Below, piece by piece: positions 1 to 64,000 of a DNA stretch of 64,000 bases; position 1 is the first letter of the stretch; each line of letters opens with the position of its first letter. A program made the translations under genes and the position numbers. The notes beneath the pieces were generated by a model, which was given only the letters and a program-made list of their open reading frames with translations, searched no databases and was not told the DNA's origin. The DNA is from Limisphaera sp. GTDB lineage: Bacteria > Verrucomicrobiota > Verrucomicrobiia > Limisphaerales > Limisphaeraceae. The stretch is taken from contig JANWVC010000013.1 of NCBI GenBank assembly GCA_025057755.1, positions 62,001-126,000 of the forward strand, written 5' to 3'.

Positions 1-333
1 TCCAAGAGTGATCATGGAAGAGCTTGTGGGCCCTCGCTCGCGGGCCGGTTTCCAACCTTGGTTCACCTGAGCCTTTGGAGTGCTGACTTGGAGCAGCGAC
101 CTACAACAAGCAGCAAGGTCTCAGCTGCTGGGCCTTACAGCCCCTCATAGAAGATCAGCAAGGGACGAAAAACGCAGCCCCAGTGGGCAGCATAGAAGGT
201 AAGGCCACCATTGACAGATGCGCTGGTAGATTTCTAGCTTGCCCACGGTCCCGCTGCACCCGGCAGCATCCCCGCCGCCTGAAAGCAAACCCGGTCCCTG
301 CAGGCAAAGGGGGCCTAATGGGAGCGGCGATCC
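1..333. other. Leader/intergenic region upstream of purA
   Basis: No gene can be supported here. The first ~150 bases are open in one plus-strand frame and could be the 3' end of something outside the window, but nothing in the translation is recognisable. Two short inverted repeats are visible: GGCCC/GGGCC around 30-50 and AGCAGC/GCTGCT at 109-129. Neither is followed by a convincing T-run, so they may be leader hairpins of the purA transcript or chance. No known purine riboswitch core was recognised. Confidence 0.3.
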
Positions 334-1608
334 GTGACTATGGCCAACACGATTTTAGTGGGCGCCCAGTGGGGCGACGAAGGCAAAGGCAAAATCATCG
401 ACGTACTGACCGAACAAGCCGATGTGGTGGTGCGGTACGCAGGCGGAAACAACGCTGGCCACACCGTGTGGGTGGGACAGACCCGCTACGTGTTGCACTT
501 GGTCCCCTCCGGTATTCTCCGGCGCAGCAAGCTTTGCGTCATCGGCAACGGCGTCGTGATTGATCCTGTAGGGTTGATGGAAGAAATCCAAGGGTTACGC
601 GAGTTGGGGGTAAAAGTGGACCGCAATCTGCGCATCAGCGAAACGGCCCATGTAGTGTTACCCTATCATCGCGAACTGGACGTGGCGCGCGAACAACGAC
701 AACGCCACAACCGCATCGGCACCACCAAACGCGGCATCGGTCCCGCGTACGCTGACAAAGCGGCGCGAGTCGGATTGCGCATGGTGGATTTGATCCAACC
801 CGAGCGATTTGCCGAAAAACTCAAGCTCCGCATCCGGGAAAACAACGAGGTTTTGAAGGCGTGGGGCGCACGGCCTTTGTCTTATCCAAAAGTGTTGAAG
901 GCGTATCAAGAAGCCGGCGCTTTTCTGGCGCCGTTTGTGACCAACACTGTGGCCTTGCTGCACCAGGCCCTGCAAAAGGGTCAAAACATCCTGTTCGAAG
1001 GTGCCCAAGGGACTTTTCTCGATATCGATCATGGCACCTACCCGTTTGTCACCTCCTCCAACACCACTGCCGGCGGCGCTTGTACGGGCACCGGTGTTCC
1101 ACCCAACCGGATCGATCGGGTCGTAGGGGTCATGAAGGCTTACACAACCCGCGTAGGTGAAGGGCCTCTGCCCACCGAGGACCACGCGCTGGGGGATTTA
1201 CTGCACAGCATGGGGCGCGAGTACGGCGCCACCACCGGACGGCCGCGTCGGTGCGGCTGGTTTGATGCCGTGGCTGTTCGTCAAGCCGTCCAAATCAATG
1301 GCGTGGACACGTTGGCCGTAACCAATCTGGACGGCTTGGATACACTCTCGACCATCAAGGTGTGTCTAGCGTACCGGGCCGGACAACAACGTTACGACCA
1401 TCTGCCCGCGGATGCGGCTGAACTAGCCGCATGCGAGCCGGTTTACGCCGAGTTCCCCGGGTGGTGCACCTCCACCAGCCAGGCGCGCCGTTGGCGCGAG
1501 CTACCCGTCAAGGCGCGCGCCTACCTCAAAGCCCTTGAAGACTTGGTGGGGGCGCCGATCGGCATCGTGTCGGTAGGGCCGGCACGCGAACAAACCATCT
1601 TTCGGTAA
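334..1608 (+). CDS. purA: Adenylosuccinate synthetase
   Basis: Catalyses the GTP-dependent condensation of IMP and aspartate to adenylosuccinate, the first committed step from IMP to AMP, in the cytosol. The 424 residues match the family length. Visible signatures are the N-terminal WGDEGKGK P-loop (about residues 13-20), the IMP-binding GTTKRGIGPAY stretch (~128), QGTFLDIDHGTYPFVTSS (~224) and the TTGRPRRCGWFD segment (~305). A GTG start at 334 lies 9 nt after GGAG. The in-frame ATG at 340 would be further from this site, so the GTG is preferred, although most homologues begin near the second methionine. uppS follows 8 nt downstream, suggesting co-transcription. Confidence 0.96.
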   Translation: MTMANTILVGAQWGDEGKGKIIDVLTEQADVVVRYAGGNNAGHTVWVGQTRYVLHLVPSGILRRSKLCVIGNGVVIDPVGLMEEIQGLRELGVKVDRNLRISETAHVVLPYHRELDVAREQRQRHNRIGTTKRGIGPAYADKAARVGLRMVDLIQPERFAEKLKLRIRENNEVLKAWGARPLSYPKVLKAYQEAGAFLAPFVTNTVALLHQALQKGQNILFEGAQGTFLDIDHGTYPFVTSSNTTAGGACTGTGVPPNRIDRVVGVMKAYTTRVGEGPLPTEDHALGDLLHSMGREYGATTGRPRRCGWFDAVAVRQAVQINGVDTLAVTNLDGLDTLSTIKVCLAYRAGQQRYDHLPADAAELAACEPVYAEFPGWCTSTSQARRWRELPVKARAYLKALEDLVGAPIGIVSVGPAREQTIFR

Positions 1609-1616
1609 ACTTCGCT

Positions 1617-2417
1617 ATGGCTGAACCGGCTACAGAGCTTTCCACCGCCACCAGCACGGCTTCGATGCTGGTGGCCGCACCAACGATGGGTAGCCTCACG
1701 CTCAGCCCTGAAGCTCGAAACGCCCTCCCCCGACACGTGGCCATCATCATGGACGGCAACGGTCGATGGGCCCGACAGCGAGGCCTGCCGCGCATCGAGG
1801 GTCACCGACACGGAGCCGAGTCCGCGCGCGCGATTGTTCGCGCGGCTGCCGAGCTGGGCATTCAATATCTCACGCTTTATGCCTTCTCTGTCGAGAACTG
1901 GAACCGGCCGAAAGAAGAGGTCGATGCCCTGATGAAATACCTTTTACAATACCTCAAGGCCGAAACCGGGGAGTTACTGAAACATAATGTCCGACTCCAT
2001 GTCATCGGGCAAATCCATCGATTGCCCGAACCCGTCCAAACGCAATTACACAAAACCGTTCGTCTGCTTTCCAAGAATAACGGCCTGACTCTGATCATGG
2101 CCCTAAGTTACGGCGGCCGCACGGAAATCGTCGAAGCAGCCCGTAGCCTGGCACGTCAAGTCAAGGAAGGGAAACTGGACCCAGACGAAATCAACGAACG
2201 TCTCTTTGCGCAACACCTGTGGACGCGCAACATTCCGGATCCAGATCTCTTGATTCGAACCAGCGGCGAGATGCGCGTCAGCAACTTTTTACTCTGGCAG
2301 ATCTCCTACGCCGAACTGGTCATCACACCCGTACTCTGGCCCGACTTTCGCAAGCCCCATTTTTACGCCGCCCTGGAGGAATACGCGCGGCGCCATCGCC
2401 GGTTCGGCACCGTCTGA
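1617..2417 (+). CDS. uppS: Isoprenyl transferase (undecaprenyl diphosphate synthase family)
   Basis: Cis-prenyltransferase that condenses isopentenyl diphosphate onto farnesyl diphosphate to make the undecaprenyl carrier lipid for peptidoglycan and LPS. It shows the family core HVAIIMDGNGRWA with the catalytic Asp near residue 46, YAFSVENWNRP, a GGRTEI segment, and the C-terminal RTSGEMRVSNFLLWQ and SYAEL motifs. The protein is 266 residues including about 35 extra N-terminal residues. No good ribosome site precedes 1617, and in-frame ATGs at 1665 and 1686 are credible alternative starts. The gene sits 8 nt after purA and converges on the secretion ATPase gene 21 nt away. Confidence 0.93.
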   Translation: MAEPATELSTATSTASMLVAAPTMGSLTLSPEARNALPRHVAIIMDGNGRWARQRGLPRIEGHRHGAESARAIVRAAAELGIQYLTLYAFSVENWNRPKEEVDALMKYLLQYLKAETGELLKHNVRLHVIGQIHRLPEPVQTQLHKTVRLLSKNNGLTLIMALSYGGRTEIVEAARSLARQVKEGKLDPDEINERLFAQHLWTRNIPDPDLLIRTSGEMRVSNFLLWQISYAELVITPVLWPDFRKPHFYAALEEYARRHRRFGTV

Positions 2418-2438
2418 CCGCAGTCCGAAGCCTGCCTT

Positions 2439-4175
2439 TCAGCTCTGCCCCACTTGCAACCGCCGAGTCAGACGGTGCAACTCCGCCACCGTAATCAGCC
2501 GTTGCTGCACCTTGAACCAGCCGATCTCCCGCAACGAACGCCAACCGTAACGACGAGCCGCCTCGCGCAATCGGCCCGCCTTCACGCCGGGCTCAATCAA
2601 ATCGGCTATATCCTCATTCAGCACAAAGAACTCAAACAGCCCAATTCGACCGCGATAACCCCGCTGCCGACATTCCACACAACCGCGGCCGCGCCACAGC
2701 TCCAATGCTGATTCAGGCCGACCCAATGTCCGGGCCATCTCCTCACGCAAAGCGGCCGGCACGGCAGGATCCGGTTCCATGCAATGCCGACAAATGCGCT
2801 GGGCCAATCGCTGGGCCACGCAGGCAACCAGGGAAGAGCCCAGCACACTGGGCTCGACTCCCATTTCCAACAGCCGCGTGACCGCGGTCACACTGTCATT
2901 GGTATGCAGGGTCGAAAAGACCAGATGCCCCGTCTGAGCTGCCCGCATCGCGATTTCGGCCGTTTCCGGATCCCGAATCTCTCCGATCAAGATCACGTCT
3001 GGATCATGCCGGAGGATGGAACGCAGACCGCTGGCAAACGTTAAGCCAATCTCTTCGCGGGTCTGAATCTGTGCAATGCCCGGCAACTGGTATTCAACAG
3101 GGTTTTCCAGTGTAATGATCTTCCGGCCTTCATCGTTCGCCTGGGTCAACGCCGCATAAAGCGTCGTCGTCTTCCCGCTGCCGGTCGGACCCGTCAGCAG
3201 CACCATGCCCTGCGGCAACTGGGTCAGCTCGCGCATGATCGCCTCCTGGTCCGGCTCCATCCCGAGCTGAGCCAGGTCCAAGAAAAGACTCTGCCGTCCC
3301 AACACCCGCAGGCAGAGAGCCTCTCCGTGACAAGTCGGTAGGACGGAAACGCGAAGGTCATACGTCCCGCCGCCGGTTTTCATGGCAATGCGGCCATCCT
3401 GAGGCAAACGCTTCTCCGCAATGTTCAGCCCGGCCATGATTTTCAACCGCGAGACCAGCGGCGCATGCAATTTGCGCAAACCCGCCGGCACCGGAATGGT
3501 CTGCAAGACCCCGTCAATGCGGTACCGCAACCGGATTTCTTCCGAATAAGGCTCCAGGTGAATATCGGTTGCATCCAGGCGAAGCGCCTCCATGAGGATT
3601 TGATCCACCAAACGCGCAATGGAAGCCTGCACGGCCGGATCTTCCTCGGCCGGTTTCACATCAAAGACCGTCTCCAATGCGGTGTCCTCGCTACCGCGCT
3701 CGTCCCGCAGTTGCTGGATGGTCTCAGCCCCCAAGCCAAAATGCCGGCGCAACGCTGCCTGGATCGCACTGGGCGTGCTGATCACAAAAGCCAGAGGCCG
3801 ATGCAACATGAGCCGCAGGTTCCCCTGCTCCATCGGCAACAACGGCTCGGACACCGCCACCGTCAGAAGTTCTTCCTGCCGCCGCAACGGCAACATGCGA
3901 TAGTGAAAAATCAACTTCAACGGCACCTCCTGCAGTACTTCGGCCGGCACCTCCAACGCACTCACGTCCTCAAAGGGCAATCCGTGCAACTGGGCCAGCG
4001 CACGATAGGTGTCCTCCTCGGAAGCGTAATTCAGCTCAACAATCGCACGATGTTGGGGAATACCCAGCCGCGCCTGCCGCCGGCGCACCAATTCCAACAA
4101 CTTGGGGGACAATACACCCCGCTCTACCAACAGGTCGCCTACTTCCAAAGGATTCGATTGCGGCGCGGCGGTCAT
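2439..4175 (-). CDS. GspE/PilB-type secretion or pilus-assembly ATPase
   Basis: Cytoplasmic hexameric ATPase that powers pilin assembly or type II secretion. The N-terminal ~150 residues look like the MshEN/GspE-N domain. They are followed by the linker DATDIHLEP, the Walker A GPTGSGKTTT, an Asp box, the Walker B ILIGEIRDPETAE and the His box FSTLHTND. A tetracysteine zinc site (CRHC, then CVEC about 35 residues later) is present, as in PilB/GspE and unlike PilT. At 578 residues it is full length. It is the last gene of the five-gene minus-strand operon and overlaps the preceding gene by 4 nt. Whether the machine is a type IV pilus or a type II secretion system cannot be decided without the pilin genes. 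Confidence 0.93.
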   Translation of the reverse strand: MTAAPQSNPLEVGDLLVERGVLSPKLLELVRRRQARLGIPQHRAIVELNYASEEDTYRALAQLHGLPFEDVSALEVPAEVLQEVPLKLIFHYRMLPLRRQEELLTVAVSEPLLPMEQGNLRLMLHRPLAFVISTPSAIQAALRRHFGLGAETIQQLRDERGSEDTALETVFDVKPAEEDPAVQASIARLVDQILMEALRLDATDIHLEPYSEEIRLRYRIDGVLQTIPVPAGLRKLHAPLVSRLKIMAGLNIAEKRLPQDGRIAMKTGGGTYDLRVSVLPTCHGEALCLRVLGRQSLFLDLAQLGMEPDQEAIMRELTQLPQGMVLLTGPTGSGKTTTLYAALTQANDEGRKIITLENPVEYQLPGIAQIQTREEIGLTFASGLRSILRHDPDVILIGEIRDPETAEIAMRAAQTGHLVFSTLHTNDSVTAVTRLLEMGVEPSVLGSSLVACVAQRLAQRICRHCMEPDPAVPAALREEMARTLGRPESALELWRGRGCVECRQRGYRGRIGLFEFFVLNEDIADLIEPGVKAGRLREAARRYGWRSLREIGWFKVQQRLITVAELHRLTRRLQVGQS

Positions 4176-4693
4176 TCCACAGGCACTTCCACCTCGCGGG
4201 TGCCGCGGAACGGCACCACCACGGTCTGCGTTTCCGCCTGGACCAGGCGTAACTCCAAGCGGTTCATCTCACCTACCCGTACATCACCCACCACACGCGC
4301 GCCGGGCGCCAAAACCGCCAGCCGATCGTTGATCAAAACGTAGGCTCGCTGGATCCCATCGGCCGTTTCAAAAAAACCTTGGTAGGTCAATTGGAACTTC
4401 TGGGTCCGCCGCACGGGCGGTGGCGGAGGCGGCGGAGGCCGAAAATAGGCGGTGACAAACGCCGATGCTAGATTCGTATTTCCCACCGCCGTTCGCCAGG
4501 CGGTGTCCGAAAAACGCTGCACCAAAGCAGCGTCCGAAGGCCACAAGGGCGGGGACGCATGCGTACCCGGACGCCGATCCGGAACCCGCAAAGGTTCTTC
4601 TTCCAAATCCCGCAAGACCATCCAGCCCACCGCTAGACCGGCACACAACGCCAACACCACCAATCCCAAGCCTTTCTGAATCAGAAGACTCAT
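4172..4693 (-). CDS. Small inner-membrane protein, PilP/GspC-like position
   Basis: A 173-residue protein with one N-terminal membrane segment (about residues 8-26), a periplasmic linker, a run of eight prolines near residue 90, and a compact beta-rich C-terminus of ~75 residues. The C-terminus contains GFFETADGIQRAYVLIND and LAPGARVVGDVRVGEM. This pattern of a short region asking 'what is the property and its set point' is typical of PilP and of the GspC homology region, which link the inner-membrane platform to the secretin. The assignment rests on architecture and gene order; sequence similarity is weak. Its ends overlap both neighbours by 4 nt (translational coupling). Confidence 0.6.
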   Translation of the reverse strand: MSLLIQKGLGLVVLALCAGLAVGWMVLRDLEEEPLRVPDRRPGTHASPPLWPSDAALVQRFSDTAWRTAVGNTNLASAFVTAYFRPPPPPPPPVRRTQKFQLTYQGFFETADGIQRAYVLINDRLAVLAPGARVVGDVRVGEMNRLELRLVQAETQTVVVPFRGTREVEVPVE

Positions 4694-5529
4694 GGCTCGT
4701 TCGGGGATCGTGGATGCTCACAGAATGCACTCACCACCACATCCAGTCCCGTAATATCCGGATTGGCTCGTAAGTTTTTGAGTAACAGCCGATCCAGGAA
4801 CAGTGCTTGGGTCTTGCCCGGCACAGCCGGTAAGCCCGCGGCAGACCACTCTTCCAAACGCAGGGGCAAACTCCTTAGGAAACGTTCCAAACTCGGCGCC
4901 GGTCCAGCTAGCTCCAAACGGATGCGGAATAAATGCCATGCAGGTGGGCCTGATTCCTCCGCGGCAAAACTTAAAGTCGGCAGAACGGCCAGATTGCTGA
5001 TGGCCCCCACTTGACAAGCAACCGCCGTCGCCAAAGCCTGCTGGGCTGTGGCCAGCAAGCCCCAGTGCAAAGAAGCCGGGACCAGACCCGGATCATAATC
5101 CGGATACCCTTCCCATACCCGGTCCGCAATGTGGACTTTGGCCTCCATCGCTCGGGTACGCAGCTCCGCCATGGTTAGAAACCGTTGCCGGTCGAATTCC
5201 AACAATTGAAACGGCCCTTGCAATCGTTGCCGAACCGTTTCATCCCAGGCACATCGAGCGGCAGCTGCTTGACCCGCCTGTTCCAACCAGTCCGCTGCAC
5301 GGGCCATTTGCCGGGCAGCCTCCTCTAAAGCCGAAGGTTCCAAACTGCGGACATAGACGTTGGTCTGGGCAGCTACGACAAGTTGTTTCCAAGAGGTTGC
5401 CACCGGCTCGTCCAGCGCTTGCGCCCGCAAATGCGACGCTCGATAAACGAACCAGTAGAGCACCGTCAGCAAGCCCGCCAGCAGGGCAATGGCCGCTTGC
5501 ATCCTTCGAATTCTGCGTTCAGAAATCAC
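4690..5529 (-). CDS. PilO/GspM-like bitopic membrane protein
   Basis: A 279-residue protein with a short cytoplasmic N-terminus, one transmembrane helix (about residues 9-28), an alpha-helical periplasmic stretch rich in Ala and Gln, and a C-terminal part containing RIRLELAGPAPSLERFLRSL, the small-domain motif found in PilO and GspM. Such proteins pair with PilN/GspL to form the periplasmic scaffold under the secretin. By position between the PilM/N gene and the PilP-like gene it fits PilO. It is also the positional and architectural counterpart of Akkermansia Amuc_1100, but residue-level similarity was not tested. Overlaps both neighbours by 4 nt. Confidence 0.6.
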   Translation of the reverse strand: MISERRIRRMQAAIALLAGLLTVLYWFVYRASHLRAQALDEPVATSWKQLVVAAQTNVYVRSLEPSALEEAARQMARAADWLEQAGQAAAARCAWDETVRQRLQGPFQLLEFDRQRFLTMAELRTRAMEAKVHIADRVWEGYPDYDPGLVPASLHWGLLATAQQALATAVACQVGAISNLAVLPTLSFAAEESGPPAWHLFRIRLELAGPAPSLERFLRSLPLRLEEWSAAGLPAVPGKTQALFLDRLLLKNLRANPDITGLDVVVSAFCEHPRSPNEP

Positions 5530-7355
5530 GGGGCCCCTCCACCTCCGCTTCCTGCCACTCCCGCGCCGAGATTCCGCGTTTTAGGGATCGTCCAGAGTGA
5601 CGGACGCCGGATCACGTTTGTGCCCCACCGGACCTCCGGCAATCGCACCAGCGGAAACAACCCGCGCCACCCAGCGTCGGCCAGATCCACAGCCAACACA
5701 AAGTGCCGATCCGGAATCAACACGGCGGCATCCACCCAGTTGCGGCGCTGCGCCGCAGGCACCGAATCCACACGACTGAACCCCCCATCCTGACGCAAAT
5801 CATGGACCAGCTCGGACAACACCCGGAGCGTGGCCTCGCCAGGGGCAGGCACACACAGTTCGACCACGAAACTCGGATTCGACGGCGGCTCTGAAAACCA
5901 TCCCAACACTTGGTCCAACACAGGGTTCGTACCGGAGGTGGCCCATGTAGAGCCTCGCGCGTAACTGTCCGCATCCGCCAATAAAACGGTCCAGAAATCG
6001 TGTCGGGACCGAACGGTTTCCAAGGCTCGCAACGTTTCCAAACAGCCTAAAGTACGTTCCTGCTGTTCCCACAACGGCCAATACCGCGCAAACGCCGCAT
6101 CACGACGCCGCAACGCCGTACCAAGAGCCGTGAGCGAGGCCCTCGCCGCTTCCGCCTCCCGCAGCAAGGCATTTTTCGACGCTTCACGTTCCGCCTTGTG
6201 CCAGATGCCTACTCCCAGAATCAGCAACACTAGCAAAAGAAAGGCCCCGGCCAGGTTCAGCAAGGTGGACACCTGTCGCAACTGCCGCGCATGCGTCCGC
6301 AACGCAGGTGGCAACAAAGAGGATTCCTCGGTTTTCGCGCGACCAGCATGCACACCGGCGCCGATCGCCAGCGCATAATCGCCCATCGATACCGGGCCAC
6401 TCTCCGCTTGCCCCTCCGGCCATACCTGCCAGGGGCGACCGCTCACATCAGTCAGGGCCTCAACAAATCCGGGCCAGCGTACCGCTCCTCCGGAAACATA
6501 CAGAGGCGACCGAACCGATTCATCTCCCTCCGGTAATGAACGACGGGCATCCGCCCAGGCCCGATCGATCCGCATCCACCACTCGCGCACGGCCGATTCC
6601 AATTCTGCCGAGCGTCGCGGCCCAGCAAAAAGATTCTCGGATTGAAGACAGGCCTCCGCCTCGGCTCGACGGCAGTTCCGCACAGCAGCCAACCGATCCA
6701 CCCAGCCTTCCGTGCCCACCATCTCGGTCACCGCCACAATTGGACGATCCCGTTCCACCCGCACGAGCAGGGTCTCCGCCGCTCCCACATCCAGCAACCA
6801 GGCGCTCTCAGCCCCCGGCAAAGCCCATCGCCAGGCTTCCGCCAACGCCCGCGGCCCACTACTGACATGCTGCACGTCAGTCAAGCGAGCCGCCGTCTCC
6901 TCCAGATGTTGCTGCACGTCTTGCAAACGAGCCATGGTCACGAACCACGGCTGCTGCCAGCGGCCCATCGGCTCAAGCGCTACGGCCTCAAACAACCAGG
7001 GCCCCTGCCCCAAGCCGCGCAACCGGGCGGTTTGTTCCTCCAACAACCGCGGCAGCTCCGATGCAGTCCCAGGCGGCGGCACATCCAGAATTTGCGAAAA
7101 ACTCAGCCGCGGCGGCAAAACCACTGCCAGCGGACATTCTTCCCACTGGCCCCGCAATCCATCCAGATACCGACGAATTTCTTCCGGCTTAACCAGCCCC
7201 TCCTCTTCCAAATCCACGACCTGAGCCTCCAGCAGATGCAATCGGCCCCGCCGCAGTTCCATCCAGACCAGCTTGACCCGACTGCGGCCGCGATCGACCG
7301 CGATCCACCGCTGCCCGCCCTTCAGCTCCATCCACCATGGTCGTTTGCTGGCCAC
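5526..7355 (-). CDS. PilM-PilN fusion (GspL-like) assembly protein
   Basis: A 609-residue protein that appears to join two usually separate pilus components. Residues ~1-350 form an actin-like PilM/GspL cytoplasmic domain: WIAVDRGRSRVKLV near the N-terminus, a second phosphate-type segment LLDVGAAETLLVRV, and YVSGGAVRWPGF. A transmembrane helix follows (LLNLAGAFLLLVLLILGVGI, ~365-385). After it come a coiled region and a periplasmic ferredoxin-like part as in PilN. Transcribed second in the operon, 9 nt after the secretin gene and overlapping the PilO-like gene by 4 nt. An alternative description is a GspL homologue, which has the same domain order. Confidence 0.72.
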   Translation of the reverse strand: MASKRPWWMELKGGQRWIAVDRGRSRVKLVWMELRRGRLHLLEAQVVDLEEEGLVKPEEIRRYLDGLRGQWEECPLAVVLPPRLSFSQILDVPPPGTASELPRLLEEQTARLRGLGQGPWLFEAVALEPMGRWQQPWFVTMARLQDVQQHLEETAARLTDVQHVSSGPRALAEAWRWALPGAESAWLLDVGAAETLLVRVERDRPIVAVTEMVGTEGWVDRLAAVRNCRRAEAEACLQSENLFAGPRRSAELESAVREWWMRIDRAWADARRSLPEGDESVRSPLYVSGGAVRWPGFVEALTDVSGRPWQVWPEGQAESGPVSMGDYALAIGAGVHAGRAKTEESSLLPPALRTHARQLRQVSTLLNLAGAFLLLVLLILGVGIWHKAEREASKNALLREAEAARASLTALGTALRRRDAAFARYWPLWEQQERTLGCLETLRALETVRSRHDFWTVLLADADSYARGSTWATSGTNPVLDQVLGWFSEPPSNPSFVVELCVPAPGEATLRVLSELVHDLRQDGGFSRVDSVPAAQRRNWVDAAVLIPDRHFVLAVDLADAGWRGLFPLVRLPEVRWGTNVIRRPSLWTIPKTRNLGAGVAGSGGGGAP

Positions 7356-7364
7356 AGCCTCAAC

Positions 7365-9359
7365 TCAATCCTCGTAAATCACGTATTCACCCCGCTCGTT
7401 GACGATGGTGGCCGTCACGAAAATCAGCAGATATCGAGGTTTGTCCACTTCGGTTCTCCGCCGGAAGGCGGCTCCGATCACAGGGATGTTCCCCAACACC
7501 GGCACAGCTTCCACCATGGTGATCCGTTCCCGTTCCAGCACACCACCCATGACCACCGTTTCCCCAGAGCGAACCACGACCCGGGTGGCCAGTTCCTGGG
7601 TCCGATACTCGGGCAATTTGAGGGTGAAGGAATTCAACACCTGCCGGTTTTGCGGGTCGTAATCAGCTAGGGTGGCGAAGGGAACCAATTGCACGTCCGT
7701 GTTCACGCGCGGGTTCAACGCCAGGATGATGTGTTTGCCGTCACCTGCAATACTCGCCAATACGTTCAATTCCGCGCCTGCGGTCACCTTCGTCGGCCGG
7801 CCACTGGGAACCCACGAAGAAGCCGTATAATATTGCTGAACGGTTTGCCGAACCTGGTATTCCTCGTAGTAATACTGCACCTTGCCGTCGGCAATCGTCG
7901 CCGGCCGGTTGTTAAGCACAGTCAAGCGGGGGGCACTCAAGGTCTGGCTTTCACCACTTTGCTCCAACGCGCTGAGCGTGGCGCTGAGCGCCCGCCGGCC
8001 CAAGATGTTGGTAAATACCTCCTGCAGACCGATCCCCACCGCAGGCACGTTATTCACCGAGGGAAAACTCTGCAAATTGGCCAACCCGGTGAAATCCTGC
8101 GGCACACGCACGCCTTGAGCCGCCCGTCCCGTCTCCCACAGCGCGCCCAATTGAAGAAATGCCGGCTTCGAAATAGTCACAAAGCGTGCCTCGATGAGCA
8201 CCTGCTGAATGGGTTTGTCAAATTCCTCAATCAACTTTTCCAACACCTCCAATTGTTCCGGCGTGCCCCGAGCCACAATCAGATTGCGTTCATAGTCAAT
8301 GTACCAGGTCCCTGAGAAGAAATTCGTGATCGCTTGCTCCAAAGAAGGCATCTCAGGCGCCTCGTCGTTCACAAATTTTCGGAACCGCTGCGTTTCGGTC
8401 ACCGTCACCACATTGTTGGGCGCGCGGGTTTCCGTCCGAATTGCCTCTTCCGACCCCAGCCGAGCCGGGCGCACAAATCCGGTTCGTAACCGGTAAAACC
8501 GCGTTTCCTCCATCAACCGCTTGGGATCCTTGGCATCCGTAACCCAAATCAACTCGGGTCCGACCTGAAATTGCACCTCATAATTGCGCGAAACATACTT
8601 CAAAAACTCGGATAAGCGGACTTTCTCCAGGTTCACGGTCAACGTCTGCTTCAGCACTGGCAACGACTTGTCCGCCACAATGTTAATCCCCGTGCTTTGA
8701 CTCAGTTGGATAATCAGATTCTCCAAAGTGACATTGTCCAAGTGAATCGTCACCTCCTTATCCAGCAACCGGGCCATAGGACCGCGTGCTGCCTCCAGGT
8801 CGAACATTGGTCCTTTTTCGCGACGCACCGATCCGTACGTTTCGGGAATCAACCGGCTGCTTTCAATCTTCTCAATCGTGTCGCGCACATCTTTGCTGGC
8901 AGGCAGGCCACGGTCCTTTTGCTCCGTCAGCAAGCCCGGAATGGTCGGATTAAAGACCGAATTGGCGGCATTAACCTCGCGGATTTTGTCCTCCAGTGCC
9001 TTCTCCCGCAGGGCCTGTTGCTGCTGCACCACCCATGAGTGCAACCGCTGGACCATGCCATCATCCGGAGCCCGCGCCAACAACACCTCTGCCTCTTCTC
9101 GAGCTTCCTCCCAACGGCCCCGGCGCGCCTTGTCCAAAATCGACTCAATCTCTGCATCGTAGGACGGACTATAACGGACAGCACGCGACTCAGTCTTAGA
9201 TCCCCGTAGAGCCGGGCTGGTCCTGGCAGTTTGCCGCTCTGCCGGCATCTGGCGACAGCCCAGCCCCCCAAGCACCAGCAGCACAGCTAGGAACAAGGCA
9301 GGCCAGAAACGATTACGTACCATCTCGGTTCTCATGGACGCTGGGGCCCGGCCCTGCAT
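7365..9359 (-). CDS. Secretin (GspD/PilQ family) outer-membrane channel
   Basis: Forms the multimeric outer-membrane channel through which a pilus or exoprotein passes. The 664 residues contain an N-terminal hydrophobic signal ending in GGLGC (a sub-optimal lipobox with Cys ~35) and an alpha-helical repeat-like region. An STN/N0-type domain follows (VTLENLIIQLSQSTGINIVAD), then an N1-type ring domain (IVARGTPEQLEVLEKLIEEFD). The C-terminal secretin domain ends in VPVLGNIPVIGAAFRRR, the classic secretin signature. First gene of the operon. The first start codon has no obvious ribosome site, and methionines 9 or 13 are possible true starts. The upstream 420 nt, shared with purD, must carry the promoter. 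Confidence 0.9.
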   Translation of the reverse strand: MQGRAPASMRTEMVRNRFWPALFLAVLLVLGGLGCRQMPAERQTARTSPALRGSKTESRAVRYSPSYDAEIESILDKARRGRWEEAREEAEVLLARAPDDGMVQRLHSWVVQQQQALREKALEDKIREVNAANSVFNPTIPGLLTEQKDRGLPASKDVRDTIEKIESSRLIPETYGSVRREKGPMFDLEAARGPMARLLDKEVTIHLDNVTLENLIIQLSQSTGINIVADKSLPVLKQTLTVNLEKVRLSEFLKYVSRNYEVQFQVGPELIWVTDAKDPKRLMEETRFYRLRTGFVRPARLGSEEAIRTETRAPNNVVTVTETQRFRKFVNDEAPEMPSLEQAITNFFSGTWYIDYERNLIVARGTPEQLEVLEKLIEEFDKPIQQVLIEARFVTISKPAFLQLGALWETGRAAQGVRVPQDFTGLANLQSFPSVNNVPAVGIGLQEVFTNILGRRALSATLSALEQSGESQTLSAPRLTVLNNRPATIADGKVQYYYEEYQVRQTVQQYYTASSWVPSGRPTKVTAGAELNVLASIAGDGKHIILALNPRVNTDVQLVPFATLADYDPQNRQVLNSFTLKLPEYRTQELATRVVVRSGETVVMGGVLERERITMVEAVPVLGNIPVIGAAFRRRTEVDKPRYLLIFVTATIVNERGEYVIYED

Positions 9360-9778
9360 TCAAGCCGTAGCCAATCACCAGCATGCGCTACTTCGAAAGC
9401 CGGCTGCAACCAAAACTCTCTGCCAACGCGCCCCCTAACCGACCATTTCAGCAGTCGGCACCCGCACCCGAAAGCCCCGGGGGAAATCAGGCCGCACCCG
9501 TCGATAGAACTTCAGCAACTTCGTCGGGTGTGTTCAAAACTCGAGGCTCCTTAACGTGCCTGCCTTCCTGTGCTGTTCATGGGTCATGACGCGATCGCCC
9601 CTCCGTTCTCCCGCCCGATGGGCTTGGTCCGCAAACCTTGCCTCTCTTCCGAAACCGCACGCATAAAAGACCTGTTTCCAAAAGGCACGCCACTCGGGGC
9701 ATTGTGCGGAGGCTCCGCAAGTCCATCCGCCTGCCTCATTGGAGAAAAGGCTTCCCCTCTCTTAAATGGGATGGTTCA
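9360..9778. promoter_or_regulatory. Divergent intergenic region between secretin operon and purD
   Basis: About 420 bases separate the outward-facing start of the minus-strand secretin operon from that of purD. Short open frames occur but none has a convincing ribosome site or recognisable product. The region must contain both promoters; no clear -35/-10 pair or operator can be singled out by eye. Confidence 0.4.
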
Positions 9779-11107
9779 ATGCGCCCCCCGATGAAGGTAC
9801 TAGTCATTGGAGGAGGCGGCCGTGAACATGCCCTGGTCTGGAAATTAGCCCAATCTCCTCATGTTCGCACTTTGTTCTGCGCCCCAGGGAATGCAGGAAT
9901 CGCCCAGGAACGCATCGCGGCAACCGGTGCGCCCGTGCAATGTCTGCCCATCGGTGCCGAGGACCTCTCGCTCCTGTTAACGTGGGCTCAAGAGCATCGC
10001 CCTGACCTGACGGTGGTCGGCCCCGACAACCCGCTGGCCCTAGGGGTAGTGGACCTGTTTGAGGCGCATGGACTCCGCGCGTGGGGCCCAACCCGCGCCG
10101 CGGCCCGATTCGAAGCCTCAAAGGTTTTTGCGCAACAGTTCATGCAACGACATGGCATTCCGACAGCTCGCGCCGCCACGTTTACCGATCCCCGGCAAGC
10201 GTCCCAGTTTGTCGTTTCTTTGAACGGCCGCTGCGCAATCAAAGCAGATGGATTGGCCCTCGGCAAAGGTGTGCGCGTGTGCCACAACTTGAACGAAGCC
10301 CAAACTACCATTGAAGATTTCATGATCCGACGCGTCTTGGGCGAGGCCGGGCAGCAGGTGGTCATTCAGGAGCTGCTTGAAGGCATCGAAATTTCGCTTC
10401 ACGCTTTGTGCGACGGCCAAACAGTCGTCCCCTTTCCCACGGCTCAAGACCACAAACGGCTAGGTGAGGGCAACACTGGCCCGAATACTGGCGGGATGGG
10501 CACCTATTGCCCGACTCCCTTTCTCGACGAAGCCGGCGTAGCAACCGTTTACGAAGCCATTCTGCAACCCTGGTTGCGAGGATGTCGCTCTGAAGGCATC
10601 GTGTTCCGCGGTCTTTTGTATCCCGGCTTGATGCTCACCGCCGACGGTGCCAAGGTGCTCGAATTTAATGTGCGATTCGGGGACCCTGAGGCGCAGGTTT
10701 ACCTCACCCGTCTGCAAACCGACCTCTTGGAACTCCTGCTTGCGACCGTGGAAGGCCGACTGGCTTCGTGCCGGGCTTTGCAATGGTCTCCATCAGCCAG
10801 TGTTTGCATCATCCTGGCCAGCGCCGGCTATCCGGGAGGGTATCGTAAGGGCGTTCCCATCCACGGTATTGAAGAAGCCGAACGTCTGCCCGGCGTCAAA
10901 GTGTTCCACGCGGGCACAGCCCGGGAAAACGACCGATTCATCACGCGCGGCGGCCGCGTCCTGGGAGTCACCGCGCTCGGACCGGACCTCAGCACAGCCC
11001 GAGAAAAGGCCTATGAGGCCGTCCGCTGCATTTCCTTCGAGGGTATGCAATACCGTCGGGATATCGGATTCCAAGCGCTGGAGTGGATCCGCTCACACAA
11101 GTCCTAA
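9779..11107 (+). CDS. purD: Phosphoribosylamine-glycine ligase (GAR synthetase)
   Basis: Catalyses the second step of de novo purine synthesis, ATP-dependent joining of glycine to 5-phosphoribosylamine. The fold is ATP-grasp: N-domain KVLVIGGGGREHALVWKL, the glycine-rich KADGLALGKGV loop, EGIEISLHALCDG, the family signature NTGGMGTYCPTPF, and the metal-binding EFNVRFGDPEAQ. Two starts 12 nt apart are possible (9779 and 9791). The upstream one has a GGGA 7 nt before it and is used here; homologues usually begin MKVLVIGGG, i.e. at 9791. An open frame continues upstream to 9638 but has no family similarity. Ends 14 nt from the convergent carB gene. Confidence 0.95.
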   Translation: MRPPMKVLVIGGGGREHALVWKLAQSPHVRTLFCAPGNAGIAQERIAATGAPVQCLPIGAEDLSLLLTWAQEHRPDLTVVGPDNPLALGVVDLFEAHGLRAWGPTRAAARFEASKVFAQQFMQRHGIPTARAATFTDPRQASQFVVSLNGRCAIKADGLALGKGVRVCHNLNEAQTTIEDFMIRRVLGEAGQQVVIQELLEGIEISLHALCDGQTVVPFPTAQDHKRLGEGNTGPNTGGMGTYCPTPFLDEAGVATVYEAILQPWLRGCRSEGIVFRGLLYPGLMLTADGAKVLEFNVRFGDPEAQVYLTRLQTDLLELLLATVEGRLASCRALQWSPSASVCIILASAGYPGGYRKGVPIHGIEEAERLPGVKVFHAGTARENDRFITRGGRVLGVTALGPDLSTAREKAYEAVRCISFEGMQYRRDIGFQALEWIRSHKS

Positions 11108-11121
11108 AGGCCGCAGAAAAT

Positions 11122-12957
11122 TCACGGCCGATATTCCTGCAGACATTTCACATCGTAACCGTGCTGCCGTAGGGCCGCGATGCCCAACAAAGCGGCCTTG
11201 GCACCGCTCAACGTGGTCATGATGGGCACCCCCGCATATACCGCCGTGGTCCGAATTTTAACCTGATCCGCACGCGGCGTGGAGCCGGCCGGGGTGTTGA
11301 TAATTAAATGCAGCTCTCCGTTTTTAATGAGGTCCAATGCATTGGGGCGCCCCTCCCCAATCTTGAAAATGCGCCGCACCTTCAATCCCACAGCTTCCAA
11401 AACCTGCGCCGTACGACCCGTCGAAACGATTTCAAATCCCAGCTCAGCAAAACGCTGGGCAATCGCAGGAATATAGGGCTTATCCCGATCACTGACGCTG
11501 ATGAACACATTGCCCCGCAGGGGAAGAGGTGCACCCGCAGCCATCTGGCTTTTGGCATACGCCACCCCCAGATTGGCGTCTAATCCCATGACCTCGCCCG
11601 TGCTGCGCATTTCAGGAGACAACAAAATGTCCTGACCGGGAAACCGGCTGAACGGAAACACAGATTCTTTCACTGCCCAGTAACGCGGCCAAATCTCCTG
11701 CGTAAAGCCCAATTCCTTCAACGTGCGGCCCACCATCACCTTGGCGGCCAGCTTCGCCAACGGCACCTGAATGGCCTTACTCACAAACGGCACCGTCCGC
11801 GAGGCCCGAGGATTCACCTCCAACACGTAAACCGTATCATCCTTAACTGCATACTGCACATTCATCAGGCCGGTCACGCGCAGCTCCCGCGCCAGCGCAT
11901 GCGTGTAGTGCCGGATTACCTGGATGGTGTGATACGACAACGTGTGCGGCGGTAGCACCATGGCGGCATCGCCGGAATGGACCCCGGCAAACTCAATGTG
12001 CTCCAAAATACCGCCAATGACCACCGTGGCCTCCGCAGGATTCTCATACAGACCGACATCCGCCACGCAGTCCACATCCACTTCCGTGGCATCTTCCAGG
12101 AATTTATCTACCAACACCGGTCGCTCGGGCGATGCCTCAACTGCAAAGCGCATGTAATGCTGCAACTCGGCATCCGAGTACACGATCTGCATGGCCCGCC
12201 CGCCCAGGACAAAACTCGGCCGCACCAAGATTGGATAGCCCAGCCTGCGCGCCACCGCCAAGGCCTCCTGCTCATTCGTAGCCACGCCGTTGGGTGGCTG
12301 TGGAATGTTCAGCCTGCGTAGCAGGTTGGCAAAAAGTTCTCGGTCCTCCGCCACTTCAATGCTCTGCGCGGATGTCCCCAAAATCCGCACACCGTTGCGC
12401 TGCAGCGGCAGCGACAAGTTCAAAGGCGTCTGCCCCCCAAACTGCGCAATCACTCCATAACACTGCTCACGCTCGTAAATATGCAGAACATCCTCTAGCG
12501 TCAGTGGCTCGAAATACAAACGGTCACTGGTATCGTAATCCGTGGAAACTGTCTCCGGGTTCGAGTTCACCATGATGGTTTCAAACCCTTCCTCTTTCAG
12601 CGCAAAGGCTGCGTGAACACAGCAATAGTCGAACTCAATGCCCTGCCCAATCCGGTTCGGCCCCCCCCCCAGAATCATTACCTTGCGGCGGTCTGACACG
12701 CGAACCTCATCGTCGCCGCGATCGTACGTCGAGTAATAGTAAGGGGTGTAAGCCTCGAATTCGGCAGCGCACGTATCCACCAGCCGGTAACTCGGCAGCA
12801 GACCCCATTGCTTGCGCAACGCCCGAATCTCCTCCTCGGTCCGTCCGGTCAAATGCGCAATCTGACGATCCGAGAACCCCAAGGCCTTCGCTTGAGCCAG
12901 CAGTTCCGCGTTCACAGTCCCCTCAAACGGTCGCACATCCTGCCAACCAGCTCTCAC
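11122..12957 (-). CDS. carB: Carbamoyl-phosphate synthase large chain, C-terminal half only
   Basis: A 611-residue protein equivalent to about the last 595 residues of the ~1,070-residue E. coli CarB. It starts inside the oligomerisation domain (KALGFSDRQIAHLTGR, then YRLVDTCAAEFEAYTPYYYSTY). It carries the second ATP-grasp domain (ILGGGPNRIGQGIEFDYC, GGQTPLNL, VEVDVDCVADV), which phosphorylates carbamate, and the C-terminal MGS allosteric domain (NTPAGSTPRADQVKIR). The N-terminal half that makes carboxyphosphate and receives ammonia is not upstream: the preceding gene is an unrelated nuclease. A GTG start at 12957 has a GGAG site 9 nt before it, so this looks like a real independent gene of a split CarB. 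Products feed pyrimidine and arginine synthesis. Confidence 0.9.
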   Translation of the reverse strand: MRAGWQDVRPFEGTVNAELLAQAKALGFSDRQIAHLTGRTEEEIRALRKQWGLLPSYRLVDTCAAEFEAYTPYYYSTYDRGDDEVRVSDRRKVMILGGGPNRIGQGIEFDYCCVHAAFALKEEGFETIMVNSNPETVSTDYDTSDRLYFEPLTLEDVLHIYEREQCYGVIAQFGGQTPLNLSLPLQRNGVRILGTSAQSIEVAEDRELFANLLRRLNIPQPPNGVATNEQEALAVARRLGYPILVRPSFVLGGRAMQIVYSDAELQHYMRFAVEASPERPVLVDKFLEDATEVDVDCVADVGLYENPAEATVVIGGILEHIEFAGVHSGDAAMVLPPHTLSYHTIQVIRHYTHALARELRVTGLMNVQYAVKDDTVYVLEVNPRASRTVPFVSKAIQVPLAKLAAKVMVGRTLKELGFTQEIWPRYWAVKESVFPFSRFPGQDILLSPEMRSTGEVMGLDANLGVAYAKSQMAAGAPLPLRGNVFISVSDRDKPYIPAIAQRFAELGFEIVSTGRTAQVLEAVGLKVRRIFKIGEGRPNALDLIKNGELHLIINTPAGSTPRADQVKIRTTAVYAGVPIMTTLSGAKAALLGIAALRQHGYDVKCLQEYRP

Positions 12958-12961
12958 CCTG

Positions 12962-15900
12962 TCAAACTCCCTGCACTTTCAGTGGCATCAAGCGCCGAAA
13001 CCGGTGCCGATGCCGATCCAGCCGGCAAATCGCCTGACACTCACAATGATCACAAGCCACGCGTGTCCCGTGCCGGTACGGATCCGGCTTGACCTCCCCG
13101 GCCCAAATGCGAGCCGCAATCGCTGCAATCAACGATTTGCTTTCTTCCACAAACTGCGCAAAAGCCGCAGAATCCATGGCCTGCCATGAGTCTCGGCGCA
13201 AACTACCGTCCCGATTCCGACGCCACGCAAACTGCTCGCCTTGCTGGCACGACTCTGCGGCCTCCAGCCACGGCAGCGCGCTCGCGTCGAAAACGCCCAG
13301 ATGCTGGTAGGCGCTCCGCCCGGTCGCTGATTGCCCGGGATCTGCTTCCTCCACCGCAGACACTGACTCCGGTCGGGGCCGAAGCGGCACATAAAAGGCC
13401 CCCACCGGTCGAATTCGCGTTACCCCCAGTTGACGCCTTAACAGTTCCCATTCGGCCAACACCACCAAGTACACCCGCAACTGCAGGTCCACGCCGGCTT
13501 CCAACAACAGCCGATCCAGCTTAACCCGGCCTGATTTATAATCCATGACCGCCGCCAATGCCTCTTGTTCAGAGACCATGACCATGTCCACTCGGTCCAA
13601 GCGGCCGGTCAGCTCCACTGTTTGTCCTTCTGGGCCACGCAGCACGCATGCTGTTTCAGGGTCTTCACCAGGCGCACTTGCACCACCAAACACCCATTCC
13701 GCTGCCACCGGGTCCAGCCGATACCGCCCCTCCCTCATCCAGGCCCACATGACGTCCAGAAAACTCATCAAATCCTCCACGCATTGTTGTGCCATCAAGC
13801 GTCGCAACGCTGTCGCATCAAACAGACCATTTCGATACGTCTGTTGAACCTTAAGTGCACAGGTCCGCACAAGATCAACCGCCTCCTCCCAGGGCACCTC
13901 ACGCCATTTGCGTCCCCGATCGACCAAGGCCGTATGAAAGGCTGCTAATACCTCATGCAGATAGGCCCCTCGATCAGCTGCACTCACCTCATACAAATGC
14001 CGTTCTCGCGCCAGCAAACCGCCCCACACAAAGAACTGAAACGGACACGCCATGAACCGTTCCATCTGCGTGGCTGATAACTGCAGCCGCTGCCCATACA
14101 ATCGCTGCGCCGCAGCCGGATGAAGGACCGACCTCGAACCGGCTTCCACATACCGCAGATACGAGGCGGCTTGTTTTTGCAACCGATCCGGCAATTTCGC
14201 CACCAAATCGGTGCGACGGGCCGCCACGGCGGCCATGATCCGGGGCCACCACTCCTTCTCATGGACCGGTTCCAACACAGCATTGGTCTGCGGTCCCCTG
14301 TCCATGCGCGCCCCCTGTTCCTCTCTCACCCACGGCAGCCAACCACGCAAACGAGCCCAAAAGGGCGAGGGATGAAGCACCCGACCCCGCAGATCGCGCC
14401 GACACCACGTTATAACAAGCCGTTCCCTGGCCCTGGTACAGGCCACATAAGCGAAATGCTCCTCCCGAGCTCGTTGTTCATGCGGCTGTCGCTGCGCCGA
14501 CCAACCAGCGTCTGCCAACTGACGCCATTCGTCCTCGGACAGAAGCGGTCCGCTGACAGGCCGCGCGGGGAAGATCCCCTCGTTCCAACCCATTAGGAAG
14601 ACCAAACGGGCCTCGGATTGACGGGACCGATCGACCGTACCCACCAAGACTTGATCTAACGCCGGCGGAATAACGCCCACGGTGAGACTCGCCAAACCTG
14701 CCTCCAGAATCGGCAACCACTCTCGACACTCCAAGGTTTGGCCACCAAAAGCCAGTTCCAGATCTTCCAACCAGCGATGCATTTCCTCTAGGATCGTCCC
14801 ATGCACGGCTCCGGCCAGACTGCCCTGCCATGCCGGGCCAAATGTCCCACCAATTTCCCCGGCCCATTCAGCCAACTGCTGCTCCACCCCCAGGTCACGC
14901 CACAACCGACGCAGCGCTTCAACCAGTACGGTCCCTTGTACTGGTTTTCGGCCCTGACCCAACATGTCGTCCCATGTCCGCCAGGGCTGCAGCAATTGGT
15001 CCCAACGATGCGCCCGATCTGCTGATGCTTGCTCCAACCATTGCCGCACCTGGGGACCAAGCCACGTGTCCCGACCTTCCCAACCACATGCCAGCGCCTG
15101 ATTCTCCAAAGCGTCCAGTTCCTCCTCGCTGAGATGCCACACCAGCCCGCACTTCAACACACTGAACCAGTCCGCCTGTCGCCAATGCCGCGCCACCAGA
15201 CGCATGGCCCCGCGCGTCAAGACCACCAACGGATGCTGTCCCACAGGCTCGCGCCGGTCCCAATGACACGGAATCTCGTACTCGCCAAACACCCGTCGAA
15301 GTAAGGGCAACTCCCTTTCCAGATCCCGAACCAGCACCAATACCTCGCGAAACCGGCCCCCCTCACGAACAAAACGCCACACTTCCCGCGCCACAAAGGT
15401 CGCTTCTGCCAAGGGATCCTCACAACAAACCCCACGGACAACGTTCGCCGCGGCCCTATCGTCAGACAGAGGCGTCTCTTGGGACACCTCAGATACACCC
15501 GCCCAAAGGCGTTCCAACCAATACAGTCCCGGAGCCTGATCAAATCGGCCATTTCGCGTACGTGCTTCCAAATGTTCCTCCACCAACTCCACGCCCACTC
15601 TTCCACGAAGCGCCTTTTCCAAGGCCTCTCTCGCGCGCACCACCACCCACCACGGAGACAACCAATCTACGTGGGCCAGACCGGATCGCTCCAAACAAAA
15701 GGTCACGGTCATCTGCCGACAGTGACGCGTCAGCGCGGCGAGCAAGTTCACTTCATTCGGCGCCAACTCCGCGAACCCGTCCACCCACACCGCTTCGATC
15801 CAGGGTGATTCAACACGGCTTTCCAACAGCTCTGTCACGCGCTCAGGCAGCGACTGAGCATCCACCAAGCCGTGGCTCTTCAACCATTCTTCATAAGCCT

Positions 15901-16390
15901 CGCTCAATGCAGCCAAGTCCTGCAGCTTCAGCGCCAGGCGCGGATTTTCCACCTTCGACGCGAGCTCTCGCAAACAAGCAGCAGTCCTCCGATGCCGCTG
16001 GCACTCTGCCCACGCTTCACTCAGTTCCTGAGCAAAACCAACACCCCGGGCGCTTCCGCCAAACACCCGCAGTCCAGAGCCAAGTCGACTCAGCAAAGCT
16101 CGAAACACCATCACCCGCCCTTCCGCAGAAAGCAGTGGCATAGGCCCGCCTCCCAGCTTGTCCCACAGCCAGAAACATAGGCGCTCCGGCGAAAGCACAT
16201 TCAGCCTCACGTACCCGGGTAAACCCAGCTCCACCAATAACTGCCGCTCCAACTGAAAGGTCATCTGTCGCGGCGCCAGTAACACCAAAGGATCGCCCTC
16301 TACCGCCGTTTCCAAACGTCTGCGAATCTCCTCCAGACAACGGCGCGTTTTACCGCTGCCGGCCGGACCGATCCAAAACCGAACCTGCAT
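12962..16390 (-). CDS. AddB-like helicase/PD-(D/E)XK nuclease
   Basis: A 1,142-residue protein resembling AddB of the AddAB double-strand-break processing enzyme. It has an N-terminal Walker A GPAGSGKTRRC, UvrD-like helicase remnants in the middle (VFLMGWNEGIFPARP, ACTRARERLVITW) and a C-terminal RecB-type nuclease domain (RGAYLHEVLAAFH, then AVMDYKSG). Four cysteines fit the AddB iron-sulphur staple: one before the nuclease (MACPFQFF) and three at the end in CDHCECQAIC (C-x2-C-x5-C). The start at 16390 has GGAG upstream; an earlier ATG at 16426 does not. No addA partner is in the window. Stops 4 nt before the carB fragment start. Confidence 0.85.
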   Translation of the reverse strand: MQVRFWIGPAGSGKTRRCLEEIRRRLETAVEGDPLVLLAPRQMTFQLERQLLVELGLPGYVRLNVLSPERLCFWLWDKLGGGPMPLLSAEGRVMVFRALLSRLGSGLRVFGGSARGVGFAQELSEAWAECQRHRRTAACLRELASKVENPRLALKLQDLAALSEAYEEWLKSHGLVDAQSLPERVTELLESRVESPWIEAVWVDGFAELAPNEVNLLAALTRHCRQMTVTFCLERSGLAHVDWLSPWWVVVRAREALEKALRGRVGVELVEEHLEARTRNGRFDQAPGLYWLERLWAGVSEVSQETPLSDDRAAANVVRGVCCEDPLAEATFVAREVWRFVREGGRFREVLVLVRDLERELPLLRRVFGEYEIPCHWDRREPVGQHPLVVLTRGAMRLVARHWRQADWFSVLKCGLVWHLSEEELDALENQALACGWEGRDTWLGPQVRQWLEQASADRAHRWDQLLQPWRTWDDMLGQGRKPVQGTVLVEALRRLWRDLGVEQQLAEWAGEIGGTFGPAWQGSLAGAVHGTILEEMHRWLEDLELAFGGQTLECREWLPILEAGLASLTVGVIPPALDQVLVGTVDRSRQSEARLVFLMGWNEGIFPARPVSGPLLSEDEWRQLADAGWSAQRQPHEQRAREEHFAYVACTRARERLVITWCRRDLRGRVLHPSPFWARLRGWLPWVREEQGARMDRGPQTNAVLEPVHEKEWWPRIMAAVAARRTDLVAKLPDRLQKQAASYLRYVEAGSRSVLHPAAAQRLYGQRLQLSATQMERFMACPFQFFVWGGLLARERHLYEVSAADRGAYLHEVLAAFHTALVDRGRKWREVPWEEAVDLVRTCALKVQQTYRNGLFDATALRRLMAQQCVEDLMSFLDVMWAWMREGRYRLDPVAAEWVFGGASAPGEDPETACVLRGPEGQTVELTGRLDRVDMVMVSEQEALAAVMDYKSGRVKLDRLLLEAGVDLQLRVYLVVLAEWELLRRQLGVTRIRPVGAFYVPLRPRPESVSAVEEADPGQSATGRSAYQHLGVFDASALPWLEAAESCQQGEQFAWRRNRDGSLRRDSWQAMDSAAFAQFVEESKSLIAAIAARIWAGEVKPDPYRHGTRVACDHCECQAICRLDRHRHRFRRLMPLKVQGV

Positions 16391-16645
16391 GCAACCAATC
16401 TCCGACAAGACCCGCAAAAAGGGCAAAGTCTTTTACACGAGGTTGCACCTGGGCCCTACAGCCACACGTAAGCGCCTTAAAGCAAGCGACAAGATGCGTC
16501 AGCCAAAGCAGCCAACCTCGCCAAAAACCAACCTGCTCCAACACAAAAGGTGCGTCCCCCGGCCTCGCGGAAGGATACGGAAGTGCTCTGCCTTGGTTCA
16601 CACCGAGCGGTTGTTGCTCCGGGGCCAATGGACCACCTCAAGCGT
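16391..16645. other. Intergenic region upstream of AddB-like gene
   Basis: About 255 bases between the 3' end of the sensor kinase gene and the AddB-like gene, both on the minus strand. No further gene, no strong terminator hairpin with T-run, and no repeat is evident. It presumably contains the promoter of the AddB-like/carB unit. Confidence 0.3.
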
Positions 16646-19528
16646 TCAACCCCCCGCACCGTTGCCAGGTGCCCCACCGGCCGGTGTCTTGAAAACTTCT
16701 TCCAATGCCTCCAACAGTTGATACGCCGTGAATGGCTTCGCCAGACTCACCCGCGCCCCGGCCGCGCGAGCCTCCCCAATACGCGCTTCCTCCCCCAGGC
16801 CTGTAATGCAGATGATCGGCAGCTCAGGCGCCAACGCCCGCAACTTTCGCACCAGCGCCGGGCCGTCCATGCGCGGCATCATCAGATCCGTGATCACCGC
16901 GCGAATCTGGGAGCCTTGCCGTTCCCACACAGCGATGCCCTCCTGACCATCAGCCGCAAGCAAGGGATCATAACCGTGCGAACGCAGGATGGCTGCCGTG
17001 ATCTGCCGCACAGCAGGTTCATCGTCCACCACCAGAACGCGTTGTCCCTGACCTCGCCCCGGAGCCGACCGAGGCTGCAAGTCGGTGTCACCCATTTCCT
17101 CTTGCGGAAGCGCCGGCAAATACACAGAGAACACGCTGCCTTTGCCCACCTCGGATTCCACCAAGACGAACCCCCCATGAGATTCAACAATGCCCAAAAC
17201 TGTGGCCAATCCCAAACCGGTGCCCTGTCCCAACGGCTTGGTCGTGAAAAAAGGATCGAAGATCTTGTCCAGCAGCTCAGCCGGGATCCCCACACCCGTG
17301 TCCTGAACCGAAAGCACCGTATAAGGTCCGGGTCGGGCTTTCACATGCAGCCGTTGGGCCTCCGCTTCTCCAAGGGTTTGGTTGTCCAAGCGCAAGGTCA
17401 AAAGCCCACCCTGTGGCATGGCATCGCGTGCATTCACACACAAGTTCATTAAAACCTGCTGCAACTGAGTGGGATCGCCCCGCACCAACCAGGGTCGCCG
17501 CGTCATCCGAACCTGGACCTGAATGGAGCGAGGAAAAGTCTCCGTGATAATCCGCTCCACCTCCCGTACCAAGTGCTTCCATTGCACCAACACGCGAGTC
17601 CCCTCCACACCCCGCGCAAAAGTCAGCACCTGCCGGATAATGGCTGCGCCGCGCTGGGCACATGTTTCCAACGTCTGCAGGCAGGTTAAAGCCGCTTCAC
17701 TTCGCACTTCCTCTTTCAGATATTGCACCGCCATCAAGATGGGCGACAGCACGTTGTTCAAATCATGCGCCAAACCACTGGCCAGGGTGCCTATGCTCTC
17801 CAGCCGCTGGCTTCGCAAAAGTTGGTTTTCTAATCGCTTCCGTTCCGTAATGTCCGTGTTAACGATCAGAATGGCCTTGGGAAAACCATCGCTGCGCCGG
17901 ATGAGCGTCCATCGACTCTGCACCGCCAGCTCCCGACCCGATCGATCCCGGTGCCGCATCTCTCCGCTCCATTCGCCCCGCTCCTGCACAGCAGCCACGG
18001 CCTCGGAGACCTGCGCCGCATCAACCATAAATCCCAGCTCGTGGGTGGTCCGCCCCTGCACCTCCGCAGCACTCCATCCGTACAAAGCCGACGCCCCTTC
18101 GTTCCAGTAAAGAATCCGATCGCAGAAGTCTCGCACCAAGACCGCATCCTTGGTCACCTCCAGCAAGGCCGCCTGCGAGCGGATGCGCATCTCCGCTTGC
18201 GTCCGCTCCGTCACATCCTCTAAACAGAGCAGCACGCGGTCGGATCCATTCGATTGCACCAGCTCCGTAGAAACCAGCAAAACTGTTTCCACTGGCCGAC
18301 TCTCCCGCAAAAGGGTTTTTTGAATTTGCCGTCGGACCCAGCCCTTCCCATCACGGAACGTGGAGATCAACGCCTGCCGCAGATCGCAAGCGGGGCAATC
18401 CGGGGTCGTGCCGCATTCGTAGCCACGGCGCACGCAGGCTTCGCATCCGAGGAAGGCCCCCGGTGGCAGGCCTAGCAGAGACTCGGCCGGCCGGCCGACA
18501 AAAGCAGCGGCTGCTTGATTCGCCCGGACCACACGCAGTTGCGGATCAAACAAGCAAATGATCCCCGGCGTCTGGTCATACACCGCCCGCAACTCCGTCT
18601 CGCTTTGCCGTAACGATTCCCGCGCCTGCCAGCGATCCAACAACATCGCCACGTAATCCCCTAAGTGCGCCAACAACCGGATCGTGTCCGATGTCACAGG
18701 ATGCGGCTGACGATCAGCCAGTCCCAGCACCCCGATCAATTGCGAGCCTGCCCGTAACGGGACGCCTACATAGGTTCGAATACCCCATCGCCGCACCAAC
18801 GGCGCTGCCTGCGCTGGCGATTCTCCCACCTCCGTTTCGATCACCATCTGCCCGCTTGCCACCACCCGGTTGGACAAACTCACATCCATCGGCACTTCCA
18901 ACGGCGTCGGCAGATCCGCCAAATCCAGCCCGCAGACGCCTCGATAAACCAGCGTGGCCTGCTCATGTTGACAAATCTCGAGCGTGACAATGGGAAAACC
19001 CGTCAGCGCCGAAAGTTCTTCTGCCATCCGATCAAAGCGAGGTTCGCCCGGACCCTCAGACCACGCCAATTCAACCAGCCGCTGATACACCTCCAACCAC
19101 CGTTCGCGATGGACGGGGTCCTTTGGAGGCATTTCGACTCCCATCCCATCCGCCAACCACCAGCTTTCCCACACTTGACCGCCTTGGCCTGCCCAACTCG
19201 CCACGCCTACCCAATACTCACCCCATTCCTCCCCCTGCTTCCGTAACCTCGCGCGGAGCCAAACTCCGTCTTGTGCCGATCGCCAGACAGCCCGCAAACG
19301 CGCCCGGATCTTTTCCCATTCGGCAATCGAGGGAAACAGATCCGAAACAAGGCGACCTTGCAACGTTTCCACTGACCAGCCCAGCAACGTTGCAAACCGA
19401 GAGCTGACTCCCACCAATCGGCCTTCACACACCAGGGCATGCCCAGCGCATGAAATCTCAACCGTTGAATCCGCACCTCCGGACTCTCCCGACGTCACCC
19501 CACCCTGCTCGGGCAGCTCCCGGCTCAT
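16646..19528 (-). CDS. Hybrid sensor histidine kinase with PAS, GAF and receiver domains
   Basis: A soluble-looking hybrid kinase of about 960 residues. Order of parts: N-terminal PAS-like segment; GAF domain ([19 protein letters not shown]); a PAS domain with a cysteine-rich insert ([14 protein letters not shown], then CPACDLR); a second PAS ([19 protein letters not shown]). Then come the HisKA phospho-acceptor box [15 protein letters not shown], HATPase motifs (N box [12 protein letters not shown]1 DTGVGIP, G2 GTGLGLATV) and a C-terminal receiver domain whose phospho-acceptor Asp lies in [11 protein letters not shown] and conserved Lys in LAKPF. No membrane segment is seen. Start is uncertain: 19528 has GGGA at good spacing; 19561 and 19609 (TTG) are alternatives. 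No response regulator adjoins. Confidence 0.85.
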
Positions 19529-19794
19529 CTCGGATCCCGCTGCATGCACAATTCCAGCCATGACCGCCAGGAATGGACAGCCAGCCAGGGCTTCTCCTTC
19601 AAAAAGCAAGCCCCCACCTTAATGGGCTTTTAAAACACACCTCAGGGTCCACACCTAACCCTGACCAACCCTTCATTCATATCGGCCGGCTCCCTCGACC
19701 TCTTAAACGCAAAGCTGCCTTGCCAAGGCACAATCCCCCAGCAGGATCCACCGTGACGTAACAACGGCACCCCTCCTGCAAAGCGCCGCCGGTT

Positions 19795-20109
19795 TCACCC
19801 CAGATAAAACATCAGCTCAAGGTCATGCGCCACCGGCTCATGATCCGGATGCACCTCCATCAAGTCGGCCATAGAATCCCACCACCGCCGCATCAAAGGA
19901 TGCCGCCGCAGCCGCTCTGGGTCGTACCCACACCCTACCTTGTGTACAGCAAAGAGGCGGTTCGTGGTCAGATCCAAAAAAATTGCGTAATCGTAAATCC
20001 CATGCTGCCGCAACAGCTCAGCCAATTCGGGCCAGATCGCGTCGTGCCGCCGCCGATACTCAGCCGCACACCCGGGCTTCAACTGCATCACAAATCCACG
20101 CAACTGCAT
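19795..20109 (-). CDS. rhaM: L-rhamnose mutarotase
   Basis: A 104-residue protein of the RhaM/YiiL family, which interconverts the alpha and beta anomers of L-rhamnose (or L-fucose-like sugars) before isomerisation. The sequence shows the family's dimeric ferredoxin-like pattern: GFVMQLKPGCAAEYRRRHD with the catalytic His, WPELAELLRQHGIYDYAIFL, and the C-terminal PLMRRWWDSMADLMEV. The start at 20109 follows AGAGGAAGG; a longer reading frame to 20214 lacks family similarity. It stands apart from other rhamnose genes. With the GH95 gene it hints at deoxy-sugar use. Confidence 0.92.
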   Translation of the reverse strand: MQLRGFVMQLKPGCAAEYRRRHDAIWPELAELLRQHGIYDYAIFLDLTTNRLFAVHKVGCGYDPERLRRHPLMRRWWDSMADLMEVHPDHEPVAHDLELMFYLG

Positions 20110-20320
20110 GCCCCTTCCTCTACCCCCGCAGACCGCGTGCCCCAAGCCCAAAAAAACCGGCCCAATCCCGCGCTGGTTCGCATCACTTGGCAAAATTGAG
20201 TCAACTTTCGGCAAAGGTGGAGAAGCCGAGCCAACTACTTCGGCGTCAAATGGTCAACAAGGCATCTACGCGTGCGTGCTGTTATAAAACAGCGCAACTT
20301 ATCGTAGGTTGCCTTAATCC
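20110..20320. promoter_or_regulatory. Divergent region between rhaM and the hdr-mvh operon
   Basis: About 210 bases between divergently read genes. AT-richer sequence including TATAAA at about 20283-20288 could be a -10 element for the hdr-mvh transcript, but no matching -35 box can be asserted. No regulator binding site was recognised. Confidence 0.35.
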
Positions 20321-20930
20321 ATGCAGATACAACGCACGATCAAATATGAGGCAGATCGGGTGCGCGGCTTCGCAGAGGAGATCATGAGTCTGGCGGGGTG
20401 CGACCGGTTGAAAAGCTGCATTCAATGCGGCACATGCCTCAGCCACGTGCCCGCTTAGCATTTATATGGACTACACACCGCGCCAGATCATGGCCTTGGT
20501 GCGTGCGGATTTTAAAAATGAAGTCCTTCAAAGCCGTACGATTTGGTTGTGTGCGTCTTGCTATGCGTGCACCGTGGATTGCCCTCGAGAAATCCGTATC
20601 ACGGACATCTTATACGCCCTAAAACAGCGCGCCATTCAAGAAGGGGTTTATCCACGACATTTTCCGATTCCCGTCCTGGCACGTGAGTTTGCCGCGATGG
20701 CCCGTCGTCATGGCCGCATCACGGAGGCGTATTTGGTGCTCAAGTTGTTTACACGAACCAACTGGCGGGCGCTGCTTCGTTCATGGCGGATCGGGTTAGC
20801 CCTGATCCGCACAGGCCGGTTCCGTCTTCGTCCAGAACGAATCCAGCGGCTGGACGAGCTGAAAGCCATGTTGGCAGCCACAGCAAGCCACTCCTCGCAA
20901 TCATCCTTTCCCCCTGCCAAGGTGACATGA
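20321..20930 (+). CDS. hdrC: Heterodisulfide reductase subunit C, disrupted by a frameshift
   Basis: HdrC carries two [4Fe-4S] clusters and links HdrA to the active-site subunit HdrB. The first part (20321-20458, 45 codons) ends at TAG just after CIQCGTC, the first three ligands of cluster one. The second part, in another frame from 20466, starts MDYTPRQIM and holds cluster two (CASCYACTVDCP). Removing one C from the AGCC at 20441-20444 would join the frames as CGTCLSTCPLSIYMDYTP, the normal C-x2-C-x2-C-x3-C-P pattern. So a single extra base breaks the gene. Either it is a true frameshift, leaving a product from 20466 without cluster one, or a sequence error. Its TGA overlaps the hdrB start (ATGA). 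Confidence 0.85.
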
Positions 20931-21802
20931 AGTACCCTTACTTCCCCGGTTGTTCTCTGCGTGGTCTGGGTCGAGCTTATGAGGAGTCTCTCCTGGCTGT
21001 TTTGCACCACCTGGGGGTGGAGTTACAGGAGCTGGAAGATTGGAACTGCTGCGGAGCCACCGCTTACATGTCGGTGGACGAAACACAAGCCGCCGTGTTG
21101 GCGTCTCGCAACCTCGCCCGAGCCGAACGAGCCGGATTTTCGGAACTACTTGCGCCTTGCAGCGCCTGCTATCTCGTATTGAACAAACTCCAGCATAGTA
21201 TCGAGCAATTCCCGGACATTCAGCAGACCGTCCAACGCGCCCTTGCACAAGCCAATCTCAACTATCGGGGCAGCGTGCGCGTGCGACATCCGCTGGACAT
21301 CCTCCTGCACGAGATCGGATTGGATGCGATTCGGGAAAGGGTCGTCCAGCCCCTGCGCGGTTTGAAAGTGGCTCCCTACTACGGTTGTCAGATCGTCCGA
21401 CCCTACGCCACCTTTGATGACGCGCATCAGCCCACCACCATGGACCAGCTTTTGGCCACCTTGGGCGCCGAAGTGGTGGTCTGGCCTTTAAAAACCAAAT
21501 GCTGCGGCGGCACGCTCACCGGCACGGTTCCCGAGGCCGGACTGCGCCTTTCCTACATTCTGCTAAAAGAAGCGCAACGTCGGGGCGCACACGTGCTCGC
21601 TACGGTCTGTCCCCTTTGCCATTTCAACCTGGATGCCTACCACGCCGAAATCGAGCACCGCTGGGGACCAATTCCAATTCCGACCGTCTATTTTAGCCAG
21701 CTCATGGGGCTGGCCTTTGGGCTGGCCCCACGGCAACTCGGTCTGCACCGGAACCTTGTTCCCTTTCGCTTTCCATCTGAACCAACTGTGGCCTGCCCAT
21801 GA
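20927..21802 (+). CDS. hdrB: Heterodisulfide reductase subunit B
   Basis: Catalytic subunit that in methanogens cleaves the CoM-S-S-CoB disulfide on non-cubane [4Fe-4S] clusters. The 291 residues have two CCG domains. The first is Cys9, then CysCys 31 residues later (NCCGA), then CSAC 35 residues on. The second begins at YYGCQIVRP, followed by KCCGGTL and CPLC with nearly the same spacing. All ligands for both clusters are present. The ATG overlaps the hdrC stop; the gene ends in a 4-nt overlap with hdrA. In a bacterium lacking coenzymes M and B, the natural disulfide or thiol substrate is unknown. Confidence 0.93.
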   Translation: MKYPYFPGCSLRGLGRAYEESLLAVLHHLGVELQELEDWNCCGATAYMSVDETQAAVLASRNLARAERAGFSELLAPCSACYLVLNKLQHSIEQFPDIQQTVQRALAQANLNYRGSVRVRHPLDILLHEIGLDAIRERVVQPLRGLKVAPYYGCQIVRPYATFDDAHQPTTMDQLLATLGAEVVVWPLKTKCCGGTLTGTVPEAGLRLSYILLKEAQRRGAHVLATVCPLCHFNLDAYHAEIEHRWGPIPIPTVYFSQLMGLAFGLAPRQLGLHRNLVPFRFPSEPTVACP

Positions 21803-23814
21803 CCCCGCCGCAAAACCATGCTCCCAAAGCCCACCGAGCCGAGCCTCGAATCGGCTTCTACGTATGCCACTGCGGTAGCAACATTGCCGATACTGTGGAT
21901 TGTGCCGAAATCGCACGCTACGCCGCCAGCCTGCCGGGAGTCATCCTCGCGCGTGATTACAAATACATGTGTTCGGATCCTGGCCAGGAACTCATCCAAC
22001 AGGACATCCGAGAGTACCAACTCGATCGCATCGTGGTCGCTTCTTGCTCCCCCTTGCTACATGAGCACACCTTCCGCGCCGCTTTAGCTCGCGCCGGTCT
22101 GAATCCGTTCTACCTCCAAATGGTTAACATCCGGGAACATGTCTCCTGGGTGCACAAAAACCGCGAGGCTGCCACGGCCAAGGCGCGCGACCTGGCCCGC
22201 GCAGCCATTCAGCGCGTGCGGCATCATCAAGCCTTACAGCCGATTCGAGTTCCCATCCGGGCGGAAGCCTTGGTCCTCGGCGGAGGGATTGCAGGCATTC
22301 ACGCCGCCTTGCTCCTGGCCGAGGCAGGCAAGCGGGTCATTTTGGTGGAACGCCAGCCCAGCATCGGAGGCCACATGGCCCAGCTCGACAAGACGTTCCC
22401 CACACTGGACTGCGCGGCCTGCATCCTCACGCCCAAAATGTCTGCCGTCCGGGCCCATCCCAATATCACTCTTTGGACCTATAGCGAAGTGATCAAGGTC
22501 GAGGGTTACGTCGGCAATTTCACCGTCACTGTCCGACGCAAGCCGCGTTATATCAACGAGGCGCTTTGCGTCGGCTGCAAGCAGTGCGTGGACGCCTGTG
22601 TCTTCAAGGACGGCAAGTTCCCCGACGAGTTCAACGCAGGGCTCAGCCACCGCAAACCGATTTACCTGCCCTTCCCCCAAGCCACCCCCCAAGTGGTGGT
22701 TATCGATCCGGACCGCTGCCTAAACCTTAAGACAGGGAAGTGCAAGAAAACCTGTGTCGAAGCCTGTGATCGCAACGCGATCGTCTTCGATCAACAACCC
22801 GAGGTACACGAGGTCAAAGTCGGTACCATCATTGTGGCCACCGGTTATGACCTTTTCGATCCTACGCGACTGCCCCAGTACGGATATGGTCGTTATCCCA
22901 ACGTTTTCACCACACTGGAGGCCGAGCGTCTGGTCAACAGCAGTGGTCCCACGGCTGGCAAGGTCCGCCTTCGTGATGGTCGCGTCCCCCGTTCCGTCGG
23001 TATCATCCTGTGCGTCGGATCACGGGACCACCGCACCCATCCATGGTGCTCCCGCACCTGCTGCATGCACTCGATGAAACTGGCGTTGTTGATCCGCGAG
23101 CATGCAGGAGCCGAGGTCACCATTTTCCATATGGATATCCGCTCCGCAGGCAAAGGGTACGAAGAGTTCTATGACCGCTGTCTGCGTGAGGGGATCCAAT
23201 TCATCCGCGGCCGTGTCGCGGAAGTCACCGATTGGGCCATGACCGCCAAAGAAGAAGGACACCTTGTCGTCCGTGTCGAAGACACCCTGGCCGGTTTCGT
23301 TCGTCGGATTCCACTGGACATGATCGTACTGGCCGTCGGGATGGAACCTCAGCGCGACGCCCGGGAACTGCGCCGGATCCTAAACATCAGTTGCAGCAAC
23401 GAAGGATGGTTCCTGGAACGCCATCCCAAACTCGGTCCGGTAATCACTTTTACCGACGGAATTTTCTTGGCCGGTTGTTGCCAGGGCCCCAAAGACATCC
23501 CGGACACGGTCGCCCAAGCGGGCGCAGCCGCTGCCGAGGCCCTCGCGTTAATGGACCGCGGATACATTGAACAGGAACCTAACACCGCCTACATCGACCC
23601 CGATCACTGCTGCGGCTGCAAATCTTGTTTGCCACTGTGTCCCTATTCGGCCATCCAATTGGACGAAACGCAAGGCCGCGCGTTCATCAATGAGGCACTT
23701 TGCAAAGGCTGCGGCGCCTGTGTGGCCGCTTGTCCGTCCGGTTCCATCCAACAACACCTATTCGAAGACGAACAAGTCTTTGCCGAAATCGACGGAGTCC
23801 TGAGCTATGCCTGA
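21799..23814 (+). CDS. hdrA: Heterodisulfide reductase subunit A (FAD, iron-sulphur)
   Basis: Flavoprotein thought to be the site of electron bifurcation in Hdr complexes. The 671 residues show an N-terminal domain beginning FYVCHCGSNIADTV, then the FAD-binding Rossmann motif LVLGGGIAGIHAALLLAE with ERQPSIGGHMAQLDKTFP. A cysteine-rich insert follows (CVGCKQCVDAC; later CKKTCVEACDRN). Two C-terminal ferredoxin-type clusters (CCGCKSCLPLCP and CKGCGACVAACP) complete it. The layout is that of canonical HdrA. Overlaps hdrB by 4 nt and mvhD by 8 nt, so subunits are probably translated in stoichiometric coupling. Confidence 0.94.
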   Translation: MTPPQNHAPKAHRAEPRIGFYVCHCGSNIADTVDCAEIARYAASLPGVILARDYKYMCSDPGQELIQQDIREYQLDRIVVASCSPLLHEHTFRAALARAGLNPFYLQMVNIREHVSWVHKNREAATAKARDLARAAIQRVRHHQALQPIRVPIRAEALVLGGGIAGIHAALLLAEAGKRVILVERQPSIGGHMAQLDKTFPTLDCAACILTPKMSAVRAHPNITLWTYSEVIKVEGYVGNFTVTVRRKPRYINEALCVGCKQCVDACVFKDGKFPDEFNAGLSHRKPIYLPFPQATPQVVVIDPDRCLNLKTGKCKKTCVEACDRNAIVFDQQPEVHEVKVGTIIVATGYDLFDPTRLPQYGYGRYPNVFTTLEAERLVNSSGPTAGKVRLRDGRVPRSVGIILCVGSRDHRTHPWCSRTCCMHSMKLALLIREHAGAEVTIFHMDIRSAGKGYEEFYDRCLREGIQFIRGRVAEVTDWAMTAKEEGHLVVRVEDTLAGFVRRIPLDMIVLAVGMEPQRDARELRRILNISCSNEGWFLERHPKLGPVITFTDGIFLAGCCQGPKDIPDTVAQAGAAAAEALALMDRGYIEQEPNTAYIDPDHCCGCKSCLPLCPYSAIQLDETQGRAFINEALCKGCGACVAACPSGSIQQHLFEDEQVFAEIDGVLSYA

Positions 23815-24286
23815 CGCCGTGTGGGAACCGCGCATTGTTGCCTTCTTTTGCAACTGGTGTACTTACACTGCCGCCGATCTGGCCGGTGTGTCCCGCCTGC
23901 AATACGCCCCCAACGTCCGCGTAATCCGACTCATGTGCTCCGGCCGGGTCGATCCGCAGTTCATCTTGGAAGCGCTGGCAAAAGGTGCCGACGGAGTCTT
24001 GATCGGCGGTTGCCATTTCGGCGACTGCCACTACGTCGAAGGTAATTACAAAACCTTTCGCCGCATGCGCATGTTGAACCGGTTGCTCCTTGCGCTGGGC
24101 ATCGAGCCCGAAAGGGTTCGGTTGGAATGGATCGCCGCCTCCGAAGGCGACAAGTTGCGCCACGTCGTCAACGAAATGGTCGATCGCATCCGCGCGCTCG
24201 GTCCGCTCAACCTACCAGAGCGATTCCAAAGCTGGAATCGGGAGCTAAGCCATCAGACTCCGCCGTGCGAAGGTGTCCTTGGCTAG
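23807..24286 (+). CDS. mvhD: Hydrogenase delta subunit MvhD
   Basis: Small [2Fe-2S] protein that carries electrons between the [NiFe]-hydrogenase and HdrA. At 159 residues it has the expected cysteines: FFCNWCTY near residues 14-17, LMCSGRVDP, and GGCHFGDCHYVEGN. These match the MvhD/FrhD family (FlpD-like). The gene overlaps the 3' end of hdrA by 8 nt. Its presence between hdrA and the hydrogenase genes is what marks this as an Mvh-Hdr type complex rather than a stand-alone Hdr-like enzyme. Confidence 0.92.
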   Translation: MPDAVWEPRIVAFFCNWCTYTAADLAGVSRLQYAPNVRVIRLMCSGRVDPQFILEALAKGADGVLIGGCHFGDCHYVEGNYKTFRRMRMLNRLLLALGIEPERVRLEWIAASEGDKLRHVVNEMVDRIRALGPLNLPERFQSWNRELSHQTPPCEGVLG

Positions 24287-24317
24287 AAGGAATCAACCCA
24301 GCTCCCGCAACACAATC

Positions 24318-25310
24318 ATGCCCATGCCCAAGCCTAAACTGGCCATCTACTGGTGCGCTTCCTGCGGCGGCTGCGAGGAAGCCGTCGTAGACTTGGCTGA
24401 GGAGATTGTTGAACTGCTTCAATCTGTAGACCTCGTCTTTTGGCCCTGTGCTACGGACCTCAAACGAGCTGATCTAGAGCACCTACCAGATCAAGCGATT
24501 TTCGTTAGTTTAATAAACGGAGCCATTCGCACCACCGAACAGGAAGAAATGGCGCATCTGCTGCGCCAAAAGAGCCGTTTCCTCATCGCTTACGGCGCAT
24601 GTGCTCATCTGGGAGGCATCCCAGGCTTGGCCAACCAATTCAGCCGCGAAGAGATCCTCCGTTATTACTTTGAAACGGGGCCGTCCACGGTGAACCCAGA
24701 AAAGGCCCAACCCCAGCCCTCTTACACCTGTGGCCATCACACCCTCACGCTCCCCGACCTCCATTACAAGGTCCGAGCATTAGACCAAGTGGTTTCGGTC
24801 GATTACTACATCCCCGGTTGCCCGCCCACCCCTACCCTAACCCGAAACGCATTGAAGGCCCTACTAGCCGAAAACCCGCCGCCGCCGGGCTCCGTACTCG
24901 CGCCCGACGTCGCCCTCTGCGACCAATGTCCCAGAAAGGCTACCAAGCCGCTCCAGCTCAGCTTCACACGTTTTCAGCGACCGCATCTGGCCCCCATTGA
25001 TCCTCAACAATGCCTCCTTGCGCAAGGGTTCCTTTGCTTGGGCCCGGCTACCCGGGCCGGATGCGAAGCACTCTGTCCCCGCGGAAACATGCCATGCAGC
25101 GGTTGCTTCGGCCCCACCTCGCGCGTGCGCGATCCGGGGGCCAAAATCCTTTCCAGCCTCTGCGCCAATCTAGCCCCCAAAACAGCCGAGGAAATCGACG
25201 CCGTGTTGGATACCATCCCTGATCCCATCGGCACGTTCTACCGTTACAGCCTGCCCCGAAGCTTGCTCCGAGGCAAAGTGAATACGTCTCCAACCAATCA
25301 CGCTTCTTGA
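24318..25310 (+). CDS. mvhG: [NiFe]-hydrogenase small subunit (MvhG type)
   Basis: Iron-sulphur subunit of the H2-oxidising dimer. Chosen from the ATG at 24318 it has 330 residues. It shows the N-terminal proximal-cluster motif YWCASCGGCEEAV (Cys13, 16, 19), then ACAHLGG, GCPPTP, and a C-terminal ferredoxin-like cysteine-rich stretch (CDQCPRK, CEALCPRGNMPCSGC). No Tat signal is present, so the enzyme is cytoplasmic, as in group 3. A GTG at 24273 in the same frame would overlap mvhD by 14 nt; no ribosome site decides between them. Followed directly by mvhA. Confidence 0.92.
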   Translation: MPMPKPKLAIYWCASCGGCEEAVVDLAEEIVELLQSVDLVFWPCATDLKRADLEHLPDQAIFVSLINGAIRTTEQEEMAHLLRQKSRFLIAYGACAHLGGIPGLANQFSREEILRYYFETGPSTVNPEKAQPQPSYTCGHHTLTLPDLHYKVRALDQVVSVDYYIPGCPPTPTLTRNALKALLAENPPPPGSVLAPDVALCDQCPRKATKPLQLSFTRFQRPHLAPIDPQQCLLAQGFLCLGPATRAGCEALCPRGNMPCSGCFGPTSRVRDPGAKILSSLCANLAPKTAEEIDAVLDTIPDPIGTFYRYSLPRSLLRGKVNTSPTNHAS

Positions 25311-25315
25311 ACGCC

Positions 25316-26845
25316 ATGCAGGAAGCAGCCCAAGCCATTTGGAATCAGGCAGCTCAACAAGCCAAGGCCGCTTACGCCGAGGCACGTCGCAGGGTCACCA
25401 TCGATCCCATCACCCGGCTGGAAGGACACGGTAAGATCGACATCTTTCTGGACAGTCAGGGCAACGTAGAGCAGGCCTACCTGCAGGTTCCCGAAATGCG
25501 AGGATTCGAGGTCTTTTGCCAAGGCCGGCCCGCCGAGGAAATGCCCCAGATCACGAGCCGAATTTGCGGCGTATGTCCCACCGCCCATCACATGGCCGCT
25601 ACTAAGGCCCTCGACGACCTCTACCGGGTCGAGCCACCACCGGCCGCACGCAAACTCCGCCAGCTCGTTTACCACGCCTTCATGCTGGAGGATCATGCCC
25701 TCCACGTGTACCTGTTGGGCGGACCCGACTTTATCGTGGGTCCGGATGCCCCCGCCGCTCTACGCAATGTGCTCGGGGTCAGCCAAAAGCTTGGACCCGA
25801 CATCGCCCGTCGCGTTATCAGTATCCGACGGCGGCTCCGCGATATGATCACCTGGCTGGGCGGCAAAGTGATTCATCCCGTGCTCGGATTACCGGGAGGA
25901 GTCGCCAAACGACTGGATCCTGCACAGCTTCCCGAGTTTCGACAGTTGGCCATAGATGCCTTGGACTTTGCCCTCTTTACCCACGACATATTCCAGAACC
26001 TCGTGCTGAAAAACCCCGACTACATGCAGCTCATTACTGCATCTGAATACACCCATCGAACCTATTACATGGGGCTCGTTGACGCCCAAAATTGCGTCGA
26101 TTTTTACGACGGCAAGCTCCGCGTGGTCACCCCGGAAGGTCAGCCTTACGCCTGTTTCGATGCCCGCGACTACCGTGATTATATCGCTGAACACGTCGAG
26201 CCGTGGAGTTACGTCAAGTTCTGTTACTTAAAGCCGCTCGGTTGGCACGGCTTCCAAGAAAGTCCCCAAAGCGGCATTTACGCCGTCGCCCCCTTGGCGC
26301 GGCTCAACGCCGCCGAAGCCCCTGCCACACCACGCGCCCGGGAAGCCGCTCAGAGCTTTTTCCAAACCCTCGGAGGTAAACCCGTGCACCACACCCTGGC
26401 CAATCACTGGGCCCGCGCCATTGAGATCATCCAAGCCGCCGAACAAATGGTCCAGCTCATCCATGACCCCGAAATCACCAGCGATCAAATCCGCCGGTTA
26501 CCCACCGAAAAACCCACCGTAGGCATCGGCGTGGTCGAAGCTCCACGCGGCACACTAATCCATCATTACGAAACCGATGAACGCGGCCTCATCACCCGGG
26601 CCAACCTCATCGTTGCCACCCAAAACAACGCAGCCCGCATCGCTATGAGCGTGGATCGCGCCGCTAAGGCCCTAATCCGAAACGGAAACGTCGCGGAGGG
26701 AATCCTCAACCGAATCGAAATGGCATTCCGCGCGTACGACCCATGCTTCGGCTGCGCCACCCATGCTCAACCCGGCCGACTACCGCTCACTCTAAACTTG
26801 TACGACTCCCAAAGGCGCCTGATCCGCCAAATCGTACGACATTGA
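25316..26845 (+). CDS. mvhA: [NiFe]-hydrogenase large subunit (MvhA type, group 3c-like)
   Basis: Active-site subunit that binds the Ni-Fe(CN)2CO centre. The 509 residues have the L1 motif RICGVCPTAHH (Cys84, Cys87) and the L2 motif DPCFGCATH (Cys477, Cys480), i.e. all four metal ligands. After His483 there are 26 residues, consistent with a C-terminal peptide removed by a maturation endopeptidase. The association with mvhD and hdrABC points to group 3c. A TTG at 25307 overlaps the mvhG stop and is an alternative start. No hyp or endopeptidase gene is in the window. Last gene of the operon; 585 nt of non-coding sequence follow. Confidence 0.93.
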   Translation: MQEAAQAIWNQAAQQAKAAYAEARRRVTIDPITRLEGHGKIDIFLDSQGNVEQAYLQVPEMRGFEVFCQGRPAEEMPQITSRICGVCPTAHHMAATKALDDLYRVEPPPAARKLRQLVYHAFMLEDHALHVYLLGGPDFIVGPDAPAALRNVLGVSQKLGPDIARRVISIRRRLRDMITWLGGKVIHPVLGLPGGVAKRLDPAQLPEFRQLAIDALDFALFTHDIFQNLVLKNPDYMQLITASEYTHRTYYMGLVDAQNCVDFYDGKLRVVTPEGQPYACFDARDYRDYIAEHVEPWSYVKFCYLKPLGWHGFQESPQSGIYAVAPLARLNAAEAPATPRAREAAQSFFQTLGGKPVHHTLANHWARAIEIIQAAEQMVQLIHDPEITSDQIRRLPTEKPTVGIGVVEAPRGTLIHHYETDERGLITRANLIVATQNNAARIAMSVDRAAKALIRNGNVAEGILNRIEMAFRAYDPCFGCATHAQPGRLPLTLNLYDSQRRLIRQIVRH

Positions 26846-27430
26846 TTCAGTCCGCCCTCTACGCATTCTTTTCCACACCCTCGTAGATTTGCACCGACAG
26901 CACTTCCCACCAGCCTACCAAACCGGAAAAAGGAACCGGTTAACAGCCAACCACAGGAACAACCAACTCTGAATCGGACCTTGAGCCACGTTTGGAACCC
27001 GTCCCCTGGCTCAAGCTCGACTCTGACCCATCTTTTCGGTCAGCCTCTCTCAAAATGCCTTCTAATGCGACTGCCCATCCCGTCCCGGCCCCAGTAAGAA
27101 TAAGCCGGACACCCCACAATGCCTCGGCATCGGGCTCGCCTTGAACGCGCTCCAAACCGTCTGCGCGCTTGTCAGGTCCTTCAGAACAATTACCAACACC
27201 CTCAGGAACAGGGTCATCTTCAACAAGGTCATTCTGCTCCAGAACCCGACCCCCTTACTAAAAATCGCATTCGAAAACCCGAGAACAGTCCACCAAATCC
27301 AAAACCAGGTTTGCACCGGAACAAATGGCATGCCACACGCTCCCTGATGACACGCGAGACTAAGTCCAAGCTGCAGGCGGCCGATTCTTGAAATCTATGC
27401 CAACCAAACCGAACTGTCGCCACAAGAAAG
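26846..27430. other. Non-coding stretch downstream of mvhA
   Basis: About 585 bases without a supportable gene. An inverted repeat, AACCGG/CCGGTT, near 26920-26942 could be a weak terminator for the hdr-mvh transcript, but lacks a T-run. A minus-strand open frame at 27062-27331 is hydrophobic but has no family resemblance and no ribosome site; I do not call it. Confidence 0.3.
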
Positions 27431-27997
27431 ATGCTGCCGAAGCTCTGGGCTTGCTTATGGAGTGGCCTACGGCTTTTGGATGCAGCTCCAGCCCAATCTA
27501 TGCCCATCCAATTGGACGTTGCCCCGTTCATTAGTCCACAAGTTTCCATTCCAGCCAATCCGGCTAATTAGGGCACCGGCACCATGCAGGCCTGGCTTCA
27601 AAACCTAATTGCTGCCTACAACAATCTCCATGACCATGATCTGCCCGCGCTCATTGGCCTGCCGGTGGTGGACGTCAGCACGCCCACCGGGCCTACGCAA
27701 CTGACCATTTCCGTGGCCAGCTACCAATACCTGACGATCCACTGGGGCGGACCCCAGAAGAACCCAAGAATGATTATACACAAGCTTGGTACCTGGACTG
27801 TCTCGTGAGCTCCTTCATGTTGACCGCACCGGGGAAATACGGCCTTTCAGGGTACCGCTTGTGGAACTACATCTCGCCAGCGTCTGCCCCCCCGTCTGCC
27901 CGAAGGCGGTCACACCGTCATCCTACACGGTTTCGGCCTGCTCGCCTTGCCGATCGGCTTATGGCAGAGACGCCTCAGGATCCCGACACCAGCATAA
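27431..27997 (+). pseudogene. Decayed VPDSG-CTERM-type secreted protein, copy 1
   Basis: Remnant of an exported protein paralogous to the one at 28872-29431. From ATG 27431 the frame reads through PIQLDVAPF and SIPANPAN to a TAG at 27569, then continues with WLQNLIAAYNN and QLTISVASYQYLTIHWG. Near 27765 it shifts frame into YTQAWYL and LTAPGKYGLSGYRLWNY. Near 27890, at a run of seven C, it shifts again into LPEGGHTVILHGFGLLAL followed by a basic tail, which resembles the VPDSG/PEP-CTERM sorting signal. One nonsense codon and two frameshifts argue for a dead gene. The intact ancestor would have had ~185 residues. Confidence 0.75.
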
Positions 27998-28871
27998 CCC
28001 TTCTTTAAGAATCACGCCCAGCTAACCGATCCCTACATCTCCTCAACCGTAAAGCCAAAGCGGCCAGGCGGAGGAAATCCGGCCCACCAGTTGGATCCTG
28101 CCGTTTGCATCCTTAACCTAAAAAACATGCCGCACCCTCATACATTCCAAAGGGTGAATCGTACCTTCCTAGGCCAAACGCCAAGATCACCGCTTCGTTG
28201 TCTAACTCGTTGGACGAGCCCTGCTTTTGCGAAAATGCCATTCAACTTTCATCATATCGGCAGACTGACCCGGATCCGCATCATCCTCTCTCCCCCGGAC
28301 GAACTGAGCGTCCCAAAGCCGAAGAGCCGCACGTATGCCACATAACGGGACATAGATCCGGCCTCAAGCCGCATCCATTTCTCACCAAATCTGGCCAAAC
28401 AGTTCGGCAAAGCAGCTCTACAGAAATCCCAGTTAGCTCGGCAAATCCCAGCCCTGGCTCCCAGCTTCCACCCTACTAACCGTACAAGGCGTCTGAATAA
28501 CGGCTCCGGCTCTGTTTCTACAACGGCGAAATGGGGTGCTGGCGCCCTCTCATTCACACCCCTGCCATGGCACTGCCGAGCCAGGTCGCTTTTCGCGCAC
28601 CTCCTTTCGTAACAAACCTGTAAAGTTTACCAGATGAAGAGACCATGGTTTTCCGGCGTTTTTGACACTTTTGGGAAAGCCATCCAAACTGTCGTAGAAC
28701 CCTCGCAGCGCACGATTTTGCCAACCTGTTTGAGACCAACTCGATACCGCCGAGTTCATTAAGATGTGCTCATGAATGGTATCATTTATGCTCCTTTGCC
28801 AAAGGGTGGGTTCGATCGGCCCATTCTGTAAAAAATCAACGAAAACCCGTGCCACGAAGGATGAGCATGCT
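27998..28871. other. Gene-poor spacer between the two decayed paralogues
   Basis: About 870 bases in which no gene, repeat or RNA could be recognised. Open frames on both strands are short and show no family features. The part next to 28872 presumably carried the promoter of copy 2. No transposase remnant is visible that would explain a duplication. Confidence 0.3.
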
Positions 28872-29431
28872 ATGAATGACACGTTAACAATGACAAGCGT
28901 TCGCGCGCGCTTTTAGTGGGAACGGCCCTTCTGGCGCAATCAGTTTCGGCAGTTCCCATTCGACTGGACACCGCTCCGTAAATTCAGCCAAACACATCGG
29001 TTCCGGATAATCCGAGTAACCAAGGGGTGGGGACCACACGCAGTTGGCTCCAAAGTCTGGTAAACGAGTATAACAATGTGAATAATCCCGACCTTCCGAC
29101 TGTAGCTCTAACCCCAGCCGTGGATGTAAGCCCGGTAGATAGCCCTTTGACATTAACCATCTCGGTGTTGGGCTATCTCTACCTGACGGCACACTGGGGA
29201 CAGGGGCAAACGCAGGATCATACTCAAGCCTGGTATCTGGGGGGTTCACTGGCTATCTTCACGCTTAATGCCCCTGGCAGAAACGGCTTATCCGGCTATC
29301 GGCTCTGGAACCAGGTGCCGGTCAATCCACCGCCACCAGTTCCGGATGCAGGTGCGACCGGACTCTTGCTCGCGATGGGAGTAGTGGCTCTGTGGACAGG
29401 CTCGCGTCGGGGTCAAAATAGACTAGGTTGA
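28872..29431 (+). pseudogene. Decayed VPDSG-CTERM-type secreted protein, copy 2
   Basis: Second paralogue. ATG 28872 gives MNDTLTMTSVRARF and stops at TAG 28914. One frame over, from ~28908, the sequence continues as a hydrophobic signal (LLVGTALLAQSVSAVPIRLD), hits TAA at 28979, and runs on in the same frame through WLQSLVNEYNN, TISVLGYLYLTAHWG, QAWYLGG and NGLSGYRLWN. It ends in the sorting-type tail PVPDAGATGLLLAMGVVALW plus arginines. The (CG)n run at the frameshift could be a slippage site. A GTG at 29027 could in principle start a truncated 134-residue product without a signal peptide. Its 3' end overlaps ruvB (opposite strand) by 19 nt. Confidence 0.75.
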
Positions 29432-30444
29432 TCACCGGTGGCCGGTCTAAGTCCCAACTTGCGATAACTACGCTCGGTCGCCACGCGGCCTTGCGGCGTG
29501 CGTTTAAGGTACCCTTCCATGATGAGATAGGGTTCGTACACTTCCTCAATCGTGTCGGGTTCTTCGCCCACTGCCACGGCCAAAGAATTAATGCCCACCG
29601 GCCCGCCGCCAAACTTTACCAGCACTGCCTCGAGAATCCGCTTGTCCATTTCGTCCAAACCGTCCTGATCGATCTCCAACATCGCCAAGGCACGATCGGC
29701 CACTGCACGGTCAATGCGACCATTGCCACGGACCTGGGCATAGTCCCTGACCCGTTTCAACAGATTGTTCGCGATTCGGGGTGTCCCTCGACTCCGCCGC
29801 GCGATCTCAAAGGCGGCTTCCTCATCCACCGTCACTGCCAGGATCCTGGCGGATCGCAGCACCACTTGTTGCAAATCTGCGGCGCTGTAGTAATCCAGTC
29901 GTTCTCGAATGGGAAACCGGGTCAAAAGGGGAGAGGTCAACAGCCCGCTTCGCGTCGTGGCGCCAATCAAGGTGAACCGTGGCAGATTGATCCGAACACT
30001 GCGCGCATTCGGCCCTTGATCAATCACAATGTCCAACTTGAAATCCTCCATCGCGGGGTAGAGGTATTCTTCAATCGTCTTCTGCAACCGGTGAATCTCA
30101 TCGATGAACAGAACGTCACCAGGGTCCAAATTCGTCAATAAGCCGGCCAAGTCGGCCGCCTTTTCGATGGCCGGACCGCTAGTGCAACGGATGTTGGCGT
30201 GCATCGCGCGCGCCAAAATGTGGGCCAGAGTGGTTTTGCCAAGACCGGGTGGCCCACTCAACAGAATGTGATCCATCGGTTCACCACGTTGCCGCGCCGC
30301 TGCCACAGTGATCTCCAACCGTTCCTTGACTCGGGCCTGCCCCACAAACTCGGCAAACACAGAGGGCCGCAGCGTCTGTTCCAACGCCGCGTCGGGTTTG
30401 TTCAATACGTCCCGGATGAAACGCTCGGGCATGAATCGCAACAT
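29413..30444 (-). CDS. ruvB: Holliday junction branch migration ATPase RuvB
   Basis: Hexameric AAA+ motor that drives branch migration of Holliday junctions with RuvA. The 343 residues carry [11 protein letters not shown], Walker [12 protein letters not shown], Walker B FIDEIHRL, the sensor 1 region [11 protein letters not shown], and the C-terminal winged-helix signature [17 protein letters not shown]. The start at 30444 has a G-rich site 7 nt upstream; open frame continues to 30846 but without similarity. ruvA and ruvC are not adjacent. It is the last gene of a long minus-strand run beginning at accA. Confidence 0.95.
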
Positions 30445-30494
30445 GACGGATCCCCCCTGTCTCGACAAGGGGGAAAACCCTCGGAACCGGTTGC

Positions 30495-31289
30495 CTACTC
30501 GACTCGCACGCCCGCCGCCTGCATTGCCTGCCAGCGCCGGTTGAAGGCAACGCAATCTTGGTAACGCACACCCGCGCCGCCGAAAATGTCCAAGGCCGAG
30601 CCAATCGTCAAATCCACGCGACCTCGACTTACACGCGTGACCAATTCCAAGTCTTCCAGGGATCGGGCTCCGCCTGCATACGTCACCGGGATAGGGGACC
30701 ACGCCGCCAATTTCTCCACCAGCTCCAGATCCACGCCCCGGCACAAGCCTTCCACATCTACGGCGTGCACAAGAAATTCCGCACAAGAACGTGCCAGATG
30801 CGCCAGCGTGTCCGCCGATAACACAAGCTCGGTCCAGGTCTGCCAACGGTGAATCACAACTCTGTAAGCGTCACCCTGACGCCGACAACTCAAATCAATC
30901 ACGACACGCTCCCGACCCACACTGCGGACCAACGCTGCCAGGCGATCCTCATCCAACCGTCCATCGCGGAACAACCAACTTGTGACAATTACATGCGAAG
31001 CGCCGGCATCCAGCCAACTTGACGCATTCTCGGCCGTCACCCCGCCGCCGACCTGTAACCCGCCCGGGTAAACTGCCAGAGCCGACTTCGCTTGTTCCTC
31101 ATTGCCTGGGCCCAACATGATCACATGGCCACCGGTCAGACCGTCCTGCCGGTACAACGCGGCGTACCATGAAGCCGGTCGATCGGATACAAAATGCGTC
31201 TGGAGCCGATTCGGAGCAGCATCGTCCAGTGTGCCGCCCACGATTTGCTTCACCCGCCCATCATGTAAGTCGATACACGGTCGAAACAT
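30495..31289 (-). CDS. hisA: Eukaryotic-type HisA (ProFAR isomerase, HIS6-like)
   Basis: Amadori isomerase of histidine biosynthesis converting ProFAR to PRFAR on a (beta/alpha)8 barrel. The 264 residues follow the fungal/plant HIS6 pattern rather than the usual bacterial His[18 protein letters not shown] at the N-terminus (Asp7 the likely catalytic acid), then [38 protein letters not shown]-like [24 protein letters not shown], and [11 protein letters not shown]. The start at 31289 has GGA 6 nt before it; a GTG at 31319 is possible. No other his gene is nearby. Probably acquired by, or retained in, only some bacterial lineages. Confidence 0.9.
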
Positions 31290-31350
31290 CTCATCCAATC
31301 TACCCAATCGGGTTCGCACAACCAGCCCGGAGCCAGTGGCGCGCGGTCGT

Positions 31351-32958
31351 TTATCTGACGGAGTCAGTCTTGGAACCGCTCAAACCAACCTGTGGGTGTC
31401 GCCCCATCCACCAGTAACGGGCAAAGTAAAGCATCAATCCTGCTGCCAACCAGAGTCCAAATCGCCACCACGTGCGTGCCGGCAATTGAGCCATCAACCA
31501 AAGGCTGGTCGCCATGGCGCCCAACGGCACCCAGGGCACCCACGGCGTCCGAAAAGGGCGAGGCCGATCCGGCTCACGCCACCGCAACACAAGCACGCCG
31601 GCCGCCACCACGGCGAAGGCAAACAAAGTCCCAATGTTACACAGCTCGACCATCTCCTCGATGTGAGTAATGGCCGCGACCCCGGCCACAAACGCACCCG
31701 TGATAAGCGTCGCCACGTGTGGTGTCCGGTATTGCGCATGCACGCGTGCCGCCCATGCAGGCAACAGGCCATCGCGAGCCATGCAAAAGAGAATCCGTGG
31801 TTGCCCAAGTTGAAACACCAACAAGACCGAGGCCGTAGCGACCACGGCACCCAGCGCCATCCAACCACCCAACCAGGATACACCCTTCTCCACAAACGCA
31901 AGCGCCAACGGGTCGGCTACATGTCGCAGCCGTTGCCACGGCACCATGCCCGTCAGTACCAATGACACCGCCACATACAACCCTGCGCAAACGAGTAAAC
32001 TGCCCAATATCCCTCGCGGTATATCCCTCTGCGGATTTCGCGTCTCCTCCGCTGCGGTGGAAACCGCATCAAAACCAATGTAAGCAAAGAACACAATGGC
32101 GGCGCCGTGCATGACTCCTTTCCACCCGTGTGGCATGAATGGCTGCCAGTTTGCAGGATCCACATAAAACGCCCCCACCCCCACAAACAGGCCGATGATC
32201 AACAACTTCAACCACACCATGGCCGCATTGAAACGCGCACTTAGCTGAATCCCGCGGACTAGGACCCACGTGATCAAGCCAACAATGCCGGCCGCCGGTA
32301 GGTTCAGCACGAGCGGTACCCCCCATACACGCGGCGCTTCCGTGAGTGCCCGGGCCTTTTGTTGCAATGTCAGCGGCAGCGCCGACGCGTCGCCCCCCTG
32401 AACCACCCATGCCTGAAGCTCCCGCGCCGCAGTGGCGGCCGACCGATAATCCGTCCCTAACCATGAAGGCCATGTCCAGCCCAGTCCGGCCCACAACCTC
32501 TGAAAATAATCGGACCAACTAATGGCCACTGCGACGTTCCCAATGGCATACTCCAGGATCAGATCCCAACCTATGATCCACGCTACCAGCTCGCCCAGGG
32601 TGGCATAGGCATACGTGTAGGCCGAACCCGAAACCGGCACCAACGCCGCCAGCTCCGCATAACACAGCCCTGCCAACCCACACGCAACAGCAACCAGCAA
32701 AAACGACAAAACCAGGGCCGGACCCGCCCCCGCATAATGTTCGCCACCCGCCGCTGCCGTGCCTGCAGTGGAAAAGATACCTGCACCCACAATCGCGCCC
32801 ACACCCAACAAAACCAACTGACCCGATCCCAACGCCCGGCGCAGGCGCAGCTCAGGAGGGATCTGCGACTCTACCAACGCCTCAATAGGTTTCCGACGCC
32901 ACAAACGGGTACCGACTTGCATTCGGCTCTGCTGTACGGTCGCGTTTGCGCCATCCAT
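31351..32958 (-). CDS. APC-family amino acid permease
   Basis: Cytoplasmic-membrane transporter of about 535 residues with 12-14 predicted helices. The N-terminal signature LVLLGVGAIVGAGIFSTAG (TM1, unwound Gly-rich segment) and the segment FFAYIGFDAVSTAAEETRNPQRDIPRGI (helix 6 region) match cationic amino acid transporters (CAT subfamily). A long loop between helices 4 and 5 contains WLGTDYRS. The start at 32958 follows GAGG at 6 nt; ATG 32922 is an alternative. Substrate cannot be read from the sequence. It lies 20 nt after the small membrane protein gene in an apparent operon. Confidence 0.88.
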   Translation of the reverse strand: MDGANATVQQSRMQVGTRLWRRKPIEALVESQIPPELRLRRALGSGQLVLLGVGAIVGAGIFSTAGTAAAGGEHYAGAGPALVLSFLLVAVACGLAGLCYAELAALVPVSGSAYTYAYATLGELVAWIIGWDLILEYAIGNVAVAISWSDYFQRLWAGLGWTWPSWLGTDYRSAATAARELQAWVVQGGDASALPLTLQQKARALTEAPRVWGVPLVLNLPAAGIVGLITWVLVRGIQLSARFNAAMVWLKLLIIGLFVGVGAFYVDPANWQPFMPHGWKGVMHGAAIVFFAYIGFDAVSTAAEETRNPQRDIPRGILGSLLVCAGLYVAVSLVLTGMVPWQRLRHVADPLALAFVEKGVSWLGGWMALGAVVATASVLLVFQLGQPRILFCMARDGLLPAWAARVHAQYRTPHVATLITGAFVAGVAAITHIEEMVELCNIGTLFAFAVVAAGVLVLRWREPDRPRPFRTPWVPWVPLGAMATSLWLMAQLPARTWWRFGLWLAAGLMLYFARYWWMGRHPQVGLSGSKTDSVR

Positions 32959-32978
32959 CTCGCCTCGTGCCACTAACG

Positions 32979-33401
32979 CTATACGTCTATGACCGGACCT
33001 GAACCACCAGCGGGCGGTTTGCCCCAACGAGTTCGTCGCACCACCACTGGATCCCCGCGTAATCCGGTCAGTCGGGCTAACAATCCACTCGTCACACTGA
33101 TGACCAAAGCACCCCAGAACGCGGCCCAAAAATCTTCCACAATAAAGCGCGGCGCCATCAGCCAACCCACAAACCACAACAACGCCCCGTTGATCACCAA
33201 CATAAAAAGCCCCAACGTTACCAACACCAAGGGCAAAGACAAAACCACCAACACCGGACGAACCACCGCATTCAGAATCCCCAACAACAATGAGGCTACC
33301 ATTAGGTCAAGCGCCTCCTGATAACGCACCCCCGGCACAAGATACACCGCTACCAACACGGCAAGCGTGCCTATCAACCATTGCTGCAAGAACCGTTTCA
33401 T
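32979..33401 (-). CDS. Four-helix membrane protein, PF04020 ('phage holin family') type
   Basis: A 140-residue protein with four hydrophobic helices: WLIGTLAVLVAVYLVPGV, LLGILNAVVRPVLVVLSLPL, LGLFMLVINGALLWFVGWL and FWAAFWGALVISVTSGLLA. The motif GILNAVVRPVL and the following LTLGLF-like LVTLGLFMLVINAL pattern are typical of the widespread PF04020 family, named after holins but usually a chromosomal protein of unknown function. Nothing phage-like surrounds it. The start at 33401 has GGGA upstream. It begins 11 nt after manA ends. Confidence 0.82.
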   Translation of the reverse strand: MKRFLQQWLIGTLAVLVAVYLVPGVRYQEALDLMVASLLLGILNAVVRPVLVVLSLPLVLVTLGLFMLVINGALLWFVGWLMAPRFIVEDFWAAFWGALVISVTSGLLARLTGLRGDPVVVRRTRWGKPPAGGSGPVIDV

Positions 33402-33412
33402 CCCACGTCCCT

Positions 33413-34408
33413 CTAAGCAGGACTCGAATCCACACCCGGCCCCGGCACGGCAACCAACAATTCCGTTGGAGTCAGCATCTCCAATTCCAACGACTCCACC
33501 GCCGCGGGAACCAGACAAAACCCGCCCGCTTCCAATTCCACCGCCTCGGCGTGAGCTGTCACCTTCAAACGGCCACGGACCACGGCCAAAATCCGGCACC
33601 ATCCACCCCTCCAACAGACCGAGACCGCACCCGACCATCGCCATAATTCCACGCGAAACAGCGGGTGTTCAATCAGACGGCGCTGCCAACCTGACTCTGC
33701 AGGCATCCATACCTCTGGCAACGGGCCAGGCTCTACATCCTCAAACCGGATCGAAGCCAATGCTTCCGTCAGGTGCAACGCGCGTGGCCGACCGTCCAAT
33801 CCGAGCCGACCCCAATCGTACACCCGATAAGTCGTGTCCGAATTCTGTTGGATTTCGAACACAACGACGCCGGCGCCCAAGGCATGAATCCGACCGCTTG
33901 GGATGAACACTGCATCGCCGGGACGAACAACAAAACGATGAGCGCAATCAACAACGCGCCCCTCTCGAAGACACTGCTCCCAAACTTCCCGCGTCGTGCC
34001 GCGACGCAACCCGGCATAGATCACTGCACCTGGATCGGCCGCCGTCACGTACCAAAGCTCTGTCTTGGGCTCACCTCCCAGTCGCGCGGCCACGTCGGCC
34101 GGCGGATGCACCTGCAGCGATAGCAACTCACGTGCGTCCAAGACCTTTACAAGTAATGGGAAACGACCTCCTGCATCGGCGGCAGCCCCGAGCAACGCGG
34201 TCCGATGCTGTTCCATGAGCCAACGCAAATCCCGACCTGCCCACCGCCCATTGCGGATCACACTGACGTCGCCCGGTCGATCGGTCACCTCCCACGACTC
34301 ACCAATAAGCCGACCCACCGGCAACGGCTTACCATAAAGCTCTGCCAGCCTTCGCCCCCCCCAAACGCGCTCCTTGAACCTCGGCTCCAGTAGGAGAGGA
34401 TAAAACAT
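33413..34408 (-). CDS. manA: Mannose-6-phosphate isomerase, class I
   Basis: Zinc enzyme interconverting mannose-6-phosphate and fructose-6-phosphate, linking mannose use to glycolysis and to GDP-mannose supply. The 331 residues show the short class I form: FKERVWGG, IGESWEVTDRPGDVSVI, the metal site LSLQVHPPADVAAR with the catalytic QVHP, ELWYV, IPSGRIHALGAGVVVFEIQQNSDTTYRVYDWGR. All metal ligands (Gln, His, Glu, His) appear present. Start 34408 has AGAGGA upstream though 11 nt away; the frame is open to 34522. Located 55 nt after accA. Confidence 0.93.
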   Translation of the reverse strand: MFYPLLLEPRFKERVWGGRRLAELYGKPLPVGRLIGESWEVTDRPGDVSVIRNGRWAGRDLRWLMEQHRTALLGAAADAGGRFPLLVKVLDARELLSLQVHPPADVAARLGGEPKTELWYVTAADPGAVIYAGLRRGTTREVWEQCLREGRVVDCAHRFVVRPGDAVFIPSGRIHALGAGVVVFEIQQNSDTTYRVYDWGRLGLDGRPRALHLTEALASIRFEDVEPGPLPEVWMPAESGWQRRLIEHPLFRVELWRWSGAVSVCWRGGWCRILAVVRGRLKVTAHAEAVELEAGGFCLVPAAVESLELEMLTPTELLVAVPGPGVDSSPA

Positions 34409-34463
34409 CAAGTCAGCTTTCCTCTCTAACTCAGGCAAAGCAAAACGCGGCCCTTCAAACCCC

Positions 34464-35519
34464 TCACGCTGCCCCGGCCACACGGTCCTCTCGGACCGGA
34501 CCGGACTGAACCGGCGCCTCAACCGCAGTGAGTTCTGCCGGTGCAGTCAGTCGAGAAGGTTGCCGGGCATAACGTCCATATGCCCGGAACTTCGCATAAC
34601 GGCAGCGCCTCCGCTCTTGTCCAGACAGCGGCAATAACTCGCTCAAGTGCCGCACAATGGCCTCCTTCAAAGCCGCAGCCGCGGCTTCCGGATCATTATG
34701 CGCCCCGCCCAGCGGTTCCGGGATCACCTCGTCCACCAAACCCAATGCCAACAGGTCCGAAGCCACAATCTTGAGCGCTTCAGCCGCCTGAGGTGCGGCT
34801 GAACGATCCTTCCACAAAATTGCCGCACAGCCCTCCGGACTGATCACCGAATAGTAAGCGTTTTCCAAAATCAATACCCGGTCTGCAACTCCAATCCCCA
34901 ACGCGCCGCCTGACCCGCCCTCGCCGATCACCACTGAGACAATCGGCACTTCCATCATCATCATCTCCCGCAAATTCACCGCGATCGCCTCTGCGATATG
35001 CCGTTCCTCAGCGCCTATGCCCGGATACGCACCGGCTGTGTCAATCAGCGTCACAATCGGCAACTGGAACTTGTCAGCCAACCGCATCAAGCGCAGTGCC
35101 TTACGATATCCCTCCGGATGAGCCGAACCGAAATTCCGCAAAATGTTTTCCTTGGTGTCCCGACCCTTTTGCGTACCGATCACCATGACCGGTTGACCAT
35201 CGATACGAGCAAATCCGCCCACCACCGCTCGGTCATCCGCATACAACCGATCCCCGTGCAGCTCCTCAAAATCCGTGAACGCAAGCCGCACATAATCCAG
35301 CATGTACGGCCGCTTGGGATGACGCGCCAACTGAACCCGTTGCCACGGCGTCAATTGCGTGAAGATCTGCCGACGGGTCTCAACCAATTTCTCTTCAATC
35401 CTTCGAATCTCTTCCTCAAAAGCTGCATCCATCCCATGCGCCGCCGCGTGCTTGCGCAACTCATCCAGTTTCGCCTGCAACTCCACAATGGGCTTTTCAA
35501 AGTCCAAATAGTGCTTCAT
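34464..35519 (-). CDS. accA: Acetyl-CoA carboxylase carboxyltransferase subunit alpha
   Basis: With AccD transfers carboxyl from biotin carrier to acetyl-CoA, making malonyl-CoA for fatty acid synthesis. 351 residues: N-terminal helical start YLDFEKPIVELQAKLDEL, WQRVQLARHPKRPYMLDY, GDRLYADDRAVVGG, IGTQKGRDTKENI, HPEGYRKALRLM, oxyanion segment DTAGAYPGIGAEERHIAEAI, IGEGGSGGALGIGVAD, YSVISPEGCAAILWKD. The C-terminus extends ~30 residues beyond typical AccA. A GGGAG precedes the ATG. First gene of the minus-strand run to ruvB; accD is not nearby. Confidence 0.96.
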   Translation of the reverse strand: MKHYLDFEKPIVELQAKLDELRKHAAAHGMDAAFEEEIRRIEEKLVETRRQIFTQLTPWQRVQLARHPKRPYMLDYVRLAFTDFEELHGDRLYADDRAVVGGFARIDGQPVMVIGTQKGRDTKENILRNFGSAHPEGYRKALRLMRLADKFQLPIVTLIDTAGAYPGIGAEERHIAEAIAVNLREMMMMEVPIVSVVIGEGGSGGALGIGVADRVLILENAYYSVISPEGCAAILWKDRSAAPQAAEALKIVASDLLALGLVDEVIPEPLGGAHNDPEAAAAALKEAIVRHLSELLPLSGQERRRCRYAKFRAYGRYARQPSRLTAPAELTAVEAPVQSGPVREDRVAGAA

Positions 35520-35868
35520 CGACTCCCTTCACACTAGAGCCGCCTGCAGCCGCTGGCAACGGCGAAACACCCGAGCCCAAACATACCCACCAACAACAGT
35601 CCTGTCCCGAAATCAGCCCCAAGTTCTGAACAAGCCAGGATCGAAAAGATGTCCCGCCTTGCGTGTTCATGGCTCGGTCCAAAAGCTTTCCCCCAAAACC
35701 GTTATGATCGGGACTGTAACGTTATGGGTCCAACAAAAGCATCTCCTCCGCCACGAAGGCTAAGCAGGAAGGCGCGTAAACATCCACAAAAAACCCCGTC
35801 AGCCTTCCAAAATGACTGCCGAAGATAAGGCCGGCCAAACGCAAATTTGGACGAGGTCAAATGCAGCA
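35520..35868. other. Intergenic region upstream of accA
   Basis: About 350 bases with no gene that can be supported. A minus-strand frame near 35545-35640 encodes a short hydrophobic stretch, but it has no start codon in frame. The region should hold the accA promoter. Confidence 0.3.
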
Positions 35869-36174
35869 TCACCTCACGTCAAGAACATTGCCCCACATCA
35901 GCCAGCCCAAGAGCACCAAGACCGCTAGCGCCGTCCACCACCAAAACCAGGACACGCCCTCTGGTTTCCATCTTGCCGATCCAGGCTCGCCCCGCCCAAA
36001 TTCGCGCTGAATAAATTTGTCGTAGTGAAAGGGACCGGATTCCCACTCCGCAGAGGTGCCCGACCATGCCTGTGTCCAGCCGCTTTGCTCATCCGCGCCG
36101 CATTCCGGACATCTTTCGGCCTCCGGATCCAGCCGGGAGCCGCAACAAGGGCAGATAGGCGGGGCCATGCTCAT
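35869..36174 (-). CDS. Zinc-ribbon protein with C-terminal membrane anchor
   Basis: A 101-residue protein with an N-terminal zinc ribbon (CPCCGSRL, then CPECGAD; four Cys at C-x2-C spacing), a polar middle and one C-terminal hydrophobic helix (WFWWWTALAVLVLLGWLMW). It would be a small tail-anchored membrane protein with the metal site in the cytoplasm. No defined family or function is recognised. Read 47 nt downstream of the acetyltransferase gene, probably the same transcript. Confidence 0.7.
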   Translation of the reverse strand: MSMAPPICPCCGSRLDPEAERCPECGADEQSGWTQAWSGTSAEWESGPFHYDKFIQREFGRGEPGSARWKPEGVSWFWWWTALAVLVLLGWLMWGNVLDVR

Positions 36175-36221
36175 GCAGTCCCACAGACAGAAGACCCAAT
36201 CGCTCGGGACTCACCGGAAAG

Positions 36222-36803
36222 TCAGCCTGCCCCGGCGTACTCCTCATCCGTGCGCAATACAAGCTCCATCAAAATATAATCATGTTTAATGCCTTGCATG
36301 TCCTTCACGTGATCCGGGATGCGCACCAATTGAGAAAAGCCGAGCACGGCAAACAGCTTCATCGCCGCTTCCTGCTCGCCGATAAATTCGGCCTCCACCT
36401 TTTCCAAACCAAGATTTCGCGCCACTTCGACAATTTCAGACACCAACGCACGCGCCAGACCGCGACCCCGAAAACGTGGATGGACCAAGACGCTGACCCG
36501 CCCTACGTGACGCTTCCAGCCGCCCAATTGCTGATGCAAGGTGGCATCCCCCACAATCCGCGTGCCTGCCAATGCCAGCAAGGGCAGGTTCCGGCCATAA
36601 TCAATGTTCTGACACCAATTCCGGATTACAGCTCGATCGGTCACGCGGTGTTTGATGAACATCCTCTCCTGCTCCGGCACCGCCAGAAAAAACTCGTGAA
36701 AAGCCGGCTCGTCGGTGCTCTGCAGCGGCCGGATAATCACCTCGCTACCGTCTTTCAAGCAGATGGCTTTGGGAAACTTCTGAAGTTCAAGTTCAAGCGA
36801 CAT
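36222..36803 (-). CDS. GNAT-family N-acetyltransferase
   Basis: A 193-residue acetyl-CoA-dependent acyltransferase. The beta-strand 4/helix 3 acetyl-CoA loop is visible as VLVHPRFRGRGLARALVSE, preceded by GTRIVGDATLHQ and followed by EKVEAEFIGEQEAAMKLFAVLGF, the usual motif-B region. The N-terminus (LKDGSEVIIRPLQSTDEPAF) resembles the GNAT domains of acyl-CoA synthetase/protein acetyltransferase proteins. Substrate is unknown. No strong ribosome site before the ATG. Confidence 0.85.
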   Translation of the reverse strand: MSLELELQKFPKAICLKDGSEVIIRPLQSTDEPAFHEFFLAVPEQERMFIKHRVTDRAVIRNWCQNIDYGRNLPLLALAGTRIVGDATLHQQLGGWKRHVGRVSVLVHPRFRGRGLARALVSEIVEVARNLGLEKVEAEFIGEQEAAMKLFAVLGFSQLVRIPDHVKDMQGIKHDYILMELVLRTDEEYAGAG

Positions 36804-37192
36804 AATTGATGGCCCAGCTCAGATCGGAGTATGAAATCATCGGATATTCTGCGCAAGCCCGTCCCCAACCAAAGACAACAGATTCAGCTTTCGGTGCCTG
36901 CAAACCCCAACTAACAACACTTGCTCAACTTCAAGCGGAAACACCATCCTGAAAGGACCATCTCCGAAACGGTTTCCGCAGCCTCTCGTTCAAGATCCCG
37001 AACTTATCGTGCTCCATTTCCTGACGCTATTGCAAGCAAACGGACGCACTCCTTGCACAGCGCTCCAAAAAACCTACTTTCACCGGTGCTAACGGCCCGC
37101 TCCGTTCGCGTCTGGGAAACCTGTTATCATGGCTCCGACCAATTCCAAAACCCGCCAAACGACGTAAATCACGCAGGCCTCGTCTCGTGCGT
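36804..37192. other. Intergenic region between cutA and GNAT gene
   Basis: About 390 bases without a supportable gene, repeat or RNA. Open frames here are short and lack ribosome sites. Confidence 0.3.
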
Positions 37193-37546
37193 TCAGCCCT
37201 TGGGACGGCATTCCGATCGGACCCAGTCGATGTATGCCTCGAGCCCCTCCTGCACCGGCACCACGACGAACTCCGGCACTTGATACGGATGTTCGCGTCG
37301 AACCAAGGCTTGCAAAGCCGCCAAGCATGCACGCAACGTCTTGCAAATCAACAACACCTCCGGGCTCTGCTCAATTTTCCCTTGCCACCAATAATGCGAC
37401 TCCACTGCCGGCAGCAGATTGACACACGCCGCCAAACGGGCCTCGACCATACAGGTCGCCAGCCGCCGAGCAGTGTTCATATCGGGTGCCGTGACCAACA
37501 CCAAGACCAAATCCGATATTGCGGCAAGATTTGATGTTTGTTGCAT
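37193..37546 (-). CDS. cutA: Divalent-cation tolerance protein CutA
   Basis: Trimeric CutA1 protein of 117 residues, associated with copper/divalent metal tolerance. Recognisable segments are LVLVTAPDMNTARRLA, RLAACVNLLPAVESHYWWQGKIEQSPEVLLICKT split by the usual beta-hairpins, and HPYQVPEFVVVPVQEGLEAYIDWV. A GAGGAGG site lies just before the ATG. It is read divergently from rpmI. Confidence 0.93.
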   Translation of the reverse strand: MQQTSNLAAISDLVLVLVTAPDMNTARRLATCMVEARLAACVNLLPAVESHYWWQGKIEQSPEVLLICKTLRACLAALQALVRREHPYQVPEFVVVPVQEGLEAYIDWVRSECRPKG

Positions 37547-38257
37547 GTTCCTCCTCGAAAGCCTCTAACAGTTGACGCGCGATTCACGGCAGTCCAATAA
37601 ACAGCGCACCAGCAAGAACAGGTCAACCTGCTGCAAAATGCAGCGTGCCACGATGCGGGGATGGGCGCAATATTCGAAGCAGCCCACAAGAACCAGGTTG
37701 AAATAAACTCCAAGACACGCGCGCTCAGCGTTCCATGATCTCCGCGCCCACTCAATTCCGAAATGCTTCGAGGAAGAATCCAAGCTGCCAAGTATCCGGC
37801 TCAGCCTTAAAAGATCCAAAGGGCCACTCGCATCCACCACCCGCCGGCGACCAAACAAGCGCAACGCTCCTAGCTCAGGCAGCAAAGGTCCTGTAAAGCA
37901 ACTGAGCTGCGCCACTGGCGCCACGCGACCTGCGCGTCGACCGCAACCTGAGATGTAAACCTCACCTCCACGAGCCAGAGGCCAGACCCGCGCCCAACCA
38001 GACAGCAACCAACAGCCGGATGGCAGCCCCGCGTTTGGATCTGCGGCATTACCACGGCATGGGCTACTCGAAGGAATATCTAACTTATTTACAAGCATCG
38101 GGATGTGCCACAACAAGCAACGGCCGGCGGTGGACTGTGAGTCTGCCTCCGGCTCTACCCAATCCGCGCTGTTGGTCGTTTGTAAAAGCTGCTTGCGTCT
38201 GGATTGCCACGAGGATAAATTCGTTCCTCTATCTAAAGCAACGAAAGGGCGATCTCT
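37547..38257. other. Long region upstream of rpmI
   Basis: About 710 bases between divergent cutA and rpmI. infC, the usual gene in front of rpmI-rplT, is absent. A minus-strand frame is open across part of it and contains a beta-rich looking stretch (LGALRLFGRRRVVDASG, later KHFGIEWARR), faintly like a decayed PilZ-type domain, but it continues antisense through rpmI, so I do not call it. The plus strand near 38200 must hold the rpmI promoter and any L20-responsive leader; no such structure was confirmed. Confidence 0.3.
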
Positions 38258-38473
38258 ATGCGACGTCCCCGAGCAGTTAAAACGCGAAAAGCCGTGGCGA
38301 AGCGGTTCAAAATCACCGCAACCGGCAAAGTCCTGCGCTCTCGCGCCGGACGCCGGCACCTGTTGCAGGGGAAAAGCCCGAAGCGCCGACGCTCCCTGCG
38401 CAAGCAAGTCCCTGTGCCGGAGGCCGACGCTGCACGAGTGTTGGCCAATTTGCCCTTCACTCATCGGGGCTGA
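38258..38473 (+). CDS. rpmI: 50S ribosomal protein L35
   Basis: A 71-residue basic ribosomal protein. It has the L35 hallmarks: VKTRKAVAKRFKITATGKV, then RRHLLQGKSPKRRRSLRK. An AAGGG lies ~9 nt before the ATG. rplT follows after 36 nt, the conserved pair. The protein is of normal length. Confidence 0.95.
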   Translation: MRRPRAVKTRKAVAKRFKITATGKVLRSRAGRRHLLQGKSPKRRRSLRKQVPVPEADAARVLANLPFTHRG

Positions 38474-38509
38474 AAAATAGTTGGAGCCATCTGCCCGGAT
38501 CATTGAGCT

Positions 38510-38893
38510 ATGCGAGTGACCAACGCGCCCGCTTCCCGGAAACGCCGGAAACGCATGATCCAAGCCGCCAAGGGCTTTCGGATGCGGCGTTCCAAGCTCT
38601 ACCGATATGCCTCCGACGCTTTGGATCATGGCCGTCAGTATGCGTATCGCGATCGCCGGACTCGGAAACGCAATTTCCGTCAGTTGTGGCAGATTCGCAT
38701 CAATGCAGCCGCTCGCGCTGCCGGCCTCACGTACAACCGGTTCCTGGAGGGGCTCAAGGCTGCCGGTTGCGCTTTAAACCGCAAAATTCTGGCTGATTTG
38801 GCCGCCCAAGACACAGCAGCCTTTGCCGAACTTGTGAAGCTGTCCAAAGACGCTCTGCAGGCCAAACAGGCCCGAAGTGTCCAACCGGCCTAA
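38510..38893 (+). CDS. rplT: 50S ribosomal protein L20
   Basis: Primary 23S-rRNA binding protein needed for early 50S assembly; in many bacteria it also represses its own operon. The 127 residues show RVTNAPASRKRRKRMIQ, AKGFRMRRSKLYRYA, the arginine-rich YAYRDRRTRKRNFRQLW, INAAARAAGLTYNRF and KILADLAAQDTAAFAEL, all standard L20 features. Second gene of the rpmI-rplT pair. Confidence 0.96.
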   Translation: MRVTNAPASRKRRKRMIQAAKGFRMRRSKLYRYASDALDHGRQYAYRDRRTRKRNFRQLWQIRINAAARAAGLTYNRFLEGLKAAGCALNRKILADLAAQDTAAFAELVKLSKDALQAKQARSVQPA

Positions 38894-39090
38894 CGATTGT
38901 GCCCTTGCGCCGGTCGAAGCTGGCCAGCCAAAGGCTTAAGCCCTTGCATGGTCTGGGACCGGCAATGAGGTCGCAGGGTCTTAGCCGGCGCATCTTGCAT
39001 CCGTGTGAAAGTTGGTTGCCAATTGCCGCAACAAACCCAAAGTGAGGTGCGCCCGTTTGCAGGGGAGAGATGATGGCCGAGGAGGCATTC

Positions 39091-39942
39091 ATGATTCATC
39101 CCACGGCCATCATCGACCCTGAGGCCCAACTCGATCCCACGGTAGTCGTGGGGCCCTATGCGGTGATCGGTCGGGATGTTGAGCTGGGTCCACACTGCGT
39201 GGTGGGACCGCATGTGGTGTTATGGGGCCGACTAAAGGCGGGTGCACACAACCGCTTTCACGCAGGCTGCGTCATCGGCGATGCACCTCAAGACCTGAAA
39301 TATCAGGGTGATTCCACTGGCATTTGCATCGGCGATTACAACGTATTCCGAGAACATGTAACTGTTCATCGCAGCAATCGGCCGGAGGAAGACACCTGGA
39401 TCGGCTCGCACAATCTGTTCATGGCCCATGCGCATATAGCGCATAATTGCCGGGTCGGCAACCATGTGATTTTGGCCAACGGTGCCCTGCTGGGCGGGCA
39501 CGTCGTGATCGAGGACCGGGCGTTCATTTCCGGCAATTGTTTGGTGCATCAGTTCGTAAGGGTAGGCACGCTGGCCATGATGCAGGGCGGCGCAGCCATT
39601 AGCTTGGACCTGCCACCGTTCACCATTGCATGGGGAGACAACAGCCTGGCCGGCCTGAACGTAGTGGGATTACGCCGCGCAGGCATGCCTCCTGATGTGC
39701 GACTGGAACTTCGGCGGTTGTATCGTTTCTTGTTCCTATCCGGGCGCCCCCTCCGGCAGGCTGCCGCCGAGGCTCGAGAAAGGTTTCACTCCGAAGCGGC
39801 CCAAACCCTGATCCGGTTTGTTGTTGAAAGCCGGCGCGGTCTCTGCCGACATGTCACGCGAGCGCGGGGCGTCCAAAGGAAGCCGATTGACTCGGAATTT
39901 GAAAGCCCGTCCCGTTCCGGACAAGAAGGCGACCTCAGCTGA
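39091..39942 (+). CDS. lpxA: Acyl-ACP:UDP-N-acetylglucosamine O-acyltransferase LpxA
   Basis: First enzyme of lipid A synthesis: transfers a 3-hydroxyacyl chain to UDP-GlcNAc. The start at 39091 follows GAGGAGG by 5 nt; the ATGs at 39070/39073 sit too close to their G-rich site. The 283 residues form a left-handed beta-helix of hexapeptide repeats (IHPTAIIDPEAQLDPTVVVG onward) with catalytic His region FMAHAHIAHNCRVGNHV, GGHVVIEDRAFISG, and the C-terminal helical bundle from GLRRAGMPPDVRLELRRLYRFLF. About 25 basic residues extend past the usual end. lpxD and fabZ are not adjacent. Implies an outer membrane with LPS. Confidence 0.93.
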   Translation: MIHPTAIIDPEAQLDPTVVVGPYAVIGRDVELGPHCVVGPHVVLWGRLKAGAHNRFHAGCVIGDAPQDLKYQGDSTGICIGDYNVFREHVTVHRSNRPEEDTWIGSHNLFMAHAHIAHNCRVGNHVILANGALLGGHVVIEDRAFISGNCLVHQFVRVGTLAMMQGGAAISLDLPPFTIAWGDNSLAGLNVVGLRRAGMPPDVRLELRRLYRFLFLSGRPLRQAAAEARERFHSEAAQTLIRFVVESRRGLCRHVTRARGVQRKPIDSEFESPSRSGQEGDLS

Positions 39943-39969
39943 GCCCGGCAGCTGGGGCGCTACAGCCGA

Positions 39970-42900
39970 TCATGAGCTCGCTGGCGCGGACGGCGCGACC
40001 GGACGCAATCGCACCAACAAGTCTTTGGCTTCCACCACATCGCCGCTGGCCACCAAAATCTCAGCCACCTCGGCATCTTGAGGCGCTTGCACAGTAGTCT
40101 GCATTTTCATTGCTTCCAATGCCAACAACCGGTCGCCCTTGCGCACAGTCATCCCCACGCTAATGGGAAGGGCCGTGATAACACCCGGGATAGGCGCGCC
40201 CACTTGCCAAGGATCACTTGGGTCAGCCTTGGGCCGGGACTTGACCTTGGGTTGTACCGACTTGTCGACCACCACCACTTGGCGCGGCATGCCGTTTAGT
40301 TCAAACGCAACGACGCGTTTGCCCTCTTCATCCACCGGGCCCACACTGATAAGACGAATGAACAGGGTTTTGCCGGGCTCGAGATCCACCGTGATCTCCT
40401 CGCCGGGCTTCATTCCGTAGAAAAAGGCGGGCGTGGGCAGTACCGAAAGGTCGTCGTACGCAGCCCGAGTCTTTGCAAACTTCAAAAACACGTCCGGATA
40501 CATGAGATAACTGAACACGTCGTCGCGTGTGACCTCCCGACGCAAGCGAGTCGTCAGTTCCTGCCGGACGACTTCCAGGTCGATCGGCTTGAGCCGCGCG
40601 CCGGGACGACCCCGATACGGTTTGCGATCGCCCAGCACGATTTTCTGCAACTTTCGGGGCCAACCGCCCGGAGGTTGCCCCAACCCGCCCATTAACATGT
40701 CCACCACGGATTCGGGAAAAGACAAACTGCCCGGCTTGAGCTTCAACACGTCCGCCGGCCTCAACCCGCGGCTAACCAGGAAAATGGTCATGTCGCCCAC
40801 CACCTTGCTGCTGGGCGTCACCTTCACAATATCGCCGAAGAGCTGATTCACCTCCGCGTAGGTCCGTTCAATTTCGGGCCAGCGATCCAGCAGGCCCATG
40901 GCCGCTGCTTGCTCCTTCAGATTCGTGTACTGTCCGCCCGGCATTTCATGCACGTACACCAGCGCGCTACCAGAACGAGGCGACGTGTCAAACGGCGCAT
41001 AAAATTCGCGTACGGCCTCCCAATAGTCCGCCAGTTCATTCAGCGCCTCCAGGTCCAGCTCTGTATCGCGCGGATGCCTCTGCAAGGCGGCCACAATCGA
41101 ATTCAGGCACGGCTGACTGGTTGAACCGGACAGGGGGGCAATGGCCAGGTCCACGATGTCCGCTCCGGCTTCCACCGCCGCCAGCACGCTGGCTGAAGCA
41201 ATCCCACTGGTATCGTGGGTGTGAAAATGCACGGGCAGGCCGATCTCTTCCTTGAGCGCGCGGACCAGGGCGCGCGCCGCGAAGGGCTTGCACAGGCCGG
41301 CCATGTCTTTGATGCCCAAAATGTGGGTCCCCATCCGCCTCAATTCCCGTGCCAACTTCAAATAGTAATCCAGCGAATATTTAGTCCGGCGTGGGTCCAA
41401 AATGTCGCCGGTATAACAAATGGCCCCCTCACAAAGCGCGTGCGTCTCCTGCACGGCCTCCATGGCCACTTTCAAATTCGGCAGGTAGTTGAGCGAATCA
41501 AAGATCCGGAACAGGTCGATCCCTTGGGCCGCCGCATGTTTGACAAAGCCGGCTACAACATTGTCCGGATAATTCGAATATCCCACCGCATTCGACCCCC
41601 GAAACAGCATCTGGAAACAGATGTTCGGCACCAGTTCACGAAGCCGGCGCAAGCGCTCCCACGGATCCTCATAAAGGAAACGCATGGAAGTGTCGAACTT
41701 GGCGCCACCCCACATCTCCAGACTGAACAGGTTCGGCACGCGTCGGGCCAACACCCCAGCCACGCGTTCCATGTCATACGTCCGCAAACGTGTGGCCAGC
41801 AGCGACTGGTGCGCATCCCGAAAGGTCGTGTCCGTCACCAATACCCGCCTCTGCGATAAAATCCACTCCGCAAACCTCTGCGGGCCCAAGTCCAACAACA
41901 GTTGTCGCGTGCCTGGAGGCGGTGGCTGGCGCAGGTCGCAAGCTGGAACCCGGGGCCGCGGCAAGGATTTGGGCTGCCATCCCTTGGCCTGGGGGTTGCC
42001 ATTCACGATGACCTCACCCAGAAACGTCAACAACTTGGTGGCTCGATCCCGCCGCGGGGCAAACCGGAACAGTTCCGGCGTCTCGTCAATCATCGTGGTC
42101 GTGGCCAGGCCGCGCCGGAACACTTCATGCCGGATGACATTCTCCAAAAACGGGATATTCGTCTTCACGCCGCGGATCCGGAACTCCCGCAAGGCACGAT
42201 CCATGCGCTGACAGGCGATTTCAAACGTTCTTCCGTAGGCCGTCACCTTGACCAGGAGCGAATCATAAAAGGGTGTAATGACTGCTCCGGCGTAGCCCAT
42301 CCCTCCATCAAGTCGCAGGCCAAATCCGCCCGCGGAGCGATACGTCAGAATGCGGCCGTAATCGGGCGCAAAATTGTTCTCCGGATCTTCCGTCGTGATG
42401 CGACATTGGATGGCATACCCGTTGCGGGGGATCTCCTCCTGAGGCGGGATCCCCACCTCCGGATCGAATAACGACCGTCCCAACGCCACCAGCATTTGCG
42501 ACCGGACCAAATCGATGTTGGTAATCACCTCCGTCACGGTGTGTTCCACTTGGATGCGGGGATTCATCTCGATGAAAAACCAATCGCCCCGATCCATGTC
42601 CACGAGGAATTCGATTGTCCCGGCGTTGTCGTACCGGATCTCTCGGGCGATGCGCAACGCCGCATCGCAAATCTGCTGACGCAACGACTCGTCCAAACCC
42701 ACAGCCGGCGCAACCTCGATCACCTTTTGATGGCGTCGCTGCACCGAACAATCTCGTTCATGCAGGTGCACGACGTGACCGTGCTGATCGCCCAAGATCT
42801 GGACCTCAATATGCTTGGCCCGAGGAATGTATCGCTCGAGAAACACCGCGGGATTTCCGAAGGCCTTGTGCGCCTCGGCTTGGGCCTCTCCCAGCAGGGC

Positions 42901-43464
42901 CTCCAGTTGGGACGCTTCCCGAACCATGCGCATGCCCCGTCCCCCCCCACCGAATGCCGCTTTGATCATTAGCGGGAAGCCAATGCGCCGGGCCCAACGC
43001 AGGGCTTCCTGTCGGTCTCGAACCGGTTCCGGTGTCCCCGGCAGCGTGGGGACACCCACACGCTCGGCCACTGCGCGCGCCGCTGTTTTGTCGCCCATCA
43101 ACCGCAGCAGCTCCGTTCTCGGCCCCACAAAAACAAGACCGGCCTCTCGACACGCCTGCGCGAAATCGGCGTTCTCCGACAAAAATCCATAACCCGGGTG
43201 GATCAGATGAACACCTTTCTCTCGGGCCAGGCCAACGATGCCTTCGATGTCCAAGTAGGCCCCCACTGGCCCTTTGCCCTCACCGACCATGTAAGCCTCG
43301 TCGGCCTTAAACCGATGGATGGAAAAACGATCCTCCTGGGCATAAATCGCCACCGTGCGGAAGCCCAGTTCAGTGGCCGCGCGGAAAATCCGGATGGCAA
43401 TCTCACTGCGATTCGCAGCAAGCAGTTTCAATGGTTCTGATCCAGGTCCTTTCGGGATGCTCAT
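39970..43464 (-). CDS. pyc: Pyruvate carboxylase
   Basis: Anaplerotic biotin enzyme that carboxylates pyruvate to oxaloacetate using ATP and bicarbonate. At 1,164 residues it is full length in one chain. It has a biotin carboxylase domain (KLLAANRSEIAIRIFRA, HPGYGFLSENADFA, FGGGGRGMRMV, ERDCSVQRRHQKVIE, EMNPRIQVEHTVTE), a carboxyltransferase domain (DTTFRDAHQSLLATR, EMWGGAKFDTSMRFL, LFRGSNAVGY, HTHDTSG), an allosteric linker, and a C-terminal biotinyl domain with LEAMKMQT, the Lys being the biotin site. Stands alone, convergent with lpxA. It supports gluconeogenic or fermentative carbon flow. Confidence 0.97.
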   Translation of the reverse strand: MSIPKGPGSEPLKLLAANRSEIAIRIFRAATELGFRTVAIYAQEDRFSIHRFKADEAYMVGEGKGPVGAYLDIEGIVGLAREKGVHLIHPGYGFLSENADFAQACREAGLVFVGPRTELLRLMGDKTAARAVAERVGVPTLPGTPEPVRDRQEALRWARRIGFPLMIKAAFGGGGRGMRMVREASQLEALLGEAQAEAHKAFGNPAVFLERYIPRAKHIEVQILGDQHGHVVHLHERDCSVQRRHQKVIEVAPAVGLDESLRQQICDAALRIAREIRYDNAGTIEFLVDMDRGDWFFIEMNPRIQVEHTVTEVITNIDLVRSQMLVALGRSLFDPEVGIPPQEEIPRNGYAIQCRITTEDPENNFAPDYGRILTYRSAGGFGLRLDGGMGYAGAVITPFYDSLLVKVTAYGRTFEIACQRMDRALREFRIRGVKTNIPFLENVIRHEVFRRGLATTTMIDETPELFRFAPRRDRATKLLTFLGEVIVNGNPQAKGWQPKSLPRPRVPACDLRQPPPPGTRQLLLDLGPQRFAEWILSQRRVLVTDTTFRDAHQSLLATRLRTYDMERVAGVLARRVPNLFSLEMWGGAKFDTSMRFLYEDPWERLRRLRELVPNICFQMLFRGSNAVGYSNYPDNVVAGFVKHAAAQGIDLFRIFDSLNYLPNLKVAMEAVQETHALCEGAICYTGDILDPRRTKYSLDYYLKLARELRRMGTHILGIKDMAGLCKPFAARALVRALKEEIGLPVHFHTHDTSGIASASVLAAVEAGADIVDLAIAPLSGSTSQPCLNSIVAALQRHPRDTELDLEALNELADYWEAVREFYAPFDTSPRSGSALVYVHEMPGGQYTNLKEQAAAMGLLDRWPEIERTYAEVNQLFGDIVKVTPSSKVVGDMTIFLVSRGLRPADVLKLKPGSLSFPESVVDMLMGGLGQPPGGWPRKLQKIVLGDRKPYRGRPGARLKPIDLEVVRQELTTRLRREVTRDDVFSYLMYPDVFLKFAKTRAAYDDLSVLPTPAFFYGMKPGEEITVDLEPGKTLFIRLISVGPVDEEGKRVVAFELNGMPRQVVVVDKSVQPKVKSRPKADPSDPWQVGAPIPGVITALPISVGMTVRKGDRLLALEAMKMQTTVQAPQDAEVAEILVASGDVVEAKDLLVRLRPVAPSAPASS

Positions 43465-43594
43465 TTCGTTTCTTCCATTCTGAAAGGGAGCCTACACACA
43501 GACAATCCGGAAGCAGCATCCACCCCCGGAAGCCGCGCCGGGCCACCCATGGACGCCCCGACGTCTCTTTGCGACCGATCTCCCGCATGTCGCT

Positions 43595-44833
43595 TCAACC
43601 GATCCACAGCACCAGGAACATGCCTACAATCGTGGTCAACAGCGTGACCGGAATACCGTATCGGGCATAATCCCAGAAGCCCACTTCGCAATGTCCGCGC
43701 GCGGATTCGACCACGATGATGTTCGCCACGGAACCCAAAATCGTAAGATTCCCCGCAAAAGTGGTGGCCAGCGCCATTACTTTCCACATCAAAACCGGAT
43801 CCAGAAAATTTTCGATCCACGAGCCGGCTACGAGCACAAATGGCACGTTGGAAAACACGTTCGATCCCAGCGCCGAGAACCACGCCCAGTGCCATGCCTG
43901 CGTCCAAGGGGTGGCCCCAAACAACGGGCGCAGATGCTCATACCACTGATCTGGCAAACCTGTCCGATTGAATCCCTCCACAACGACGAACAATGCCGCG
44001 AAAAACACCAGCAAGTGCCAGTCCACCAGCTTTAACACCTCGTGCGTGTCACGCCGAGCCAGCACCATCAGGAGCGCGCCTCCACCTAACGCAGTCCAGG
44101 CCAAACGCCATCCGGCCATGAAGCCCGCAAAGACACCGACCAGGACCATCAAACTCAACGCGACCAAGCGCCTCTCCAAGCGCGGGGGCGGCCCCGTCGG
44201 CACCCGAATGAGGGCCATGCGCAGCACATCGCGAAACCCCCACCACAAAACCCCAAACGCGAGTAATAATCCCGCCACAGCCGGAAGTGCAAGCGACCGG
44301 GTAAACACGGCAAAGGGAATCCCTGACATCGAACCGATGATCATGTTTTGCGGATTGCCCACCAACGTTGCGACACTTCCCAAATTGGCGCTCATGGCCA
44401 GTGCCAGCAAATAGGGCGGCAGGGGCAACCCACCTCGCACGATCACGGCGACCACCAACGGCGTCAGCATCAAACAGACCGTATCATTCACCAACAAGGC
44501 CGACGCCAACCCCGAAACCGCCATCAACCCGGCCAACAGCCGCGTGGGCGTGCCCGCCAAGCGCAGGATCCGGTCGGCACACCACTCAAAGAATCCAGCC
44601 AGGTGCAAATAGGCTGCAATGAGCATCATCCCCAACAACAACACCAAGGTGTCGTAGTCCACCGCTTGATAAGCCTCTTCCGGCGTTAAAACGCCCGCTG
44701 CCACCATGAGCACCGTGCCCAATAAGGCTGCAGCCGGCCGGTTCAGCGGGAGGACCTTCAAACGGCGTCCACTAATCAAGACGTACGTTAGCGCAAATAT
44801 CCCAATCGCCAACCATTCCTTGCGCGCATCCAT
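43595..44833 (-). CDS. ArsB/NhaD/CitM-type membrane transporter
   Basis: A 412-residue inner-membrane protein with about 11-12 helices of the ion-transporter superfamily (SLC13/ArsB/NhaD). Two inverted hairpin-type motifs are visible: [17 protein letters not shown] with [19 protein letters not shown] in the first half, and [15 protein letters not shown] with [19 protein letters not shown] in the second. Substrate (Na+/H+, arsenite, or dicarboxylate) cannot be assigned. AAGGAGG lies 8 nt before ATG 44833, which decides against the upstream ATG at 44857. Confidence 0.87.
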
Positions 44834-44933
44834 CACGCACGCCTCCTTAACCGACATACCCGCACGAGTCGCATCCGGACATCAACCCTGAGCCCGAAGC
44901 CGGCCGCCTCATGCCCCTGAAAACGCCCGGCGT

Positions 44934-47309
44934 TTATCGCCCAATGACCTCCAGAAAACCGTCCAGACGAATTTGCCTGCCCGGACGCAAGCGCAATTCT
45001 CGCTGTTGCCCGCCGTACAAAACTACGCATTCCCGACCTGTGCGGCTTCGAACAGTTGCCTCTTGCAGCCGTCCCGCGCCCCATTGAAGGTCCACTTCGA
45101 ATCCGCCCCTTGTCCGAAGACCGCGGACAGATCCATCCGGCCACGCCGATGGCAACGCGGGGAGCAGATGCAAGACAAAACGCCCGCGCTTGTCTCGCAG
45201 GTGGCTTTGCACCAGCATCTCAGCAATGCCCGCCGTAGCACCGAAATTCCCGTCAATTTGGAAGGGAGGATGCGCATCAAACAAATTGGGATACAAACCT
45301 CCATCGGCTCGACTTCCCACCGGCGCTAATAAATTCCGCAAAATCTTATAGGCATGGTCCCCATCTAAAAACCGCGCCCACAGATTCACTTTCCAACCCA
45401 TGCTCCAGCCAGTGGCTTCGTCACCGCGGAAAAGCAGGGACTGCCGCGCTGCTTGGAACAGGTTGGTCGTTCGCCACGTGATGTCCCAACCCGGATACAC
45501 CGCCCAGAGATGGGACACATGACGGTGTTTATTGTTCGGATCATCCTTGTCCTCCAACCATTCCTGCAATTGGCCTAACCGACCGATTTGATTCGGCGCA
45601 ATTCGTGCCCGCAGTCGATCCAGCTCCGCTGCCAGAGCTTCATCACGCCCAAGCAGTCGCGCAGCCTCGCTCGTCGCCTCAAAGAGACAACGAATGATTT
45701 GATGATCCATCGCAGGGCCCATCACCAACCCGCCATGCTCCGGTGAATTAGACGGCCCGCTGATTAACCATCCCGTGCGTGGGTCTTGGACGAGAAAATC
45801 TACAAAGAACAAAGCCGCCTCCCGCATAATGGGATACGCCCGTCGTGCCAAAAAATCGTGGTCCAAGCTGAATAGGTAATGCTCCCACAAATGCAAGCTT
45901 AACCAGGCCCCGCCCGTCACCCAGATGCCGTGATCACTGTGGTTAATCGGGGCGGTCCCCCGCCACAGGTCAAAATTGTGATGAAGCACCCAGCCCCGTG
46001 CGTTGTAATGATTGCGGGCGGTTCGCCGACCGGACACCATCAACTCCTCCAAAGCATCAAATAACGGTTCGTGGCATTCGGGCAGATTAGTCACCTCGGC
46101 AGGCCAGTAATTCATCTGGACGTTAATGTTGCATGTGTATTTGCTCTCCCAGGGCGGATTCAAACTCTCATTCCAAATACCCTGTAAGTTAGCCGGTTGC
46201 GTCCCCGGCCGACTGCTGGCCACCAACAGATATCGACCATATTGGAACACCAGGGCAGCCAGCCCCGGATCATCATGGTCGCGAGCCCGTTCCAGCCGCT
46301 CATCCGTGGGCAGTGCATCGCCTGGGCCCCGTCCAAGGTCGAGTCTCACACGATGCATCCAGGGACGGTGCTCCCGCACATGTTCCTGCCACATGGCTGC
46401 AAAGGACTTTCGCTGTAACCGCCGCAGGACCGCATCACAGCGCGCAACCGGATCCCCCGAAACATCCTGAAAGTTGACATAACTCGTCGCCGCGGCCAGA
46501 CAGAGCGTCACTTCATCAGCCCCTTCAATGACCAATTCTCCTCCTTCGGCACGGACGCCACCCCCTATTGTGCGCGCCTCTAAGACGGACCGAAAACGCA
46601 TGGGATTTCGAATCTCCAACTTGTTTCGCGCGTCGTAATCTCGCACCCGTCCATCCAGCGCCAACCGGTGAGTCCCCTCCACGCGAACGGTGGAGTTTGT
46701 GTGAGGACAACGGTAACCCACGCGCAACCATAACACCCCCGGCTGATCCGCTTTCAAATGCACGACGAGGACCTGATCCGGCGCGCTAGCAAACACAACA
46801 CGCTCCATCCAAACTCCTCCGGCTCGGTAGTGCACCCGGGCGACGCCCTCCTCCAAATCCAACTCACGTCGGTAATCCTGCACTTCCCCCGGTTGCCTGA
46901 ACCGCAACACCAAATCGGCAAACGGCTGGTAAGCCATCTGGCGCAAGGGCACACTCATGAACTCGCGCATTGCCAGTTGTTCGGCTTCCCGCTGTCGGCC
47001 CTCCTGCAGCAACTTGCGCAGCGTGGCCAAGTGCTGCCACGCGCCCGGTCGTGAATAGTCCCGAGGTTCCCCTGTCCACAACGTGTCCTCGTTAAACTGA
47101 ATCCGCTCTTCCCCAACGCCACCAAACACCATGGCGCCCAAACGTCCATTGCCCACCGGCAGGGCCTCTGTCCAAACCCTTGCCGGCTGGCGATACCACA
47201 ACACCCAACGCCCCTGCTCCGACCCAAACGCCGGGAACGACGTTGCCAAGACGGTGCTAAACGTAGAGACGTACGCCCAAATCAGACTCAACCCTTGCAT
47301 GCTCCGCAT
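44934..47309 (-). CDS. Glycoside hydrolase family 95 (alpha-L-fucosidase/galactosidase type)
   Basis: A 791-residue exported enzyme that hydrolyses terminal alpha-linked L-fucose or L-galactose. The N-terminal ~29 residues look like a signal peptide (LIWAYVSTFSTVLATSFPAFG). Recognisable GH95 segments: ALPVGNGRLGAMVFGG, IQFNEDTLWTGEP, NLQGIWNESLNPPWESKYT, NINVQMNYWPAEVTNLPE (the Asn-x-Asn catalytic pair region), LISGPSNSPEHG with the acid Glu, FQIDGNFGATAGIAEML with the conserved Asp, and LLPALPSAWPDGSVRGLRTRGGFEVD broken across the C-terminal beta domain. Likely periplasmic or outer-membrane directed. Confidence 0.93.
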   Translation of the reverse strand: MRSMQGLSLIWAYVSTFSTVLATSFPAFGSEQGRWVLWYRQPARVWTEALPVGNGRLGAMVFGGVGEERIQFNEDTLWTGEPRDYSRPGAWQHLATLRKLLQEGRQREAEQLAMREFMSVPLRQMAYQPFADLVLRFRQPGEVQDYRRELDLEEGVARVHYRAGGVWMERVVFASAPDQVLVVHLKADQPGVLWLRVGYRCPHTNSTVRVEGTHRLALDGRVRDYDARNKLEIRNPMRFRSVLEARTIGGGVRAEGGELVIEGADEVTLCLAAATSYVNFQDVSGDPVARCDAVLRRLQRKSFAAMWQEHVREHRPWMHRVRLDLGRGPGDALPTDERLERARDHDDPGLAALVFQYGRYLLVASSRPGTQPANLQGIWNESLNPPWESKYTCNINVQMNYWPAEVTNLPECHEPLFDALEELMVSGRRTARNHYNARGWVLHHNFDLWRGTAPINHSDHGIWVTGGAWLSLHLWEHYLFSLDHDFLARRAYPIMREAALFFVDFLVQDPRTGWLISGPSNSPEHGGLVMGPAMDHQIIRCLFEATSEAARLLGRDEALAAELDRLRARIAPNQIGRLGQLQEWLEDKDDPNNKHRHVSHLWAVYPGWDITWRTTNLFQAARQSLLFRGDEATGWSMGWKVNLWARFLDGDHAYKILRNLLAPVGSRADGGLYPNLFDAHPPFQIDGNFGATAGIAEMLVQSHLRDKRGRFVLHLLPALPSAWPDGSVRGLRTRGGFEVDLQWGAGRLQEATVRSRTGRECVVLYGGQQRELRLRPGRQIRLDGFLEVIGR

Positions 47310-47445
47310 ACGTTCAACATGAAGGTCCGCAGTCCATCAAGCCAGCCGGAAGCTCCACAGAGCCCTGCCACGCCTGGGCAGCGCCATCCAGTCCCGGCCA
47401 GGGTGACAGGAGATGCCCGGGCTCGCGCCTGTTTGAAACCTCGCA

Positions 47446-49890
47446 TCAAGATCTCCTGCGCTGCTCTCCCGCCATCGGGATCAACCCCTGCCATTCCCAA
47501 CCGCTCGCGGTACGAATGGTCCACCGCTGCCCTCGAACGCGGGCGACAATAGCTCCCGTCTGGCTTGTGCACCAGAAAGGGATGCCGGCTCTATGCAAGC
47601 AATCGCGCATCGCATCCAGCCCGCGTGTCGCTTGACCGGGCAGGCCATCCGCCAGCCAAATCCATGCAGGACGAACCCGCTCAAGCAATGTCTGCAAAGC
47701 AGCTCCTTCAAGGTCCGGCCCTGCCAGAACCAGCACGTCCGCCTTCAGCGCCGGTTCCCGAGACAACAATTGTTGCAGACCGTCCCGCCCCAATCCACCC
47801 ACCCACAACACTTGCAGCCCTTGGAGATTCCCACGCAACACCAAAGCGGCATCTGCCGCCCGCGTAAATCGGTCACCCCGCCCCGGATGCAACACCTCCC
47901 ATCCGCCAAATCCGTCACCCCGGCCCAAACGCCGGACCGTAACCTTTTCCCGTTCACAAAACGCGAGTGCATCTCGAATGACTCGCGAACGGATCTGTGC
48001 CTCCCCTACTCCTACGAGACTAGGTTTGAACGCCACGACCAGTTCGGGCAGGCCCCCAGCGTATCCAGCCAACGCCTGACTAATCCCAACAGTCCGCAAC
48101 CGATCCACGCCCGCTGCACGTAAAAAGGGTTTCACCACAAATTCAACATCTTCCTCAGCCCCACAATTAAGCAACCATGGGCTCTGCCGTTCAGAGGTTT
48201 GGATCCAGGCAACAGGCGCCTCACGGCCGGGCAACAGCACCAGCTGCGAGTCTCGGGCGTCTCTCCACCGAACGACACCGGCGACAACCAAACCGATTAC
48301 ACCCGTCACGATCCACAGCCAGCGGGTCGTCCAACAGGACCAACCGCCCGCCAACGCCCACACGCACCAAACATAATAGGCAGCCACTTCCCATGCCGCT
48401 GGTCGCGTCACAAACCAACTGCCGTAAGGCATCTGAGCCGCCCATTCGCTCAGCCGATGCATGAGGCTCATCCAGAGCCACGCGCTTTGATTGAACAACT
48501 CCCCCAAACCAGACCACCAAAGGCCACTGGACCAACTCGCCAAGCAGCTTATCAACGCCAGTGCAGCACAAGGCACCACTACGACATTCGCCAACAGGGT
48601 CACCGGGGTCACCAGATGAAAATACCAAGCGATTAAGGGCAACGAACCCACCCACGCCGCCCATGAAGTGCCCGCCGCCAGAGCCACAACCCGCAAGCCA
48701 CTGACCCACAACCGTCGCCAACCGGGCACCAACTCCGGAGGGACATGCGGATCCAACCTCAGTTGCCGATGCACCCACGCCTCCACCTTTGGCATCCACA
48801 AGGCCAAACTCGCCACCACCGCAAAAGACAATTGAAAGCCCGCATGAAACAACTGCTCCGGCTCCCAAACCAAAATCAACAGCCCAGCCCAGCCCAACGA
48901 ATTCAATAAATCCCCGGGCCGCCCCAACACCCAGCCCAACGCCACTACTGTCATCATCACCGTGGCGCGTACCGCCGACGGTTGCCAGCCCGTGGCTGCT
49001 GTGTAAAACCAAATCAAAACAATCGCACTACAAGCCGCCCCGGCCCGGGGCAACCGCAACACCTGAAACAACGTCAGTAAAATGCCGCTCAACAACCCAA
49101 TGTGCAGCCCGCTGATGGCAAAGACATGCATGGTGCCCGAACGCATAAAAGCTTCTGACACCTCGTCCGTCAGAGCCGTCCGCAAGCCCAGGGTCATGGC
49201 CCGCAGCAAACCCACGGTCTCATCCGACGGCAATCCGCGCTCCAACTGACGCGTCGCCCACGCCACAAAACGATCCGTCCAGGGCATGCTCACACGAGGA
49301 CCGATCAGTTCCCAATCCGCCGCTGACTCGACGCGCAGTTGGTAGTAAATCCCCCGGCGCCGCAACCAAGCTGCATAATCAAACAAGCCGGGCGCCACCG
49401 ACGCAGCCGGCCGGTTTAACATGCCTCGGACCTGCACTGCCTGCCCGGCATAAAAGGCCCCGACCAAGTCGCCCGCAGTCGACACGATCACCCGCCCACG
49501 CGCCGGCACCCATTCTCCGCGAAGTTGAATCGCATGAACCTCCAATCGGGCCACCGTCCGGACGGAGGCTGCACCATCTCGAACACGCATCCGCAATCCC
49601 GGGCTGTCCTGCAGCGTTCCATGCACGACCGCCAAGACCGGCACCCGATGCGCCACGACGTGACGAAGGTCCTCCGGCGCCAGAGGCTCAGCACGCTGCA
49701 CCAAGTGCAACCCGCCCACGGCAGCAAGCAAAAAGGGCAACACCCATGGGCGTATGGCGCTCCACACCCAACTCACAAGCCACAACAACCAGGCCAAGCT
49801 CCACGCCCCGACCAATGGTAAGGACCATCGGTCGGCCAGCCAGATGCCAGCCGCGAAGCACAACGCCAGCAACAGCCCCGGGCGCCTCAT
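47446..49890 (-). CDS. comEC: ComEC/Rec2 DNA-uptake channel with degenerate lactamase-like domain
   Basis: Inner-membrane channel that imports single-stranded DNA in natural transformation. From ATG 49890 (GGAGGAGG ~10 nt upstream) it has 814 residues: two N-terminal helices, the OB/DUF4131 region (GEWVPARGRVIVSTAGDLVGA), then the multi-helix Competence domain (MHVFAISGLHIGLLSGIL, then SAVRATVMMTVVALGWVLGRPGDLLNSLG). The C-terminal ~250 residues align in pattern with the usual metallo-beta-lactamase domain (WLLNCGAEEDVEFVVKPFLR), but the expected HxHxDH is replaced by ISQALAGYAGG and later His ligands are missing. That domain is probably catalytically dead. Lies 22 nt after a VanZ-like gene. 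Confidence 0.88.
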   Translation of the reverse strand: MRRPGLLLALCFAAGIWLADRWSLPLVGAWSLAWLLWLVSWVWSAIRPWVLPFLLAAVGGLHLVQRAEPLAPEDLRHVVAHRVPVLAVVHGTLQDSPGLRMRVRDGAASVRTVARLEVHAIQLRGEWVPARGRVIVSTAGDLVGAFYAGQAVQVRGMLNRPAASVAPGLFDYAAWLRRRGIYYQLRVESAADWELIGPRVSMPWTDRFVAWATRQLERGLPSDETVGLLRAMTLGLRTALTDEVSEAFMRSGTMHVFAISGLHIGLLSGILLTLFQVLRLPRAGAACSAIVLIWFYTAATGWQPSAVRATVMMTVVALGWVLGRPGDLLNSLGWAGLLILVWEPEQLFHAGFQLSFAVVASLALWMPKVEAWVHRQLRLDPHVPPELVPGWRRLWVSGLRVVALAAGTSWAAWVGSLPLIAWYFHLVTPVTLLANVVVVPCAALALISCLASWSSGLWWSGLGELFNQSAWLWMSLMHRLSEWAAQMPYGSWFVTRPAAWEVAAYYVWCVWALAGGWSCWTTRWLWIVTGVIGLVVAGVVRWRDARDSQLVLLPGREAPVAWIQTSERQSPWLLNCGAEEDVEFVVKPFLRAAGVDRLRTVGISQALAGYAGGLPELVVAFKPSLVGVGEAQIRSRVIRDALAFCEREKVTVRRLGRGDGFGGWEVLHPGRGDRFTRAADAALVLRGNLQGLQVLWVGGLGRDGLQQLLSREPALKADVLVLAGPDLEGAALQTLLERVRPAWIWLADGLPGQATRGLDAMRDCLHRAGIPFWCTSQTGAIVARVRGQRWTIRTASGWEWQGLIPMAGEQRRRS

Positions 49891-49912
49891 GGTGACTCTT
49901 CCTCCTCCTGTC

Positions 49913-50488
49913 TTACGCACCCGCGGGCGGATCCAATTGCAATCTTCCTTCCGAACCGGCTGCGGCACTCCCGCATCGGGGCCATTTCCAATGCACCCAC
50001 CCCCGATAAGCCATCAGCCCAGCAGCGCCCCCGCTCACATCCACCAACACATCGAAAAGACTACTGTGGCGTCCCGGCACAAAAGCCTGGTGCCATTCGT
50101 CAGTCACCGCATAAAGCGCCACCAGCGCAAGCGCGTACGCTGCCCAACGCCGTTCCGGTAGTCGGCTTCCCGATTGACAGGTCCTCCAGAATGCTCGGTA
50201 CAAGAGTCCCCCCAGGACGGCGTATTCGACAAAGTGCGCTAGCTTACGCACCACCAACACAGTCAGATCCACCTGCTCCTCCGTCCAATGCGGGAACAGC
50301 CACCGAACCACCGGCCCGATCAAGCGCGAAGTTCGGGAAAAGGAGGCGCGATCGGCTGAGGCACTGAAGATAAGCGCCATCCACACCAGCGGCGGCAACC
50401 AGTACTTAAAGCATGCACGCGCCCGTTGCACGGGGCCCAGACAATCATTTGCCTCCTGCGCCTGCAAGCCCGTCCGAGATTGTGCCAA
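49913..50488 (-). CDS. VanZ-like membrane protein
   Basis: A 191-residue protein with four hydrophobic helices and the VanZ-like pattern: LPPLVWMALIFSASAD, RKLAHFVEYAVLGGLLYRA, AVTDEWHQAFVPGRHSSLFDVLVDVSGGAAG. The family includes VanZ of teicoplanin resistance but most members are chromosomal proteins of unknown role; no other van gene is present, so no resistance is implied. Read 22 nt before comEC, likely co-transcribed. Confidence 0.87.
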   Translation of the reverse strand: MAQSRTGLQAQEANDCLGPVQRARACFKYWLPPLVWMALIFSASADRASFSRTSRLIGPVVRWLFPHWTEEQVDLTVLVVRKLAHFVEYAVLGGLLYRAFWRTCQSGSRLPERRWAAYALALVALYAVTDEWHQAFVPGRHSSLFDVLVDVSGGAAGLMAYRGWVHWKWPRCGSAAAGSEGRLQLDPPAGA

Positions 50489-51268
50489 CCCAACGACCCG
50501 TCCACATTCAGGCCCACGCGTCTTTTCTCATCGCATGGCCCGCGGCTGACCTCGGATCGTTCCACAACTCCAACGGCAGCCCGCGCTCTACCTCTGCTCG
50601 GTTTGATCACCTGCAGGCTCACCGATCCGGCTCCGGCTGCGGCAAACGATCCACACTCCAACCTTTCCCCGGACTGGCAACTGCTATTCGACGGTCAAAC
50701 GCCCCGTGGTTGGCGAGCCTGGAGCAACGCAGTCTTTCCAACACGCGGATGGACCTTCATTGATCGCTGTCTGGTGCACCAAGCAGGCGGTCGCGCAGGA
50801 GATCTGATCACAGAATCGGAGTTTAAAGATTTGGAACTCGAATGGGCATGACGCATTGTGTCCGCCGGCAACAACGGCGTGAAATACCTTGTGCTCAAAT
50901 CCCGCCCCTCCGCGCCGGGTCATGAGTATCAGACGGTGGACAACCACACCGTACGCGATCCGCGTCATCACACCGCGGCATTCTACGACGTGCTTGTCTC
51001 GCATCCAGCCGTTCAATCCTTGCCTCCGGGCCGGTGGAATCGTTCCCAAATCGTGATCCGGGGTGTCACCGTCGAGCACTGGCTGAACGACGTCCAGGTG
51101 CTGACATGCGAACCGGACAGCCCCGCCCTCAGGGAGGCCATCCGCGCCAGCAAATTCCGAGGGGAATCCGGCTTCGGACAAAAATGCCGCGGCCGGATCA
51201 TGCTCACCGACCACGGCTCGGAAACTTGGGACCGGAACATTCGTATCCGGTTGCCCTGCCCGACTTAA
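50426..51268 (+). pseudogene. DUF1080 (3-keto-disaccharide hydrolase-type) gene with in-frame TGA
   Basis: The family is an exported concanavalin-like domain, some members of which hydrolyse 3-keto-disaccharides. Similarity starts at DWQLLFDGQTPRGWRAW and GWTFIDRCLVHQAGGRAGDLIT, runs to ELEWA, meets TGA at 50849-50851, and resumes in the same frame with RIVSAGNNGVKYLVLK, HEYQTVDN, PGRWNRSQIVIRG, VEHWLNDVQV and a normal C-terminus. A Trp codon (TGG) in place of TGA would restore the reading. A possible signal segment (ALPLLGLITC) precedes, but the start is unclear and the 5' part overlaps VanZ on the other strand. A single nonsense change best explains it. Confidence 0.72.
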
Positions 51269-51307
51269 AAAGCAAGGCATTGCCAGCCCGTGACGCCCCT
51301 AGAAAGT

Positions 51308-53050
51308 TCAACCCCGCCGTGCTTCTCGCACATAGGCCGCCACGCGCGCCCCCGCCTCGTCCACGGAAACCGCCTCCGGCGTTCCGCCAGCACGACGTTT
51401 GATTTCGATCTGACCACGAGCCAGCGACTTCTCGCCTACGGTCACACGAAAGGGAAAACCGATCAAATCCGCATCTTTGAATTTGACGCCGGGACGTTCA
51501 TCCCGATCGTCTAAAATAACCTCAATTCCCGCTTCGACAAGCTCGCGGTACAGACGCTCGGCCGTTTCCCGAACCTGGCCCGTCGGACTACTCTGCAACA
51601 AAGTCACACACACTTCATACGGCGCCACGGACACCGGCCAGATAATGCCATCGGCGTCGTGCGACTGTTCAATGACCGCTTGCAAGGTCCGCGTCACCCC
51701 GATCCCGTAACAGCCCATCACACATGGACGCCGTACGCCCGATTCGTCAATGAAACTGGCTCCCAGCTTTTCACTGTACTTGGTCCCCAACTTGAACACG
51801 TGGCCAACTTCAATGGCACGTCGCAAACGCAACGATTCACCGCACCGGATGCAAGGTTCGCCCGCCCGCACCAGGCGCAAATCGCCCCATTGGTCCACCC
51901 GCAGGTCCCGGGTTACATCCACATGCCGAAAGTGGAACCCATCTTCGTTTGCCCCAGTGGTCATGTCGGTCGCACCCCGCAACCGTTCGTCCGCCCACAC
52001 AGGAACGGTGGTATCGCGCAAGGCCGATCGAACCGCACCCAAACTGCCGGGGCGCGCCCTCAACCATTGTTCGATTTCTTCGGCCGTGGCCGGACGGAAC
52101 GTTGTCGTGCCCAGACGTGCCGCTAGTTTGGCCTCATTCAAGGCATCGTCGCCGCGCAGCAGCACAATCCATGGACGGCTTTCCACCATGTACACCAGCG
52201 TCTTGATTTGGCGTTCGGGCGGCACGCTGTAGGGCTCCGCGGCCAAATCCGCGATGGTCTGCACGCCCGGTGTGGGGAAACGCTCCAGCGCTGGCGATTC
52301 AACGACAGGGGATTCCGAACACCCCCCTGCCACAGCGCTGACTGCCTTCTCCAGGTTGGCCGCATACCCACAGGCCTCACAATACGCCACCTCGTTCTCG
52401 CCCGTCTCCGCCGGCACCATGAATTCATGTGATAGGCTGCCGCCAATAACACCCGTATCCGCCTCCACGGCAAATGTGCGCAATCCACATCGCGCAAAAA
52501 TTCGCGCATAAGCATCATACATTCTTTGGTAGCTCTGCTGTGCCGCCTCGTCGCTGACATCAAAGCTGTAGGCGTCTTTCATGATGAACTCGCGTGCCCG
52601 CATCAGCCCGAACCGGGGCCGGATCTCATCCCGAAACTTCACACTGATCTGATAGAAATTGCGGGGCAGCTGCCGATAGGATTGGATCTCTGCCGCGACC
52701 AACAGCGTGATGACCTCTTCAGCTGTGGGACTCAAGACCCATTCTCGCCGCGCGCTGTCGTACACTTTGTACAACACCTGCCGTGCGGCCTCATAACGAC
52801 CTGATTGCTGCCAAATCTCCGGGGGTTGCAACGCGGGCAGGAGGACCTCAATCGCCCCGGCCCGATCCATCTCTTCACGCACAATGCACTCCACCTTCCG
52901 CAAAGCGCGCAACCCCAACGGCAGAAAGCTGTACACCCCACCAGCCAGTTTTCGCACCAAACCCGCCCGCAACAACAATTGATGCGAAACGATCTCCGCC
53001 TCGGCTGGTGCCTCCCGCAACGTGGGAATCAGGGTTTGTGTCCAACGCAT
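51308..53050 (-). CDS. proS: Prolyl-tRNA synthetase
   Basis: Class II aminoacyl-tRNA synthetase charging tRNA-Pro. The 580 residues match the bacterial type: LRKLAG-like VRKLAGGVYSFLPLGLRALRKV, motif 2 YQISVKFRDEIRPRFGLMRAREFIMKDAYSFD (written here only as landmarks), an inserted editing (YbaK-like) domain from about residue 230 to 390 including GDDALNEAKLA and LGAVRS, motif 3 GCYGIGVTRTLQA, and the C-terminal anticodon-binding domain (VCVTLL, ILDDRDERPGVKFKDADLIGFP). All core motifs are intact. Confidence 0.95.
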   Translation of the reverse strand: MRWTQTLIPTLREAPAEAEIVSHQLLLRAGLVRKLAGGVYSFLPLGLRALRKVECIVREEMDRAGAIEVLLPALQPPEIWQQSGRYEAARQVLYKVYDSARREWVLSPTAEEVITLLVAAEIQSYRQLPRNFYQISVKFRDEIRPRFGLMRAREFIMKDAYSFDVSDEAAQQSYQRMYDAYARIFARCGLRTFAVEADTGVIGGSLSHEFMVPAETGENEVAYCEACGYAANLEKAVSAVAGGCSESPVVESPALERFPTPGVQTIADLAAEPYSVPPERQIKTLVYMVESRPWIVLLRGDDALNEAKLAARLGTTTFRPATAEEIEQWLRARPGSLGAVRSALRDTTVPVWADERLRGATDMTTGANEDGFHFRHVDVTRDLRVDQWGDLRLVRAGEPCIRCGESLRLRRAIEVGHVFKLGTKYSEKLGASFIDESGVRRPCVMGCYGIGVTRTLQAVIEQSHDADGIIWPVSVAPYEVCVTLLQSSPTGQVRETAERLYRELVEAGIEVILDDRDERPGVKFKDADLIGFPFRVTVGEKSLARGQIEIKRRAGGTPEAVSVDEAGARVAAYVREARRG

Positions 53051-53112
53051 GAATCTTTTGCCTCTCCAATCTTCCGCATCCCGTCAACGGGCTGAGCGTG
53101 CGGCGACGGGCA

Positions 53113-53868
53113 TCATTTGACCGTGTTGATCAAGGGCGCCAACCCCTGAATCCGAACCTCCAAACGATCCCCCGGTCGAATAGGCCCGATCCCGGCCGGT
53201 GTCCCCGTCAGAATCACGTCCCCTGGCAGCAGGGTCAGATGATTCGAAATAAAACTGACCAGTTGGTAACAATTGAAGACCATTTGACTGGTGTGCGAGT
53301 TCTGACGCAACTGACCGTTTTGAAACAACTGAATGGTCAGATCATGGGGGTCAATCTTGGTCTCGATATAGGGGCCCAGCGGCGTAAATGTGTCGAAGGA
53401 TTTGCACCGGCTCCACTGACCGTCCGAAGCCTGCAGGGTCCGATCCGTGATATCCTGCGCAGCCGTGTAACCGAAAATGTATCGCGCCGCCGCGCTCGGC
53501 GTCACGTTTCGCACACGCCGGCCGATGACAATCGCCAGCTCTGCTTCGTAATCCGTTCGATGCTCGGGAAACGGAATCTCAATCTTCCCCCCGTCCGGAA
53601 GCAAGGAACTCGGCGCCTTAAACCAGAACAACGGTTCCCGAGGCACCGCCTTGCCTGTTTCCCGCGCATGATCCGCATAATTGAGACCCACCGCGATCAC
53701 CTTACTCGGCGTCACTGGCACCAATGTCCGCACCCCTTTCATCGGCACGGGTTTCCGCTCAAAGGTGGGCGCGCCAAACAAATCGCCCTGCATGCGGTAG
53801 AGCGCACCTTCCACCACCTTTGCATAAAACACTTCGTCACCACACTGGAACCGCCCAATGGCTGCCAT
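53113..53868 (-). CDS. Fumarylacetoacetate hydrolase family protein
   Basis: A 251-residue metal-dependent hydrolase/isomerase of the FAH superfamily, acting on beta-keto acids or hydroxymuconate-type compounds. Visible are VIAVGLNYADHARE, FWFKAPSSLL, the metal-ligand segment DYEAELAIVIGRR, GYTAAQDITDRTLQ, SFDTFTPLGP and GDVILTGTPAGIGPIRPGD. The actual substrate is unknown; such genes are often oxaloacetate decarboxylases or 2-hydroxyhepta-diene-dioate isomerases. Located between proS and recO on the same strand. Confidence 0.9.
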   Translation of the reverse strand: MAAIGRFQCGDEVFYAKVVEGALYRMQGDLFGAPTFERKPVPMKGVRTLVPVTPSKVIAVGLNYADHARETGKAVPREPLFWFKAPSSLLPDGGKIEIPFPEHRTDYEAELAIVIGRRVRNVTPSAAARYIFGYTAAQDITDRTLQASDGQWSRCKSFDTFTPLGPYIETKIDPHDLTIQLFQNGQLRQNSHTSQMVFNCYQLVSFISNHLTLLPGDVILTGTPAGIGPIRPGDRLEVRIQGLAPLINTVK

Positions 53869-53936
53869 ACGAACGCGGCCGTGCTAACAAATCGGAGCCA
53901 GGGCCCGCAAGCTCAAAGCCCGGGCCTTTCCGAACT

Positions 53937-54620
53937 CTAAGTCCGGTCCGCACCCGGCTGACGTCCCTCGCCGGGTCCCTTAGCCTCAAAACCCACCTCG
54001 AATGTCGAGCACACGATCCCCACCTCCATCCGCCAAAACCGATCCAGAAACTGCCGCACCTCTTGCACCACTTCCGGCCAGGGCGACAAAGTATCCAACT
54101 CACCCCAAGCGCGTGTGAACAGGGCCCCTGCCAGTTCTTGCGCGCGCGGCGAAAGCCGCTGCATCAACCGCGAAGGGTCCCACCCCAACAGCGTCAATAA
54201 ACGCAGCTCAAATGCCAGACGCAACCGGCCGCGAGCCGGATGGACCTCAAGATACTGCAACAGCCCCATCAGTAGATCGAAGGCCGCAGGCAAAGGCGAT
54301 TCCGGCTCGGTCGCCTGCTCCAGCCGCCGCACAGCCTCGCAGGCTAACCGCAGCCGGTCCGGATCCGTGCGCAATCCCGGATGCGCCGACAGGAGGCAAA
54401 CCTCCCGCAACAAGTGCAGCTCGGAACGCCGACTCCGGTGGAAAACCAACTCATGAAGACAGAACAGATCCAGCCGGCCAGAAAAAGGGGATCGGGGACG
54501 ACGCGCGCCCCTTGCCACGGTGGTCAACCGGCCGTGCTCCCGTGTTATCCAGTGGACAATCAAGCTCGTTTCGGTCAGTGGCAAGGTTCGAACAATCAGA
54601 CCTTGGGCACGCTCGTCCAT
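53937..54620 (-). CDS. recO: DNA repair protein RecO
   Basis: RecF-pathway mediator that anneals ssDNA and loads RecA with RecR. From ATG 54620 it has 227 residues: an N-terminal OB fold (AQGLIVRTLPLTETSLIV, GRLTTVARGARRPRSPFSGRLDLF), a helical domain, and the C-terminal zone FELRLLTLLGWDPS. The zinc-binding cysteines found in many RecO proteins are missing here. The start lies 1 nt after the DUF502 gene ends; an ATG at 54671 would overlap it. Confidence 0.87.
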   Translation of the reverse strand: MDERAQGLIVRTLPLTETSLIVHWITREHGRLTTVARGARRPRSPFSGRLDLFCLHELVFHRSRRSELHLLREVCLLSAHPGLRTDPDRLRLACEAVRRLEQATEPESPLPAAFDLLMGLLQYLEVHPARGRLRLAFELRLLTLLGWDPSRLMQRLSPRAQELAGALFTRAWGELDTLSPWPEVVQEVRQFLDRFWRMEVGIVCSTFEVGFEAKGPGEGRQPGADRT

Positions 54621-54621
54621 G

Positions 54622-55338
54622 TCAGCGGCCTGGATCCGGAGGCGCCGTCGAAGTAGGCAACTGAACCGCACCCGATGGAGGCGCCATCCCGCTGTCTACC
54701 ACGGCGCTCGGAGAGATCGAGCCGACACTCACAATGAACCGAACCGCATCCGCCACCGACATCCGCAAAGGCCGCACCTGCGACTCCGGCGCCACCAACA
54801 GAAAACCTGAAGTGGGGTTGGGCGTTGTGGGGATAAACACACTCACTGTCCGATCCCCCACGGCGCTGTCCAGCATCGTCTCGTGTTCACCCGTGATGAA
54901 ACCCAGTGCATACAAACCCGGCCGGGGGAATTCCACCAACACCACGGTTTGAAATGCCCCCTTTTTGCCCATCGAAAAGGCTTCGTTTACCTGCTTGATC
55001 AGCGAGTAAATCTTGTTCAGCAGAGGAACACTCAGAATCAGTTGGTCCACCCACGCAATCAAACGCCGGCCCACATAATGTCGCGTGATCCGACCCACCC
55101 CGATCAACAGCAACGCAGCCAACAAGAGCGCCACCACTTGCCAATACCAATGCATCGGGCCTGTGCCCCCCTGTGCGTGCGTGAGGGATCGAGGCAAAAA
55201 AAACAGAAGGGTGTTGGTAAAATTGGCCACCGTGCCGAATAACCACAGCACCACGGCCAACGACAACGCCACTGGCATGACAGCCGCCAGCCCAGCCAAA
55301 AAATCCGCCCGCAACCGAGTGATCAAGGTCTTCCGCAC
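54622..55338 (-). CDS. DUF502 family membrane protein
   Basis: A 238-residue protein with two strong transmembrane helices (AGLAAVMPVALSLAVVLWLF and VALLLAALLLIGVG) followed by a soluble domain. The domain has the family's VPLLNKIYSLIKQVNEAF, FQTVVLVEFPRPGLYALGFITG and VFIPTTPNPTSGFLLVAP. Function is unknown; the family is widespread and often near recO or LPS genes. The C-terminal ~30 residues are Pro/Ser rich and specific to this protein. Ends 1 nt before the recO start. Confidence 0.9.
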   Translation of the reverse strand: MRKTLITRLRADFLAGLAAVMPVALSLAVVLWLFGTVANFTNTLLFFLPRSLTHAQGGTGPMHWYWQVVALLLAALLLIGVGRITRHYVGRRLIAWVDQLILSVPLLNKIYSLIKQVNEAFSMGKKGAFQTVVLVEFPRPGLYALGFITGEHETMLDSAVGDRTVSVFIPTTPNPTSGFLLVAPESQVRPLRMSVADAVRFIVSVGSISPSAVVDSGMAPPSGAVQLPTSTAPPDPGR

Positions 55339-55347
55339 AGAGCGAAT

Positions 55348-55995
55348 CTATGTCTCCACCCTTCCGGCCACAAGCCGCCGTGAAGCCCCAAATGAACGAT
55401 CCAATCGCAACGGCCCCATCCTTGCAACCAAGCGTTGCAACAAACGGTCCTCCAGACGCTTCATCCGCCGACGGGCCGCAACCTCCCCGTCGTCATAACC
55501 CAGAAGATGCAAAACTCCGTGGATGACGTATCGGACCACCTCATGCGACCAGTCACACCGATAGCGCCGCGCTTGGCGTCGGGCTTCATGCACCCCAATG
55601 CAGATTTCACCCCGTAACTCGGGTTTGCCTGCGCCGGCTAAAATTCCCTCCGAAACCGTGTTCCGGTAATCGAACGTGATGACGTCAGTCGGCCCGGCGT
55701 GCCCCACATAGCCCTCATTGAGCCGCGCTATGGCATGGTCTCCCAACAGACAAATGCTCAATTCTGCAGAGCGGAGCCCCAGCAGTTCGCTCAACAAAAT
55801 CCGGATCAGGCCCGCAAGCCGTTGGGTATCAACGGACACCGACCGCTGGCGATTGCACACCTCAACCTTCAGATCAGGTTCGCACAGAACGCGCAGGTCC
55901 GCGACCTCGGGCTCCGGCTTACGCTTTGAATGGCACAACTCAACGGCCCCTTGCTTCTTCCCGCGCCGGCCGGTGCCGCGACCGATGCTCTTCAT
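55348..55995 (-). CDS. ybeY: Endoribonuclease YbeY
   Basis: Zinc-dependent single-strand RNase acting in 16S rRNA maturation and ribosome quality control. The 215 residues contain the core LNEGYVGHAGPTDVITFDY and GEICIGVHEARRQARRY, then the metal motif HGVLHLLGYDDGE. The two first His ligands are present, but the usual third His is replaced by Asp (GYDD rather than GYDH). The ATG at 55995 makes the gene overlap phoH by 56 nt, which is long; the true start may be further in, although no better ATG is seen before the conserved part. Follows phoH, as in many bacteria. Confidence 0.88.
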   Translation of the reverse strand: MKSIGRGTGRRGKKQGAVELCHSKRKPEPEVADLRVLCEPDLKVEVCNRQRSVSVDTQRLAGLIRILLSELLGLRSAELSICLLGDHAIARLNEGYVGHAGPTDVITFDYRNTVSEGILAGAGKPELRGEICIGVHEARRQARRYRCDWSHEVVRYVIHGVLHLLGYDDGEVAARRRMKRLEDRLLQRLVARMGPLRLDRSFGASRRLVAGRVET

Positions 55996-56926
55996 ACGCC
56001 GTAATAATCCGTTGTACTAAGGGATGACGCACCACGTCGGCCTTGCCCAGTTCCACGATGGCAATGCCGGGCACACCGGCCAAAGCCCGATGAGCTTCCA
56101 GTAGTCCGGACTGCTTGTGGGGCGGCAGATCAATTTGGGTTTCGTCTCCGGTGATCACAGCTCGGGCGCCATGCCCCAGGCGGGTGAGAAACATGAACAT
56201 CTGCTCGGTCGTGGCATTCTGGGCCTCGTCCAAAATGATGAACGCGTTGTTCAGCGTCCGACCCCGCATGTAGGCCAGCGGGGCTACCTCGATCACGCCG
56301 CGTTGCATGTGCCGCTCCATCTCTTCGGCGGGCAACATGTCATGCAAAGCGTCATGGAGCGGACGTAAATAGGGCAGAATCTTTTCATATAAATCGCCCG
56401 GCAAGAATCCCAACGCCTCCCCCGCTTCCACCGCCGGTCGGGTCAGAACGATCCGGGACACGCGATTTTCCCGGAGTTCCGCCAGGGCCATGGCCACTGC
56501 CAAATAGGTCTTGCCCGTTCCGGCCGGACCAATGCCAAAGGTCACGTCGTGAGCGCGAATGGCATCTAGGTACCGCTTCTGTCCCGGCGTGCGCGCGGTC
56601 ACCGGAGGTTTACGATCCGACGTAACGATCCGGTCGTTCATTAACTCGCGCAACGTTTCGATGCCCTCCTGCTGTACCACGTTCAGAGCATGCGCAAAAT
56701 CCCGGCTTCGCACCGGCGCGCCGCTGCGCAAGCTGCTCTCCAGCATCAAGAACAACTGACGAGCGCGTTCCACGGCCTCCACCGGCCCTTCCAACCGAAT
56801 CCAGTTGTCCCGACAGACGGCCTTGACCCCGAGTTGATCACTCAATGCGCGGAGATTGCGTGGGTCGTTATTGTACAAGTTTTGAACAATGCGGGCGCTT
56901 TCAAAATGCAGGGTTTCCGTTGGCAT
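55940..56926 (-). CDS. phoH: PhoH family ATPase (PhoH-like)
   Basis: A 328-residue RNA-associated ATPase, commonly paired with ybeY. N-terminal KH-like domain, then TARTPGQKRYLDAIRAHD, Walker A GPAGTGKTYLAVAMA, TRPAVEAGEALGFLPGDL, AYMRGRTLNNAFIILDEAQN with the Walker B, and TRLGHGARAVITGDETQIDLP. GGAG sits a few nt before the ATG. Part of the minus-strand order HIT, phoH, ybeY, DUF502, recO. Confidence 0.93.
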   Translation of the reverse strand: MPTETLHFESARIVQNLYNNDPRNLRALSDQLGVKAVCRDNWIRLEGPVEAVERARQLFLMLESSLRSGAPVRSRDFAHALNVVQQEGIETLRELMNDRIVTSDRKPPVTARTPGQKRYLDAIRAHDVTFGIGPAGTGKTYLAVAMALAELRENRVSRIVLTRPAVEAGEALGFLPGDLYEKILPYLRPLHDALHDMLPAEEMERHMQRGVIEVAPLAYMRGRTLNNAFIILDEAQNATTEQMFMFLTRLGHGARAVITGDETQIDLPPHKQSGLLEAHRALAGVPGIAIVELGKADVVRHPLVQRIITAYEEHRSRHRPAREEARGR

Positions 56927-56938
56927 GGTCTCCGCTAT

Positions 56939-57436
56939 TCAAGCAGGCAAGGTTTGCAACACCGCCCGCAGACGCGTCGCCGTTTCATTCAGCGCCTCGG
57001 GCAGCACCTTCGTGTCCGCCAACACGGGCATGAAATTGGTGTCTCCCACCCAGCGCGGCACCACATGCAAATGCAGATGTTCTTCAATCCCGGCTCCTGC
57101 AGCTCGACCCTGGTTCAGGCCAATGTTGAAACCATCGGGGTTCATCAACCGCTTCAGAGCCGCCACACAACGCCGCGTCAAACGCATGAGGTCCGCCAAC
57201 TCGTCCAACGTCAATTCTTCCAACTCCGACACTTGCCGGTACGGAACCACCATCAAATGGCCACCGTTATACGGATACCGATTCAACAAGGCGAAACAAC
57301 TCCGATCCCGTGCCACCACCAGGTTGGCCTCATCATCGTTGGATTGAGCAATCTGCGTGAACAACGAACCATTCCCACGCGGCGGCTTCGGCGCCAGTAT
57401 GTACTGAATGCGCCAAGGAGCATGCAGCAGTTCCAT
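56939..57436 (-). CDS. HIT-family nucleotide hydrolase/transferase
   Basis: A 165-residue histidine-triad protein. The N-terminus MELLHAPWRIQYILAPK is typical of the branch related to diadenosine tetraphosphate phosphorylases. Then FALLNRYPYNGGHLMVVPYR, NIGLNQGRAAGAGIEEHLHLHVVPRW with the H-x-H-x-H triad. It hydrolyses or phosphorolyses dinucleoside polyphosphates or similar nucleotides. The frame is open to 57472, but the family start is at 57436; no clear ribosome site. Lies 12 nt before phoH. Confidence 0.9.
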   Translation of the reverse strand: MELLHAPWRIQYILAPKPPRGNGSLFTQIAQSNDDEANLVVARDRSCFALLNRYPYNGGHLMVVPYRQVSELEELTLDELADLMRLTRRCVAALKRLMNPDGFNIGLNQGRAAGAGIEEHLHLHVVPRWVGDTNFMPVLADTKVLPEALNETATRLRAVLQTLPA

Positions 57437-57661
57437 ATGGCCCACACTAACCACACCGTTGAACCCTGTCAAAAAGGGGGAGGCCCCCCTCCGGCCGGGA
57501 TCCGAACCACGTGAAGCCGGATCGGCATCGGCGCTTGTGTCCGATTCCTCAGAGAAAGTCCTTCTTCAAGTTTCCCCTTTTCCCCCCGGGCCGCGCACGG
57601 CCGCGATCGTAGCCACCTGTCGCAATGCACCGCACAGCGCGTCTGGGCAACAAAGCCCATG

Positions 57662-57697
57662 AAAAAGGGCGGATCCAGCTCCCAGGACCCGCCCTTC
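57662..57697 (-). terminator. Rho-independent terminator of the RRM gene
   Basis: On the minus strand, just after the RRM stop codon, the sequence forms a stem of about 12 pairs with one mismatch (AAGGGCGGGTCC against GGATCCGCCCTT) and a ~9-nt loop. It is followed immediately by a run of T. This is a textbook intrinsic terminator, and it separates the RRM gene from the HIT-phoH-ybeY unit. Confidence 0.85.
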
Positions 57698-57718
57698 AAG
57701 CTTGCTCGAAAACAGCAG

Positions 57719-58024
57719 TTAATAACGGCTGCGCCCCCCCGAGTGAGGACGTCGTCCACCACCGTGAGAACGCTCCTCCCGGGGCCGGGCCACATTGACT
57801 GTTAACGGACGTCCGTCCAATGCGGCTCCATGCAAGGCGTCAATGGCTGCCTGCGCTTCTGCATCGGTGCCCATGGTCACGAAGGCAAAGCCGCGCGAAC
57901 GCCCCGTGGAACGATCCGTCATCAGGTTGACTTCTACCACGCGTCCATGTGCGCTGAACGCGTCGTGCAAATCATTTTCCGTGGTTTGATAGGAGAGATT
58001 CCCCACAAACAGTTTGTTGTTCAT
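57719..58024 (-). CDS. RRM-type RNA-binding protein
   Basis: A 101-residue protein with one RNA recognition motif: RNP2 LFVGNLSYQ near residue 5 and RNP1 RGFAFVTMG near residue 45, with the conserved aromatics in place. The C-terminal ~20 residues are Gly/Arg/Ser rich (GGGRRPHSGGRSRY), as in bacterial and cyanobacterial cold-responsive RNA-binding proteins. Probably an RNA chaperone. Transcribed alone: 225 nt of non-coding sequence upstream and a strong terminator downstream. Confidence 0.93.
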   Translation of the reverse strand: MNNKLFVGNLSYQTTENDLHDAFSAHGRVVEVNLMTDRSTGRSRGFAFVTMGTDAEAQAAIDALHGAALDGRPLTVNVARPREERSHGGGRRPHSGGRSRY

Positions 58025-58249
58025 GTGATGTTTCTGTCCGCGATTTCCCGCAACTTCACCAAGACCGTTCCCGAACCACCGGGTTTCGAATCATCACCGA
58101 ACAACAAACGTTCACCTGAAGATTCACCAAGTCCTGGAAAGTGGCCGGTCCACCGTCCAGACATTCCCAATTTGCACCAAATAGGACTCCGCACAAGCTT
58201 TTTTCACAAAAATATTTCGCTGCCACCAGTTTGCTTCGGGCCGCTGGAG
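58025..58249. promoter_or_regulatory. Upstream region of the RRM gene
   Basis: About 225 bases without a gene between trpG/pabA and the RRM gene (both minus strand). It includes the long 5' untranslated candidate of the RRM gene. Cold-shock-type RNA-binding genes often have structured leaders; none could be proven by eye here. Confidence 0.35.
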
Positions 58250-58846
58250 TCAACGAGAAGGGCTAGATCCGGATCCTACCGTCCCCAGCGACAGAAAGTT
58301 CCGCAGCAACGCATGGCCGTGCTCAGTCAGAATGCTTTCCGGATGGAACTGGACGCCCCAGATCGGATATTGCCGATGCCGTACGCCCATAATTTCCCCC
58401 TCCTCACTCGTAGCCGTCACCTCCAGACAGTCCGGCAAGCTGCCCGGTTCGATCACCAGGGAATGGTAACGCGTGGCACGAAACGGGTTTGGCAAACCGG
58501 CAAAAAGATCGCGCCCGTCGTGATATATCATGGAGGTCTTACCATGCATCATTCGGTAATTCACTACGACGCGAGCGCCAAACACCTGGCCGATGCACTG
58601 ATGCCCCAGACATACACCCAAAGTCGGGATTTGCGGCCCCAGACGACGTAACACTTCGCAAGACACACCTGCTTCACGAGGGGAGCAAGGCCCCGGAGAA
58701 ATTAACAAACGATCCGGACGCAACGCCTCAACCTGTTCCACCGTCACCTCGTCGTTGCGCACCACTTGCATCTGCACACCCATCTCCCCCAGGTACTGAA
58801 CCAGGTTATAAGTAAACGAATCGTAGTTATCGATCACCAGCAACAT
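58250..58846 (-). CDS. Anthranilate/aminodeoxychorismate synthase glutamine amidotransferase
   Basis: Class I glutamine amidotransferase (TrpG/PabA) of 198 residues that supplies ammonia to a TrpE or PabB partner for tryptophan or folate synthesis. It has [34 protein letters not shown], the nucleophile motif [22 protein letters not shown] and the His-Glu of the triad in [13 protein letters not shown]. TrpG and PabA cannot be told apart without the partner, which is not in the window. The frame is open to 58972, but family similarity starts at 58846. Confidence 0.93.
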
Positions 58847-59117
58847 ACACCGTGGCTTCACTCTAACCGCAGAAGGGACCGTTGCCAAATCCCGCTTCCT
58901 ATGCCACGAAGATCCACCGGGGTCGTCAGCATCTTGCCTCAATGCATTCGCCGACCGACGGGCAAGACTCATGCACTTTCCTCCCTGAGGAACCGGGGGC
59001 GCCTCAACGCCATCCCGGGCCCCGTCACCAACTATCGGCTCTGGCTGCCTTTGCCGGCATCCGCTATGCCACCTCTAACCATGCAAACCACCGCTTCAAC
59101 GAGGTCAAACGCAACCA

Positions 59118-59948
59118 TTAACGATGCGCCAAAAAGGGATTGTCCGACACCGTGCACGCCGAGGCACGCCGAGGAAGTAGAAATGGGGCCATGCCCATGA
59201 GCAACCAAGTCAGCATCCAATGCAACCCCCAAGCCACCGCCAAACTGAACAGATCCACGGCCCCTGCACCGTATCCAACAATGGCAGCCGTAAAAAGCCA
59301 AGCGCCCGGCAATTGAAACAGCATCGCCATACGCCATACACGACCCGTTTCCGGCACTCGACGCACCATCACCGCCAACAACAAGATCCCCAACCAGTAC
59401 ACAATTCCCAGCATTCGCCAGACAACAAGCAAACCTGTTGCGACGCCCAAACCAAGTGCGCCCAGGACAAAAGGCCGCCACGCTTCGCTGACAGCTAGCC
59501 AGGTCGCAGGATCTGCGCGAAATGTCCAAGACCGCGGATAGGGCCACTCCCACACACTGGTGGGGCCATAGAGCCGAAGGCGTTCCTGTCCCAAGTGAAC
59601 TTCAAAAAGCGCCGGCAGCCGCATCTCCCCGGTTAAACCGGGATCCAAAACCACTGCCAGATCACGGGTCTCGATCAAGACCCGCGCCTCCTCGTTGGGC
59701 CATAACCAGCGACCTTCTCGGCACTCGACCGGTTTGTTCCATGTCTCCAACAGGCCGCGAACCATCGGCCAGGCAAGATGATGGACCGTCCATGTCACCC
59801 CGGCGGCTGCAATCAACGCACTCAAGCCCTGCAAGATCCAGACGCAAGCTCGCGTTCGAATCCGAACGACAGGCTCGGCCGATGCCTGACTATCATTCGG
59901 TCCTGCAGGTACCGAAGGACTGGTATCAGCATGTGTCTCAGCAGCCAC
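59118..59948 (-). CDS. Multi-pass membrane protein of unknown function
   Basis: A 276-residue protein with a hydrophilic N-terminus, one helix at about residues 37-60, a ~90-residue extracytoplasmic part rich in Trp, Arg and Glu (LLETWNKPVECREG, EVHLGQERLRLYG, WPYPRSWTFRADP), then four closely spaced helices to the C-terminus. No family is recognised. Nothing in its neighbours suggests a role. The start at 59948 lacks a clear ribosome site. Confidence 0.55.
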   Translation of the reverse strand: MAAETHADTSPSVPAGPNDSQASAEPVVRIRTRACVWILQGLSALIAAAGVTWTVHHLAWPMVRGLLETWNKPVECREGRWLWPNEEARVLIETRDLAVVLDPGLTGEMRLPALFEVHLGQERLRLYGPTSVWEWPYPRSWTFRADPATWLAVSEAWRPFVLGALGLGVATGLLVVWRMLGIVYWLGILLLAVMVRRVPETGRVWRMAMLFQLPGAWLFTAAIVGYGAGAVDLFSLAVAWGLHWMLTWLLMGMAPFLLPRRASACTVSDNPFLAHR

Positions 59949-60393
59949 GTCTTGCGAAGAAAGGAGAAATCATCCCCGCCGGCAAGTGCTGCAGCGGAAC
60001 CGTGCGGGGGGCGGATACATTCTTACTCGCGGAATACATCGAAACGGGCTGAACCTACGCCCCCAGGTTATGCCGGAGTTCCCATTGCCATCGAGGTGTT
60101 CTCCCGGGCTCTGCTTTGGTACGGCAGTGATCTTGGTGAGACCGAAAGTCCCCGATGGCGCGCATCGACGCAAGGGCCTTTCCCTCTGTGGAAGCCTCTC
60201 AGCGCCAGAGGGACACGGCAAGTCGTTTTCTATATTCTATTCGGCTGTTTCGTTTGTCAGACCGACCCTTCAGGTGGTCCGAGTCGGACACTAAAGTCCT
60301 GCCTCGATTCGCCCCAAAATCAAAACATGTCGCCCCGCGCGGCAGGCAAACCAGGCACTCTCACCGCGCGAGCTTGGAATCAAATAACCGGCC
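59949..60393. other. Intergenic region
   Basis: About 445 bases between two minus-strand genes. No gene, repeat or RNA was recognised. It presumably carries the promoter of the membrane protein gene. Confidence 0.3.
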
Positions 60394-60882
60394 TCAACGG
60401 CCGACTGGACGCTGCGGGGACTGATGTCCGGGTTGATCCCCAGCCGGATTGGCCTGTCCTCGCGCCACCGCTCCACGGCCCCGCGGCTGACGCATTTGCT
60501 TCCATTTTTCAAACTGCTCCGGTGTTAAAATCTCTTTCACTTTTTGTGCGTGTTTTTCGTGCAACTGTCGCGCTTTTTCCCGCCGCTGCTCCGATGTGAG
60601 ACCGGTTTCCGCACGCAATTGCCGCATTTGTTCACGCAATTCCTGGTTGGCCGCCTGCATCTTCGCGCGTTGCTCGGCAGTCAAATGCAGATCCAGACGA
60701 GGCCGATCCGGCTTGGATGCATCCGCTCCAGACACCCCCCCAGTCAGCGTCTCCGGCGGCGGCCACGGTCGCCGCGCGGGCCTTTCGCCTGCGGCGCCAT
60801 CGGCTGCAATACCCGAAACACCTGCCAGCATGGCAGCTGTGCACCCAACCAGCCATACTTGCTTCCACACAATCCGTTTCAT
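60394..60882 (-). CDS. Spy/CpxP-like (LTxxQ) periplasmic protein
   Basis: A 162-residue secreted, highly charged helical protein. A signal peptide (WLVGCTAAMLAGVSGIAADG) is followed by a Pro-rich linker and a helical core with two LTxxQ-type motifs (LHLTAEQRAKMQ and EILTPEQFEKWKQM) spaced about 50 residues apart, the arrangement of Spy/CpxP and related metal- or stress-related chaperones. An AGGGGTGAGG lies before ATG 60882, which decides the start; the open frame reaches 61191. No partner sensor gene is nearby. Confidence 0.78.
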   Translation of the reverse strand: MKRIVWKQVWLVGCTAAMLAGVSGIAADGAAGERPARRPWPPPETLTGGVSGADASKPDRPRLDLHLTAEQRAKMQAANQELREQMRQLRAETGLTSEQRREKARQLHEKHAQKVKEILTPEQFEKWKQMRQPRGRGAVARGQANPAGDQPGHQSPQRPVGR

Positions 60883-61189
60883 GACCTCACCCCTTTCGAT
60901 TCTATCGCTCTTCCGAGGCTTGAGCGCGTGTTTGTGCTCTTGCCTCCTTGAATCAGACGCTAGCAAAGTGAAGACGGTTACACTGCGCTGAAAGCGCAGC
61001 CCAGATTCGACACGATTCCACTGCAGGGCACGCCGACACTCTCGTTCCACGGAAATCGTTTCGAATGGCGAATCCCCAAGGATATACCATCTGTTGCGGT
61101 CTCTCGCGGCTAACTGGCCAGCCCTTGACCGAGCTCTGAGGCTGTTGACTCGACACTCGCCACACTTCTGATATAGAGGCTCCAGCGAC
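60883..61189. promoter_or_regulatory. Divergent promoter region
   Basis: About 307 bases between the LTxxQ gene (minus) and the isomerase/epimerase gene (plus). GAGG about 10 nt before ATG 61190 is the likely ribosome site of the latter. No operator could be identified. Confidence 0.35.
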
Positions 61190-62035
61190 ATGAACCGCTC
61201 ACGCCCCTTGCTCGATCAGTTGGCCGTCTGCAGTTGGTCGCTGATGCCGCGCAGTCCCGAGCATTTGGTGCAGATGTTGGAGGAGATTGGGCTTTACCGC
61301 ATCCAGCTTGCGCTGGATCCATTGCATGAATCGCCCGTGGACTGGCGTCTAACACGTGAAATGCTGGCGGTTCATGGGATTGAGGTCGTCAGCGGTATGT
61401 TCACCACCATCGGAGAGGATTACTCAACACTCGAAAGCATTCGCCGGACAGGCGGATTGGTCCCGGATCAACATTGGGAAGCCAATTGGCGCCGCGTGCA
61501 GGTGGTGCGAGATATCGCCCGGCGTTTACATGTCCCTTTGGTGACATTCCACGCCGGCTTTTTGCCGGAGGCCCCGTCCGACCCTGGGTACCAGCGTTTG
61601 ATGGACCGCGTATGCCGGGTTGTGGATTGTTTCGGCGAGGCACAGATCATGGTTGCATTCGAAACTGGCCAAGAAACAGCCGAAACACTTGCGGAGTTTC
61701 TAACCCGGCTGAACCGACCGAACGTCGGGGTCAATTTTGATCCAGCCAACATGATCCTTTACGACAAAGGGGACCCCATCGAGGCGCTTCGGCTGCTGGA
61801 GCCGTGGTTACGGCAATGTCATTTGAAGGACGCGCGTCGCACGCGGATCCCGGGCACCTGGGGAGAAGAGGTGGTGCTCGGCACCGGGGAGGTTCCTTGG
61901 CCAGCGTTTTTTCAAACTTTGAGCGAAATAGGGTTCAACGGGCCGCTCTGCATCGAACGCGAGGCGGGCACAAACCGGATCGAAGACATCCGTGCAGCCC
62001 GCGCATTCGTGGAGCATCTGGGGATCAGCCTTTGA
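61190..62035 (+). CDS. Sugar phosphate isomerase/epimerase (xylose isomerase-like TIM barrel)
   Basis: A 281-residue AP endonuclease-2/xylose-isomerase-like barrel that probably isomerises, epimerises or dehydrates a sugar or inositol derivative. Metal-ligand features are seen in LVTFHAGFLP, MVAFETGQETAETLAEFL, VGVNFDPANMILYDKGDP, RQCHLKDARR and LCIEREAGTNR. The gene is followed after 52 nt by a Gfo/Idh/MocA oxidoreductase, a common pair in sugar catabolism of Planctomycetes-Verrucomicrobia-Chlamydiae bacteria. Exact substrate unknown. Confidence 0.85.
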   Translation: MNRSRPLLDQLAVCSWSLMPRSPEHLVQMLEEIGLYRIQLALDPLHESPVDWRLTREMLAVHGIEVVSGMFTTIGEDYSTLESIRRTGGLVPDQHWEANWRRVQVVRDIARRLHVPLVTFHAGFLPEAPSDPGYQRLMDRVCRVVDCFGEAQIMVAFETGQETAETLAEFLTRLNRPNVGVNFDPANMILYDKGDPIEALRLLEPWLRQCHLKDARRTRIPGTWGEEVVLGTGEVPWPAFFQTLSEIGFNGPLCIEREAGTNRIEDIRAARAFVEHLGISL

Positions 62036-62087
62036 ACTTGCGCATCCTATATCGCCGTCGTCTGCTTTCGATCTCGATCACCTGGCT

Positions 62088-63137
62088 ATGAAATCATCGA
62101 CGCAATCCGGGGCCCATCGTGTCAACGTGGGCGTTGTGGGGTTGGGTTTCATGGGCCTGACACACTTGCGAGCCTACGCTGACCTCCCAGAAGCCTCGAT
62201 CGTCGCCGTAAGTGACGCGTACAAACGGCCTGTCCGCGGCAGGATCCCGGGCGTCAGCGGTAATCTTCGGGCTGCGGACGCATGGCTTTTGCCGGAAGGC
62301 ACACGCTTCTATGAAGATGCCGCAGGCCTGCTGGCTGATCCAGAAGTGGAGCTCGTGGATTTGTGTGTGCCCACCCCGCTTCATGCGCCGCTGGCCCTAG
62401 CCGCACTGAGGGCCGGCAAACACGTCCTTTGCGAGAAACCGCTGGCTCGGACCGTGGCCGAGGCAAGACGCCTGGTCCGCGCCGCAGAGCAGGCTGCCAC
62501 ATGGCTCATGCCGGCAATGTGCATGCGGTTCTGGCCGGGCTGGAGCTGGCTGGCGGAGACCATCCGTCGTGGCACGTACGGGCGTGTATTAGCCGCCCGG
62601 TTCCGCCGCGTGAGCGGTCCTCCGGTCTGGAGTCGTGCCACCTACCTGAAGGGCGATGCATCCGGAGGCGCGCTCCTAGACTTGCACATTCATGATGTGG
62701 ATTTTGTGCGGTATTGTTTTGGACCGCCCCGGGCCGTGTTCGCCCGCGGTTTCACCCGGTTTAGCGGTGCCATTGACCATGTGGTCGCCCAGTACATCAT
62801 GGAGGATGATGCAGTGATCGCCGCTGAGGGAAGTTGGATCATGAGCGGTGACTATCCGTTCCAGATGTCGTACACGGTCAATTTCGAAAAAGCGACAGCC
62901 GAGTTTAATCTAATCCAAGGCCGCAACACGCTGCGCCTTTTCCGAGATGGTCGGTCTGTCACTTCGATCGAGCTCCCAGAGACCGACGGTTACAAAGAGG
63001 AGCTTCGTTACATGCTGGCCTGCATTCAGCAAGGCCGGCCACCGCAGGTGGTCACGGCCGAGGATGGTCTCCGAGCCGTCGAAATCTGCGCTGCCGAGGA
63101 AAAATCCGTTCGAACCGGTCGAATCGTCCGCCTCTGA
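62088..63137 (+). CDS. Gfo/Idh/MocA-family NAD(P)-dependent oxidoreductase
   Basis: A 349-residue sugar-type dehydrogenase. Rossmann fold VNVGVVGLGFMGLTHLRAY, LCVPTPLHAPLALAALRAGKHVLCEKPLARTV (landmarks; EKPLA with the catalytic Lys), and the C-terminal substrate domain with GGALLDLHIHDVDFVRY, where the conserved DxxxH motif carries the catalytic His. Likely oxidises or reduces a pyranose or inositol ring together with the upstream isomerase. The start at 62088 is where similarity begins; the frame is open from 61992. Convergent with the LysM gene 12 nt away. Confidence 0.92.
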   Translation: MKSSTQSGAHRVNVGVVGLGFMGLTHLRAYADLPEASIVAVSDAYKRPVRGRIPGVSGNLRAADAWLLPEGTRFYEDAAGLLADPEVELVDLCVPTPLHAPLALAALRAGKHVLCEKPLARTVAEARRLVRAAEQAATWLMPAMCMRFWPGWSWLAETIRRGTYGRVLAARFRRVSGPPVWSRATYLKGDASGGALLDLHIHDVDFVRYCFGPPRAVFARGFTRFSGAIDHVVAQYIMEDDAVIAAEGSWIMSGDYPFQMSYTVNFEKATAEFNLIQGRNTLRLFRDGRSVTSIELPETDGYKEELRYMLACIQQGRPPQVVTAEDGLRAVEICAAEEKSVRTGRIVRL

Positions 63138-63149
63138 ATGAGCGGAATT

Positions 63150-64000
63150 TCACGGAGTCGGGGCTGGGATCAAAATTGTGTCGCCGGGCTTCAACCGGTG
63201 AAAATCCAAGCCCGGATTGGCGCGTAAAATCGCGCTCAAGGGTACGTCATAATCGACCGCCAAACTCAGGATGGTCTCACCCGCTTGGTAGGTGTGCACT
63301 CGCATCGCAGGCCGTGAAGGGGCGGGCTCCTGCGGGCTTTGGCCCAACACCTCGGCGCGGGCTTTCAACGCCTCCAGCTCTAAGCGCCTCAGTTCGATTT
63401 CCCGCTGCAAGGTCGTGAGGGAAGAATTGGTTTGAAGTCGGGCTTGTTCTTCCGCAAGCGCCTGTCGGATAGCGTAAAAAATGTCGGTCAGCTCAGGCCG
63501 GCCGGTTTGGCGCGCCTCGGCTAAGGCCTCCCGATACTCAGGATCCTGCAACCGCTTGTACACCTGATAACTCTGCGAGCCCAAAGCCACCTGGAGGGCC
63601 TGCTCATAACTTCGCTGCAATTGCTCCAGTTGCAGCGCGGTGGCCGGTCCGCCGCTCTCTGCCAGCGTCACCAGGCCCTGCTCGTAACGGCGTCGCGCGT
63701 GGAACCAGGCTCGAAACTGATCGGGAGTCAGCTCCAACCAACGAAGATCAGCCAGTTCCTGACGCAAAGCCCGGGCTGTGGGCGAATGGCGCAACAGAAA
63801 CTCCTCCCACTGCGCTGGGGTCAGGAGGCGCGCTAGTTCTTGTTCCCACTGCTGTTGCAGACGCAACTGCTCGGCGGGCGAAATCTCCCGGTGTTCCGCG
63901 GCAGCTCGCTGCTGCAGCGCGAGCAGGCGTTCTTGGTACTGACGATGTAAATCCTGAATCCGTTCTTTGATCTCCTGCGGAAGGGTTCCCAGCAGTGGGC
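63150..64000 (-). CDS. LysM-domain protein, N-terminus outside the window
   Basis: The reading frame is open to the right edge, so this is a partial gene of at least 283 residues. Most of it is a charged helical region rich in Gln, Glu, Arg and Leu (for example LRLQQQWEQELARLLTPAQWEE, broken up by short repeats of 'LTPxQ'), followed by a Pro-rich linker and a C-terminal LysM domain (VHTYQAGETILSLAVDYDVPLS, ILRANPGLDFHRLKPGDTILIP). LysM binds peptidoglycan. It resembles verrucomicrobial secreted proteins of unknown role. Confidence 0.75.
   Translation of the reverse strand, partial: PLLGTLPQEIKERIQDLHRQYQERLLALQQRAAAEHREISPAEQLRLQQQWEQELARLLTPAQWEEFLLRHSPTARALRQELADLRWLELTPDQFRAWFHARRRYEQGLVTLAESGGPATALQLEQLQRSYEQALQVALGSQSYQVYKRLQDPEYREALAEARQTGRPELTDIFYAIRQALAEEQARLQTNSSLTTLQREIELRRLELEALKARAEVLGQSPQEPAPSRPAMRVHTYQAGETILSLAVDYDVPLSAILRANPGLDFHRLKPGDTILIPAPTP

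Follow-up and report, generated by a model that had tools for sequence, protein, structure and literature searches.

A HIS6-type HisA as the ordinary form of the enzyme in a verrucomicrobial order, and signs of a separate ancestry for the fungal and plant enzymes

A contig of the verrucomicrobial bacterium Limisphaera sp. carries a hisA gene of the type known from yeast HIS6 and plant HISN3, which raises the question of whether a eukaryotic gene has displaced the bacterial one here or whether the supposedly eukaryotic type is at home in bacteria. The whole stretch of DNA that was analyzed, referred to as the window, comprises 64,000 nucleotides. Within it, hisA (HIS6/HISN3 type, TIGR02129) occupies positions 30495..31289 on the minus strand and encodes 264 amino acids from an ATG at 31289 to a stop at 30495; an alternative GTG start at 31319, upstream of the ATG, would add 10 residues. 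On the same strand, ruvB (29413..30444) begins 50 nt past the hisA stop, and an open reading frame upstream, about 60 nt from the hisA ATG (31351..33177, minus strand), was named an APC-type amino acid permease by reading its translation, its start codon being uncertain. The first-pass annotation of this DNA had described a HIS6-like gene flanked by ruvB and a permease; the neighbors are as described, and every motif it listed occurs in the frame 30495-31289 in the order given. A conserved hisA-ruvB neighborhood was considered and rejected, as the window locus stands alone among the 59 loci of the Verrucomicrobiota sample, the arrangement being absent from the 58 related loci within flanks of at most 1.5 kb, some of them shorter. 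Elsewhere in the window (24273-26845, plus strand), two adjacent open reading frames resemble the small and large subunits of a [NiFe]-hydrogenase, as judged by eye from RLEGHGKI and DPCFGCATH.

Profile comparison assigns the protein to the HIS6 family. It matches the NCBIfam model TIGR02129 (hisA_euk) over its full length (model positions 3-255 of 255) with 378.3 bits (2e-113), above the curated cut-off of 229.3, but stays below the cut-offs for canonical HisA (TIGR00007, 72.2 bits, cut-off 228.95), HisF (TIGR00735, 36.5 bits, cut-off 294.55) and bifunctional HisA-TrpF/PriA (TIGR01919, 30.6 bits, cut-off 306.45), and with 59 bits lies far below the cut-off for WbuZ. With 378 bits for TIGR02129 against 72 for TIGR00007, the earlier description of the gene as HIS6-type and unlike standard HisA is borne out. 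The best sequence matches in the PDB are 9fcf (1.7e-79, 270 bits) and yeast HIS6 (2agk, 4.5e-74, 252 bits), and the next is HisF (1.6e-10, 44 bits). An AlphaFold model built from a 32-sequence alignment, in which the window HisA is 49-70% identical to the 31 other rows, has a mean pLDDT of 94.6, and its fold, compared by Foldseek, is that of the solved HIS6/HISN3 enzymes: Medicago HISN3 (9fcf; TM 0.92, 52% identity) and yeast His6 (2agk; TM 0.83, 43% identity) come first, and canonical HisA/HisF folds rank below them with a TM of about 0.7. The nearest solved structure, Medicago truncatula HISN3 (9fcf, 9fcg), is a plant enzyme that takes another position in the trees than the window HisA, and its crystallised chain is a D57N mutant, the PDB titles of both entries naming D57N mutants with ProFAR and PrFAR. 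Yeast HIS6 has family, fold and conserved site in common with the window HisA, but also has a one-residue insertion and a VAMNxWQ segment, as do other Verrucomicrobiae families, both of which are missing from the window HisA. Canonical bacterial HisA (TIGR00007, for example that of S. enterica) shares the superfamily, the fold and presumably the reaction, whereas residues on the strands bearing the catalytic acids differ in the alignment.

Residue conservation was counted over 113 readable HIS6-type rows of the alignment, yeast and plant included. D132, S134, C135, W149, H175, E180 and Y204, along with others, are invariant in all 113, and the window protein thus carries the residues common to the yeast and plant enzymes (D132, S134, W149, H175, E180). 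Asp7 (31269..31271, minus strand), the counterpart of the first catalytic Asp of canonical HisA (SeHisA D7), is an aspartate in 112 of the 113 rows; only the plant chain, which is a D57N mutant, departs from this. In the DLSCR motif (Asp132-Leu-Ser134, 30888..30896, minus strand) it is Ser134 that aligns with the strand 5 Asp of canonical HisA and HisF, with Asp132 two residues earlier. Trp149 (30843..30845, minus strand) aligns with the Trp of canonical HisA, and Glu180 of DVEG (30750..30752, minus strand) with the Asp of the canonical xRDG. In Salmonella HisA the catalytic Asp is reported to be D176 and the stacking Trp to be W145 (PMC9088769); going by the alignment, Glu180 would probably be the counterpart of SeHisA D176.

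The window genome (3.63 Mb, 93.8% complete) contains two PF00977 matches above the cut-off, the window hisA and a free HisF on another contig, and TIGR00007 recovers the same two genes, both below its cut-off. The check for an additional bacterial hisA that the first-pass annotation had proposed therefore returned none by either profile, with a missed copy possible at 93.8% completeness, and a second, canonical hisA was dropped as a candidate. The lone position of the gene, earlier taken as a sign of replacement, is real in that hisA lies outside a his cluster, but it is no sign of foreign origin, since the other his genes tested likewise lie on separate contigs (hisF on contig C6, hisD on C2, hisB on C33, hisG on C17).

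Across the Verrucomicrobiota the two types of HisA exclude each other. In the phylum sample 160 of 387 genomes score above the TIGR02129 cut-off and 195 of 387 above that of TIGR00007. With the canonical type defined by a best TIGR00007 E-value of at most 1e-56, the values being bimodal with a gap from 1e-48 to 1e-57, and with the tables matched by hand, 160 genomes are HIS6-type only, 204 canonical only, none both and 23 neither. For the window's order the figures are 86 of 97 genomes above the TIGR02129 cut-off and 0 of 97 with a canonical hisA above the TIGR00007 cut-off. The 11 order genomes with no HIS6-type copy above the cut-off comprise fragments (G635, G656) and mostly incomplete bins; G623 (90% complete) and G671 (92%) also belong to them. 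The absence of a canonical hisA from the profile searches of the window genome and the mutual exclusion across the phylum sample support the conclusion that the window gene stands in for canonical HisA, and the two forms would replace each other mutually. Within genus g4 of family f4, for which 23 genomes were sampled and counted by eye, 15 are HIS6-type, 4 canonical and 4 neither; here one HisA type gives way to the other, or histidine synthesis disappears, within a single genus. The protein of L049, named as a Verrucomicrobiales MAG, is identical to that of L196 from the window's order, which places the order in the Verrucomicrobiota. One genome carries two equally scoring HIS6-type genes about 2 kb apart (G157:C42:48040-48789 and 49977-50726).

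In order to place the window gene, three trees were computed in which yeast HIS6 and plant HISN3 were the two eukaryotic sequences sampled: a first tree of 84 of the 114 alignment rows, without 29 Lachnospiraceae/Clostridia-type rows and the fragment L102; an outgroup tree that included canonical HisA, with 5 of 9 named canonical rows; and a third tree of 66 rows, with 15 of the 29 other loci of the order. As the first-pass annotation had expected, the window HisA did not fall inside ordinary bacterial HisA; its companions in the first and third trees, however, are genes of its own order and not the yeast or plant enzymes. In the third tree the order does not form a single clean clade: it shows five label changes and is broken by L210 and by the phylum-level outsider L015, so that some transfer inside the phylum is likely. 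The HIS6 type is nevertheless the standard, mainly vertically inherited HisA of the window's order, so the window gene did not reach this bacterium recently from a eukaryote. A displacement of hisA by a eukaryotic HIS6 that entered this bacterium or one of its recent ancestors, one direction of the gene replacement suggested in the first-pass annotation, accords with the strong similarity to the yeast and plant enzymes and with the absence of canonical hisA from the genome; it is nonetheless highly improbable, as the HIS6 type is found order-wide, phylum-wide and in many bacterial phyla, as the window protein shares 75% identity with an order relative against 53% with the plant and 50% with the yeast enzyme, and as yeast and plant do not form one clade. 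What stood of the proposed replacement is that a HIS6-type gene takes the place of hisA; what fell is the eukaryotic intruder, given its presence in 86 of 97 genomes of the order and in many phyla. We are confident that the HIS6-type HisA replaces canonical HisA here as the ordinary form of a bacterial order and not as a eukaryotic arrival.

Beyond the phylum, a profile search of genome contigs confirmed at least 589 HIS6-type loci across bacteria, and with these, the 160 of 387 phylum genomes and the 86 of 97 order genomes, a one-off transfer from eukaryote to bacterium was rejected. The best 80 of the at least 589 loci, taken for comparison, include Desulfobacterota, Armatimonadota, Latescibacterota, Gemmatimonadota, Planctomycetota (Scalindua), Endozoicomonas, Paenibacillaceae, Lachnospiraceae, Fibrobacterota and others; the TIGR02129 members of Desulfobacterota, Lachnospiraceae, Paenibacillaceae, Fibrobacterota and others belong to the same family as the window HisA. 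Among 49 HIS6-type genomes searched from these best 80 loci, one contained a canonical hisA above the cut-off, a Nitrospina MAG (G411 / L064) in which the HIS6-type gene sits on a contig of 4.5 kb, perhaps through a binning error. The type is sporadic in the Desulfobacterota sample (10 of 148 genomes), and its spread there was thus probably by transfer between bacteria. The HIS6 type would, from this distribution, be an old and widely distributed bacterial HisA subfamily. A literature search on bacterial HIS6-type HisA, including the TIGR02129 name, led to no relevant paper, nor did any enzyme assay or genetic study of a bacterial member come to light; the comment attached to TIGR02129 itself presumably mentions Fibrobacter succinogenes and a transfer from plants. 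Despite its 'eukaryotic' label, the family is common among bacteria as a form of HisA that alternates with the canonical one across and even within genera, and because of this alternation, pathway tools that look for canonical hisA only would wrongly report histidine auxotrophs among Verrucomicrobiota and Lachnospiraceae.

The genomic context of relatives bears on function. In four Paenibacillaceae loci (L067, L069, L078 and L092, from Cohnella/Paenibacillus), which are 4 of the 80 named loci drawn as the best from at least 589, the HIS6-type gene is flanked by hisH and hisF within the run hisG-D-B-H-A-F-IE; the operon genes were found by tblastn with hisF, hisD, hisB and hisG of the window genome, while hisH and hisIE were named from translations. 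In contrast to these genes, the window hisA stands outside any his operon. For Roseburia, a complete histidine pathway has been predicted in all genomes studied, with hisA, under NCBI's TIGR02129 enzyme name, apart from the other his operons (PMC7478625). The Roseburia porci locus L103 carries the HIS6 type. From genomic context, we infer that the window HisA would be catalytically active in this organism and would convert ProFAR to PRFAR for HisF/HisH. Another role within the HisA/HisF superfamily, for instance as a promiscuous PriA-like or a HisF2/WbuZ-like enzyme, could be read from the superfamily held in common (WbuZ 59 bits, HisF 36 bits) and from the solitary window gene outside a his operon, but we give it very little credence: the WbuZ and HisF matches are far below the cut-offs, the HIS6 type and canonical HisA are mutually exclusive across the phylum sample, and in relatives the gene fills the hisA slot of his operons.

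If the HIS6 type is ordinary in bacteria, the position of the two eukaryotic sequences becomes the more telling part of the trees. Yeast groups with the Verrucomicrobiae families f3, f4, f6, f21 and f9, with support in the first tree of 97/97 for a 16-row set and 100/96 for a 20-row set that adds f9 and two IMG/VR contigs, in the third tree of 100/93 for yeast with 12 such Verrucomicrobiae rows, and in the outgroup tree, here without f9, of 91/96, not starred. Yeast HIS6 is 58.6% identical to L008 and 45.2% identical to the plant enzyme. A one-residue insertion after TSxLF is shared by yeast and 16 of the 17 rows that make up the yeast-associated bacterial group and is present in 0 of 95 other readable rows, and VAMN[RK]WQ occurs in yeast and in 15 of these 17 rows and in no other of the 114. 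A clade of the bacterial group without yeast was not rejected (p 0.18), for which reason a firm nesting of yeast inside the Verrucomicrobiae was dropped; yeast is either nested or sister. Plant HISN3 is separated from yeast by several starred branches, and forcing the two together costs 52.7 log units (AU p 0.004), the pair having been picked for this test after the tree was seen and yeast being a long branch (1.1-1.75). Plant HISN3 joins Fibrobacterota with a starred 99/90 in the third tree and a weak 84/39 in the outgroup tree and has no clear position in the first; with the trees in disagreement, its firm placement was dropped as well.

The eukaryotes thus attach at two separate places in bacterial diversity, which favors transfer from bacteria to eukaryotes, a direction that we infer from these trees. 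The eukaryotic HIS6 genes most likely descend from bacterial ones, and a bacterial origin with two separate uptakes is favored on the two eukaryotic sequences only. The more specific scenario, that HIS6 was taken up at least twice, by fungi from a Verrucomicrobiota-like donor and by plants from a different bacterial lineage, has in our view an even chance of being right; the plant donor may have been Fibrobacterota-like, as one tree has it, the other trees showing no clear donor. The reverse course, in which the HIS6 type passed anciently from one eukaryotic lineage into bacteria and then spread among them, draws on the root of the family not being fixed: canonical HisA is joined to the outgroup tree by a branch of about 10 changes per column, and as this branch is saturated and the bootstrap had not settled, rooting with canonical HisA was dropped and the root from that tree left unused. 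It also finds a parallel in a 2007 study that argued for transfer of HisHF, the next enzyme, from plants to deltaproteobacteria (PMC1963479). We consider it unlikely, since the plant and yeast enzymes attach in separate regions of bacterial diversity (AU p 0.004; the insertion) and since bacterial diversity far exceeds that of the two sampled eukaryotes.

The fused HisHF was itself met in the genomes compared here. The 2007 proposal of plant-to-bacteria transfer concerned HisHF in two deltaproteobacteria and was drawn from 21 sequences, three of them bacterial (PMC1963479), and plant HISN2 has been reported to derive from Deltaproteobacteria (PMC8102479). Where Desulfobacterota carry HIS6-type HisA, and likewise in a Nitrospirae bin, the HisF match belongs to a long open frame whose first part is HisH; twelve such frames from Desulfobacterota and allied genomes (L160-L171, e.g. 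L160:329-1939, plus strand, and L168:1303-2910, minus strand) encode a HIS7-type fused HisHF, some of them truncated at contig ends or interrupted by a frame break. The L168 protein scores 594 bits against yeast HIS7 (1jvn) as opposed to at most 174 against free HisF structures, and L168 and L160 are above the NCBIfam cut-offs for both HisH and HisF. TIGR02129 members of Desulfobacterota thus accompany a fused HisHF, whereas the window genome has a free HisF. A search of mostly open-access literature turned up no paper that connects HIS6-type HisA with a fused HisHF in these bacteria, and none on HIS6 with Verrucomicrobiota and fungi. Both 'eukaryotic' peculiarities, the HIS6-type HisA and the HIS7-type HisHF, coexist in bacteria and may have reached eukaryotes from there. 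For its order the window gene is unremarkable, and interest falls instead on fungal and plant HIS6, which seem to have arisen separately. Should the tree hold up with more eukaryotes, the account of how fungi and plants came by the HIS6 step would change, and the direction of transfer once claimed for HisHF could be put to the test anew.

HIS6-type genes also occur on two IMG/VR contigs listed as viral. On a 72-kb contig (L116:4992-5741, plus strand), the hisA directly follows a gene that by eye is groEL-like, and its protein is missing most of the RWQ loop segment. On a 14-kb contig (L115:4992-5768, plus strand), a second such hisA is, oddly, the only open reading frame of at least 150 amino acids in the 10.7 kb examined.
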